Shown here in pieces: positions 1 to 64,000 of a stretch of DNA of 64,000 nt; within the stretch, counting starts at the first letter, position 1; every line of letters begins with the position of its first letter. A model generated the notes under the pieces. It ran no database searches. It was not told the origin of the DNA and saw only the letters and a list, made by a program, of their open reading frames with translations. Source of the DNA: Actinomucor elegans (lineage: Eukaryota > Mucoromycota > Mucoromycetes > Mucorales > Mucoraceae); assembly GCA_026027325.1 (NCBI GenBank), contig JAMSLZ010000002.1:1178001-1242000 (forward strand), read 5' to 3'. The position numbers and the translations under genes are program-made.

Positions 1-2854
1 TCAAATATCATCATTATTTTGATTTACTCAACAAAATAACAAAAGAACCTTATTCAGGTAACGAAGATCATCAATTAACAATGTGTCTGAGCTGGCAAAA
101 TTAACTTAACATATCTAGGGCTTATTCTAAGCAAGAGTTGCTAATCAGATGCGACATTAGATCGAAATGGGTAGAGATCACTTCTGTTAACAATGATTGT
201 TGTTGCGCATGTCTAATCTCTATGCTGTATGAATTATAAAAAAAAATTGAAACTCGCAAATTCCCAATGAAAATTTTAAAATCCTTGCCTACAAGACCAT
301 GAGTAACATGTTCATTACTTGTATAGGACTTTTATTCCTTTTCAAATGATGCAGACTTTGTAAGCAAATAAAAAGAAGGCTTTTGAGCTAGAAAATAAAA
401 TCCCTTTTTTTTTGTGTGTCTCCCAGTGATGTAGCCTCTGATAAAAATGGCCCACAATTATTAATCTTAGTTCATTAGATAGATCACGTTTTTATTTACT
501 AATTTTTGTATATCCAAGCGTTTAGTACAGTTATTTGTTAAGTTAAATGGAGCTTAGTATTTAAAGAATCTTCGTCGCATGTTATCGTAGATGGATGATG
601 GATGGCCGATGATTTAATATCAGACAATGAATCGAATCTTCTATGTTTGACGTCCAGGTACTAAATCTTTACATCTGAAATTTCAAATAATGAATATAGA
701 AGACATGTACGTATAGTAATGTTTTTATAGATTAATATAAATTATATATAAAATGAGTTTCTTTGGGGTAGTGGTAAATTGAATAGTGAATCGCTGATAC
801 AATTAGGAAAAAGCACCAGGTTTTTGTATTTTCCTAGTAACGCCAGATGGATATCTATAATCCTAAAACTTACTGAAAGGCAAAAGAGAACACTTTATTT
901 TCACTATTTCTCAAAAAATAAGGCTATTATCTTGACTAGTTGTTTGTATATATACAATTTTCTAGATGTGAAAGTACTGTCTAAGTGGTATACTAGACTT
1001 TTTTTTTTTTTTGTTCAATCGGCTCTAGCAGCTAATGAGGTAAAAGCTTACATGTAGTGGTACTAGTAGGTATTTTAAGAATGCATCAATAGGATACATT
1101 ACAAAGCAATTGCAGGAGCCATCGATTACGGGTCGTATGTATTAGTGATAATGAGTCATATTTTTGTCTGTATCTAACCAAAAGAATGAAGACAGAGAGC
1201 CTCGGTTTGATGATAGTAATTATTACTGATCTGCGTTAGGCATATATACCCCACAAGGAGGTCACTCTTGAAGGAAAAAAAAGTAATTCTTTTAATAAGA
1301 AGCCTGCATTTATCTGCTGCAAAGCAATATAACCTTACGAAGCTATGTATCGTTTACTAACGTATGTATCTATAGTCCTTAGAGTGTTTGTAGCTTCTAA
1401 TGACTAAATTGGCTATGCAATTGCTATCCACGTGCATTTCTGGCGAAATCTGATCGACCATTGTTTGAGAATAATTCACGCGTTCAGTTAAAAGGAGCCC
1501 AATGAAGCCTTAAAAGGCAAATGTATCCAGAAAAGCTGGAATGACACTATTGTGTATTCAATGTTTGTACCCCTATAACTGCAAGCTGATCAAATGGAAA
1601 GGAGAAATTGGCTTTAACGCGACATATGACGTTTGAACCAATTAACTAACAGTTTGGCAATTAATGGACTTGCTCTTTGGTTTGGATAACGCTACGTAAA
1701 GAATAACTTTGATTGATTTCATTGACTACTAGTAATACTAAACCCAAAGATAAAGAAGGATTGCTGCCATCTTGGAATTTCACATCGTTTGGTTAAGAAA
1801 AGAGAGACATATACCCGTAGAAAATGGTATAAGTGTAATGTTTCTTCTTGGCATCTATAGCATCGTAAATCGGATCTCCTTCTTTTCTCAATAATATATA
1901 TATATATATATTTGAAAAGGGCTCAGAATCGCTGGCACTATGAAATAGTAGATAGTACTGAATTGGTTACTATTTCTGATGATGTTAGGTTTCAAATACA
2001 TCACTGGAATTTTTGGTATTTGAATTAGCTTGTATCTTTTTTAGTTATTGGCTATACGCGTAATGAATGGTATTGAAGTGCCACAACAATGACTGTCATT
2101 GTTATAATACAACTTTTAATTTTTAATTGCAACTCTTCAATCATTTCATTATATAATAAACTAGGTTCTTACCTATTCATATATCTTAATATTATAACTG
2201 TGTTTTTGAATATTAGTTGGATACCTTATTATATAATTCGTATTCACTATCTTCTCATAATTGAAATGTATACTATTCTTTTATTACACTCATGATGTTA
2301 TTCTTAATATCATTGCTCTATACTCATTATTATATTTATATTTTTTATTCATTATTACTTCAATCTCTTCTTAGTTGGATTACTTGTAAACCTGATGCTC
2401 ATTACAGAATATACGCTTTGCGTCTTGTTCTTTTGGTTTAGTTTATTTTCTGGTTAAATCACCACTGCTGTGCGTAACAACGTGTATATGAGTGGGAGTA
2501 TCAGATAAAAGTTTGATTTTAGAGATTTCGTTATGAAGCATTTGCAAAAATTCTACTTTTAATATTACTCAAGTAAGAGATTCGTCACAGTAGTCAGTCT
2601 ACTGTCGTGAGCAGAGATGTACATTTTAGTGTAGATTTATATAAAAGTGTAATTAAGAGATAAAAGATGATCTTTATTCATTTAGCGTTCTATTTGATAT
2701 TTATACTAATTAAAAGGTTACGCACAAATCTGTGTGTACCTGACACTACCTTGACTAGACAATAGTTTAAATAAAATACCTTCCATTGTAAGCTTTCCTC
2801 CAAAAAACCCACAGTTAAACATCGAAATAAAAAAAGCGAAAAAAATTGTTACTT
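1..2854. other. Gene-free left flank
   Basis: No reading frame here has codon structure, splice signals or motifs that support a gene. The stretch is AT-rich with short T and A runs and a TA microsatellite near 1890-1910. The only recognisable item is one member of a dispersed repeat at 141-178. Confidence 0.5.
141..178 (+). repeat. Dispersed AGATGC...GATC repeat, copy
   Basis: The segment reads CTAATCAGATGCGACATT and then a GATCGAAA-type block, matching a short family seen in many other non-coding stretches of the window (for example 25244-25280 and 55151-55215). Confidence 0.45.
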
Positions 2855-2936
2855 TGCAGATTGCGAGATTCGAACTCGCGCCACTTTCGTGATTACGACC
2901 TGAACGTAACGCATTAGACCACTCTGCCAAACCTGC
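2855..2936 (-). tRNA. tRNA-Leu: tRNA-Leu(CAG)
   Basis: Read on the minus strand, this 82-nt sequence folds as a class II tRNA. The acceptor stem is GCAGGTT paired with AATCTGC, followed by discriminator A. The D-arm contains AGAGTGG. The anticodon stem TTACG/CGTAA encloses loop TTCAGGT with anticodon CAG. A long variable arm is typical of leucine tRNAs, and the T-stem GCGAG/CTCGC encloses TTCGAAT. There is no intron. It decodes CTG. Confidence 0.95.
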
Positions 2937-3225
2937 GGTACTCTTCTTGTTAGGTTTTAAACTTTAATTTATACGTGAAAAATAATTGCCATGTCACGTG
3001 ATATTTATTGCTTTAAAGTAGAACCTAGTTATTGTTATTAGTCTAGTGGTAAATATAGACTATTTACCTACACAAGCATAAGAATTTAGTAGTTTACTTT
3101 ATGTTATATCCGTTACTAAAGACGAAGGATATAGTTTAAAATACAAAGATAAAAGATTTAGACAGTGCGGTAAAAATTATTGTAGTAAAAATATAAGACC
3201 TATCTGAGAAACAATTTAAAAACTA

Positions 3226-3427
3226 TTGGTTTTTTCCAAACGGTTTGCGCATCAGATTTTTTTTTTTGCGCTCCGAATTTTTTTTTTTGCGTCCCCGAAT
3301 TTTTTTTTTGCGCACAAGGATTTAATTTTTTGCGTACCTAGTTTTTTTTTTTGCGCATCAGATTTTTTCAGTTTGCGCATAAGTTTTTTTTAGTTTACGT
3401 GCTTGTTCTTTTCTCAAGTTTTTTAAA
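3226..3427 (+). repeat. Left long terminal inverted repeat with phased 21-22 bp units
   Basis: The repeat matches 12295-12496 in reverse complement, differing mainly in T-run lengths and near its inner end. Internally it is built of degenerate units of the form GCG plus about six bases plus a T-run. The GCG (or ACG) cores lie at 3247, 3268, 3289, 3310, 3332, 3353, 3375 and 3397, a constant spacing of 21-22 bp. Confidence 0.92.
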
Positions 3428-3889
3428 GTAAAAATGTGTAATAATGTTCCCCATGAATACATGCATTGCTTCAACATTATTGATGAAATTCCTGAAGTTA
3501 CTGCAATGGAAGTAGAAGAAGAAGTTCAAATGGATTTGTATGAAACCACTGCCTTAGAATGGCACGAATGGCAACCAGGTGTAGATGAGAAGAAGCCTGT
3601 CAAAGAAGCTGAGCCAGACATAAAAAGGATAATGGATTTCGGTAGCTTTCAGGCTTTTCTCAAGTATTCACAAGAAACCCCTATAGCTAGTCAACAAGAG
3701 GCGACAACGAGTCAACAAGTAGTAGAAAGCAAACTAAGAACCGCCTCCAAGGCTACGACTGCTAAAAAGACTAGAGGCCCATATCGCTCTTACTCAGCCC
3801 TTCAAGTACAAGAACTGCTTGACCTTGTCATCGAACAAGGGATGTCTGCAAGACAAGCAGGACTAACTGTGGGTATTGTTGTAAGAACA

Positions 3890-3909
3890 CACTATGGCGA
3901 AAATATTGT
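3890..3909 (+). repeat. Left terminal inverted repeat of CACTA element
   Basis: Exact 20-bp match to the reverse complement of 11248-11267. It interrupts the codon series of the host transposase immediately after the ACA codon at 3887-3889. Confidence 0.95.
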
Positions 3910-5503
3910 GTGCTACCCATAATATTATGTGGTAAAACGACGATTTTATTATCATTTACCTACTAATACTATAGATTTACCTACTAATAATAATCTGCGA
4001 ACCAATGAAATTAGAGCAATTATTTTCTATGGCTGCGCAATTAACAGTGCTTTGCTCATTTATTAGTGGTTACTCCTAATATTAGTGGAAAGCAGACAAT
4101 AATGTTATGGGTTTAGTCAATATTATAACATAAATTGACAATAAGAAAGAAAAGCCTGAACTCCATTTTATTTGCAAACAATTTTTATGTATTCTTGTCT
4201 TTTGCCGATGAAAGCCAAATCTTGCAAACTTCTTATAAATGAGTACATGAAATTCTGATGCTTGTACGCAACAACATAATCCTCGTTTATTTTATTTACT
4301 AAAATGAACTCTGCTTTTCGTTTCAACGATCTTTTATGTAAATTCCTAGAAACGTTTAATTTCAACGTTTGTCAAAAATAATGTTGAACAATTGTCTTTC
4401 AAATGCGTTTATTATTCGTTGAAAAGTCTCTTATACAGGTCAGGTTGCAAAAAATTCTCTTGTAAATTACTCTTTTGGAAACAAGAACGAATCGCTAGTT
4501 CCATTTAATAAGCTGAGCACTTTCATTGCCGTGATTTAGCCTTTGGCTAATAGCTGTGTATTTAAAATGCTGAATGACATTAAGAATGAGCTGCCATTAA
4601 GTGTCTAATTTACTCAATTTTATGTTTAGTAAAATTATAGAATAAAGAAAGAAAGAAAGAAAAAAAGAAAATACATTGCGTTAAAAAAAAAGAAATACAT
4701 TGCGTAAAAAAAAAGAAATATATTGCGTAAAAAAAGAGATAAATTATTGTGTAAAAAAAAAATAGGTCAAGTAGCGATTATTAATTGCCAGTAATCTTAG
4801 TCATTATTGCTAGGCGGTTATTTAACTAGATGATTTATTGTCAAAATCATATATCCACTTCTCAAACTACAAAAAAACGCGTTCGTTTTTGGACTTTCGA
4901 GTAATTGATGATTATGATAGAATTCTTAATGACGATCGAAAGCTTCAAAAACATGCACGTTTTTTTAGGTGCTAGAAAACTACAATCGATGAACATTTTT
5001 GCTGTCTGTTGGAAAATTAATCCGCATTGCTTGATAATAAACTAATTTTACTATAAAGATAAACAAGAGCATTAATCATATTTTACATTTGGTTTTAAAG
5101 ATTAACTGGAGCAACTAAATAGTCAATTAACATTATTGAATGATGAATATAGAACTGTATAACTTGGGTTATCCTGGTTCTATATTTCTGATATTATGAA
5201 ATAATTTCTTAAACATCAGGGAAATGGGTTAAATTTTTGATTAAGAAATGTTTTTACATTCTGTTGCAAGATTGCTAATACCTTTCTCTCGAATTAATAA
5301 CATGATATATAAAAACGAGTTAAATTATCTATAGTTTATATCTACTACAGAAAGTGTAAATACCTATTTTACTTTTGCTATATTATGATGAAGTCCTTTT
5401 GGAGGGAAGCTTTATATTATTTTCGGTGGTTTAAATACATAATCAATTCAGAGAACAATTTTATTTCAAAATAAAACGCTTTTTGCTCTTGTCTTCATGC
5501 TAT
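3910..5503. other. Left non-coding arm of CACTA element with subterminal motifs
   Basis: No supportable gene. Subterminal motif copies are visible at 3913-3932 (TACCCATAATATTAT) and about 4070-4088 (CTCCTAATATTA). A short tandem array lies at 4655-4760. Confidence 0.6.
4655..4760. repeat. Four-copy 23-24 bp A-rich tandem repeat
   Basis: Units of the form ATACATTGCGT followed by an A-run and GAA repeat with ATTGCG or ATTGTG cores at 4675, 4699, 4722 and 4746. The array lies inside the CACTA element and is preceded by a GAAA microsatellite. Confidence 0.7.
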
Positions 5504-8476
5504 TTACAAACGACTTAATATGCCAGCATTTTGCTCTAGATCTTGTTTAAATATATGATGAGAGATGATCTTGAACTCTTTCTCATTAGATTCACTTGAA
5601 CGCACAAGACCTACACTGGCAACAATATCTTCAAACCGACAGACAGCGTAACTGTGTGCACCGCTACTGTGCAGCTCAACCAAAGCAATAGTCTTGTCAT
5701 ATTTGGTAGTTGCATTCTTTTTCGCTAAATCAACCAAAGCCAAATACTGTGGTCTACCATTGAATGAATGCTCGAAAAAGAAAACGATAGAACCAATGAA
5801 CCAGCTTTCACGAATGGAATTATTTCGACTATTAACAAAGGTTGGTTAATCAAAGAGGTTTTTGTTCTTGAGCTAATTACTTACTTCAAGTAGCTGGCAG
5901 TGATCATCACGTAATTGTTTCCTCGACGATATTCATTTATATGGCTTTTATACATGGTAGACGTATATACATTGCCATATGCCCAGGCACGACCAGCGAT
6001 GGAAATACTATTCAACGAATCAATTTCAGCAATATTTACACCATTTGCTTCAGTACGGCGATAGTAATGCAATAGCGCCTTCAAAAAAGTTTGAGTGGAG
6101 ACACCAAAGGGAAGAGTATCCACTGAAATATTACTAAAGGGAGCCCATAATTGTGGATCACTAGCATCACCAGAAGGGTTATTCCTGAAAGTGGATTCGC
6201 TGTATTTTCGAGGAGTGATCAGGTCAAGCTCAGTATGAACATCCCAAGTCTGGCTGTTTATATGATTACGCGTTATGAGTCTTTCCAAGATATTACCAGC
6301 GTTTGCGCCAGCATCAACCTTTGACTTGATGAGCTTTTTGTATTTTCCGATGCTTCTTTCCATTGATCGGGCGGAATATGCTCTCAACACACCTTGTTGT
6401 TTGATCATATAGACTATATGCGAAAGGTAGTGTTGAACAGGCTTGAATACACCGGAATGAATACGCTTTGCCTTGATTTCTGCCAACAAAAATTCTTGCC
6501 ATTCTTTGATATATCTTTGGAAAGTATGTAAGTAAACTAGATTTATGAGTACAAAAAAAATATATTTACCTTTCCATCAGAATAAGGTCTTCAATAGAAA
6601 GTTCCCATTTAAGAGCCAATGCGACAGCTTTTGTCAGATGAATCAATGGTTTCTTAGCGGATTCTTGAATCAATTCAGGAACGAACAAGGTGGGAATCAT
6701 ATATAAGAAAATATCAATCCAGTCAACAGCACGTTTGCCACCACTCTTGATAATTGGATCTTCCCATTTGGATGAAAAGGATGTCGGTACAGTGGCTCTA
6801 GAAGCTTCAACAAGTTTACCAATTTTGATGAGCGATAATTTTGGAATATAGAAAGTATACGGCCATTCATCAGCAGACTTCAATCGGGCATCACTCAATT
6901 CATCTTCATTGGGCTTATATCGAGTTTTTCTTGCTGCATTGTACTCTTTACCCATGTCGACTGTCAGCATATTGAATACGTGTTGAGCGATACCTTGTCC
7001 GAGAAGATGCATTTCGTCTAAACCAAAAAAAGTAGCGCCAGTAAAACTGGGAAGTATTGCAAATGGTGTTGCAGACTTGATACTGTAGCTCTATGAGGTA
7101 AAAAGAAAAAGAAATGTTAAAAACTTGTAAAGATTAATGCTGATTATAGTACTTACATTCGCTGCATCTGGGGAAATGAAATCGTTTCTGCTTCTGATCT
7201 CATTGTCGATCGTTAAAAAACAATTATGATAATCATGACGTTCAGCTTGGACACGACAAATACGGCAACCAAACGTAGCCATATGACCAATATGATTTGC
7301 AAGCTCAGCTGCAGCAGGAAGATCACCAGTAGCCATCACCAAGTTGACTTTAGCTTGACAAACAATTACACCATCCTTTTGTACAAGCATGCCTTTGGTA
7401 GACAGAGCATGAAACTCATCAATAATAGGCTTTAAAAAGGTATGCATGTACTTTGGGTAGTTTGGACCTGGCAAGATCGCCAATTGAAGCATGTATTCGT
7501 CTTGGTAGCGGTATTCTGGGGGAATGTTCATATTCAAGAGATGGATGATTGTTAACTTGTCCCCTTTATGATTCTTGCTAGTACAGAAACCATCGACAAA
7601 AAGAACCATTGCGACATCATCTTCACCGGAAAACAGAATGCTATTATCCTTAAAGTACTTGTATGCTGCACCATCAAAGTAATCTTTATATTCACCGTCA
7701 GTTGATTTATAGTTGTAGCGGTATTTCATCAAGTCTCTTGTCTTTGCATTCGCAAGCATTTGAGCGACTTGTTCACCAATAGGAAGCATCTTCATAGAGC
7801 GACGAGGTTTACCATGATCATCAAAGCGATTTTCTTTACAAGCAGGGTTTTTACATTGAATAGTCTCTATATCTTCCTTTTCAAACAGCATGCAACCATT
7901 GACGCAGACATCATGAAAATGACATTGAATATTGGTTTTTGCTTTAAGAGTACGATCCAAGGTATCAGGGAACATGAGAGTGGATGGTAGGTAACCTATA
8001 TATAATGGGAATAAAAGCTGATAAGTACTTTTTTTTTAACTCTATTTGAATAGATACATACCCAATCCATCGGTTTTACGGCTCTCTTCATTGTTTTTGA
8101 TTATGGTACGCATTAGATAGACAAGTTCTCTTTGAGCCTCTCGAGGAATACCATACGTGTCGCAAATATCTCTCAATTGGATGCTATTTAATTCCGTATT
8201 GGTGAAAAGGTTTTGATCCGAGGATTTGACGTTGTAAGCAATTGGAGTAGGCTCTATTTCAAACAAGGTATATTGTTAAATTAAAAGCTTTAGTAATATA
8301 TCTGTTAACTCACCTTGGACAGGAATGCTAGCTTCTTGCGTTTGGACGACCCTTTGTTTTCTATGATCACGATTATGGCTATAGTGATTACTCCTAGCTT
8401 TAACAGTTTTGAATGGCCTCAAACAAGTAGCGCAAGTATATTTATATGGTGTAGCAGAAGAGGAAACTTTGCCCAT
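5504..8476 (-). CDS. tnp2-family (Transposase_21) transposase, six exons
   Basis: Exons on the minus strand are 8476-8314, 8253-8062, 7995-7157, 7090-6570, 6514-5885 and 5828-5504. All five introns are GT-AG and 55-66 bp long, and the frame holds throughout, giving 889 residues. An N-terminal C2H2-type finger has C15, C18, H31 and H34 or H38. A second Cys-rich knuckle follows at about residues 143-171. The catalytic core includes D253 (LFVDGF), D343 with the following FGCRIC cysteines (362, 365), and the DEMH motif at 423-426. These match the layout of tnp2 transposases of CACTA elements, which cut and join element ends. No stop or frameshift is visible, so the enzyme may be functional. It reads opposite to the interrupted host transposase and diverges from the gene at 8882. 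Confidence 0.9.
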
Positions 8477-8881
8477 TTAAAGATAAGTAAAAACAAGTAA
8501 ATATATCGAATTAATGAATAGCGGTTTTGTTGTTTAGAAAAAGCAGGTCTTAAATACGTTTGCTTGGTCTACAATTGACAGAGTTCTCAATGGTAATTCA
8601 TTGTTTTAGGCTGTTGAATCCTTTGAACTAATCAGCTTTTCATATTACTCAGCCTTCCAGATTATTCAGATATCGAATACATTTTAATGGATCCTTATGA
8701 TTTCTAATCAAGCTAATTCCTTTCCAAGTCAGTCATACCTGTCAGTAAGCTTACTTTCCAGAAAGCTCTTTGGACATTAGTAAGGATTACTAATGGATAA
8801 ATGGTAAAGTACGCTTATAAAACAGTTAAATAGCTCAAATCATTCAATCACTTTTCTTTATAATATATTTACTTTATAGCT
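8477..8881. promoter_or_regulatory. Bidirectional promoter region inside CACTA element
   Basis: The 405-bp gap separates the two divergent genes of the element. A TATAAAA box at 8816-8822 sits 60-66 bp before the ATG at 8882. No equally clear box was found for the minus-strand transposase. Confidence 0.6.
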
Positions 8882-9964
8882 ATGTCAAACAACAACAACA
8901 ATAATTGGAGCGTCTACTTTGAGAAGATTGAACAAGAAATCTTAATCAACCGTCGTTTAATTCAAGATTTGATCCAAATATTAGCACCTCTATTTCCTCG
9001 AGAAGCTTCGAGGGTTTCATCTAACGAAGAAATTGAACAAGCACTTGACGATGGTACAATCATATCTGAAGCATGTTACTACATTCAGTTTTATTAACCT
9101 CTTAGCTTGTCATATATAGCTGAACGAGAAGCAATTGCAAATGCTTTGAATCCTAATTTACGTAGTAAACGGTCAATCCCAAAAGTGCTAGAAGAAGCAA
9201 AAGTGCGTTATCAACAAAAGGCAACCAAGACAAATGTCACCCCTTCTGCACCATTAAGGTTATATGCCCTCTTGAAACACCTCAAGTATATAAAAGGCCA
9301 ACAAAATGAACTGACCGATGATGATGTTCAACCGCAATACAATACGTTGAAATACTTGGCAAGAGATGTCTTGAAAGACATGGAAAGGGCAAATATAAAT
9401 ATTGTTGGTAAAACTTGGAGTGAAATTGGCGAAGAGGATACCAGCATTCAAGAACGTTATGCTTTGCTTTTAGAGAAACGTGCTTTAGATGTGGGCTTGC
9501 ATCTGCATCTCTGTGTAGAGATGTGGGCTGCCAAGTTACTTTTATCTGAAGCACTCAAAAACAAGAAGACTGTACGTACCAGAAGTAATTCTGCTGAAGA
9601 AGGTGAAAGTCAACAAAATCAAGAATCTGTTGAAGACAATGAGATTGAATCGTTCTTCAGGTTAGATGCTTTTTTATTTCTGTTTTTATATCTTTATTAA
9701 TATGCTTGTTATGCAAATAGTGTGGATAATCAGCATATCCTTGTTGATCGTCTAGCTACTTCTGTTGCTCCAGTTGGTCTTGCATCTCCAATTGCTAGCT
9801 TGTTGGATCTACATTCTGCTCGCTCATCAACGAAAAGAAAAGCCATTACGGTTCAACCTGACGTTGGTGAAGATGAGGAGGCTGGATCTGACAATCGTTC
9901 CAAAGAAGCGGATTCCAATAAGCGTAAACCACGCTCTAAGAAAAATACAAAAAAAACGAAATAA
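8882..9964 (+). CDS. Second gene of CACTA element, basic-tailed accessory protein
   Basis: Exons are 8882-9053, 9120-9660 and 9721-9964, with GT-AG introns of 66 and 60 bp. The frame holds and yields 318 residues. The protein begins with a short Asn run and is mostly helical in composition. A KTWSEIGEED segment near residues 155-165 vaguely recalls SANT/Myb-like folds. The tail is strongly basic and lysine-rich (KRKPRSKKNTKK), consistent with a nuclear localisation or DNA-binding tail. I do not recognise a family. CACTA elements often encode a second, DNA-binding protein that recognises subterminal repeats (TnpA of En/Spm). By position this could be an analogue, but that is inference. A TATA box lies 60 bp upstream. 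Confidence 0.78.
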
Positions 9965-11247
9965 ATATAGACGTTTTTTTATTGGTTTAAGTAGCTGACG
10001 TAGCATTTTTCTGCGGCTTTTCAGTATTAAGAAAAACTTTTTTACACCAATCTTGAGTTTCTTTCTTTTTTTTCGTTTGCTAAATTGGCACATTAAACGT
10101 AAGGTTTCTTGACATTTGTCACTCTTATTGCGCACAACACTTTAACTGAAGCTTCTGTATAATAGGAATTAACCTCAATGTCAGCTTGTAATTGTGTTTT
10201 TTTTTCCAAGCTTTCGAATATTTCCCTCGTTCTTAATGTCGTAATTATCTATAAATACGTCGTCATTCATACTGCTTATATTCTTATACTGACTTGTATT
10301 CTTAAATACTTATACCACTTCAGTAATACTTATAGCCAGTAATGCCATATAGCTTTTGAACCTTTACTATTAGTTTTAAAGCTAATAACCATTAAGTAAG
10401 TGCAATGATTACTAATCCATTAATTTCTTTGTATATTAATCTAATACTGTTATAATAGATTTAGTTGTGTATATATACAAGACGAAGACTATTAAAACTG
10501 TAGCCCAGTGAATTATAATTGATTGTGTCTGATATAGTGTTGGTAAGTCTGTAGCAATAGCGAGTTTCATTCAAGAATCTAATCATTACTTACTTTAGGA
10601 AAAGATGATTAAAATATGCTATTATACAAGCGTGGGCCATTCTTCTAAAGGTTAGTTCAAATATACTCTTAAAATATTGTTTCATCAACGATAACTGACA
10701 TTATTTATACAGTTATTTGCTTAATTCATTTACCTGTTACTTGCCAGTGGGACATAAATTCTTTTATACTTGTATGACAATAAGGTAAGTTAAATACTGT
10801 TCGTGTGTGATAGAAAGCTGGTTATTGTATATTCAGCTATTGAAGGCTAGTGTGTATTAGAGTAATATCTGTTGAAGTTATATATTATATAAATAAAAAA
10901 AATAGCAATTAAATTATTATCTGAATAACCAAAATGACTATAATATTATTAGTAGTGTATTGTGAATATATGATAGAAAACTAATAATAATATTGATTAT
11001 AAATCATCAATATGGAGGGATTAATCCATACTATTATTGACTGGAAACCACTACTATTATACAATTTACCCATAATAATATTGAAGGAAAACCCTTAATA
11101 TTATAGTATTTACCCATAATATTATCGAATAAGAGTCACTAATATTATCAACCGCCGAAAAAACACTGCCTAGAAATTGACAATAATTATTAGCAGAACT
11201 ATAGTCGATTTTACCCCTAATATTATCAACTTTTGGGCAAAAAACCG
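9965..11247. other. Right non-coding arm of CACTA element with subterminal motifs
   Basis: AT-rich with no supportable gene. Near the right end the motif (T)ACCCATAATATTAT or CTAATATTATCAA recurs around 11068, 11112, 11135 and 11212, matching copies in the left arm. Confidence 0.6.
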
Positions 11248-11267
11248 ACAATATTTTCGCCATAGTG
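11248..11267 (-). repeat. Right terminal inverted repeat of CACTA element
   Basis: Exact 20-bp inverted copy of 3890-3909, followed directly by the duplicated ACA at 11268-11270. Confidence 0.95.
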
Positions 11268-12294
11268 ACAGCCCAACATTATGTGAAAACATACAAAGAT
11301 GATGAGGAGAAGCGTTTGCCAGGTACCAAAAAAGTATCACGTCTGGGAGGGAATAATCGGAAGCTTGAGCCAAAGCATACCGACTTTCTTTGTCAATATT
11401 ATGACACTGCTGCTGCCGCTGTTTTATGGGAGGCAAGAGATGCATTACTTTCCGCTTTCCCAGACATTCAGTCGATCACCCTTTCCGGTCTTCATAAGCA
11501 TCTTGTTCAGCATGCGTCCCTCACCCTCAAGAAGTTGGATAAAATTGTTGCTGCGAGGAATTCTGAGAATACTTTAAAGCAACGAAGAGAGAGAGTATTG
11601 GAGTGGATGGGTGATAAGGAAATGAATTGGTTTGGCAACTGCGTTTTTATTGACGAAGCAGGATTTAATATGCACATCAGACGAAATTTCGGTAGATCCA
11701 AGCGGGGACTACCAGCTAAAATCGTACTTCCTTCAAACAGGGGAATTACGATCACTATAATTGGGGCAATATGCGAGAAAGGAGTTATTGACTTAACTTT
11801 GCGCAAGCCAAAGGCTGTCCAGAAGAAAGGCGCTTCCAATAAGAAGAGAAAGAGAGATGATGGTGAAGCAGCTGAAGTATCGAAGGCAAACGCAAGAATT
11901 GGTACACGAAGCGAGCACTTCTTGCAATTTATCAGTAATGTTATGGATACACTTGATGAGCATGAAATATCTGGTCGCTATCTTATCTTAGATAACGCTG
12001 CTATACACAAAGTCGCTGCTGTCCAAGAACTCATTGAAAGTCGCGGATATAAAGCTGTTTACTTGCCTCCTTACTCACCTTTCCTAAATCCAATTGAACT
12101 TTTTTGGTCGAAAGTCAAAGCTGGTGTAAAGAGAGACTGTCTCACAGCAACAGATAATTTGAGTGCTAGGATTATTGAGTCAGCAAAACAAGTTACTGTG
12201 GAAGACTGTCACAACTGGATTAAGCATTCTGTTTCATTTTTTGATAGGTGTTTGGCTCTTGAGCCAATGCTTTAGTAAATTATGTTATAAATAA

Positions 12295-12496
12295 AACTTT
12301 TAAAAATCCTGAGAAGAATAAGCACGCAAACTAGAAAACTTATGCGCAAACTGAAAAAATCTGATGCGCAAAAAAAAAAACTAGGTACGCAAAAAATTAA
12401 ATCCTTGTGCGCAAAAAAAAAATTCGGGGACGCAAAAAAAAAAATTCGGAGCGCAAAAAAAAAAATCTGATGCGCAAACCGTTTGGAAAAAACCAA
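12295..12496 (-). repeat. Right long terminal inverted repeat
   Basis: Reverse complement of 3226-3427, carrying the same series of GCG/T-run units. The two copies differ only by homopolymer length changes and a few substitutions near the inner end, for example ACGTGC on the left against GCGTGC on the right. Confidence 0.92.
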
Positions 12497-13900
12497 TATT
12501 AAAATTACTAAATATGTAGAAAATAAAATTATAAAAGCATTAGTTTTAATATTTAAAATTTAAAAAAACATTAGAAAGTTAAAATAAATTTACAAAATTA
12601 ATTATTTTTCCAATTTTTTATTAACTTCATAATTTATCTCAAAGAATGAACCCTAAAGTTTTCAATAAAAGTAACAAACAATTTTTAATTTTTTTTATAT
12701 TTTTTTTTTAATAATTTTTAAAATGGATGAATTGATTCTCTCTGTGCTGAACTAAGATCTCGCACATAATAAGTTCCGTCTTAAAGCATAATCATCATCA
12801 TAATGTACTCCATTAACAAATATATCTCAGCAACCGTCTTGTACAAACAATATAATTCTGCATCCGAGGTCTTTGAGCTACATTACATATCATTAGTAAT
12901 TTAATATATATATAAATTATAATTATTTTCATATTATTAAATTAAAATTATATAGTTTTCTTTATTTATCAAGTTGTAAGTTGCTAAAAAACTTACGACG
13001 TGCTTTTTAATCAATTTTAAAAGAAAAAAATTGTCGCACAACAGGGTTTCGATCTGGTGTGAAATATTATGAATGCGGTAAAAATTGAATAAAAAGCGAG
13101 TGAATCAGTTAGAACCGTTTTATGGGGTTTTATTGATTCAAAGTGAGTTAAGTTTTTCTATCTAGCTTGTATCTCTTGTATTTATACTTCAAAAGAAATG
13201 GTCTCTTAGTAACAATCAAAGGAAATTTTAATCTATGTTCACTCTGCATTAATTGTCTTTTCAGCGGCGATCCAAAACTCCCTCTTTTGATGAATAGTTA
13301 AATGAATCCCGTCTTTTTATATATATATCAGAGTGCTATATATGGATTTCACCACAACAAATGTATTGTTATTTTTTTGTAGAAATATTGACATAGAGAG
13401 AGTCGACAGTTTGGGGCTGATATGAGTAATCTGTACTTGTTAATAAATAAAGAGACATCAGCATTTATTAGAAAGAGTTTTAACATAATAATTCATCATA
13501 TAAAATTCAATTGTATATCGAATGGTACGAAGATATTAAATATGCTAGTAAGTTTTATAATTTATAAAATCATCCCTTGGATATATTAGTTGGTTATAAT
13601 TCTTTTTATATATAAATATAATCATAATTCAAGTGTTTTGTAATTTAATAAAATATGTTGCATGAATTGCAATCACTGTTTACAGTTTTAAATTTTTTTT
13701 TTTGTAAATCAAGTTTTTATTAACTTAAAGTCACAAATCGCGGAGAGGGGTGACATGAATATGAAATATAAAGTTGCTTGAGATATAGGGATAATAGAAT
13801 AACGTGTTTACAGCTTTAATACAAAATGTCAAATGTGACGTCGGAGGCTAAAAATCGAAGCCTCAGATAACTTTCCCATTTCTTCTAGTTCTACATTTCT

Positions 13901-13932
13901 CGACCGATCCCAGTTCAATTCCGCATTTGACA
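13901..13932 (-). repeat. Dispersed AGATGC...GATC repeat, copy
   Basis: On the minus strand it reads CAAATGCGGAATTGAACTGG followed by GATCGGTCGAG, the family core. The neighbouring ACATGTAATAG block is shared with the copy at 20911-20944. Confidence 0.45.
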
Positions 13933-16587
13933 ACTATTACATGTTCAAAGCAAATGCCTGCATGTATTTAAGCTATTATAAGCTAGATAAAATAAAGTAT
14001 ACTATGGAGTGCACTTAATGTTATTGAATTAACGTGAGTTATATTTTATACTATTATTATAAATTATTGAGTAGATCTATAGATCTGCAGGTTTCTTCTC
14101 AACCGACACTGATTTAATGTCGCTTTTGATAAGTATTCCTTATTCATAATAGGTTCATATAATATTTATTACTATCATTACTAAAGAACAGGTTCTGATT
14201 TTAGAGATTTTGTCCTGGCCATCCCACACCCCAGGTTCATAAAATAATAATGCATGTCATTAAACAGGTAATTAAAAAATTGTAACAGGCGCAGCGGCTC
14301 GTAATGTATCTGTTCCATTCATCAAATGCAATATTAAATTAAGAAAATCAGTCAGTCATTAGTATGGTGACTATAAATCAGCCACAGTTTCTGAAATTTC
14401 CCTGAACGAGTTATTACGTAGGGATTATCATGAAGTCATGTAATTACCAACATGTTAAAGAGATACAAATCCCATTTACGGCTACAAAGAAACCGGGTTA
14501 TTTCGCAGCCGCAGTTTTAACATCGAGGAGCAATTGCTCTGAAAGTCTTACAATCGATGTTGTTTAAAAACCAACGAAATTCATAATCCTTACTCGTTAA
14601 TCAAAACACCAATTTTTTTTTTAAAAACAGGTAATTGGAATAATGATATTTTAGTAAGAAAACCGCTATGAAATGTCCACTGTAACAGTTCAATTCAATT
14701 TAACTTGTTTATCCTAATTAAAATGAATCTTTTATTTTAAACATAAAATCAAAAATTCAATTTCCTGATATCTTTTTTGACAGAATTTACTTTTTGTTAT
14801 CAAATGTGACATAAAAGTTCATATTTAATAATTCGAAGTGATTCTGAATAGAGATATAGATTCTCATCATTCTTCGTAAACTAATAGAAATTGAAATAGT
14901 TTCATAGGCTGTGATATTTGAGGATTGTATGTACTTAATACTGAGTAGTGTTTTTTTGACATAAAAAACTCACATGAGATACAATGAAGCGTGACCAGCT
15001 TACTAATCGATACATTTTACGCATAAATCAATGTTTCGTTTATCAAATGAGCTTTGCCTGTAATATGCTGTAGATTAAAAATATGTTTGGTGATGAAAGC
15101 CGAGATCGCAATAGAAAGCAAACGGGAGCTTGTTTCTGTAAGCAGAAGAAAATCACAGTAAATGAAGTAAAGCCACAGGTTTATAAGAAGAACAAGCGAT
15201 CCACAAAAAGCCGTATTTATGTTCTGTAAAGCCAATTGTTGCATTTTGATAACTTTCGTGCCACATATAGAATGAAGTCGATCAGATAAAAAAACACATA
15301 GCCAATGAATACCGTTTTTGACGGCATATCATTGACCGTGCAGCGGATTAGTAATTTACTATCTTCCCATTCATCATGTACGTTCTACTTGCTGAATCAA
15401 AATATATCTAACACGCGCTTTACTTGGACGTATATGAGATCCTATTACAAAGCTGATAAGAGATGATCTCAAGCTTTTCAAAAATTACTGGAACGGCATT
15501 GGAGGAAGATAAGCTATTGAGTAAGACAAAAATATTAATAAAGAATGAACGGTGCCGAGAATGATGACCTAGTGACTGCCGTTGCTTCTTTGATTTTAAA
15601 CGGTATATTTTGTCTTTTTTAACGAATCGACATACTTTTGTTTCGCTCTGTTACTAAAGCACGACAATTTGCCTTATAAAGAGGGTATCAGAAGCGGCGA
15701 TTTGATAAAAATCATAAAGATACTGTCAGTTTTTGTCCAGACCGATTATTCGGATTTAGAGATTAAGATCTATCATGTAATGTCTTGTGCCTGTGACTTT
15801 ATAAAAATAGATAATCTTTTATCGTATATTACCTATTTAATGTTTAAAGAATGCTATGACATTATATTATATGACCCCAGGCCTTGATTTCAATCAATAA
15901 CGTAAGAGATCGTTTTTTCTCCATAACATACCGTCAGCCTTCAATTAGGTTAATTATATACGCAAGCTACCGCAGCACTGTAATATGAGGTCATAAGTTA
16001 CTTTTTTGTCACACGACAAAAAAGATGTACCAAATGTTCTATCATATCCATAATTAGCTTGAGGTTTGCTCATACGATCCAAATACTGATAATAATATAG
16101 TTTATGACTCGTATGAAATATGATCAAAAAGCGAGCTTTCGGACTTGATCTTGAGTCAAGAGTATCTAGAAAAAAGAGGATATCCGAGATTTAAGGTTAA
16201 ATCAAGGACCTCGGTAGTGCATCATCTATTTCTTCCGAGGATGCAATTCAATATCAAAGACTTTAAATAAATTGATAACAGGCCCTTCGTTTTCGACAGC
16301 TATGTGAGTGTAACCCCAAAGAAAAAAAGAAAGTTGAGTGAGTCATTTTTGATCAGGTTTCCAGCCAGTCTTTATGAACAATGGAGAAATACTCATTTCC
16401 AACCAATTGGACTCTAAACCCCAGTGTTACAAAATGCTGTATATCCAGTTTCAGCTGACTGAGTATTTGTTGTAACTATGGTAACAGCGTTGCACAGTAT
16501 ACTTTTTCTGTTGCTATGTATCAGTTCTGACACTTTGATTTGATATTTGGATTATTCATCATTGGGACGGCTTCTTCAATGGAGCGA

Positions 16588-16595
16588 TATATAAA
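16588..16595 (+). promoter_or_regulatory. TATA box of arrestin gene
   Basis: TATATAAA lies 77-84 bp before the ATG at 16672, a normal spacing for a fungal TATA element. Confidence 0.65.
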
Positions 16596-16671
16596 GGATG
16601 ATCTTATTTTCTCTCTTTACAATACTTCTAGTTACTGATTTGGTCCAATAAAATACGCTTAATATACTAAA

Positions 16672-18618
16672 ATGCAACTTTCTAATCCTATCCAGCTTCG
16701 TAATAATACTAGAAAAGAAATCTTACGAGTTGTAGTAGACGAACCTCGTTTATATATTGAAGAATCCTTGGGTTCTGTCATGGTTCGCGGTGAAGTGATT
16801 GTAAATTTTCCTAAAGATACCTTTATTCAAGGTCCAATTGAAATCTTGTTTGAAGGAATCCAACGCTTTTATCCTTGGGCAGGTAAGTTCTGACCATGTA
16901 ATATCAGCTTAATGTTAAGCCTTATCTATATAGAAATAATGAAAGGTGCAGCATTCGGGTCACCTATCGAGACCAAACTGCAAGTAACTGAACTTTCATT
17001 ACTACCACCTAATTCGAAAGGGTTGATGCCTGCTGGAGTTCAGCGATTCCCTTTCGAATTTCCTATACCTGCGTCACTACCAACATCTGTTGATATCCCA
17101 GATCGATTAAAAATATTCTATCAGCTCACTGCCACACTTCGACGTTCTTCTCATATGAATGATCTCCAAGACGCGCTAAATCCTATCGGCTGGATCGATT
17201 GGGCTCGCCGCAACAATTATAAAAAAAAGTACGTTGCTGTCCAGTCTATGCGTATCGTACGAGCTGTAGAGTCTATTGTCACTGCTAGCCTTTTGAACAA
17301 TGTGACTACTGAGCAAACATCTATCACACCAGCGCTTACACCACAGTTGTCTATTGAAGAAGTTTCCAACAGTTCCGAATCACAGATTAACGGCTCAAGC
17401 CCATCTCATTCACCTTTACCTTGGAACCGTCGAAGTTTAGATGCCTACCAGAGTTCTTATGATGAACAGCACGACCGTTTTGCCTTTTCACTGGCTGGCC
17501 GATCATCCGGAAACCTTACACAGCCGTTGAACTCACTCAGTAATGTTGAAGGTGTCCGATACAAGATTGGTATCGATCGCTCAGCTATTGCAATTGGAAC
17601 CAGTATTGGTGTTGAACTCATGATCGAGCCTCTTTACGAAAATGCCATTGTCAAGTCTGTCCTTCTCAAGATCTCTGAATCCCGTAAATATGCCATGAAG
17701 GTACCTTCTGATTATACCTGGAGTACAAATAGACCTGCAACCAAAACTACCTCTGAAGCAGCCAGAATGGTATTGAAATGGGCTTATGGCTATCAAGTCG
17801 AAGATGAAGAAATAGAAAGCATGGTTCACCCCAGCAAGGAGATGAATGGCAAAGGCAAACAGAGTGAAAGATACGTTCGTCACCGTACAGCCAATAGTCA
17901 GTATCTAGCTTATTTTGACCCTCCTCAACCAGGTTGTGAAAGCAGTAAATCATTCCTCAACAGTACTTTTGAATGCTCCTCTTCCAAAAAGAAAAGAGCC
18001 CTGGCGGAATGCAATCGAGAGCAAGAGCTTGAAACATCGAGCTGTAGCCCTTCTCCTATTAGTCGTGAAATGATAAACTTGAAGGAATTGAATCAGAAAA
18101 TACGCGTAGGTGAATACTTTGGTGGTCGTTTTGTGATGCCTGTACCTGACTGTTCTAATATTCTGCACCCAAGCATGGACTATGAATCTATCAAAATCAG
18201 TCACTGGATTCAACTGATTGTGACAATTGAATGTAATGGCAAGACTTTTGAGTTGACTTTGGATTCACCTGGTCGTATACTGGATTGCCGAGTGGTTGCT
18301 GCTGATGACGAAGGCCAAACGATCCTTCCACCTCCACCTAAGTATCAGCCTGGAGATGGAGTCCTAAACAATTGGACACAAAGTACATTCTGGGAGCAAC
18401 GAGAACCTATTACATCTGTTACTGGTTGGGGAGCCTGTGTTCCTTGTCCATGCATGCAGAAAAAGTATTCATTTCATCAGAAAGAGCATAATCTTGATAA
18501 TAACAACAAGACTAACAGCAAGAAGGCCTCGAACGATAATTTAGCAGTAACCGGTAATAGCTGTCTTCCTTCTCATTTGCCCGAATGGGGACCTCCTCCA
18601 TGCTATTCTGAAAACTAG
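16672..18618 (+). CDS. Alpha-arrestin (ART-type) with PPxY motifs
   Basis: Two exons, 16672-16882 and 16934-18618, are joined by a 51-bp GT-AG intron to give 631 residues. The N-terminal arrestin fold is visible from the GSVMVRGEV strand through ETKLQVTE and PFEFPIPASLP to IFYQLTATLRR (residues about 20-170). A second arrestin half follows near residues 225-480, interrupted by Ser-rich linkers. Two PPxY motifs, PPKY (about 538-541) and PPCY (about 625-628), sit in the C-terminal tail. In yeast such motifs recruit the WW domains of ubiquitin ligase Rsp5, and the arrestin directs ubiquitination and endocytosis of plasma-membrane transporters. A Cys-rich CVPCPCMQ segment precedes the final motif. 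Which of the yeast ART proteins is closest cannot be told by eye. Confidence 0.9.
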
Positions 18619-19030
18619 ACAATGCAAAATGGGATCTGTTTCACTCCTTTTTTTCTTAAAACTCCTATATGATCCTTTTACTATTACCACTCTTTGATGA
18701 AGCCTCTTTATGATAATATTACAGCCTTGAAACTATTAACTATTATTTATAATTATACAATCTATACTCCATATACCTTCGTTATTAAACTTGAATCAAT
18801 TTAATAAACTATATATTTAAATCAATGATGCACCAGATATTTGACTAGTTAGATCGATGCATGTTGCCTGTTGCCTGTTGCTCCTACTGGTTATCCAAGG
18901 AGTTCTTTCATTAATAAATCATTCTGAGGAAAGTACGGTATTCTCCTATTCCTCTTGGTACCTTAAAATGATTTTATTTGACATCGATCAAATCTTTTTT
19001 TTTTCACTTTACTTTTTTTTTCACTCTATC

Positions 19031-19285
19031 ATGTATTCTACAACCATGTCAAGATCAATCCTATTTCTTTTCGTCCTCATGATCATGTCTACAAGCGCTT
19101 TCAAGCTGAATAGTGAAGTTTCCGGTCCTCAAAGGCTTGCCAAACGTGCTTGCGAGTTTGGCTGTCAAAATCAAGCAGGCTGTGACCTTGCATGCTATAA
19201 TTCAAACGCTGGTGTGCCTGTACTAGGCGTATGCCATGACGGAAAATGTTATTGTGGATTCATGCCCCGACATGTTTCTCGTTAA
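19031..19285 (+). CDS. Secreted cysteine-rich defensin-like peptide precursor
   Basis: I chose the first ATG after a T-rich leader (19031). An in-frame ATG at 19046 gives 79 instead of 84 residues, and a longer upstream reading frame is less credible. The precursor has a hydrophobic signal peptide (RSILFLFVLMIMSTSA), a short propeptide and a Kex2-type cleavage site LAKR. The predicted mature part is about 45 residues with seven cysteines spaced C-3-C-5-C-3-C-12-C-4-C-1-C. The CxxxC plus CxC arrangement is the signature of cysteine-stabilised alpha-beta (defensin-type) folds. An odd cysteine count is unusual for that fold. Antimicrobial or signalling activity is plausible but unproven. MYG1 begins 151 bp downstream on the same strand. 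Confidence 0.75.
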   Translation: MYSTTMSRSILFLFVLMIMSTSAFKLNSEVSGPQRLAKRACEFGCQNQAGCDLACYNSNAGVPVLGVCHDGKCYCGFMPRHVSR

Positions 19286-19436
19286 AATGACATTAATGCA
19301 AACCCTTTGTGGCTTATCTAGTCGTCTTTTCCTATGCCGCATCTGTATTACACACTTTATCATAATCCATAATAAAGATTTTTTTTTGTTTTTTTTTTGT
19401 TTTACATTTTACAAAATTCTTAAATTAATACGCAAT

Positions 19437-20663
19437 ATGGTCAAGGTAGATCAGATCATGAGATTTTCTTTCTTGTTTTTGTTTGTAGACTAAAAGCGTA
19501 CGCGTCATTATAGACTATTGGTACTCACAGCGGTCACTTTCATTGGTAAGTGATCTATTCATAAGTAACTACAGCGTTATTCACTGTTTTGGAATTAGTG
19601 ATGAGGCTTTAGCTGTTTCCATGTTAAAGGCTACAAAAGAATTCAGCGATGCTGCCTTGATCCGTACTCGTGATGCTAGCAAGTTGGCTGAATGTGACGT
19701 TGTTGTTGATGTCGGAGGTGTATACGATCCTGCTACTCATAGATATGATCATCATCAAGTAAGCAATAATAGATCTCAGTTTTTGCAAAATAATAACAAT
19801 AATAATTGATTTGAAATATAACAGCGTGGATTCACTGAGACTTTCGATGATAAACACGTTACCAAATTGAGTTCTGCTGGTTTGATCTACAAGCACTTTG
19901 GTAAGGAAGTTGTGATGAACATTCTCGGTAAGCAAGAGGTGGATCAAGATGTCGAGATGCTTTATGAAAAGACATATCACGTAAGTGTTTCGCCATAAAA
20001 TAAAATGGACTGACGCAGCTAATGCAATTATAGGGTTTCGTTGAAGCTTTAGATGCTAACGATAATGGTATCAGTGCTTATCCTAGCAATATCACCCCTC
20101 TCTTCAAAGAGTCTCCTACCAGTCTTCCTAACCGTGTTGCTAAAAAGAACCCCAATTGGAACGAACCCATGACCGATGCTCAAATCGATGCTCGTTTCAT
20201 CGAGGCTTCCGATTTGGCTGGTTCCGAACTTGCTGATTATGTCAGAGGACTTCAAAACTCTTGGTTACCTGCTCGTTCTTTAGTAGTCGATGCTCTCGAT
20301 AAAGCTACTGAAGTGAACCCCTCTGGACGCGTCATTGCTCTTGAGCGTGCCTGTCCCTGGAAGGAACATTTGCTTGATCTTGAAAAGGAACGTGGATTGG
20401 TCAATGATAAATCCATCTTGTACGTACTCTATCCTGAATCCTCTGCTGAAGGTAACTGGCGTATTCAATGTGTTCCTCTGCGTCCTGAAGGATTTGAAAA
20501 CAGAAAGAGCTTGCCTGAGGCTTGGAGAGGTTTCCGTGATGATGAATTGAGCCGTATCTCTGGCGTAGAAGGTTGTATCTTTATCCATGCTGGTGGTTTC
20601 ATTGGTGGAAACAAGTCGCGTCATGGTGCTTATGAAATGGCTAAGCTTGCTTTAGAATTGTAA
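19437..20663 (+). CDS. MYG1: MYG1-family DHH exonuclease
   Basis: Five exons: 19437-19445, 19514-19545, 19599-19758, 19825-19980 and 20034-20663, giving 328 residues. The first exon is only nine bases. It was chosen because it joins to [15 protein letters not shown], the invariant start of MYG1 proteins. A DHH motif (YDHHQRGF, residues about 63-70) places it in the DHH phosphoesterase superfamily, and a C-terminal substrate-binding half is present with HAGGFIGGN near the end. MYG1/GAMYG proteins are 3'-5' RNA exonucleases acting on nuclear and mitochondrial RNAs. Introns are 53-68 bp and GT-AG. A T-rich tract precedes the start codon. Confidence 0.95.
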
Positions 20664-20910
20664 ATAAATTATTATCAAGTTGTTCATATTCCAATAATAC
20701 GATGAGTGTAGATGCAGTTGACTTTTTTTTGAACCTGAATTATTAATCAAATACGACATTTAGCTAAGGGATCTAGTAGAGATGAAGCAAATGGGATACT
20801 TAAAGGCCAGTGCTGTACTGTGATTTTTTTGAGATTTTTTTTAAAAGAATTGCACAAGTCTGAAATGGTGTTCGAGAGCATCCTTGAGGATTCAATGGAT
20901 TTAGATTTCA

Positions 20911-20944
20911 CCGATTAAGACCCAATATCGCATTTGATGGCTAC
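20911..20944 (-). repeat. Dispersed AGATGC...GATC repeat, copy
   Basis: Minus-strand sequence contains CAAATGCGATATTGGG followed by an AATCGGTG block. The adjacent ACATGTAGTAG block resembles the copy at 13901. Confidence 0.45.
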
Positions 20945-21490
20945 TACATGTTTATAATCAAGTGCTGCATCTAATGGAACTATTATTATTATTATTATCA
21001 TTATTTACGAAAATACATGAGTATAGACTATATTAATATTAAACGAAAGATATATTTATTGAATAATAGTAATAAAAAATCAACTACAGTAATGTAAGTA
21101 TACTAATTCTGTAATATTATCTATAGACTAACCAGCAAGTACACTGGGTTTTAGATAAGCACTGAAGGTAATGTGTAGTTAAAAATATAAAAAGGATGAT
21201 AGAGAAAAAGGAGTGATTAATATAATAATTATGTCTTTGAACACTGCAAATATTGTAAAACTGTCCAAGTATTATTAAAATGAGCATGGTACAAAACTAA
21301 GTAGTAAACTATATATATTTCATGTAATCTAAAGCTCGGTCCAATATTGTATTTTATATTAGTCTATGCGCCAAATGAGCTGTAGTGTCTATTGAAGCTT
21401 TTGCTTAGCTGAGGTACAATGTGCCCTATGCTATTAGTAATTAGCTATGTGCAATTTTGTTGAATAATGTCTAATTACTAGATCTCTCAG

Positions 21491-21525
21491 CCCATCTCGG
21501 TCAATATCATTTTGGATTAGTATCA
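21491..21525 (-). repeat. Dispersed AGATGC...GATC repeat, diverged copy
   Basis: Plus strand carries CATCTCGGTCAATATCAT and then a TTGGATTAGTATCATATGTCCAGAATGAAT-like tail spread over the next 35 bp. The tail resembles that of the copy at 55151-55215. Confidence 0.35.
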
Positions 21526-21904
21526 TATGTCCAGAATGAATTTCTTGATCTATAGAATCCTTTATCTAGCTGAAGGAATATTACTAATAACCAGTAGTAT
21601 ATTGATATTCATTGTCTAACTGGAGTTGAACCTATAGTTTAATGAAACTGGAAAGTTGTGTGCAGCTCTATTTTTACACTAGAAGTTTACCAGCCATCTT
21701 CATACAAAAAAAAGTTTACCAGTCATGATATCGCTTTTTCTAGGACTAGAATGACAGTATTTTATTATGGTATATATGCAACGAAATATGAACTTGTGTG
21801 ATGTTTGAGGATATGTGCAGAAAAAGAGAGAAAATAATACACTAAAATTACAAAAAAAAAAAAAGGATAAATAAAGCAAAAGATGCTGCATTTTTTGCAA
21901 TAAA

Positions 21905-23326
21905 CTACACGAGCGACGCTATATGCGCTCGACTTCCAGACCCACGCCTTAGGAATAGAGGTCTTGACGAAGAGGATGCCATACTACAACTACTGACAGA
22001 ATGTCGCCTCAACATACTATCTGCTTCTTCTCTGGGTTGCTGTTCTTCAAATGTCGTTGTGGTGATGATCGGAAGGGCATACAATGGCGGTGCACTTGGT
22101 GCCGCGCTTGGTGTATATGCTGGCGGCGGAGGCAAAGATGAAAACGAAGATTCTGATTTTTGAAGAGCCTGTTGCTGCAGTAGCGTAAGTCGATGATGAG
22201 ATTCAGTTTGTACAGACATCTCATCTTGTGTATTTCTTGTTGAAGCAGTAGTAAGCCGTCGCTGTTGCTGTTGTGCTTCTGAGGAGGTCGATTCATAGTC
22301 GTCATCTGTAAATGGGTTATCGGCTCTTTGAGTGTCTAATAATTCTTTAGCGGTCGGGGCCGAAGGCAAGACGGTCGCTGTTGTTTGAGATAACATGGAC
22401 AGAGTTTGATTTTGTCGATATGTAATATAGGACCGAGCTTCAAGATGTACGGGAAGTAATGGCGGTAATAGTTCATTTGATTGCGAATCTAGGTTGCTCT
22501 TGTATGGATGCATGCTATTGCTATCGGCGAAAGGGTTTTGCTGTTGTTGCTGTTGGCCAATGATAGTGCTATTTCCATCATCAAATGTAGTAAAAGAAAA
22601 ACGTCCACTATGTGAAGAAACACGATGTTGGTGAGATGGTGGTGTAGGAGGAGAATGAGGGGGAGGAGAAGGAGGAGCAGAACTCATTGAGTCTGCTTTT
22701 TCCAAGTCGAAGCATTTCTTTTTCCTACGAATACGAATACGAGTGTATACGAGACCTGCGGTAATGAGTGAAATAGCAGCAATGCCGCCTACAATAGACA
22801 AGGCTGTTACCAGTTTATGATAAGCAGACTGATCTCGAAGCATTTGCTGAGTTAATTCTGCTTCTGTCTGGTTATGGGAAGCAGATGGACTATTAGGATC
22901 GTCTGCTGGACGATGCTGAGAGTTTCCTTGTTGTTTGGCAGCATTACCGCCATTTCCACTGTAGATGGTGGTAGGTGTTTCTGTAGCAACGATAAATATG
23001 GTAGTAACTACCGTGTTACTAGGTGGAGTATCATCGTCTTTATTGTTCTCATGGTTTGGGCCGTGGTTATTATATTTTCTATGCTTCTTTCGTCTGATAT
23101 CTTTGATTGCTTCATTGATATCCTCGATATCTTCGTCTTCGACATGCTTGAATTCTTCTTCTATTTGATTAATGATTGCACTCTTGAAGGCATCAAGAGT
23201 TTCTCGAGGTATGTCGGACACTGCTTTTGTTGTAGTGGGGGTTGGAGAACAGTTGATGCTACTTTGTAGTAGGCACCATATTATAAATGCTATCATGATA
23301 GTCATACGATTCATTACTGCAGTCAT
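21905..23326 (-). CDS. Single-pass membrane protein with NPFxD and PPxY motifs
   Basis: An uninterrupted 473-codon frame. Residues about 8-26 form a signal peptide ending in SINCS. An acidic/charged coil follows (40-80), then a Ser/Thr/Asn-rich extracellular part. A transmembrane segment at about 172-194 is followed by the basic stop-transfer RIRIRRKKK. The cytoplasmic tail is Pro-, Gln- and Ser-rich, with NPFAD (264-268) and NPFTD (337-341). These match the NPFxD endocytosis signal bound by Sla1 in yeast. PPAY (401-404) and PPLY (413-416) match WW-domain ligands for Rsp5. I do not recognise a named family. The architecture resembles fungal cell-surface sensors or Rsp5 membrane adaptors, which is inference. 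Confidence 0.8.
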   Translation of the reverse strand: MTAVMNRMTIMIAFIIWCLLQSSINCSPTPTTTKAVSDIPRETLDAFKSAIINQIEEEFKHVEDEDIEDINEAIKDIRRKKHRKYNNHGPNHENNKDDDTPPSNTVVTTIFIVATETPTTIYSGNGGNAAKQQGNSQHRPADDPNSPSASHNQTEAELTQQMLRDQSAYHKLVTALSIVGGIAAISLITAGLVYTRIRIRRKKKCFDLEKADSMSSAPPSPPPHSPPTPPSHQHRVSSHSGRFSFTTFDDGNSTIIGQQQQQQNPFADSNSMHPYKSNLDSQSNELLPPLLPVHLEARSYITYRQNQTLSMLSQTTATVLPSAPTAKELLDTQRADNPFTDDDYESTSSEAQQQQRRLTTASTRNTQDEMSVQTESHHRLTLLQQQALQKSESSFSSLPPPPAYTPSAAPSAPPLYALPIITTTTFEEQQPREEADSMLRRHSVSSCSMASSSSRPLFLRRGSGSRAHIASLV

Positions 23327-24400
23327 GTTGAAAAATGACGCTTGTGTATTTGCAGCAGTAAAGTTTCTTTTAGTGCAAAAGAAAACAGGAAAAAGAGAAC
23401 TGTATTACCCGAAAAATATCTGTTGATAATTAACACCCAATCTGGCTTAAAAAAGAGCTAAAAACATCTTGCTTTCCAGACACGCTGACAGCCAATAAAC
23501 TCTTGTTTTATAGGCGGCGATTACGCATCGCATTCAAGCTATTATATTAACATCGATATACACGCAATTGATAAATACTCTCATAACTTTGGAATCAAAC
23601 GAGGATCGGTTTCTGGATATTTTTTTATTAGATACACGGGCCAACATATCTTTATGAGGCACAATTGGATTTTGTTTCAGTTGAGAATCAAAGTCGTGCA
23701 GATTTGTAACTGTATTCTGGAGTTCCCGATCAATAAAAACAATCGGATAACAGGCTAAATAGACCCGTTGGTGTAGATGTTTGGTAAAAAAACCCAATTT
23801 TTGCATCGCCGTCAATGGGAAAAGATTTTATCATGGCCCCATCATGTATCAGCGTTAATTAAAGGAACACAGACTAAGATGCTGCTGTACTACGAACTGA
23901 TAATACTGTGTCTAATATATATATATTTATATTTATATGTTGTATTGCCATTGCATTTGATCTTGTTACACCTTTGATACTTAAGCGTTACGTTCTCTCT
24001 CTCGATTTATGCATATCCGTGGGGAAGTCAATGCTCAACAGCGGCTATTCAATATCAATGACGAACGTTTTGACCGCAAAACAGCTTGTAAAGGCTGTCC
24101 ATTGATAATAATATTTTAAAGTTTTGATTTGCTAACTATTATGTCACATCTTACCCGACAGTTTTCTTAATCGCATTGAACAGTCATTTTCTCAAGGGTT
24201 ACTAAGTAATCTCTTATAAGCTGCTATAGTTGGTTTTCATCCTAGTAATATTGATGGTTTCCTAATAAATCCAAAACTTTGAACTATGCGAAACAGAAGA
24301 AAAACCAGCTATTTGACTAATAAATGGTTATAAGTTAAATAATGTGTACTGGTGTCCTATTAAGTGCTCATCAGATGCAGAAGATCATTTTAGCATGTAC

Positions 24401-24437
24401 TAATCAGATGCAACATTTGACTGAGATCGACAGAAAT
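24401..24437 (+). repeat. Dispersed AGATGC...GATC repeat, copy
   Basis: TAATCAGATGCAACATTTGA is followed by CTGAGATCGACAGAAATC, a close match to the family core. Confidence 0.5.
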
Positions 24438-25243
24438 CTCAAGTGTCAGGCTGTTGCACTGTGTTGAAAGATTAACAATATTTTTATTATAAGAAAAGGC
24501 TTTGATGACAATTATTTGAAAATTTGAGGTTCAGAAACTGTCAAAAATTAGAAATCAAAGGTAGTGGACTACAGGCAAAACCTCTAATTTTATTATACTG
24601 ATGAAATTGTAGATAATAGTATTCATTTTTGAACGATATATATTCTACAAAAAAGTAGTAAAAAATGTTTACTTTTGCAAAATAAAAACTACAATAAATG
24701 TAGATGCTATTTAGCTTGTTTTCATTTATTTGTATGATTATGAAGACTTATTTTTAACAACGAAATTTCGTTGCTTAATGTACTTTCCAACCTTCAAAGG
24801 TTTATTCTATTTAGTGTGGATCTAGACGCAATTTCATACTTTGATGTGCTTCTGTTGAAGGTGTTTTACCAGCGGCAGTACTTGCTTTCAATTTCAAGTT
24901 GGTCAATGAAGTTCAGTATACTATAGTTATTACACTAAAGATTACCATTATATGATCTTTAAATATAGAAACAACAAAAAACGGTTTCAGATGCCTTAAT
25001 TAGAGTTTATGGAGAGATTATTTAGTTAGATATAGAATTTTAGGATGGAACACAAAGATCTTCAACATGAAAACGCAGCGAGTTTAATTACTGAAATATA
25101 CACTTTGGTAAAAGTTGTACTAAATGTAATAACCGGTTCCAAGTATAGTTCGCTTACCAGATGCAATTTTTAGCCAAGATTGTGAGAGTTTAGAAGTGAG
25201 TATGTACTTCTCTAGATGCAGTAGTTAATTCTGCATATAGATT

Positions 25244-25280
25244 GCTAACTAGATGCGATATTTGAGATCGGTCAACAGAT
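25244..25280 (+). repeat. Dispersed AGATGC...GATC repeat, copy
   Basis: CTAACTAGATGCGATATTTG is followed by AGATCGGTCAACAGATT. Confidence 0.5.
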
Positions 25281-25404
25281 TTACAAATCATTAACAGGAA
25301 ATGTACATAATTTATTATTGGCCTTTAGTATACAATAACTCTCTGCTCTCTTGTTAAACAAAAGTTACAGCTAGTGGAGCAGTTTATTTTTAACGTATAT
25401 GCAC

Positions 25405-25448
25405 TAGTTATCAGATGCAATATTAAGCTATAATCGGTCGAAAGATTT
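25405..25448 (+). repeat. Dispersed AGATGC...GATC repeat, copy
   Basis: TAGTTATCAGATGCAATATT is followed by AAGCTATAATCGGTCGAAAG. Confidence 0.5.
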
Positions 25449-26533
25449 AAGGTATTGGAATTGGAAAGGGATTTTACCCTTGGGTTCATAATTTTCAATC
25501 TCCGTCATAGTTTGACACTTTATTGAAGGAAATAGAGTTTCTAAATATTATTGATCGGTTACATTTGATAGTATGTAACCGTATCTTTTTTTTTTTTTTT
25601 TTTTTTTTGATTATAAGTTACTAATACATCTATAAACAGCCAAAAAATTAAATTTTTCAGAAATAACTGCTATGTATTCAACAAACTATTAAGCAACCTT
25701 TGCACTCTTCAATATAAAATATAATTCTACATAAAACTAATTAAAACATACTTTGTACTCAATGTATAACTTTTTGCTGTTGAAATGGGATTAAATTCAA
25801 TTCACAGAACTTTCTGAATTCTGAGAAACATTCATGCACCATGGCTTTTTCTTATGTCTCTTTAGTGGCTAACATATAAAATCAAATGATGATGGTGGTG
25901 GTAGTGATACTTTTCTACCATACTTTTGTTAATAGTAAGACATTTTAAAAGTATTTTTTGTAATATAAACTTATTGTTTACATTTTAAAGTATAGACTGG
26001 TGTCTTTTTCTCCATTTTTCTTTCAAAGATGAACCAAGTAACTAAGTTTAAGCAAGATATAACACCAGACTATTGAGTATGCAATTTAAGCAGTAACTTT
26101 ACTATAGGCTCAACAATGAGATCACAGTAATACTGTGCGTTGATTATTCAATTATAATAATCGAAAAAATCACTGCTTAACGATGCATACCCTTTACCCT
26201 ATTACAAGTAATTGTAGCATACCGCTCTTTGCTTCTAACGACCGTTACCCCAAGGACAAATGAGCTGCCCAAGATAGAATGGCATCTTTACCCCACTAAA
26301 CTTTTAGATGAATTAGTACTCACTGTGCTAGTACCAAAACTATATGATTAACCCTACTGTCACTTTGAAATTTAGACGTGATTACAATTGCGATATAAGC
26401 ATAGATCTGACACGATAATCCCATCATAATTTCTTCTCAATTTGCCCTTCAATTGCCCAATAATACTCTCTTTTAAAATAACAAAATTGGAATACTTTTA
26501 TTATTTAAAGATAGGTTGATGGAATAGATGCAT

Positions 26534-26959
26534 TTATTCCTCATCCTCAGCCTCATCATCGTTAGCAATGTTGAAGTAACGGAGCTCGAAGGTTTGCTTG
26601 TCAGTGGCAATGACACGGAGCCAGTCACGGATTTGGTTCTTCTTCAAGAACTTCTTGGTGAGGTACTTGAGGTAACGCTTGGAGAAAGCAATGTTAGTGA
26701 CAACGGTGATCTTGTTATCAGCAGAACGAGAGATAGTGACGGCTTCACCGAGGTTGTTGGTACGGCCATCAACCTTGATACGGTCGTGAAGGTACTTTTC
26801 CTACATATCATAATAGTGTTAATGGGTATTATACAGACATGTCGTGTGCTAACTTACGAAAGCAGCAGCATCGAAAATCTTGTCGTTAGCGGGACCGGAA
26901 CAGTCGATAACGAACTTGGACTTCTTGACAGCAGAGGAGGTAGCCTTGACGGGAGCCAT
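26534..26959 (-). CDS. RPL22: Cytosolic large-subunit ribosomal protein eL22
   Basis: Two exons on the minus strand, 26959-26858 and 26800-26534, are separated by a 57-bp GT-AG intron and encode 122 residues. The sequence runs [20 protein letters not shown], then [10 protein letters not shown] and [10 protein letters not shown], to [11 protein letters not shown] and an acidic tail EDEAEDEE-like. This is the full eL22 family with the usual length. eL22 is a non-essential structural protein on the solvent side of the 60S subunit. The gene diverges from PPN1 with 340 bp between the start codons. Confidence 0.97.
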
Positions 26960-27299
26960 TTTTTATATAGAAATGAAGAGGAAGATTCGATAATACATTA
27001 CTGATTGACCTGAATATACGCGAAAATATTTTGGGTGGCTTATTGTGACTTTGCTTGAATTTTTGACAGATCGAAAAAATCAGGGGATAAACATTGGGAA
27101 AGGAAATTGACCGTGCGCGTGAACAAGTTCAATCTGGTACTCAAAGAAGCCGTTAGGATGCTTCGGTCTTTGATTCATTATATTAAAATGGAAAGCTTGA
27201 TTCATTGAATTTTGTTTTAAGGGAATAAAATCTTTTTGGGTTTTAGTCTCCTGTCTTATCTGTTTATTTCCATTTTTTTTTAAAAAAAAAAAAATCAAA
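26960..27299. promoter_or_regulatory. Shared intergenic promoter region of RPL22 and PPN1
   Basis: The 340 bp between the two divergent start codons must hold both promoters. A T9A13 block lies directly before the PPN1 ATG. No clear TATA box was found. Confidence 0.5.
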
Positions 27300-28962
27300 A
27301 TGAAGACACCTTACATTGCTCTTCTGATAAGTTTGTCTGCACTTTTGTTTTGGCAGTGCTATGAAGTGTTATATCAAGATACCAAGTTCTTAATGCATGA
27401 AATATTAATGAAGAATCAACCTCTATTTTCAGGAGATGATACCAGTACCATGCATGACAAGAAATACGGTTACTTTCTTCAAATAACTGATACTCACGTA
27501 AGTAGACCTGCAGTCTTGTGTGATCAAACCTTAATATTGTTTGTATTACTGTTAGCTGGATGATCATTATATTGAAGGAGCTACACGTAAATCTGGCTGC
27601 CATTCTTACCCTAAGAAACATAACCATTTCAAGCATCATCAGCTTTGTTCGACGATGGGTGTCCCTGGAGTACGTATGGACGCTCCTGGGATTCTTATTG
27701 AACATACGATGGATTGGATTCGTCGCGAGTGGAGAGACAAATTGGATTTTGTCATTTGGACTGGCGATAACTCTAGACATGATTGGGATGCAGCCCATCC
27801 TCGCAAAGAGACAAAGGTTCTCGAACTCAACCGCAAGGTCACTGATATGGTATCCAATATTTTTTGTTCTACTCCAGAACATCCTCGGGCTATTCCTGTT
27901 GTTCCTGTCATTGGTAATAATGATGTTCAGCCTCATAACTTTATCGGTCCCAATGACGATGTGCTTCACTTTTTCGAAAAGTTATGGGATCATTGGATCC
28001 CTAAAGAGCAGCGTTCTTCCTTTTTGAAAGGTGGTTATTTTGCTGTAGATGTAACACCTGGTCTTCGGGTTTTGTCCATCAACACTATGTACTTCTTAAA
28101 GGCCAACCCACTTGCAAGGTCTTGTACTAAAAATGATTCCCCGGGTTACGCTCATATGCAATGGTACCAACATCAGCTGGAAAAAGCTCGACAGGATAGC
28201 GTTAAGGTGTATGTCATTGGACATGTCCCTCCTTCTCTCCGGGATTTCTTTAAAACTTGTATGATGGCTTATATGAGCATCACTGCTGATTATCCAGATG
28301 TTGTATTTGGCCACTTTTATGGCCATCTTAACATGGATCATTTCTTATTATACGATAAACGCGAGGTTGAGCTACATGCTTTCGAGGCTGAGGAAGAGGA
28401 ACCCCACATCCAACTTCCTTTCTTGGAAGATTCCGTTCACGAAAAGTCTGCGCAAGATGATACAGTCACTATCCAGCGAAATGTAAAGAAATATGTTGAC
28501 TGGTTGAAGAATATGTATAATGATATCGATGAATTTGAAATCAATCACCCTAATCGTCATAAAGAACAAAGTCCTTTCAACTCTGAGCCTGTAGTTGTAG
28601 TTCATATAGCGCCTTCAGTTTTTCCAGTCTACATGCCTACGGTAAGAATCTATAGATATGAATACCGCAATTCTGCTGAACAAGGCGCTACACACGACTA
28701 TGGTACGTTACTCGGATACTCTCAATTTGTAGCAAACATTTCAAAATATAACGAGGATGACCATCGAGATCCAAGACCTCCTTTAGAATACGAACTGGAA
28801 TATGATACTAAAACTCTCTACGGTCTATCTGATCTTTCAGTTGATACTTATATTGAATTTGCTGATGTGCTCACGCGAGATGACCCACACAGCAAACAAT
28901 TATGGAATATCTACTGCAAAAATATGTTTGTTCAAACTTTGAATGAAACTTTTGACGAATAA
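27300..28962 (+). CDS. PPN1: Vacuolar endopolyphosphatase
   Basis: Two exons, 27300-27497 and 27556-28962, flank a 58-bp GT-AG intron and give 534 residues. Residues 3-25 form a hydrophobic N-terminal anchor, as in type II vacuolar Ppn1. Calcineurin-like metallophosphatase motifs are visible: ITDTH (residues 62-66), WTGDNSRHD (about 135-142), IGNNDVQPHN (about 185-194), VIGHVPPS, and GHFYGHLN. The GDNxRHD and GNNDxxPHN forms are typical of the Ppn1/Phm5 branch. The enzyme cuts long polyphosphate chains in the vacuole. It is shorter than yeast Ppn1 (674 residues). Acid sphingomyelinase-like phosphodiesterase is the related alternative name. Confidence 0.9.
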
Positions 28963-29631
28963 TAATATAGATAAGACTCGACATGACCTCATCTTCAAAA
29001 GTCTAAATTATAATAAAATGCTCTTTTGCTGTCGATTCAGTGATATTGGCGGAAAGGATCCGTGTCTATCCTGTCATTAAGGTTTGAAGCCTTTCATTAG
29101 GATAATGAGGAAAATGTTTTGGCCAATAAAGATTATAAATAGCAAAGGTATTGGGGTTTTACGGATGTCGTGCACCTTATTTTGAATATGTACTACTAAC
29201 TAGATGGGGCATTTGATTGAAATTAGTAAGTAACGCTCGTACCAATTAATGATTTTGATACGGATGCTACGAGCATTAATTTATTCGAACCTTAGTTGGT
29301 TAAGAAAAAGTTGTGCTGTCCTTAATGACGCTTTTGGTTTTTGAGGCAAAGGAGCAAGTACGATAAAACTTAAAATAAGGTAAATTATACGCGTCATTAT
29401 AAACATAAGTGGTTTCAAAAAAACATACAAAAGTTCGACGTAGCAATGCTCTCTAGTTCATACTGGCAATCTATCCAAATTAGTGTTTCGAGATTTATAC
29501 AAGCATGTAGGGCTTTATTTGTGATTTTGGGGCGAGGGAAACCTCTCACGTATAAGATACAGCACTTCTGTTAGAAAATATAACTATGAGCATGCAGCTC
29601 AGCTATTAACTAGCATCTTTCTGTAGTGGAT

Positions 29632-29837
29632 ATAACTGCTTACATAGAATAGTAATAGAAGTGTGTCTGAATAGTTAACTTGTGTAATCGTAACTAGTTA
29701 TATTTACTCTATGTAACCACTACCCAGCACATTAATAACAGAAGGCTGGCAGTAGTAGAATAAATTTCTCTCTTGCTTTTTGTCTCGTTAATTAAACACG
29801 TACCCAACTAATTATGAACATCTCAGGAAACATCTCA
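29632..29837 (+). repeat. Solo LTR, 206 bp, with 5-bp target duplication
   Basis: Begins TGTAGTGGATATAAC and ends ACATCTCA, the TG...CA termini of LTRs. It is flanked by a perfect CTTTC duplication (29627-29631 and 29838-29842). A second copy lies at 46168-46386 and a diverged one at about 61213-61413. No internal retrotransposon sequence is adjacent. Confidence 0.85.
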
Positions 29838-29902
29838 CTTTCGTCTATTTGGGTTTTTTAATGGAAAACTTTGCTCATAACTGTCGCATAAAATTGGTAA
29901 CT

Positions 29903-30183
29903 GAGAGTTATATGGAATATATAAGTTGATTTCTACTACAAAGGGACTATAACAATTCGATCACACTGAACGTGCGGTTTGTTTATTAATGTAAAAGAAA
30001 GACCTAGATGTCTATATTGCACAGTTTGAGATCTATTAAACATTGTATTATTATTGAATGCCAGATTAGATGAGCTGAGATTTTAAATATGTGTAGTGCT
30101 TTGTATCTTAATACCACATAGTATCATCCAGATACATGCTCACTCTAAAGATTGTATGTTAATTACCTCCCAAAACCGTCAGT
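29903..30183 (+). repeat. Direct repeat, unit 1
   Basis: About 280 bp starting GAGAGTTATATGG and ending AAAACCGTCAGT. It is repeated with substitutions and small indels at 30541-30817. The offset is 638 bp. No open frame is shared. Confidence 0.85.
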
Positions 30184-30540
30184 AACAATTCCTGTTCAAG
30201 TTATTACTAAACCTACTTTGATAAAAAATTATGTATAGTTCAATTGTGTATAGTGTTGTAAGAAAAAAATCATATCTCAATGCATAGAGTTTTAGTTGAT
30301 ACGTTGCCAATTTTTCAGAAGTCGTGCAATACAATCATGTTTTGGATATTTTTTATAATAGAAATATATCAAGGATATATAGACGTACTATCAACTGCCT
30401 CAGTCCTTTTTTATTTGTTTATTGTGTCTTTGAAATGTCGTCTTTGCTTGTAGAAAAATATTGCAAAGTTTGAATTGTTCAATACTGAAGCAATAGTCTT
30501 TGAATGTTTTTCCGAAAACATTGCATTTTTAAACGCCTTT

Positions 30541-30817
30541 GAGAGTTATATGGAGTATAGAATGATTTTTACTACAAAAAGGATTACAATGATTCGATCA
30601 CACTGAATGTGCGGTTTATTTATCAGTATAAAAGAAACTCAGGATCTATATATTGCATAGCTTGCGATCTATTAAATATTGTACTATTACTGAATGCCAG
30701 ATTAGGCGAGCTGAAATCTTGAATAGATGTGGTGCTTGTATCTTGATATCGCATAGTATCGTCTATATGCACGCTCACTTTAAAGATTAATGTTAATTAC
30801 CTCACAAAACCGTCAGT
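30541..30817 (+). repeat. Direct repeat, unit 2
   Basis: Second copy of 29903-30183, sharing ATTCGATCACACTGAA, GTGCGGTTT and GAATGCCAGATTAG with scattered differences. Confidence 0.85.
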
Positions 30818-30830
30818 TCTAGAACTCTTG

Positions 30831-30895
30831 GTCGATCTCAATTTAATATTATATATGATTAGTGACCTATGTTCAGAATAAGATGCTGCATTTGC
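30831..30895 (-). repeat. Dispersed AGATGC...GATC repeat, extended copy
   Basis: Plus strand shows GGTCGATCTCAATTTAATAT, then GATTAGTGACCTATGTTCAG and AATAAGATGC. The tail block (ATTAGT...TTCAGAAT) recurs at 55151-55215 and 42911-42970. Confidence 0.45.
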
Positions 30896-31458
30896 TAAAA
30901 ACTTTCATTAACCGACATGTAAAGTAAATATTATATCTTAATGACTGACATACGGTTTAATAAACTAGAATTAATAATCCGCAGATCTCTATGTCAATAC
31001 CTGGTCAAATGTCACATCTAATTTTGCAGTACAGGTTCAGAATGAATCGTAGTGTATATTAGTTCCCATACAGTAAACATCTCGTTTAATCTTGATTTAA
31101 TGGTGAACTGATCTTGGTCAAAAGCGACATTAGACAAGAATTCCATACTCAAAGGGATCTACTGCACACATAAAATAAACTACTATTAGAGTATATGATG
31201 GTAACTTAAGTATTTTTTTTATTTAATCACCACTTTACAGGATAGGGTTCTTTATATTGACTACCAGAGGCCTTAAACTTCTGTACAAGTCACGTTGGTA
31301 GTACCTGTAAAATAACCATCAAAAGTACGCATATTATTAAAAAAAAATGGACCAATGTAAAATACTGCATTTCTATTGGATCGGAAAAACGGGATATCAC
31401 GTGATTATTTATTTTTCTTTAATATGTCTAGTACTTACTGGTTAATAAATCAAGTAAA

Positions 31459-31530
31459 TCCTTGATGGTCTAGTGGCTAGGATTCGTCGCTCTCACCGAC
31501 GCGGCCGGGGTTCAATTCCCCGTCAGGGAA
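31459..31530 (+). tRNA. tRNA-Glu: tRNA-Glu(CTC)
   Basis: A 72-nt cloverleaf. Acceptor TCCTTGA pairs with TCAGGGA and is followed by discriminator A. The anticodon stem CGTCG/CGACG encloses CTCTCAC with anticodon CTC. The T-arm is CGGGG-TTCAATT-CCCCG. No intron. It decodes GAG. Confidence 0.97.
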
Positions 31531-32244
31531 TTTATCTTTTCTTTTTCCTCACCTTGGAGGTGTATGTAGATTGTCATTTTTGAGTCACCCTTTGTTGTGC
31601 AAGTATATCATATGAATTTTTTTGTGTATATATATATATATTGTAAGCAATTATAAGTATGGTTTTATGTATTAGCTTCAACAAGCTACACATTTATATA
31701 CGGTAACTGTAAAATTATAATGGAATTCACAAGTGGTTTTGCATCAAACTGAACGTTATATAACCAAGATGAATAATTATTTAGAAAAGGTTTGACTAAC
31801 TATCTATACAATATAGCACAAAGGCTGTCTAATAGTATTTGATTAATTAGTATTAGCATCACTTTCCTTCTACAGTTAATTGATAAGTGAACTAATGATC
31901 TACATATCTAAATTGGTTTTATGCTGTGTCACGCATTACAAAACATATATGACTCAATCACTTGGAAAATATGATGTATAAGAGAGATAGTACATGATGT
32001 TAATTTATATATGGTGATATGTAAGAATGGTACAAAGAAGTAAAGGAGTGTAATCATGTAAGGAACGTATTTAAGAATAGTTACAACAAAAAAAGAAATA
32101 ATACAATAGTAATAAATGAAGAGGGTTTAGATATGTATAGATATATTTTTTCAGGTATTTAGATAGGTAAAGATATACTGTATAACAAAAACGACAAATA
32201 AGTCAGATAAAACACAAGAATTGGTATACACACAAAGACAATCT
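31531..32244. other. Intergenic region downstream of SSD1
   Basis: AT-rich with a TA microsatellite near 31627-31641. No gene seen. It includes the 3' flank of SSD1. Confidence 0.5.
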
Positions 32245-35200
32245 TTACGAGAAAGGGTTAGCAGCCAAGATACGAATGACAGGTGGAGTTCTTGCTAATT
32301 CAGCAATCATAACAACACGAATCTTATCCAGCGCTTTGATAGTTTGGAACCCTTGCTCAGTACTATAAGCAGTGCTATCAGAAAGTCTGGCACGAACAAT
32401 GGAAGCGCGACGATTAGAAGAGCGCGTAGCGTCAGGACGACGGCTGTTCATAAGAGCAGGTGTAGAAACTGACTTGTTGGGGAAAATGTCTCTTTGACGT
32501 CCATTTGAAGTCAAACCTTGACTTTTAATAGCCAACTGACTCACAATTTTTTCATTGTGGTGGTTGGAAGAAGCCATCTTGTATTCCTCCAAGATCTCTT
32601 CATCAGCGGCTATCTGAGAAGCAGGGCTACTATTGCTATGATTCATTTCTTCCAATAAAGCTTCTTCATCAATGTCTTCCAAATCATCTTCTTCGTCAGA
32701 TAAAGTCCACTCACTCTTTTTGCCAGTGGAAGTGTCCACGCCCTTTCTCCAAAACATGGTGAGGGACCGATCACTTTCGTTGTAATTGTATCGCCAGACT
32801 GGCAAGCAAGCAAGATGGATGCGCTTTTCAAGATTCAATTCTGGAATTACGACATCAAAAAATTGATCAAAAACAGCAACGACAATAGCTTCACGGAAGA
32901 TTACTGATGGCCCATCTGTTCCAGTAGTAGCAACAGAAGAGATTTGCTGCTGTTGTTGGGATAATTTGTGCATATGCATAGTCAAGAACATGAGACTGCT
33001 TTGCTCGCGAGCGTAGATAGCTGCATCCTTCTTTACGTTACAATGTTGAGCAAGCTTTTGAACGGTGTCTCTGTCGAGAGAGAATCTCTTTTCACCAGGC
33101 ATAAGAGTAGCTTCTAGCTGGCGGTGGACAATAATATCAGCAAATCTTCTACTAGGAGCAGTAAAGTGGGTAAAAAGGGGTACATTGAGAGCAAAGTGAG
33201 AGTACTTGATAATATCGACGCTGCCAGAACAAAAATATTTAGGAGATTCAAGCGTTTTCAAGACAATGATAGAGACAATCTTGCGAAGTTTTACGTCTTG
33301 AATGGATTCAATGGAAGATTCAAGAGTACCAGCACTTGTGCAATCCAGATGTACGCCCAAATGACGCGCTGCATAAGCACAAAGTTCGTTCTAAAAAAAT
33401 GACCGTTAGCCTTTGGTTAAATGATGTGAATGAAGAGTCCTTACGATCTTTCTCTCAGAAGGCGGTGAATGGCGACGCAGTAAAGCATGGTTGGGGAACT
33501 GGCTTGAGATTCTTTGGGCGACATGCTTATTTGCCAAAAACAAAAACTCTTTGACCATGAAAGCGGCGGGTTTCTTGTGGCTAATCGAAACGGTAATAGG
33601 TTGTTCTTCGTTTCCATCCTCAAATTCATATTCGAGCTCATCACGCATCTGAGTGAATAATCCACATCTTTGACGGTTCTCTCGCAAAGCAGTGGACAAT
33701 TGATATAAAGCTTGAATATCTTTTCCAATCTGATCACCGTGTTTATCAGATGATGTACCCAAGTAATTATCCAATATTCTTTGTGCATCATCATATGTGA
33801 GCTGTGCCGAAGATCTATTTCATGATATCATAACGCATCAATAAGTATAATACTTTATCATACATTTGTTACTCCTTACCTGATAATCGACTTTCCAAAC
33901 CATGTATCAACAATGGTGCCCTTTTTATCCATCTTCCAAATAACCGAGAAGGTGAATCTATTATTGTAAGTTTGAATACAAATGGTAAAGTATCAAATCT
34001 GCAAAGCACTTACTTCGACTCATTAGGTTTCAAATTAGTCACTTGTTCTGTCAAAGCCTCAGGGATCATAGGTACATGAGTGTGAATCAAATCAACGCGT
34101 ACAGCACGAGCCCGAGCTTCTTTGTCCAATGCAGACTGCGATTTGATAAAATATCCAATATCACTAACATGTACACCCACTTCCCAGAGGTCATTATCCA
34201 CCTTTTTGATAGATAAAGCATCATCCAACACTAAAAAGACAAAACAAATAAGTTTCCATTTAAATGTTTCAAAACCATAGAAAAAAAATTACCATTGGAG
34301 CCTTTAGGATCGATGGTAAATGTAAGCGTATCTTGTCTCAAGTCACGACGAGAGCCATCATTTTCCAAATGGAAAGGCAAAGAGGGTAGGCAGCTTTGAA
34401 CAGCTTCAGAAAAGTCGCTATCAGTGACATTGTTATCGGCAAATATAGCCTTTGTTTGAGTAGATAGTTCGTACACAGAACCAAGTTCACGCTCTAAAGA
34501 ACCAAAAGGATGAAGAGAGGTGATTGGCCATCTTTTCATGGAGCCCTATATAGAGGATCAGTCAAATCCTTCTTGTAAAAATACATCAGTTACTTACGAC
34601 AAAGAGACGAGTAGAATAAGCTTCGCTGTTACCAACAAAATCTTGAGGGGCTTGTTCAATAGGAATTGCAATCAAAGGAACACGCTTGTCTGTTGATTTA
34701 AACCAAACAATTCTCGGTGCTTCCTTTTGAATCAAAGCATCCTTGCCATGAATAGATTTTCTTGCTTCTTCAGCAGCCTTTTCCTCTTGAGCACGCTTAT
34801 TATTGGGCCGCATCAGAGTCAAAGTGCTATTATCAATAGTTAATTTAATGTATTATACAGTCAAGGTGCCTTTGCTTACCCGGAAAAGACTTGGTTTTGT
34901 GCTCTTTCCAGAATAGCTACAACCACGCCACAAAACTTGGGTTTTACGACGTTCACATCCTCATCACCGCCAAAGATGATTTCATTTTCATCCTCTTCAT
35001 CGGGTAAACGCACCTTTGCTTGGCCTCCATTACGCGCCAATTTGGCTTCTTCCTTTTCTTTCTTTTCACGCAAGACCTTGTCTACATCTACCAAACGCAC
35101 AGCTACAACATCACCTTCCAAGGCTCTGTTTCTGTCACGCGAGCCACAAATATAGATATCGTCATCCAAATCCTCACAATAGACATAGGCGTCACTACGA

Positions 35201-36424
35201 TTACGTTTATTGACACGTAAGGCACCACGACTCAATTGACGTGCACGGAAAAGTGGTGGTAGTGCTGAGAACGGTAAATGAGCAATGAACAAAGGTCGGC
35301 GTTGATGAGGGTTAGCATCATCACGAGCAAAATTAACTCTTGTGGGTGTAAAAGGGACCAACTGAAATGAACTACGGTTATTGCTACTATTATTATTGGT
35401 ATTACCGACAGAGGAAGAAGAGCGCCAGTCCATATCCAAATTACGCGAAGAGCGACGTTGATGACCGCCTGATAAGCGTTTGCTATCTTCAGTATCCGTC
35501 GTCTTGTTACTCGAGGCCAAGTTTAAGGGTTTGTTGAAATGAATACGTCTGCTTGAGGAAGTGGAAGGTGCCACGACCATATTTTCGTTGAGCGTAGGCA
35601 TTTGCAACGAAGCACGTTTACTGCTGGATGTACTAGTAGTAATACCACTCGCGTCAAACTTTTGCGATTCAGAATAGCGACGCGAAGATGAAGAAGAGGC
35701 TGCAGGAGGAGGGCCTTGTCCAGAATTGCGTCGACTACCGCCTTTGTGTTGGAAAGTGCCCATGAGTTTAGCTTCAGCTTCTGCCAAAGCCTCGTCGCGA
35801 GACAAAGTATCAAACATATTAATGTCGTGAATGGGATTTGAAGAAGAAGATACACTTTGAGAGCGTCTGGACCTATGTCTTGTATCAGATGGTAGCATTT
35901 CAGAGCCACCGTTGTACGACAATCGTTTATTATTGGTCGAAAGATGATTCTTTACTGCTGTTGTTCCAAGTGGTGTTGGTTTCTGCGTGCCATTGTTGGA
36001 GATGATGGGAGGCAAGTTTTTGAGTGTATTGATCATATCTTGCAAGGAATCCAGATCAACATCCTTTTTCTTTTTAAGAGCATCGTCTTCTTCCACCAAG
36101 GTGTGTAAAGCAAAGTTGATATTACGACGTCCATTGTTATTAATATGTGGCAGGTCTGAAGCACTGGCAGATCTTGAGCGTTGATGACGGCCCTGGGGTT
36201 GGAAAGAAGGCGGCCTTGGCTTGGGCTCAGGATTAAAGGAATGCCGCTTATCAGGAACTGGAGCGCTTTCTCTATGAGACTAATGTAATGTTTAGAATAA
36301 AGTTTAAACCAAGATAAAACTCGATGTTTTTTACCTTTTTCTCTGCAGAAAGAGAATCAAAGAAGCCACGAGTGCTTTCAGGCGCGGTTTGCTGTTCCAA
36401 CGTTTCAAGTGAAGATGGTTCCAT
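32245..36424 (-). CDS. SSD1: SSD1-type RNB-fold RNA-binding translational regulator (pseudonuclease)
   Basis: Eight exons on the minus strand: 36424-36335, 36279-34880, 34826-34598, 34545-34293, 34230-34014, 33957-33880, 33814-33445 and 33390-32245. They encode about 1260 residues, close to yeast Ssd1 (1250). The second acceptor could instead be eight bases or so further in, at the next in-frame AG. An N-terminal disordered Ser-rich region carries HQRRSS at about 303-308, which fits the Cbk1 (NDR kinase) consensus HxRRxS. Cold-shock-type and RNB domains follow. In the RNB core the four-Asp motif reads IDPKGSNVLDDALS (651-664). The position equivalent to E. coli RNase II D207 is Val658, so nuclease activity is unlikely, as known for Ssd1. 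Family members bind mRNAs for cell-wall proteins and repress translation. All introns are GT-AG, 52-65 bp. Confidence 0.9.
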
Positions 36425-37188
36425 TTTATAAAAGGAGTGATTATTACTACGTACAGTCTTGTAAGATGTACAGTTCTGAAAGGATAGTATACAAACTTGA
36501 ATGAAAGAAGAAGTATAAAGAAAGAAGAAAAAAAGAAAAGAAGTGAGAATGAAGCTGAAATGATAGTGAAAACGTTGAGTTACAAAAAAACCTGTAGTAC
36601 AAGTACAATTTATTTATCTTTCTTGGTTCTCACACAGTAGTGTAATCCACTTTGAAGGTTCTTAGTGTATATTTAATCCAATCAACTGTAAAAGCAGTGA
36701 GCCCCTTTTATACTATAGCCTGACAAGCCAATTACGACTATTTTCCCGAGAATATGCATGAGTTATCTTACGTATAAAGGTTCAGTTACTGGGTGTTTGT
36801 AATCGGAATTAAGCGTATCCATCGCCAATATTTCGATTTGTTAAAGATTAATACCATGATTACTCGTGGATAAACTATTTCTGATTTTTTTTTTTGGTGT
36901 TACTCTTATGCAAAGCGCTTCAAGCCTACATATCGTATTAGATAAGCCAACAAAAGTCATGAATAAACTAATTTTAAACTTTTGAAATCAAGTCTTCAAG
37001 TCTTCAAGGCTCAAAGTTTATCATTCCATTAAGCTTATAAATTTGTGCCTGGATCTAGTATTTGCAGTTCTCAACTGTACCTGAGTTGCAAAATTGGCAC
37101 TGCTGAAAAAATATTTTTCGTAATCCTGTAGTACAAAACTATGGAACACATCCGGGCGTTGGGCTTTTTTCCACTTACGCACTTTATC
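36425..37188. promoter_or_regulatory. Divergent promoter region of SSD1 and CCCH-finger gene
   Basis: A long pyrimidine tract on the SSD1 sense strand lies at 36512-36545. No clear TATA box or gene was found in the gap. Confidence 0.4.
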
Positions 37189-37810
37189 ATGTACACTACC
37201 ACCAAGCGATTCCCTGCATCTTGTCGATTCTTTAGTCAAGGCAACTGTAGGGCAGGCCAAGATTGCCATTTTGCTCATATTTTACCCTTTAATGCATCAC
37301 CCAAGAACAAACAGCATACTATCGTTATGAACGAAAATAACGATCTATCCTCAACTTCGCCAACCCAAGATTTGAATTCAATTCAAAAAGCTATTCGAAA
37401 TTTAGAACTGGATCAACTAGAAAAGAAGTATTCTGCCTTCTTTCAAAAGACAGCGTAAGCTTGATTCGACTGGAAATGAGCTTCATTAATTTAATTATGA
37501 GTTTATATAGACAAAGAGATTCAAATACGTTGATTGATCTCGTTTTGCCACTGGAGAAAAAGGAAGATTTAAAAGTACAGCTTATAATTCCATACAACTA
37601 CCCAGATACGCAGTGTACCTTACAAATTCAAAACAGTGATATGACATTAGAAAGCAAAAGGTATATCCTAATAATATAGACATTCTTAAAGGCTAAATCA
37701 TTCTTAGTAATATTCAAGCAGCATTTGAAGACTATGAATGGCATCAGATGAGACACAAGACTTTGGTTCAACAGCTGGACTGGTTAACCGCTCATTTCAA
37801 CTCGCTCTAA
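37189..37810 (+). CDS. CCCH zinc-finger protein with RWD-like C-terminal part
   Basis: Three exons, 37189-37454, 37511-37660 and 37708-37810, encode 172 residues. An in-frame ATG at 37141 would add 16 residues, but the sequence there looks like a pyrimidine-rich leader. A C-x7-C-x5-C-x3-H zinc finger lies at CRFFSQGNCRAGQDCHFAH near the N-terminus, a type that usually binds RNA. A charged helix with LELDQLEKKYSAFF follows. The C-terminal part (VQLIIPYNYPD and onwards) resembles the YPxxxP region of RWD domains, which are protein-binding folds. That last assignment is tentative. Introns are 56 and 47 bp. It converges on the uS3m gene with 139 bp between stops. Confidence 0.75.
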
Positions 37811-37949
37811 CCATACGCGAAACCAATACCACCATTATAATGATAGGCTTCTTTATTATGATATTTACCGTTTGTTAAAAAAAAGTGATTTATGCACATA
37901 TCTAGTTTTTTCTCTTTTTTATTATACATAATACATAATGTAAGCTTAT

Positions 37950-38726
37950 CTAAAGCTTAGCTGCAGACTCCACAGCCTTCTTTCCCATCTTACTTGCCAT
38001 TGCATTAACACCAAATAAGGCAGAAGCGATCCAAACCTTGACAGTGATACTACCATTCTTATTAGCAAAAGTATGACGGCCCACATCAACCAAAGATTTG
38101 TGGCTCGTGAATTGGAAAGTACCAAGCGATTTACGCATCACTTGAGTTCTTGAAGCACCCTTTCTACGTCCCAAACGACCAGATACTTGATATTTGATAC
38201 CTTGAATAGCTGAAGTCAACTGACCGTTTGACACTTGAGGTAATAGACTGTTCCATTGTACACCAAAAGGCATGTTGTGAGGAAGAGGTGGCTTGACAAG
38301 AGGCACACCTTTCATGAATCGACGGGTAAGTTGAGACCAACCAATACGTTCCGAGTTAATTGTCAAGTACTGGGCCAAAATCTCGGCATTCATATAAGGA
38401 TAATGCACTTGAATAAATCGTAAATCGACAAATTTACCGGGATAGAGCGAACTAATGAGCTTTTCTAAAGGCTCTAGCTTAAAATCGGCCACCTTACCAA
38501 AGGTTGGGTCGGCATAATAGTAAAGCTGAACAGTGACTTTGGAAGGTGAATGGCGAAAGGCAGGGGTGGATGTCAAGTGATTTTGGAAAAAGTGCTTGAG
38601 AGTGGCCTTGGTAGCTCCATCCTTCTCCCATAACATATTGTTGCGGGCATTGCGGGAAAAGCAGTAGACTGAAGTGTTCCAATCTTGTTTGCCCTTCAAA
38701 CTAAGTGCCTTGATACTTTTGGACAT
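37950..38726 (-). CDS. Mitochondrial small-subunit ribosomal protein uS3m (Rps3/Var1 type), nuclear-encoded
   Basis: A single-exon frame of 258 residues. The C-terminal half carries GIKYQVSGRLGRRKGASRT and later GRHTFANKNGSITVKVWI, the KH-proximal and C-terminal signature of ribosomal protein S3. The middle segment (HSPSKVTVQLYYYADP) recalls fungal mitochondrial Rps3/Var1. The N-terminus is basic and poor in acidic residues (MSKSIKALSLKGKQDW), compatible with mitochondrial import. In many fungi this protein is still encoded in mitochondrial DNA, so a nuclear, intronless copy with standard codons is notable. It would sit in the head of the mitochondrial small subunit. The family is likely; the mitochondrial targeting is inferred. 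Confidence 0.75.
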   Translation of the reverse strand: MSKSIKALSLKGKQDWNTSVYCFSRNARNNMLWEKDGATKATLKHFFQNHLTSTPAFRHSPSKVTVQLYYYADPTFGKVADFKLEPLEKLISSLYPGKFVDLRFIQVHYPYMNAEILAQYLTINSERIGWSQLTRRFMKGVPLVKPPLPHNMPFGVQWNSLLPQVSNGQLTSAIQGIKYQVSGRLGRRKGASRTQVMRKSLGTFQFTSHKSLVDVGRHTFANKNGSITVKVWIASALFGVNAMASKMGKKAVESAAKL

Positions 38727-39926
38727 TTCAATTTAGTGCAAGAAGAGTCGAAATTGGTTTTATTTTCAAAACCCTCCTAGACCCCCTCTCTCCTCCCAGC
38801 TGCCTTGATAGTCCTAACGGCCTAGCTCAGAAAAATAGTCACATTTACAGTCACGGTAGATCGATAATAATGGGTTCCGCTTCTTTTTTTGTCAAGCAGA
38901 AAAATGCCTATTTGGACTATATGCTGGCTCTTTTAGATTAATACTACAGCTGTATGTTATGCTGTCTGTCAGTCCAGTATTAAATGAAATGTAATATTAT
39001 GCTGTATGAAAGCACAAGTGGTTTATCACAGTATAGTCTATGCTCTTGACTATTGTAATATATATGTCATGCAATGCTGATCGTATTCTTAGTATCAATG
39101 CTATTTGATATGCAGAAAACAAAAGAAACTCTTTGCATTCACTAAACGATAGAAATGATATCTATAAGATTTTACATGTCAGGTATGCGTTAGAATAAAA
39201 TCTTTACATGATACGCAGCTATACATATAGGTCCAGGTACTACTCTATGGAAACTAACATATATGACCCATGTTTTTCAGAAAAAATAGAATGTACTAAG
39301 TTCTTTACTCGCGTAACTAAAGGTTATACTGCCGATGAGCCGTAGTTATGCACAATCACTAAATTAGTTTGTTTTATCTTGCGATTACGATTCACTAGAC
39401 TTTGATAGAAGTTAGGAGGTCTTGTTAGTATAATGACAAAGGACTATTAGGAGTTTGTTCATGTACTATCACAAAATAGATATAAAGGATATAATTATTC
39501 ATTTCTTGTATATTCCAAAGGCTTATTTAAATGGCTTTATGGCATAAACAGATTTTACCATGAGCAATTTAAAGCACCAGGTAGTACACAAGTCATTTAT
39601 CGCTATGTAAATGCAATGTTTCTGAGCTTGAGTTAAGAAGGAAGATCCGAAGAAAAAAAGGTGGCAATAGGAGCAGAAGACTCCTAAGTGTTTCAACAAA
39701 GAAAATATACTCCTAAAGGCATCATCTCCTATATCAAAACCCCTAGTCTTCCTTTCTATGTATTTTCTGCGTCTACACTTACTCCTATTCATCTTTTAAA
39801 AGTACGCATGCAATTTCGACTCTTTTGAAAACAGTATATAAAGAGGCCATTTAGACATCAGTTCCGGATACTTTATTCGAGCAACTTACTTTCTCTCCTC
39901 ATCTACCTACTAAAATATCTATCAAG
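38727..39926. other. Intergenic region with TATA box of secreted-protein gene
   Basis: No gene recognised. TATATAAA at 39835-39842 sits 85-92 bp before the ATG at 39927. A CT-rich leader follows it. Confidence 0.55.
39835..39842 (+). promoter_or_regulatory. TATA box of small secreted-protein gene
   Basis: TATATAAA followed by GAGG, with a pyrimidine-rich leader (TTACTTTCTCTCCTCATC) before the start codon. This suggests a strongly expressed gene. Confidence 0.65.
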
Positions 39927-40166
39927 ATGGTCCGTGCTATTTTCTTCGTTTCTGCTGTCCTCGCCATGGGTGCCTTTGTTTCTGCTGCTCCTAGTCTTAT
40001 CGGTTTAAATGTTGAAAATAATAACATTGCTAATCCTAAAATCAAAGATTCTGTTAAAGATATCAAAGTCAAGGATATTGTAACCGATAATGGTAAGTGA
40101 TTTTGGTATATACACGTTTATAATATCTAACCAATTATTCATTTAGAAATCCTCTCTCATCATTAA
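39927..40166 (+). CDS. Small secreted protein, 61 residues
   Basis: Two exons, 39927-40092 and 40147-40166, flank a 54-bp GT-AG intron. The protein begins with a clear signal peptide, MVRAIFFVSAVLAMGAFVSA, followed by AP. The mature part is about 40 residues, without cysteine, and contains a repeated Lys-Asp/Ile pattern (IKDSVKDIKVKDIV). It ends in EILSHH. I know no family. The strong TATA box, CT-rich leader, signal peptide and clean intron support a real gene despite its size. If the intron is retained, the frame reads on into the intron and stops soon after. Confidence 0.7.
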
Positions 40167-43100
40167 GTTCATGTCTATCTTCTATAATATTTAATTTGCT
40201 ACTAGAACATTTTTCTTAGCAATATTGTCATAGTATCACGCACCCCCTTCTTTATATCCTTCCTATATCTTTTAAAAAAAAGAATCTTTTCAATATAATT
40301 ATTTTCATCATCTTTTTTCCCTTTATTATTTTATAATAATGGGATATTTTTGAAGTGAAATAAGCCGCATTATCAATAAAACCTTATAACCTTAATAATA
40401 ATAATGATATAGTCTGTCAAGTATCTGTAGTAGTGCAACATAAAGAAGATGGATGTGGAGTTTAGCTTTTATTACTATCACACAGATGAAAGAAAAAACT
40501 ATACATTTAGGAACAGCCAATACCTGCTTATCCTATTGTGTAGCTTTGAAAATTTGCTCATTGTAAAGGGTATGATTTGGATGGATGTTTCACAAACGAT
40601 ATTTAAAACATCAATGGAATCCTTGATTTGAGAATATATCGAGCAATATAATATGTCAATAATAACGTATTATGACAAATACTACCTCCTCCAAAAGAAC
40701 GTGGTTTATATATATTTATATATATTGAAAATTGCCAAGATATCTTCGTTTATTGTTGAATATAGGCGTGAGTTTACAAGTCCAGTGGCGACAGGTCATA
40801 ATTGACATCTCCAATTACAATCCCGCGATTAATAAATGGATCTGCCCTAGCGCCTTTCATCTGCAATATACAATATCAAGATCAATTTATTGCAAATATA
40901 GTATTTTTTTTCGTAGTTTTCCAAAAATTAGAGATTTATTCCAGTCTCTTTGCAAACAAGATGGTATTTTTAGATGGAAAAAGGTTAGTTTATCGAAATC
41001 CAATCAAACGTATGCCCTGGGTTTCAGCGTACCATATGGTTTATTTGCCACGATCTTGGAATGCTTTCTTTTTGATTGGGATGAATGTATTGTTGTCTAA
41101 AAGACCATACTAGAGAGAAACAAAATGAGTAACCTTAAAACGTATAGCTTACGCAGTCTTATTCTTCTATTATTACATTTGTGACGAATATTTGCGTTTT
41201 GTTTTAACAAAAGTAGTAGGTCGGACACTTCAAAGCTTATTCATGAATCAAGCTTGTATTTTAAACAGTTTCAATTTATTGGAAAACTAATGATCATACG
41301 CACACCAAACTAAAAATACAACAGCAGCAATACATCGCAGCCTTTTCAAAATATTATTAAATCAAAGAGACCAAAACTACATGCATGTACCCAGCAGCAT
41401 TGTTCGGTATTATACTAGCTACAGACAAATAAAGCGCATTTATACACCAAATTGTAACAAAAGCACTTAGTATGTACATTTATAGTCATGCGTGTGTTGG
41501 CTTGTCAAACCGACAAAGGATCAGAAGGATATATGGAGGGACTATTACAAAGAAGAACCATTTATTCAAGATAGCCCACAACTTGTTATAATGATACAGG
41601 AGAGCTGTTGTTCACTAACTGAAATTATATAGGATCATAATAAAGTGCAATTACTTTTTAAAATAAATAGCTTTTGTTAAATTTTGTCTAGTTGATTCTT
41701 ATACGGACAATGTTGAGAAAGTGCACGTAGATTTTGGTAGACCACAATGTTAAACAAGTTGATAACAACATAAAAATAAAGAATAAGTTCATTAAATAGA
41801 TGCGAAGGACATATGCATCGAAATAATCTGTTATGTTATACATTTTATTCTCTAGTTTCGGTATTCACAGTATGACGCTGATTGAGCAACACGATAGATG
41901 GTAATTAGCCGGTGATGTTGGTGTTGAATCTTCTAGACAAAGTCTCTATAAAAATGTTTATTCCGAAACACAAATCACTGTAGGAAGCCCCCCCCCCCAC
42001 CTTAGTTTTTCAAATAAAAAATTCAATATATATCTATATTTTATCGCGTCGTTCAAGTAGTATCAATTGAGACTACTTTCTGGATACATGCTCATTTTAA
42101 CATACAAGCGAATATCTTTTATATATGGACTCATTAGTATCACTACAAAAGTAAAATGCTTTATTTTCATCTTTATAGTGCCTCTATTACAGTATCATCA
42201 TGTCATCTGATTGATTTTCTATTTTAAAATATCTTATTGTGCACAATGCGGATCTCCTTTTTGAAAACTCCAGAGGTAGGTTGCATCTCTCTAAATAATT
42301 TCATTTATAAAAAAAAATATATAGGAGAAAGTATAACTGTGGATAAACTATAAAGTAAGATCAAGATTATCAACGGCAATGAACAAATGTTTTCTTTTGC
42401 CAATGCATGTTATTTTCTGAAGTACAGGCTATGGTATAAGAAGGATGTTATAAAAAGGAATTTTATCAATGATGGAACAAAAAAAGTGATCATATGCGCA
42501 GGGATGACGGAGCTCTGACCATAGACTGCACCTTCTATACACTAGCAGGGCTCTTATCCCCATCACTATGGAGTCCCCTTTTCTACTAAACATCGGAAGC
42601 TGTATTTCAGCACTTCGAATACTTCAATATTCTTCTCTTCAAAAAGAAATTAGATGTCTCTTCTCATGGTAAATAATTTTTAATATCCGCCATAGGCTTA
42701 ACCAATATTGCATATAATTCAATTATGTATCTAATAGGCGACCGATTCCACTTTAAAGTTGCATCAAATGATTAGTTAATGTATATAATGCACTTTTGAG
42801 TCTACTAGGACTATCGTTGACTTATTATACTACGATTATATTATATTTTAGTTGTTATTTATAGCCTATAAGCATCTACTACTGTAAATGTCTAACGATC
42901 AACAAATCACTCTACCAATCTCGGCTCAATGTCGTATCTGTTGATTAATATATATATAGAATGAACCACTTTACACATTAAAACCACTACTTAACTGATT
43001 TGTAGTATATACTCCATTTTAACGATTGACTGTAATTTGTATATATTTCATATATCCTCGTATATTAGATAATTTATGGATCTCTTCTCATCCTACCTCG

Positions 43101-44111
43101 GTTGCTTCATATCATATCTATTGGGTAATCCGTATTTAGGATACATCACTGTATGCACTAAGCCGATCATTTTTCTAGAATAAAATAATTATATTATGAT
43201 TTCAATGATTCAATTCAAGTTACATGCTCTCCATATAACCATCTCTATAGATTTCAGTTTATTGTTACATTTGAAAAGTAGTAGTCTCTTTAAATATCTT
43301 ACAGGTTTTACCAAGTTGTTTATTTAAGGGCAAATTTGGTGATTGGGCCTGTTCGTTAATTTTGATAATGGAAAAAAGTGAGCGTTGTACTGGCTAGTAT
43401 TCTTAAAACTTCTTCTATGTCGGGTAAAGCACCTTTTTACATAATATACTGCGCTCATAATACCCACAGTTTTTTTTATCGTGTCTGTATTAAAACTGTA
43501 ATCAAGAGTCTTATGCTAAATGAAACAGTGAAAGTGTTTAATTATTAGTACACTAAATACAAGAAGTAGTAGCTGACAGAGATCAACAGTTTTTGGATAA
43601 AGTAATACCATTCAATTGAACCAAGTGTTGTCGGCCAACAGCTATCAGCTATCGACTGTATGATCATCCATTATTAATAATAATAAAGCTTACAGTTACG
43701 TGAAACTCATTATGAGCGCTCTGGTGAGTTGATTTCTTTTGATAAACTTAATATCCAAGTTACTGCTGAGTTAAGCATTCATATCTTTACGTATGGTCAT
43801 TTTCTTCTATTACCTTAGGCTATGTCTGCAAGAAGTAATAAATCTCTTGTATGATTTTTTTCACAGTTTCAATGAAACTGTTAAACGCGATACCGTATTG
43901 TTTTATACGTATATTCGAGTTTCTATCTATAGTATCAGCGTATCGTCTTTTCTGATTATGTTATACGAAAAGAAATCATGATAAATCGAACATTGGAAAT
44001 AAAATCAGTTCCGCCGGCGGTTCAAAAATTTCGCTTTGTATACCTCTTTAGGCTAATGGTCTTCAAAATATGCTCTCCTCTTTAAAATAAACTTCTAAAG
44101 CAAAAAACGAA
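40167..44111. other. Gene-free interval
   Basis: No supportable gene over almost 4 kb. A C10 run lies at about 41990-41999. Dispersed-repeat copies lie at 42911-42970 and, more diverged, near 43085-43150. Overlapping frames at 40732-41113 show no recognisable domain. Confidence 0.5.
42911..42970 (-). repeat. Dispersed AGATGC...GATC repeat, copy
   Basis: Plus strand carries TACCAATCTCGGCTCAATGT, then CGTATCTGTTGATTAATA and an AGAATGAAC tail, matching the extended form of the family. Confidence 0.45.
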
Positions 44112-44182
44112 TGCGCGGTCGGGGAATCGAACCCCGGCCCTTCGCGTGGCAGGCGAAGATTATACCACTTAACCAACCGCGC
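44112..44182 (-). tRNA. tRNA-Gly: tRNA-Gly(GCC)
   Basis: Minus-strand 71-nt cloverleaf. Acceptor GCGCGGT pairs with ACCGCGC, followed by discriminator A. The anticodon stem TTCGC/GCGAA encloses CTGCCAC with anticodon GCC. The T-arm CGGGG-TTCGATT-CCCCG is intact. No intron. It decodes GGC and GGT. Confidence 0.97.
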
Positions 44183-47100
44183 ATTTGATGATTTTTGAAG
44201 CAAAGAAATTATGATAAAATACATAATAAGTGATGTTATTAATCACGTGATGTAGTCCTTCTGATTGGATTCGGTGAATTAAAATGTTGTTATCTGTCAT
44301 CATCATCATTAAGAGTTGAGATCAGCAAGAATAAATGAATACGCAAGAATCTCAAAAAGGAACATATTGTATAAAAGTGATCTAGATATCAATTTTCGTT
44401 ACCTTGATCCGAAGAACTATTATATATCTCTATTTTCAAGTGTTATCTCTTTGATTATATTCTATCTTAAAATTGTTGCTATCAATTGGATCAAAAGACT
44501 TATCTTCATATTATATTTCACTCGCCACCACCAATAAGAAAAACGTATAAATACCCCAAGGAGGAGGTTGTTCAGAGCATGCTTGCCTGGAAATAACCAT
44601 CCACACAGTATCTACTCTGAGAAACGATTTTATTTCATAAATATTAGCATGTGTAATATTAACATTGTTATGTTACTTTTTTATATAATTTGAATCTTTT
44701 ATATAACATTAAAATTCTTAAGGATGTAACTTTTTACAGAAACAAAAAATATTTCATGGATTGCTATTTTATTTCTAATTTCTTTTTTTTATATAACAAT
44801 ATATATTTTCCTTAATTTATTAAAAAATGAAATCGTTTCTCTCTATTAGGAGAGTCTGCTGTCTGCCTTATTCACTTCACCTTCCACTTGTAGATGCATA
44901 CTTATACTTGGTACAATTGAAGCCAGCAAATAATTTTTACTGATGAACAGCACACTCTCCATCCAACTTTTTAATATGCTAGGCTTTTTCTTGAATGTAT
45001 AAAGATTATGGCACATACCATAATATTTCCGATACATCCAAAGGATAGAAACATAGCCAGCAAAACAATTTTTTTTATAAGAGGAATAAAGGCAGATGTA
45101 GCTACACTTGGAACAATCTCTATACAAACTCAAGGAAGGAAGAGGGTATTCTCCAATAAGTGAATAAGCGATGTGTCATTTTTAACGTGATTTTGATAAC
45201 TAGAAATTTTGTCTGATTACTTCAAGGAACAAATAAGCTCCAGTAAAATCTTAATTAGAAGCGTTGAGTCTGTCTGTCTAGACTAACCCGTGAAGAAGGA
45301 AGAAAATAAGAAAGCTATATGTTGAATTCGAAGTAACTAAAGACCAAAGATTCACTTAATAACAATAATAAGAAGACTTGAGTAGATGTAATCAGATTGC
45401 TGATTGGTAATAAGTTATTTGTTCTCTTTATTTCGATTATAAATAAAGGTGTATTTATATTAGTTAAAGGTCTTATGTTTAACCGATTGACAGGTACTGC
45501 TGAGAATGAACGAATGAAATAATACTTCATGAGTTGTTTAGCCGATTACTTGTGCAAGTTACGATAGAATTAGTTTATACAAGTAAACGTACTGTTCTTG
45601 TATTATTACTGATGAGTAATATTAATGACAAGTGATGATGATGAATCAACTTAGAAGCTTAATTGATTATGCGCTGGTGATTGCTTGTTGATTGGTGAAA
45701 CATGTTTGATAGGTCAATCAGTTACGCAGTTAGATAGCTTTAATTGAGACGTGTCGTGTGTATAGCCTATGAATATAAGTGTGTATACGACACTATATTC
45801 GAATATCGCTACATCTGGCTTGGCCCTGTTTATCTCGACTCATTTAAATGGTTATGCTCTTAGGAAGAAGACATTTGACAGTTATCTGGGGAAGGGTATT
45901 GTTGGAAGCAATTGTTAAAATATTTCATATATTAGTTATTATATTATTTTGTTCTGTATTGGCTTTGTAAGTCAATTCCCAATGTTTGCAATGATATATT
46001 TATATGTATTGTAAATAAGCTCCTTACTCCTTGCTCCCTGCTCTTTATTTTCTCCCGTTAAATAATAATAAAGCATTGACTGGAGCTACCATCATAACTT
46101 GACAGCTTGAAATTTAGCATGATGCATAATAACAACCCTAAACTTAAGGATCCCTAGACATACACTATGTAGTGGACATAACTACTTTACATAGAATAAT
46201 AATAGAAGTGTACCTGAATAGTTAAATTGTGTAATCGTAACTAGTTATATTTACTCTATGTAACCGCTACCCAGCCCATTAATAACGGAAGACTGGCAGT
46301 TTGGTAGAATAAATCCCTCTCTTGTTTTCTGTCTCGTTAATTAAACACGTATCCAACTAATTACGAACATCTCAGGAAACATCCCACACTGCATACTATA
46401 TTAAACCCTTAAGGTCTGACCTTAATATTCTATTTACATTACAAAAAAACTTAGTTACACACTCTACTCTCTGATCATTTAAAAGACATTATAGTTTAGC
46501 TTGTAAATAAAGCTTATATTTTGATTATAAATTGGATACGACGTTTCGATGAGTTTGGAACCGATTCTAGGAAATATTTGAAACGATAACTGTGAATCAT
46601 GAACTTAATAGAACAAAATACATATTTATATATACTGACACATAAAACAATATTTATATTAATCTCGGGTGAATTGTATTAGAAGAGCTTTTAAGCAATC
46701 TAAATCAAGGGTTCACACTTTAGTACCATTAACGTATTATGATGATGATATAGAAATCTTCATTATGATAGAATTGTTTGTTTTGGAAACGAAGTGTACG
46801 TAGCGTTTGCAGCCTCTATATCGTAAATTTAGGCTCTCCAAAACAAAGCCACATAGATTAGCTTGAAAAGGATAACTGAGGCGCAGATCCGTTTTCTTGT
46901 GATATCTGGTGTGTAACTTGATTTTAAAATACTCTCTCGGCTTATACTCTTCTTTTTCTATATACTCGTATAATAAGACGTTTTAGTGGTGGTAGAATAT
47001 TCTTTTGTGTACTATATATACTTGTCTAGAATGTCTCTCCACCCTACTACAACGGATCAAATGGGAAGAAATTATCATAAGAAATACTATTGTTTGAACG

Positions 47101-48237
47101 TTTTAGTATTTACTGGCATTGCTGTGCTATTATGAAACTTTATTCATTGGAAAAATATGCTGCGTAGTATATTATTCTCAAAAATAACGAATGTGTCTCC
47201 GTTCGTTGATAAACTAGACAGCATTTTGTAATCTGAGCAGCTTGTTTTAATCTCCGAATACATTGGTTAACCAACTTCTAGTTCCTGCCAACGCCAATTT
47301 ATGTTGAAGAAAATAAGATTACAGAAAAAGCATAAATTCTTCTACATATTTCCCAAAAACCAAAGATACGCTTAAGTTTATTGTTGAATTAGATGCTATT
47401 TTATGGTTTGTATGGTATAATGCCCTGGTGACGATTCAATCTTCGTTTTCAGCCTTTGTTGACCTGTGGTATCTGCTATTACCAATATAAATCAAGGAAA
47501 ATTTAAATCATTAAAAACAGCATATTTATTAGTATATATTCATCGATAACCAAAGAAGCAGTGTGGTCCATTGTTGAGTTGTATGATTATGCAATTCAAA
47601 AGTGGCTGCTTCGCTCCCTAAAATCTGTACCAATAAAACCACCAGTCTGGGCTTCAATAATAATACTCACCAAAACTATATATTAAGTTGTTTTGCTTTG
47701 ATCTTTCCAGCTAGAGACTTGGTATAGCTTGTTTCTTGCTTTTCACTTTTATAAATATAATATACCTTTTTATTGGGAGAACATGCCAAAAAGTAAGGGT
47801 TGATTAGAGGAGCTCTATCCAATAAAAAAATGTGGCTTTTTATAGCAATGGTCTGTGTTTTCTTTTGTAGCTTAAACGGGATAATAGCATAAGCCCAATT
47901 TTATATTTTATTCGAGACCGTGGTAGGCTTTGTTCCATGAGTTAATTACAATAATTAATTTACCGCTATATTTGTTTTAGCAAAACTTTTTTTTACACCA
48001 TGATAAATGATGCCATGATGATTGATTTTAGACTGAAAAATAAAGCAAGAAGACTATTAGTGTGATTATGGAAATGAAGCTATTACTTTTGTAGACACGT
48101 CAAAATTTGATGTACGTAGATCTTGTTTGACCTACCCTATAGCCTTAATGTTACTCAAAAGCGTGCTTTTTTTTTTATTATTATAATGAAATGGGGGGAT
48201 ATCAAATGAGTAGAATTACATGCAAAAAGTGTCTATT
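44183..48237. other. Gene-free interval with solo LTR
   Basis: AT-rich, without recognisable genes. The only structured element is the solo LTR at 46168-46386. Confidence 0.5.
46168..46386 (+). repeat. Solo LTR, second copy
   Basis: About 219 bp, beginning TGTAGTGGACATAAC and ending ACATCCCA. It is clearly the same family as 29632-29837. Flanking pentamers are CACTA (46163-46167) and CACTG (46387-46391), a target duplication with one mismatch. Confidence 0.82.
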
Positions 48238-49597
48238 TTATTTAGAGATTCTTTCTTGGTAGCGAACCCAACCATAGTAACTGGATCCAGCTAAAGCCAA
48301 CATGATACCAAGACCATTCTATCACAAGATATTAGTATAAATTAGAGTAGAGAACATTTTTTTGTAGGCTTACCAAACCAGAAATAGGGTTTTGGAAGAT
48401 CATTGCTGCTAAAATGGTTTGGACACAAGACTAAAATAGATTTGATTTAGTTATTAGAACTCATTTTTTTTTTTTGGTTTACGTACCTTGGCTGTACCAC
48501 TGATAGTATTTGTCAAAGCAGAAGTGTACTTGACCTGCAAGAACATGGCAATATTAATACCAAAGCCAGTGATGCCTGTAATAGTCTGTATTATATATTA
48601 GTATCAGCTGTAAAGTGCATCCCTTTTTTTTATACCATCAAAATCCAAAAGCTAGAAGAATAGATCACGTCCGAAGTTGTGATAATCTCAGTGATTTCAC
48701 CAGATAACAACAATAGAGGGGAAAGGAAGATGATGGCAAGTGTAGTATTATAATGAAGAAGTTTCCTACTCAAAGTTAATATCAACCCTTATCATCCATT
48801 TAATGAGTACTCACCATTGATTGTTATCAACTGCAGCTAACGTCTTTTGAACATAAATACCATAAAGAGCTACAAATGCAGAGGAACCAACACCATACAC
48901 AACACCAGCCCAACTAAAGTTGATTTCACCATATGAGCCAATAACAAAACCCAAAAACACGATAAAACAAGCTACCAGAGCTGGAGTGGATGTCTTTTTT
49001 CCAAGAATAACATATGTGAAGAGAATAGTAAAGTTGATAGACAATGATCTAGCTACCTAAAGCAAAACAGAATCAATACCTACACAAAGCCTCAACTCTA
49101 GTTTCTGTCTTACCTGATAGAACGTAACCTCGACATACTTGAGACATAGATTATTCAATACCAACATACCAACATAAACAAAAGTCAAAGGAGCAACGCG
49201 TTTAGCGATCACCATATTGAATTCATAAGGTGGAATAATGCTGAATAGTTTATGACTAAATACACAATTTAGCTAGTTTGCCCTGTTGGATTTTGAAATA
49301 GGCTTACCTTTTACCGAGCTGAGCCCATACTAACAGCACACCCAAAGCTACCACCAATTGATACCAAGTAACAAAGAGAGCGTAAGGAAAGTCCGTTGAG
49401 CCACTGAGAATAATTTTGTTCAAAAACACCACCGAAAGCGAAATGATAAAATAAAAGCTAACAACGGCAGCGATCAAAGGTAAAGGATGTTGCTTTTCTC
49501 TTGATTGAACAGGTGCGGGTAAAAATGGCTCTTGAGCCTCATCCATGTCCTTGTCCCGACGAGTCATTGGAATTTCACTATTATTTGACGAATTCAT
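48238..49597 (-). CDS. GDP-fucose-type nucleotide-sugar transporter (SLC35C / TPT-EamA family)
   Basis: Seven exons on the minus strand: 49597-49308, 49240-49114, 49056-48815, 48765-48636, 48585-48487, 48430-48374 and 48318-48238, encoding 341 residues. About ten hydrophobic segments are visible. The motifs NKIILSGSTDFPYALFVTWY, PLTFVYVGMLVLNNLCLKYV and SALTNTISGTAKSCVQT match the SLC35C1 GDP-fucose transporter group of the drug/metabolite transporter superfamily. It would import a nucleotide sugar into the Golgi. Fucose is a component of mucoralean cell-wall polymers, which fits, but substrate is inferred. Introns are 49-67 bp and all GT-AG. The short N-terminus is cytosolic and polar. Confidence 0.88.
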
Positions 49598-49670
49598 TTT
49601 CTTGGTTCTTTAATGGGAGCAAGTTTTGATGAAGAAAAAAAAAAGAAGAGAGAGTTACTATCTTGTAACC

Positions 49671-49678
49671 TATTTATA
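49671..49678 (-). promoter_or_regulatory. TATA box of nucleotide-sugar transporter gene
   Basis: TATAAATA on the minus strand lies 74-81 bp before the ATG at 49597, upstream of a pyrimidine-rich leader (49624-49655). Confidence 0.6.
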
Positions 49679-50155
49679 CCTTATATTTCGCGCCCAGGTC
49701 AGTCCAAAAGGAGACAGTGGACTTGCTTTTTTGGTACAGCGCGCTTGTTTTAGAATCAAAGCCCATAACTCATTCAAACTACCATAGCAATCGTCCTGAT
49801 ATCGCTATAACGAACATGCCGGTTACATGGAGGGCATCGCTGCTACCACACGAGTTAAAGCAAGTTGCCGTGATAACTTTGTCAAAATCAGATAAATCAA
49901 ATCATCAAAACAATCAAATAAATAAAAAGTTTACTTGGCAAAGAACGTATTAAGGACGTATCTTAACTTTATACTTTTAATAAACGAGATCGACTCATAG
50001 TCATATCATTGTTCATAATAAAGATGATGTCTGTTGATAAAAATAAACTAACTCTCGGAATCGGCTTTCAATTTTGACCTTCAAAAAAGTAAGGAACGCA
50101 CAGAACCTTTTTTTTTTTTTTTTTTTTTGCTCTTTTTCTTTCTTTGTCTGAACAA

Positions 50156-52830
50156 ATGCGTGTTTTATGTGTGGCTGAAAAACCCAGTGCAGCTAAAAAG
50201 ATAGCCGAGATCCTATCACAAAATCAATTTACTATTGTAAGCATATGCCCTTTGGTCAATGCATAACAGCCATTAACTCAAGATCTCTTAGAGACCTACG
50301 GACGACATGTATGTCAAAAACTACAATTTCACCTATAATCTCAATAATCGACCCACTCAATTTGTGATGACAGCACTCAAAGGTCATTTATTACAGCTCA
50401 ATTTCGAAGGCGGCATTAATAAAGACTGGAATAATTATCCAATCGAACAAGTGTTTCATACAGCCGTTACTAAAGGAGTGTCTGAGAATTCGGAAGCACT
50501 TGCCAATAATCTGCGATCCGAAGTCAGATCTGCCGACATTCTGTTTATATGGACCGATTGCGATCGAGAAGGTGAAGCGATTGGCGGCGATGTTGCCGAT
50601 ATCTGCCGTCGTATCAAGCCCAATATTACTGTCTGGCGCGCTCGTTTTTCAGCCATGCAACCCAATGAAATACATCAGGCTGCGCAGCATCACGCCACAC
50701 TTGACATGCGACAAGTAGAAGCTGTGCGCACCCGTGCTGAGTTGGATTTCCGTATTGGCGCTGCTTTTACGCGTTTGCAAACAATTCATTTGCGTTCTTA
50801 CTTTAATACAGGTGATGGACGCGGTAAAGTACTGAGCTATGGTAGCTGCCAGTTCCCTACACTAGGTTTTGTTGTAGATCGGTACATGCAGATCGAGAAT
50901 TTTATACCGGAAGAGTTTTGGAAGATCACCATGACCCATGTGCAGCCTCGTGAAGATGCAAACATGGCGCCTTTAAAAACCGTGTTTAACTGGAGACGCG
51001 AGCGTCTGTTTGATCGGTGGGCTTGCTTTGTCTTGTATGAAAAATGCTTTGAAAAAAAAGTGGCGACAGTGACCAAAGTCAAATCAAAGAGTACGAGTAA
51101 ATGGAAGCCGTTGCCTTTAACCACAGTAGAACTACAGAAGGTAGCATGTCGAGTGTTGAACATGTCAGGTCATCAAATCATGTCAGTGGCAGAAGGATTG
51201 TATAATCAGGGTTTGATCAGTTATCCAAGAACAGAGACAGATCAGTACGATGCAGGTTTTGATTTCCGTTCGTTGATCGAATTGCAAATACCAGATCGCA
51301 TTTGGGGACAATACGCTCAATTGCAAGTCTTATACATTTGCATAAAAAAAAGTATATAATACCTAACCTTATTTTACATAGATTAAATCAAGGTGAATTT
51401 GAACGACCTAGAAATGGCAGAAATAACGACAAAGCACATCCACCTATCCATCCTACCGCTTACAATAACTCTCTAACAGGCGATTCAAAACGTGTTTATG
51501 AGTTCATTGTGCGTCGTTTCCTTGGCAGTTGCTGGAAAAATGCTCAAGGTTTCGAAACAAATGTAGAAGTGACCATGGACACCGAGCATTTTGATGCCAA
51601 AGGTCTTGTCATTCTTCAGAAAAATTACTTGGAAGTATATACCTACGATAAATGGAACGGTAACGAGATTCCCGAGTTTCAAGAAGGAGACGAATTTATA
51701 CCAGATACTTTGGAAATGCAATCTGGCCTTACAACTGCTCCGCGTTACTTGACTGAACCGGATCTGATAGGCATGATGGAAAAGAATGAAATCGGTACAG
51801 ATGCCACTATAGCTGAACATATCCAAAAGATTCTTGATCGGGAATATGTGTACAAAGAAAATCAGTATTTCAAACCATTGACTTTGGGAATTGCATTGAC
51901 TTTGGGATATGATCAGATTGGGTTGGAGTCGAGTTTGAGTAAACCTTTTCTCAGAAAACAAGCAAGTATGATACAATCACTCACAGGTGCTTTCATTAAC
52001 CTAATTTGCATATTTAGATGGAAGCAGATCTGAAAAGGATCTGTCAAGGCACGATTACACCCAGTGAAGTATTACAAAGAAGCATCAATAGGTACGAAGA
52101 AATGTTTCGAAAGTCGCGACTTGACTTCCACAAGATAAAACAAGCAATGGATACGCATTTTCGAGAAGCAGATGATGGGCGTCACGCTTCAAGTCGCGGT
52201 GGACGAGATGGCGGTGACCATGGTTCAGCAGAAAGAAGGGGTGATGGAGGAAATCGTGGTAGAGGGGCTGGTGGCCGTGGTGGAAGAGGCGGTAATGGTC
52301 GCGGTGGAAGCCGAGGTGGAGGATCCAATTATACCCATGGCAATCATTCGGATGGGGACGGCGATGATAATAATAATGGCAATAGACCTAGTCGAGGCAG
52401 AAGTTCAGCAAGAGGAAGAGGAGCCGGTCGCCACAGCAATAGATCAACTCCAAAGTTTCATCAAAACGCTAGTCCAGCCCCTATATGTGAACATGGGAAA
52501 AGCATGGTTGTGTTCACTGTTAGAAAAGAAGGCCCAAACAAAGGAAAAGAATTTTATTCATGCCCGGAGAACGATCGCTGTGAGGCGTTCCATTGGGTGG
52601 AGGCTGTACCACATACCAGTCCTATTGCGCCTCGCTCTTTCCGTAACAATAACAACAGTAATGGCTCAGCAATGAATAGTATGCCATCACCGTTTTGCAA
52701 ATGTAGTAAACCGAGCGTAGAACGTACAGTAACGAAAGAGTCACCCCATAAGGGACGTCAATTCTATACTTGTGCTAAAGGACAGGATAATGGCTGTAAT
52801 TTCTTTGAATGGGCTGATGGACTGAGTTAA
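50156..52830 (+). CDS. TOP3: DNA topoisomerase III (type IA), TOP3-alpha like
   Basis: Four exons: 50156-50236, 50292-51322, 51382-51961 and 52018-52830, giving 834 residues. The TOPRIM domain starts MRVLCVAEKPSAAKKIAEIL and includes WTDCDREGE (about 115-122). The catalytic tyrosine is Y338 in GLISYPRTET. The C-terminal third is RGG-rich and ends with two GRF-type zinc fingers (CEHGKSM...FHWVEA and CKCSKPS...FFEWADG), as in animal TOP3A. Introns two and three appear to use GC donors (GCAAGT at 51323 and 51962). No nearby GT donor keeps both the frame and the family sequence. The enzyme relaxes negative supercoils and, with RecQ helicase and Rmi1, resolves double Holliday junctions. A T21 run ends 27 bp before the ATG. 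Confidence 0.93.
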
Positions 52831-52910
52831 ACTGCATATTTACTGTATACAACCAATCATAACAAGCATATCACTTAATACCCTCCTTTTATAATAGTAA
52901 CTCTTTATTA

Positions 52911-53855
52911 TTATACATAATTCATATTTTTTAACAAGTTTACTCTTTTTTTCTGCCAATCTTGTTCTGATCTTTGTACTCTTTCAACATCGTCTTGACA
53001 GAACGGAAGCTCTGGATTCAAAATCATAGCCTTTATAAATGAATACTTCCAGAGGACGCGAGGGTCAACACCCAGTTGACTTAGTTTACGTTCAATCTGT
53101 TCTAATCGACTGGGCTCTTCCACCGGCGCAAGTTCATTATCTTGGGAAAGGATGCATTTCAATGCATGTTCACTATAAGGGTAGAAATCACGAATACCAT
53201 GTGCTGCCAAGTGATCTGCCAGTACGCTTTGACGTTGCTCGTAAAGTGGCTGAGGCACATTAGTGTTGGGAAAGAAACCTGCTATAAGCCAAGACAGGTG
53301 AACATACAATGATTGAATGCAAAGGCGAGTAGTACCGTCTTTCAAAGAGTTGAAATAAACCATAGTCATGCCTCTGTCGCCCAAGTAACGTAGTTCTTGA
53401 TGATGAGATTGCAAAACAACAGGATACTGACGCGATTCAAAATAGTTATAATCAAAATGAAATGCAAGCAGCGCCAAATCCAATGGCCCCAGAGTAGTGG
53501 TAGTATCAGGTACTTTGTCGTTTTTACGTTTGGACCATTCGCTAAACAAGATACTCATGCTTGCTTGTGTGGTATCTGGATCGATCAAAACGCCACTGGA
53601 GTCTGTAGGCTTGAATTGAATCACTTGGTTTTGTGCATCATAGCTGTGAGGCACTAACTGAATTTCATTGATGACTCGTTTTCCACTAGCAAAGACACTA
53701 GCTTTGATATAGTACTGGTTGGATCGAAAGTTGGAAAAGAGGGCATACTCACATTGGCGTTTCCATCGTTTGCAGACAGAGCGAAAGCGGTAGGTTTCTG
53801 TATAAGGAAGAAAATTAAAGATGTCTGTAAAAATCTCAATAGGTAAAGAGTTCAT
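52911..53855 (-). CDS. F-box protein
   Basis: An intronless 314-residue frame, started at the ATG at 53855. The longer frame upstream is a leader with a 24-base homopolymer run (53871-53894, T on the sense strand). Residues 3-40, LPIEIFTDIFNFLPYTETYR and then SVCKRWKRQCE, form a typical F-box, which binds Skp1 in SCF ubiquitin ligases. No leucine-rich, WD40 or Kelch repeats are evident, so the substrate-binding part is uncharacterised. A small helical tail with a basic stretch QKKRVNLLKN ends the protein. Transcription follows ERV1 on the same strand with only 103 bp between them. Confidence 0.85.
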   Translation of the reverse strand: MNSLPIEIFTDIFNFLPYTETYRFRSVCKRWKRQCEYALFSNFRSNQYYIKASVFASGKRVINEIQLVPHSYDAQNQVIQFKPTDSSGVLIDPDTTQASMSILFSEWSKRKNDKVPDTTTTLGPLDLALLAFHFDYNYFESRQYPVVLQSHHQELRYLGDRGMTMVYFNSLKDGTTRLCIQSLYVHLSWLIAGFFPNTNVPQPLYEQRQSVLADHLAAHGIRDFYPYSEHALKCILSQDNELAPVEEPSRLEQIERKLSQLGVDPRVLWKYSFIKAMILNPELPFCQDDVERVQRSEQDWQKKRVNLLKNMNYV

Positions 53856-53958
53856 GATAAATATATAAAGAAAAAAAAAAAAAAAAAAAAAAAAGAGATC
53901 TATTGTATCTTTATATGAAAAATATTGACACGTGGAGATGCAACAGTGGGACACATTG

Positions 53959-54476
53959 CTATTGATCGCACTGCTTGGATGATCCTTGTAGCCACCGATC
54001 AAACACAAGCGAACAATCAAACGAAGGCTTGCCTAGCTTTTCATTCACTTTATTATGCTGCCTGCAGAGCCATGCACTCAACTTTTTTCTGTTCCCCACA
54101 CGAATAGGCTCTTCTTTCATATATTGCTTAAACTCTTCCTAAAAGGGGGGCCAGTTTAGTATATATAAAAAGCAAAAAGACGTGCCTTACACTAAAGCAA
54201 GGATAATTGTCAATGAATGAAGTCATGAATGCTCGCATAGAGTCCATTTGTGAAGGTGCAGGTCTGTCAGGATAATAGGCTGCGGTCGTATGTAATAATG
54301 TCCAAGCGGCTCGTCCAAGCGCCACAGAGTCTGCTGGACAGTTCTCGTTGAACCACGTAGGCGTAGTCATAGTAGGTAAGGGATCTAATGATAAATTGTT
54401 AGATCTCTTGTATTTTTCAAATTAGGTAAATAGGAATCGCATTACCAGGTTTTGAATTAGATGCAGCCGTTGACAT
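53959..54476 (-). CDS. ERV1: Erv1/ALR-family FAD-linked sulfhydryl oxidase-like protein
   Basis: Three exons on the minus strand, 54476-54446, 54384-54191 and 54138-53959, give 134 residues. Family features include NCPADSVALGRAAWTLLHT, YYPDRPAPSQ and LSAWLCRQHNKVNEKLGKPS followed by FDCS. The C-x16-C pair (WLC...FDC) and the HN flavin-binding motif are intact. The proximal redox site, normally YPCxxC, reads YPCFS and then EEF across the second intron, so the resolving cysteine is missing in this model. The N-terminal shuttle CxxC of Mia40-linked Erv1 is also absent. Typical Erv1 oxidises Mia40 in the mitochondrial intermembrane space. This copy could be a diverged paralogue or mis-spliced in my model. 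Confidence 0.8.
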
Positions 54477-54554
54477 GATCTTGTTCTAAAGCAAAAAAAG
54501 AGTTACCTGACATGGATGGCCAACGAAACACGGATATAGTCAGGTTTGTCGGAG

Positions 54555-54562
54555 TTTAAATA
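54555..54562 (-). promoter_or_regulatory. TATA-like box of ERV1-like gene
   Basis: TATTTAAA on the minus strand, 79-86 bp before the ATG at 54476. Confidence 0.45.
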
Positions 54563-55447
54563 CACAGGATACAAAAGGTATGCCTTGTTTGCTTTCAGTT
54601 TCCAAATCTTCAGCATCTTTCGGCAGCGAGTGTTCAACTTTTAATGCATGATTTATAATCAAAGTTTGTTTTATGTATTTGCGAATACATTTATATGTAT
54701 ATTCCACGTCTTTGTTGATGTATAGAAAAAAAAGTTAACACATTGACATAATGCCAAGAGTCGCATTCCATAACGATCAGATCTTCATACAAACACATAC
54801 AGATTAACCCAACCCATTTTATTACTTTTTCATGTCTAGAATGAACTAGTATATTTACTGGAGGCTGTGTTCATTTGATAGGTAGCGTAGATGTTATACA
54901 TTGTTAATGAGTGCAAGCAAATTACATAATTTTGTAAAAAAAAAAAAAAAAGTACTAATTCGTAAACCTATAGATTTCTAACCGATTTCAGTTAAATAGT
55001 AACACATCGGGTTACTAATGCATCATTTGTTGCTACGATTAGATAAATTAATAACAGATTATTAAAGTACTGTGAGTATATTTTAATGTTTGATAATAAA
55101 TCAATTTCATTATTTTACATAATCATCATTTGGACAGATGATTGATTCATAGATTTGACTGATCTCGGTTTAATATTGCATCTAAAAAGTAATCCATACT
55201 CAGAATGTATTTCAACTACTAGAACTCTTTTATTGAGTTGCTGAATAGAAAATGCATTCATTGGATTGGTTACATCGCATGGTTAACTCTATTCGTTTGC
55301 AGGGATCAAAGAAACGTTTTACAGACTTGTGAAAGTTGATTTTATTATTATTATTATTATAATACAGATAAAAAGTTTGGGGAGGGGGAATTAGGTGATT
55401 ATAGATAGTTGCGATTATTATTAATAGTGATAATATAGCAGAATTGA
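54563..55447. other. Intergenic region with dispersed repeat
   Basis: No gene seen. Contains an extended dispersed-repeat copy at 55151-55215 and an ATT microsatellite at about 55341-55360. Confidence 0.5.
55151..55215 (-). repeat. Dispersed AGATGC...GATC repeat, extended copy
   Basis: Plus strand shows ACTGATCTCGGTTTAATATT, then GCATCTAAAAAGTAATCC and ATACTCAGAATGTAT. It matches the copies at 30831 and 42911 in both blocks. Confidence 0.5.
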
Positions 55448-57207
55448 TTAGCTGTTTTGTTTCTCATCAGCATCCGAAGAATTGACTTCAATTTGATACT
55501 GCTCAAGTGCTTTCTCTTCTGCCAAATAATTTTCGATATCCACCTTGGCCTTATCGACATCAATAAACCAAATGATGACTAGCGAGACAACAAAGAGAGC
55601 AAGTACAAAAGGCCAACCCTTCCACAGGTTATCAGTGTACTGTGTGATGGCGCCAATGATGACAGGACCGATCCAACTACTGCCCTTATTGACTACACCA
55701 AAAAGACCAAAGAATAAATTTTCCTTTCCACGAGGCACCAGTTCAGCCAACATGGTATTTTGCCAGGCCCAGATAGGAGCAGTAAACAGACCAGACCAGA
55801 CATAAAAGACCCATAACTCCCAAGTATTACGAATACCAAAACTACGCAAACCGATACCAAAGCAGCCCCACAAGGGTACGACACCCGTCAATCCAATGAT
55901 GAACATTAAGTTGGTCTTGGTACGGATACCAAAGCGTTTGGAAAGCCACAAGAAGAACAAGCATCCAATGATAGACGTAATAGCTGAAGCCAAGTTCAGG
56001 ATGGTGGTTTGTTGTGCGTTAAATCCAGTGATTTGAGCTTGTGTGATGGCAATCATTTGGTTGGTAGTAGAGACAGCGTCAGAGAACATAAAATAAGCAA
56101 AGATGTAAAGGAAGAGATAACGTAGTCTGCGAGCTTCTCTAAACGCATTAAAGACAGATTTCCACCCAATGGTAAAGTGGCTGGCATTTTCGGGCAATGG
56201 AGGGCCTTGTCGCTTGGAAGGAACTGCAATAAAGTAAGGGATTGCGTTAAGAGCCCAGTATGCACCACACACAGCGGTGGAAATAAAATTAAAGAGAGGT
56301 ACGTTGCCCAAAACATGAGCATCATCTTCATAAAAGGCATAATTCTCCCAAGGAAGGAAAGAAATGCCGGACAAGAGGCCTGTCATTACCAAGAAACCAA
56401 TATTGGAGAAAACGGTTGAAATAGCTGAGACATGATTTCTCCATTTTTCAGCAATATCACCAGCTTCATCTTTAGTCAAGTCGGGATCAGCACGCGCTTT
56501 ACGAACCACAGGCAGATTGTCGCTATTCAATATGAGTTACATGTGATATCCCTTTTTTTTTATTGTTGTTGCACAGTTATTACCTTAGCGTAGGAAAGGC
56601 GGCAGCATAGAATACAAGGGAAGTGCCATAAGCGATCAAGGCAAGGATCATAATACCTACCATGGCATTCCATTTTGATCCATCGTCGTTCAAGAAAGAA
56701 ACAGGCACAATTTGAGCCACACAGCCAACAACTGTAGCAGCCAGCAGGATGTATTTATTCCATTTACCATAGTCAGCAAGATTACCAAAGGTCGTGAATA
56801 GCAAGAATTGTATGGAGAATGAGATCGCTTGCACATAGAGCATCATGGCTGAAATGGGAATGCCAGAGGTACCAGACCAACGAACATAGCAGTTCTTTTC
56901 GGAATTATGAATATCGCATCCTTGAACTGTAGGTGTGTCAGGATAATAGCCGCCTCGGTAAGCAAGGTATTGGAGAATATTTGGCATATAGCTAAACATG
57001 GTATAACCGTTATCCTATAAGATGATAAGTATATCATATAATAAGTATAAAGTAACATACACCATTATAATAGAGATAGTAACCCCATAGTTCCCATTTA
57101 GTAGCAGGTGGTTGGGAAAGTACTTCCTTTCCCTTATCAGTAGTGGGATCAATCTCGTCGTCTGTACTATTGAACGGAGAGGCGAATAAGCCTTCTTTAA
57201 GTGGCAT
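55448..57207 (-). CDS. ATG22: Atg22-like major facilitator transporter
   Basis: Three exons on the minus strand, 57207-57061, 57014-56584 and 56522-55448, encode 550 residues with about twelve membrane segments. After a polar N-terminus the protein reads WELWGYYLYYNGDNGYT, the characteristic start of the Atg22 family. FGNLADYGKWNKYILLA and LAELVPRGKENLFFGLFGV are further family segments. Yeast Atg22 exports amino acids from the vacuole after autophagic breakdown. A long luminal loop with cysteines (GCDIHNSEKNC) lies between segments 1 and 2. Introns are 46 and 61 bp. Paralogues exist in many fungi, so vacuolar function is inferred. Confidence 0.88.
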
Positions 57208-57263
57208 GTTGTATTAAGAAGAAAATAACCGAAAAAGAAGTATATTATAGGCTGAACTGACTG

Positions 57264-57271
57264 TTTATATA
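57264..57271 (-). promoter_or_regulatory. TATA box of ATG22-like gene
   Basis: TATATAAA on the minus strand, 57-64 bp before the ATG at 57207. Confidence 0.6.
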
Positions 57272-58817
57272 CTGTATGCAAGCAGTACTTTTTTTTTTCT
57301 CATGAGACTAGGCGTAGGACAAAGAGGCTTCTTATTGCCAATAAGGTTTTTTTTTCTCTCTTTTTATAATTTATATCAGACCCTTCTTATTACATAAAAT
57401 CTCATCGGCCTTGTTTCTCGCACTTTTTTTTTTCAACAAGAACGAAAGAAAAAAAAAAGTGCGATAGTTTAGTAGTGTAGATCAAAATATATAATGCTGT
57501 ATTTAGTGGGTAAGACAGCCTATTAATAAACTATAAAATCACCTTGTTTCAGACACTACATCCTATTCGACCCTTTTTCAATAGATCAAACTGTTGTAAC
57601 ATATTTGCATAAAGTACACAAATGACCTCGTTCTCATTTGACTCCGAACGTAACACCACGAATTGACCCTGGATCAATGCTGGTGTCCTTTTTTTTATGG
57701 ATAAAGAAATAAATACTTCAATAAAATTATAGCTTATACCGAGAAATATATATATTATGGATGGCCAAGGCCCATGTTATATCTCTCTTGAAAATCAAAT
57801 GTTAGTTTTTGCATCTAAAGGGTATTACAAGATAACAACATATGCAGCAGGGCTTTGTCAGTATAACCACTCAATACGCAAAGAAGATTATTGGTGCATA
57901 GTCAAAGGATAAAGACCCTTTCGTCCCTTTTTTGAACTTTTATTTCACAAAGGGATCATGTTATAGTGTATTCTCATGGAAAAATTCACTTGACATGGAT
58001 GATACCTTACGAAACCGTTCTGTTAGAGGTTATACATGTATTAGATTATATAAGAAATCTTTTTTGTTTGATTGCTTACACAACAACAAATTTCCTCTAA
58101 ATTGGACATTTGATTATTAACAATAAATAAAGAAGTCCTCAATCTCTAGCCGTTGATCGTTCATTTAAATTTTTCTCTATAGACTGAGAAGATCTATCGA
58201 AGTACACTTTAAAAGAGCATCATTCCAAAGTGTTCTGGCTTCAAATTCAACAATAACTTGGTCGGTATAGAAGTCATCAACTTAAGTGTAATATATCTTT
58301 TGATACAATAAAGCAAGTTGTGTTGTTGATCTAATGGCTGCTTATCTTTTGTGTATAGTAAAAAAAAAAAAAAATGACACACGTATTTTATGTCCATTAG
58401 TACACCTTTTTTTTTTCTTACATACTCACTAAAATGGTGCTTTAAGACCATCCTAATTTCAATGTTTGTAGAACCCTTGATTGATTTTGGTCTAATGTCA
58501 CAACTGACAAGTGGGTAAAGCAAATTACTGCATATTTTGTTGGTCGAATCTTATTAAAGGGTAGATTTTGACAAATAAACTTGCTGTACTGTCCAACAGA
58601 ATTCGTACCTAAATCTTTTTATCCTCCTTCTTTACAAAGACCGGGCTATACAACGAAAGCTTTGCAGTTCGTACAACAATGATAGGTGAGATTATAATAC
58701 ATCATTTTATTATAGTCAAGAAAGCATTTAGATTTTTAAGGCTAATGAGGATTTTCTTATCATATTTATAAGTATGGTTCTGTTACGATAAAATGTACAT
58801 TTTCTTTAAAAAAAGTT
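57272..58817. other. Intergenic region between ATG22-like gene and RFA1
   Basis: No gene found. Contains mirrored A/T homopolymer runs near 57425-57455 and a diverged dispersed-repeat copy near 58480-58505. Confidence 0.5.
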
Positions 58818-61073
58818 TTAGATGAGAAGCTTCTCAATTGCATCGGCCATTTCTCGTGATTCCTTAACAAAATCAATAGGAGTCACTTCAATGCAGTTAT
58901 ACTTGATACGGGTGAGATCCTAATTCCGTCAAAAATTAGTATACTATCACTGAATATATTGGCTTACTTACGTTGAAGGTTTCTTGTTTGGCTTTGATCT
59001 TGAAATTATAAGTTGTGAACAAAGCCTTGCTAAAGACAAGTTGAGCAGCAGTAGCGTCTTGATCCCTCAACTTGTTCAATTCGTTTGCAGACATCTTTAA
59101 CAAAGTCGAGCCCATTTCATCAAAACCACTGATATAGATTTGAGAAGTGGCGTCCTCAACACTCACGGATAAGATATATCTGTGATCAGGTTCAGGATAG
59201 TTCTTTTGACATTTCTCGCAACGCCATACATGTTCAGATTCCATTAACACCTTCTTCTTACACTCAGGGCAGGAAGGATAACTAAAGTTTTCATTCTTGA
59301 TATACACAATGGTACCTCTGAAGCTAAAATAATCAGCACGATCACCCATACCCAAGTTCTCAGCCTTAGCTTGAGCCAATGTGATCTTTCTGTTACTGAT
59401 AGTACTAGGACCACCTTCGCTGAAGCCAACCATACCAGCATTGAAACTTTCGAATTGAGAGCTTTGACCCTTTTCATTATACCACTTGCGAAGTTTCTGG
59501 GCTTCAGGGATTTCCAAGTTAACCTTGAGGGAACCACTGCTACTCAAAGAAAGAGAACGACCACCAAAGTCATTGACACGACAACCCTTACAAGCAATGA
59601 TGGGGTTGTTGGAAGAATCGAATTGTTCAGCTTGTATATCCCACAAGGTGAGTCTGACACTCTTGAATGAATCATCAACAATTGAAATCTCTCTCTTCTT
59701 GGTCTGCATGGATGTATGTGTGTCAGTACAATATGGATCGCTGCACGCAAAAAAGTACTTACAGGCTTTCCAGTGGCTTTGGAGACAATTTCAGAGATTC
59801 CTAGATCAGAATTAACAATACCAATCACGTCTGCAAAAAAAAAGGTTAGTAATAGAAACAAACGCACAAGAGATCCAAACTCACCAACATTGGCACCCTT
59901 TTCGTGCTTTTCAAGGTCGGCAATCTTGACGAACTCAAAGTTCATCTGAGGAATGTTTGTACCTTCACTACACTATATCATCCATGAATACACTAATAAG
60001 CAAGGCAAAGTATAAAGTACTTACAGCTTCAAACTCGGTACTAGGGTCCAAACTCAATTCATATTCGTTGTTCAAAGTAGAGAATTGCTTCTTGGCCATA
60101 GTGACACGCGCCTTTGAGATATAATACACTCTTCCTTCTTCAAGCATATTGTACAAACGGTCTACTTGATCATTGAAAGCAGTAGCCTTAATTTCACCAG
60201 ATTGATCCAGCAAGTTAACACTAAAGAGTTGGCCATCTCCACGAGCATTATGCCATTTCCTGATAGGAGACTTTTGAGTCACACGGGCCTTGATATGCCA
60301 TCTTTTTTTTTTAAAAAAAAAATTCATATATCAGTAAAAATCAATAGCTCAAAAGTTTGCGCAGTTATACCTTGTTTGATAAGGATTCAAGTTTCTGATA
60401 GGTGTTAAATTGGCTTCAAGTTGCATATTGGCGCCGTTACCTGAGGAAAAGTTATTGTTTTGGTTGTAAGAAGGTTGTTGAGGCTCTTGTTTGGGAACAG
60501 GATTAGTGACAGCCGCAGCAGAAGAATTGTTTTGAGCAGAACCCAAGTTACTCTCATAGGTGACAGGTGTACCAATCTTGGAATCATAGTCGACTTGAAC
60601 AACGTCAAAATTTAAAATGATCAAGATCCTATTCATAATGATTAGCACATGCACATTATAGATAGTCTTTGGTAGGCGGCCTTACTTTCTGTTTTGAAGA
60701 GCGTTGCAGACAAACTCGTTTAAAGTAATGATACTATGACGCTTGATTTTGCCTTCATCAACTAAAGCAGAGTGTTGCGCAGCGAGCATAGCTATTTTAT
60801 ATCCAAAATGTCTATTAGTTTTCTATATATTCAAGTATGATTTTTTTTTTTACCTTGCATAAAGTGAACACCATCAGATACAATGACTCTAGAAATGAGA
60901 ATTGAGTTACTGCGCGTTTGCTTGAATTAACCATTAACAAACCTGTGACGGGCTCCACCTTGAACATTAACTGTTTTAATATTGATAACTTGAACGGTAG
61001 GGTTGTTATGAAGAGGACTATTCTTGTCTTCGTTATAAAGTGCTTGAATACTTCCGGCTGTGAGTTGTATCAT
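58818..61073 (-). CDS. RFA1: Replication protein A large subunit (RPA1)
   Basis: Nine exons on the minus strand: 61073-60943, 60888-60854, 60791-60686, 60628-60371, 60301-60025, 59972-59885, 59830-59763, 59703-58972 and 58919-58818, encoding 598 residues. Order of parts: N-terminal protein-binding OB fold (1-110), Gln/Asn-rich linker, and DBD-A from PIRNLNPYQTRWHIKARV. DBD-B follows with NIPQMNFEFVKI, then DBD-C with a zinc ribbon of cysteines 466, 469, 483 and 486. This is the single-stranded-DNA-binding core of replication, recombination and repair, and length matches the family (about 600). Introns are 52-69 bp, GT-AG; the sixth has a perfect TACTAAC branch site. One acceptor lies in a T10A10G run. 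An MluI box lies upstream. Confidence 0.96.
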
Positions 61074-61155
61074 TATGTTTTAGTTGTAAACTGAAAGAAA
61101 AAGGTTTGGAAACGCGAATTTTTTTTTTTAGTTTAAACAGGTCGCGCGCCGTTGA

Positions 61156-61161
61156 ACGCGT
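61156..61161 (+). promoter_or_regulatory. MluI cell-cycle box upstream of RFA1
   Basis: ACGCGT lies 83-88 bp before the RFA1 ATG, with a related ACGCGA at about 61113-61118. MBF-type factors bind ACGCGT before replication genes, including RFA1, in yeasts. That the same control works here is inferred. Confidence 0.5.
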
Positions 61162-61212
61162 CAAAATACAGGTCACCTTATTTCCCCGCGCTTTAAGACG
61201 TCGTGTCTAGGT

Positions 61213-61413
61213 TATGCATGGTTTCATTGGATGTCGGCTGTTTAATATAGTTTCGTGCAATATATTAGTTTAGCTACTGATAGTCTTCTGTTATTAATTG
61301 GCTGTGCTGTAGTTTCGTAGAAGAGTAACTATATAACTAGCCACGATTACACAAATGACCTATTCAAATACGCTTCGATTACTATTCTATGTGAAATGGT
61401 TTTATCCGCTACA
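61213..61413 (-). repeat. Diverged LTR copy
   Basis: On the minus strand it begins TGTAGCGGATAAAACC and shares ACATAGAATAGTAAT, GTGTAATCGT and CTAGTTATAT, and AATTAATAACAGAAGACT, with the solo LTRs at 29632 and 46168. The far end is poorly conserved and no target duplication is clear. Confidence 0.7.
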
Positions 61414-61444
61414 CTAGCCAGCTTAGATATAGAACCGTTTTTAC

Positions 61445-61482
<38 letters not shown>

Positions 61483-61483
61483 A

Positions 61484-62308
61484 ATGTCTTCTGCTCCTGG
61501 TGCTGCTCGTATTCATGGTGTTTTGTATTCCGATTTTGTTCCTTTATCTATTGCTCCCAAGTATTATACATCTGACATATTTAACTGAAATTTCCATTAC
61601 AGAACCCTCTTTTCAAATAGGACTCTTCCAAGTTCCTGCTATGTCAAGTCTGTCTATTAAGGTCGAAGTCCTCTTTTTGGTCCTGTTTCGCTTGTTCTTC
61701 CTCCGATGATCTGATCCAAAGTAGCGTTCACTTATGTTGAAATGCGTGCTCTTCTTATTTCTTGTGCTGATGACTCTTCTTGGATGCCATTTATTAGCCA
61801 CTGGGCAGTTCCTTCTGGTTCGACTTCGATAGTAGCTGTTGCCAATCTCCCTCTTGGTGTCTTGCATCACTTCTGGCACACCGATAACTCTGTCATTTGC
61901 GCTTGTCCTGGTCCTCCTTTGGCTGTGGCGTCTCACTTACTTTTGTGTCCTTCCTTTTGATATTTGTTTCGATCCTTTCCCACGATGGCCAAGGCTTTCA
62001 CTCCGTGATGGCGTCTGCTCCACGACAAGATTGGTTATCGATCTCGAGTGAATTGCTGGTCTCTTCAGCAGTTTCCCTTTCCTTTCTGTGTTCTTTGCGG
62101 TGCTGTTGAAAATATATATCATTTTGCAGTCGATTGTACGCACAAGTCAGATTTCTGGTGTCAGGCTCTTGGCTTCCATTCGTTGCATGAAAACTTTCCT
62201 TCTGATGCGAACACCTGGGCTGCTCTGGTCTTTCTATGTAGCCTAGATCGCAAACCTCTGGATACGAATGTGCACTCCATTTTTGACACCTTATGGGTTG
62301 TACATTGA
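61484..62308 (+). pseudogene. Decayed non-LTR (LINE-type) retrotransposon 3' fragment
   Basis: The last part encodes FCVLCGAVENIYHFAVDC and onwards (62048-62308), a C-x2-C-x7-H-x4-C unit. It matches the zinc-binding region found after the reverse transcriptase in many LINEs (zf-RVT). Upstream fragments in shifting frames, such as FPRWPRLSLRDGVCSTTRL at about 61975-62040, look like the preceding conserved block. Stops and frame changes split it, and no reverse transcriptase core is visible. A 34-base T run (61447-61480) directly precedes it. It is a relic, not an active element. Confidence 0.6.
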
Positions 62309-64000
62309 TGATATGTTGTTCATGATGGTACTTGGTCCTCAACTTGGGGTTTTAACTCATTCAAGACAGATACCATTTTAGTTATCACAATTTTTTTAGA
62401 AAGTATATTTCCTGACGAATCTACTAGCACAACTCTATCTAATTAGCAATTGTAATTTAGCTTAGTATAGCTACCTTAAAATCAACAAATTACTTTTTTT
62501 TTTAAATTTATACCATGACTTGGATGCTTTATTATCAAAGTAAATATGATGTTTATTTGAGAACTTGTTCACAAGTTAAATTTATGTCGTTAAAGAATGT
62601 TACCACGAAAATGATTTTTTCCATGCTCCACAAAAAGAAACTACCTTCTTTAGAGGAAGCAAAGACATTCCATATTGCACCAGGTCTACTCGAAGCTAGT
62701 TCAACTAAAGGATAAATCATGTTTTAAGCATCTAGCTACGAGAAATATTATTTGATAGGGTAAACAGAAGGCCGTAGAATGGACATCATACTGAAGTAAC
62801 ATGTAACCAGCTACGTTTAAGTTTCGTAAAGACGACGGACATTAATAATAGCATACATCTACTAGTAAATAATAACAGTTTAAATTCATAACAGGAATAG
62901 TGCAGTGGATATCCTAGGAAAATGGATTATCTTACTGATCCATACGTTTTTGCATTTCTTGCTCTGTAATAATAACAATCTTTCATATAAAACTTCACGT
63001 CACTCATTTCCCTGTTTTTGGTCATTATCAACTGTTGTAAATCTAGGGCTGCGTTCTTATCTGGCTATATACTACATTTGAATATATTTTTTTTTGGTGA
63101 TTTTAATAGAGAATACATGAAGTATTCTCCTAAAGTTTTTCATTTGAGCCCAGTTGGGTTTTGCTGGGGTTGGCGTGACCTAGATATCATGAAGCGACAA
63201 ATGGGATTTGGAAATTGGCATTAGAATACATGCATTGATGAGCTAGCTTTTAATGATCTCTAGATCACTCTGCAGTAAATATAGCTCATTTACCAGTGCA
63301 AATATAGGAGCAATGGCCTATTCTAAATGTGGAAGGGGTACATCATAGCACATATCATTTGAAAAAGATTGTCAAGGTTAACCTTGCTGATATTATAATA
63401 TGTCTATAAGCTTTTCGATGATCATATAAATGATCCCTCCTATAGATACATTTTATAATATAGATACGAATTCATGAAGTATTTAATATATTACACGAGA
63501 GCGAAAAGTGATCTTTGTTGTTCCCACCCTCCTCTTCCCTTATTACTATTACTTACTCTACATCTCACAAATGAAGATAAAGTATTTAGAATAAGAAAAA
63601 TTTCAATTTATATACGTAGTACAAGTTCGAATTTACAATAAAAGATAGATAACAACAAAGATCACCAAGCTCAAAGTATAATAGGATACTATGCAGACAA
63701 AGCGCTCGTATATTGCTATGGAATGATAATACAGCGCTATAAAGGGTACATATTATTATATACATCTTGAAGTCTATATTATTATTATTTTAAATAAATC
63801 ACTCAAAGAGGAAAGTTTTGAAAAAATCTACTACTATACGTCTTTTTTTTTAACGACAATTTGTAAAGTCAACCATTCTAAAGGAAATGATACAAAACGC
63901 TAAATGAAATAAATTGATAAGTTAGCTATTATTTAGTAAGAGTCTTTATTTATAGGTTGTTATCTCAACAAACCCTTATATATAAGATATATGTCTTATT
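62309..64000. other. Gene-free right flank
   Basis: No gene could be supported. A short open frame at 62512-62715 has no recognised domain. The last 500 bp are very AT-rich with ATT runs near 63775-63795. Confidence 0.45.

What the first reader, a model, noticed from the sequence alone, without database searches (positions are those of the whole stretch)
3226..12496. Transposon inside a transposon, with a clean, datable insertion
A CACTA element (3890-11267) sits in the transposase gene of a Tc1/mariner-type element, flanked by ACA. The codons before 3889 and after 11271 are in the same frame with no other lesion. TA flanks the outer inverted repeats and the two 200-bp repeats are near-identical. 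This means the outer copy was probably intact when hit, and both insertions look recent.
Basis: partly seen in the sequence, partly recalled or inferred. Interest (0 to 1): 0.75.

Follow-up and report, generated by a model that had tools for sequence, protein, structure and literature searches.

The report
Jumping gene nested inside another
A CACTA-type jumping gene landed very recently inside a second, different jumping gene of a fungus; nesting of this kind is ordinary, but the inserted element has about 55 almost letter-for-letter identical copies in this genome, so it is probably still jumping.

Summary
Confirmed. A 1.89-kb Tc1/mariner-like element (3226-12496, TA on both sides) carries a 7,378-bp CACTA element (3890-11267, ACA on both sides) inside its transposase gene. 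Nine other complete copies of the outer element in the same genome read straight across the site with a single ACA. The outer element's own empty site (left flank, one TA, right flank) occurs exactly at 6 other places, so it had itself jumped into a short repeat: a three-level nest. The outer copy was probably coding-competent when hit: 486 codons with no other lesion, and 8 of its 10 private substitutions are silent (P = 0.0004). Identity of the outer inverted repeats is a poor clock: one sister carries the same change at mirror positions in both. The CACTA insertion is very recent: with 3 mismatches allowed, all 55 places matching a 177-base piece match it exactly, and 20 top-ranked copies read whole show no substitution. 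Beyond the finding: target duplications are mixed, 4 bp in 24 and 3 bp in 15 of 50 copies; 10 of 50 lack one, by rearrangement or misassembly. Members of known kinds; an unusually fresh burst.

The parts
3213..3225 (+). Left stub (at least 13 bp, ending in TA) of the short repeat into which the outer element jumped
   Evidence: 31-bp pattern of left flank + one TA + right flank exact at 6 other places; a pattern reaching 18 bases further left found 0
3224..3225 (.). TA target duplication of outer element, left
   Evidence: TA flanks the other copies read, except at the 5' end of L010, which lacks its first 4 bases
3226..12496 (+). Outer Tc1/mariner-like element with its insert (9,271 bp; the nine uninterrupted sisters are 1,885-1,890 bp)
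3226..3387 (+). Left inverted repeat of the outer element, first 162 bases identical to the right one; 7 T-rich units of 21-22 bp, each with GCG
3434..3889 (+). Outer transposase gene, codons 1-152 (N-terminal part)
3887..3889 (.). ACA target duplication of CACTA element, left
   Evidence: single ACA in 9 of 9 other complete copies
3890..11267 (+). CACTA element, 7,378 bp, 20-bp perfect inverted repeats, subterminal TACCCATAATA-type repeats near both ends
4663..4755 (+). Poly-A-rich 23-24-bp direct repeats in CACTA; the only differences among the 20 copies read whole are A-run lengths between 4660 and 4752
5504..8476 (-). CACTA transposase gene, six exons by inspection, 889 aa, Pfam Transposase_21 (tnp2)
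   Evidence: the splicing is inferred, no RNA data
8882..9964 (+). Second CACTA gene, divergent, three exons by inspection, 318 aa, basic C-terminus; candidate subterminal-repeat binding partner (inferred)
11268..11270 (.). ACA target duplication of CACTA element, right
11271..12275 (+). Outer transposase gene, codons 153-486 and stop, with complete DD34E triad, Pfam DDE_3
12335..12496 (+). Right inverted repeat of the outer element (162 bp identical; about 200 bp at 96%)
12497..12498 (.). TA target duplication of outer element, right
12497..12740 (+). Body of the short repeat (about 244 bp) that the outer element entered
   Evidence: 98-100% identical at 7 other listed places, each match starting exactly at the TA (only 40 of 377 candidates were scored)

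Best explanation
Three layers laid down by successive insertions. A short (about 255-bp) repeat was entered at a TA by a Tc1/mariner-like element whose transposase gene was intact. A CACTA element then entered that gene after the codons for its first 152 amino acids, duplicating ACA. Shown: the structure, both empty sites, the order, the intact frame and the near-identity of CACTA copies. Inferred: CACTA is amplifying now or did so very recently, driven by its own transposase (Transposase_21) with a second protein that probably binds the subterminal repeats. Its insertion split the N-terminal (probably DNA-binding) part from the catalytic part of the outer transposase, so this outer copy can no longer make its own transposase; it keeps both ends and could in principle be moved by the enzyme of sister copies.
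For: Nine of nine other complete outer copies read across the ACA. Outer empty site exact at 6 places, 12 within 3 mismatches, control 0. Frame open on both sides, 486 codons in all; 8 of 10 private changes silent against 24% expected, P = 3.6e-4. CACTA, each time with 3 mismatches allowed: 5' end (43 bp) exact at 56 of 56 places; 3' end (38 bp) at 54 of 55; interior 177 bp at 55 of 55. Transposase exon: 50 places at 313 of 313 without stop. 20 copies read whole: 0 substitutions in 147,581 bases, only A-run lengths differ. Only 1 of the 50 paired copies, the window's, has outer-element flanks.
Against: The 20 whole copies were the top-ranked of 88 candidates, so they lean towards identity, and the patterns cannot see copies with more than 3 mismatches. 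Five of the 55 copies do not give a full perfect exon (C3:2007, C22:684689, C7:124702, C25:191, C3:22223: contig ends, frameshifts, 93-99%), and a further copy at the start of C1, outside the 55, reads 82% with three stops. Consensus polishing across a repeat could flatten differences, though differences among outer copies survived in the same assembly. No reads, RNA or second strain were available.
Confidence: 0.95

Rival explanations
1. The nest is an assembly artefact: two different CACTA-bearing loci were joined within the 7.4-kb identical repeat.
For: The assembly does break at this repeat: 5 of 54 contig ends lie inside a CACTA copy (counted by hand from the end coordinates and the contig lengths; 0.6 expected, P = 3e-4), and 10 of 50 paired copies lack matching duplications.
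Against: This copy has matching ACA on both sides, its two flanks are the two halves of one element in one frame, it carries private changes on both halves, and no other CACTA copy of the 50 paired ones has outer-element flanks.
Confidence: 0.03
2. The outer copy was already a dead relic when CACTA landed.
For: It has 10 coding differences not shared with the 9 other complete copies, more than any of them; two change an amino acid (M385I, T481A).
Against: 8 of 10 are silent, no stop, no indel in the frame, complete DD34E triad; identical inverted repeats.
Confidence: 0.07
3. The identity of CACTA copies reflects homogenisation (gene conversion) among older insertions and not a recent burst.
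For: Sequence exchange does occur within this genome's elements: the mirror change in L002's two inverted repeats.
Against: The 56 exact 5' ends lie on 19 of 27 contigs, mostly with intact 3-4 bp duplications (39 of 50 paired copies), and are identical to the last base of each end; the outer family keeps differences among its copies.
Confidence: 0.07

Closest known systems
CNIRT6 of Cryptococcus neoformans (CACTA superfamily; PMC12810828, passages read)
   Same: Fungal CACTA element of about 7.5 kb with short inverted repeats (24 bp, starting CACTG); shown to be mobile
   Different: CNIRT6 gives 3-bp duplications of varied sequence and has two near-full copies in strain H99; here about 55 near-identical copies and 3- or 4-bp duplications. 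No direct sequence comparison was made.
En/Spm-type CACTA elements of plants (PMC4158355 and PMC8978399, passages read)
   Same: CACTA ends, subterminal repeats, two genes (transposase and a second protein)
   Different: 3-bp duplications described there; here a 3/4 mix. The second protein here has no recognised family (Pfam tried on one exon only) and 2 database hits.
SmTRC1-type CACTA relatives of animals and fungi (PMC1636069, passages read)
   Same: Transposase_21 domain; the motif L/V/I-D-X-L/M-H named there is matched by LDEMH here, invariant in 9 of 9 aligned sequences
   Different: SmTRC1 inverted repeats start CCC and its duplications are 2 bp (7 of 14 copies); this one starts CACTA
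Tc1/mariner-like elements of Mucorales (named proteins of Circinella minor, Rhizopus and Mucor, the best 54-74% identical)
   Same: DDE_3 transposase
   Different: Ends and target duplications of those relatives were not examined; here long inverted repeats made of 7 T-rich 21-22-bp units

Membership tests
CACTA (En/Spm) superfamily | Inverted repeats starting CACTA | tested here: met
   CACTATGGCG..., 20 bp perfect; 56 5' ends and 55 3' ends in the genome by longer patterns
CACTA (En/Spm) superfamily | Transposase_21 (tnp2) transposase | tested here: met
   PF02992 1.7e-8, 34.4 bits against a cut-off of 28.6; C(2)C and LDEMH columns invariant in the alignment of 9
CACTA (En/Spm) superfamily | 3-bp target duplication | tested here: inconclusive
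   3 bp at the window copy; of 50 copies 15 have 3, 24 have 4, 1 ambiguous in a T run, 10 under 3; all-3 with chance extension P = 5e-6
CACTA (En/Spm) superfamily | Subterminal repeats | tested here: met
   TACCC[AC]TAATA at element positions 25, 7178, 7222 and 7323 and nowhere else on either strand of the element
Tc1/mariner superfamily | TA target duplication | tested here: met
   Window copy and 8 of 9 other complete copies have TA on both sides; L010 lacks its first 4 bases and the TA on that side
Tc1/mariner superfamily | DDE transposase with DD34-type spacing | tested here: met
   DDE_3 3.8e-26; 34 residues between second D and E
Tc1/mariner superfamily | Placement in a phylogenetic tree of the superfamily | not tested
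   No tree was built

The most novel reading that the evidence does not exclude
A CACTA element that is transposing today in a Mucorales-like fungus, whose transposase cuts target DNA with either a 3- or a 4-base stagger (bridging the 3-bp CACTA and, as recalled, 4-bp Chapaev habits), and whose ten copies without duplications mark real chromosome rearrangements between identical copies.
Probability: 0.2. Interest if true: 0.6.

Novelty: new member of a known kind. Interest (0 to 1): 0.36.

Why it matters
Nested transposons are common; this one is unusually well documented because both empty sites survive in the same genome. The useful part is the CACTA family: about 55 almost identical, apparently autonomous copies in 36.5 Mb (about 1.1% of the genome) make it a candidate live element in a fungal group for which none of the titles and abstract beginnings listed by my paper searches (lists capped) told of an active CACTA element. 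The 3/4-bp mix bears on how this kind of transposase measures its cut. The copies without duplications and the contig ends inside CACTA also warn that joins at this repeat in this assembly need checking.

Tried and rejected
Swapped flanks: I asked whether the ten copies without duplications could be re-paired into exchanged partners. With the unpaired ends added, 11 left-right matches of 3 or more bases were found among 16 lefts and 15 rights; controls from well-paired copies average 7.6 (fraction at least as high 0.12; for 4-base matches 3 against 1.06, 0.07). So reciprocal exchange is not shown.

Age from inverted repeats: rejected, because of the mirror change in L002.

Longer left flank of the short repeat: a 49-base pattern with 3 mismatches allowed gave 0 places, so the repeat's left end seems to lie close to the TA.

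First alignment of outer copies mixed orientations; only its plus-strand rows are usable and it was redone. In one search, too, only the 11 plus-strand CACTA copies were aligned; redone with all 20. Promoter scans, RNA-family searches and structure prediction were not run. The species could not be named: named protein relatives belong to Mucorales-type fungi.

Not done: a tree of either transposase; comparison with another strain (no relative of G000 is held here). CACTA copies other than the 20 were seen only at their ends and in the tested pieces.

Full report
Structure. The outer element runs from 3226 to 12496 with TA on both sides. Its inverted repeats are identical over 162 bases and are built of 7 T-rich units of 21-22 bp, each with GCG. 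Its gene starts at 3434; the frame is open to 3889 and again from 11271 to the stop at 12275. Read separately, the two parts give 152 and 334 codons, together as long as the 486-codon gene of sister copies, with no stop. As it stands, the interrupted gene reads only 162 amino acids from its start. The CACTA element (3890-11267) has 20-bp perfect inverted repeats, ACA on both sides, subterminal repeats at element positions 25, 7178, 7222 and 7323, and two divergent genes. One encodes a Transposase_21 protein (889 aa by inspection of splice sites, 1.7e-8), the other a 318-aa protein with only 2 database hits, one of them 99% identical over 58% and marked as encoded by the window itself.

Empty sites. 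The window lies in a 36.5-Mb assembly of 27 contigs. Nine other places match both outer halves at full length or all but 4 bases; all nine were read, and aligned with the two window halves they show no gap or extra base at the site. More places hold fragments or rearranged copies (for example L019). Flanks differ from copy to copy and begin with TA, except at the 5' end of L010. The outer element's own empty site (11 bases, TA, 18 bases) is exact at 6 places and within 3 mismatches at 12, control 0. The right flank is a 244-bp repeat, 98-100% identical at 7 other listed places, with matches starting exactly at the TA. This is a three-level nest: repeat, then Tc1/mariner-like, then CACTA.

Was the outer copy alive? 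Against sister L006 the window copy has 10 private coding substitutions, 8 of them silent, where 24% are expected silent (P = 3.6e-4); over all variants among the copies 14 of 18 are silent (P = 3e-6). So the differences mostly arose in lineages under selection for a working transposase, not by decay at this site. Five of the nine other copies are identical to each other. Inverted-repeat identity is not a safe clock: L002 has changes at 115 and 1775, mirror positions in the two repeats, shared by no other complete copy, so the repeats can copy one another.

How recent is CACTA? With 3 mismatches allowed, the 43-base 5' end is exact at 56 of 56 places, the 38-base 3' end at 54 of 55, and a 177-base interior piece at 55 of 55. 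The bare 20-base inverted repeat has 154 places within 3 mismatches (control 9); only the first 100 were listed, all exact, so further, perhaps diverged, ends exist that I did not examine. Fifty places give the exon at 313 of 313 residues without a stop; the five other copies are imperfect (contig ends, frameshifts, 93-99%), and a further one at the start of C1, with an exact 3' end, reads 82% with three stops. Twenty copies read whole, the top-ranked of 88 candidates, have no substitution in 147,581 bases and differ only in five A-run columns. For these 20 the upper 95% limit is about 2e-5 substitutions per site; with recalled fungal rates of 1e-9 to 1e-8 per site and year this means at most some thousands to twenty thousand years. 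The subset is biased towards identity, so this is a rough bound.

Target duplications. Ends were paired into 50 copies; one search shows that two more (C6:816320, C11:464788) are also closed by an exact inverted repeat. Of the 50: 4 bp in 24, 3 bp in 15, one ambiguous in a T run, 10 below 3. If all were 3 bp with chance extension, 24 of 39 has P = 5e-6; since 15 stop at 3, they are not all 4. Passages seen give 3 bp for CACTA in plants and for CNIRT6, 2 bp for SmTRC1, and 2 or 3 bp for PlavakaB; KDZ2 and KDZ3 vary from 4 to 8, so mixed lengths as such are not unheard of. The ten without duplications may be rearrangements or misjoins: 5 of 54 contig ends (starts of C1, C3, C25, ends of C8, C13; counted by hand) lie inside CACTA copies (0.6 expected), so misjoins are likely for some; re-pairing did not beat controls. 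The window copy is not among them.

Mechanism. Ordinary cut and paste for both elements, inferred from their families. The CACTA insert separates the N-terminal part of the outer transposase from its DD34E core, so this copy depends on sister enzymes if it is to move; no second composite was found among the 50 paired CACTA copies.

Known or new. Both elements meet the tested marks of their superfamilies, except that the duplication length of CACTA is mixed. The CACTA transposase is at most 47% identical to the 8 database proteins found; the outer transposase is found at 100% in one JGI contig (P0011) and at 78% or less otherwise among the 120 rows shown of 306. New members of known kinds.

Noticed in passing
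G000, many contigs: Two more CACTA-like families share this genome: one about 71% identical in protein (7 places with one and the same score) and one 36% identical, at 49 places with exactly the same score, which suggests a second recent burst (127 of 223 candidates were scored).
   Followed up: no
G000 C1, C5, C7, C12, C16, C22: Ten of 50 paired CACTA copies lack matching target duplications; five contig ends lie inside CACTA copies.
   Followed up: partly
G000 C16:182751, C25:1825958, C27:1543827: Three copies share a length of 7,401 bp, about one 23-24-bp repeat unit longer than the rest, perhaps a length variant that was itself copied; seven others are 7,833 to 12,236 bp or 6,600 bp and may carry inserts or deletions.
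   Followed up: no
L002, outer-copy positions 115 and 1775: The same change at mirror positions in both inverted repeats: sequence exchange between the repeats of one element.
   Followed up: partly
L010 (C21:1527783-1529667): An outer copy with an open 486-codon gene that lacks the first 4 bases and the TA at its 5' end; perhaps stuck in place.
   Followed up: partly
window 2603-2752, 2855-2936, 3097-3178, 13063-13357: A cluster of high-copy short repeats around a tRNA-Leu gene just left of the nest and another repeat with more than 30 listed copies at about 90-93% just right of it; the outer copy at C10 and the rearranged one at C8 also lie beside some of the same repeats.
   Followed up: partly
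P0011: A protein identical to the sister outer transposase sits on a 5.88-Mb JGI contig, longer than the largest contig of G000 seen here (4,995,973 bases), so another assembly, perhaps of the same species, may carry this element.
   Followed up: no
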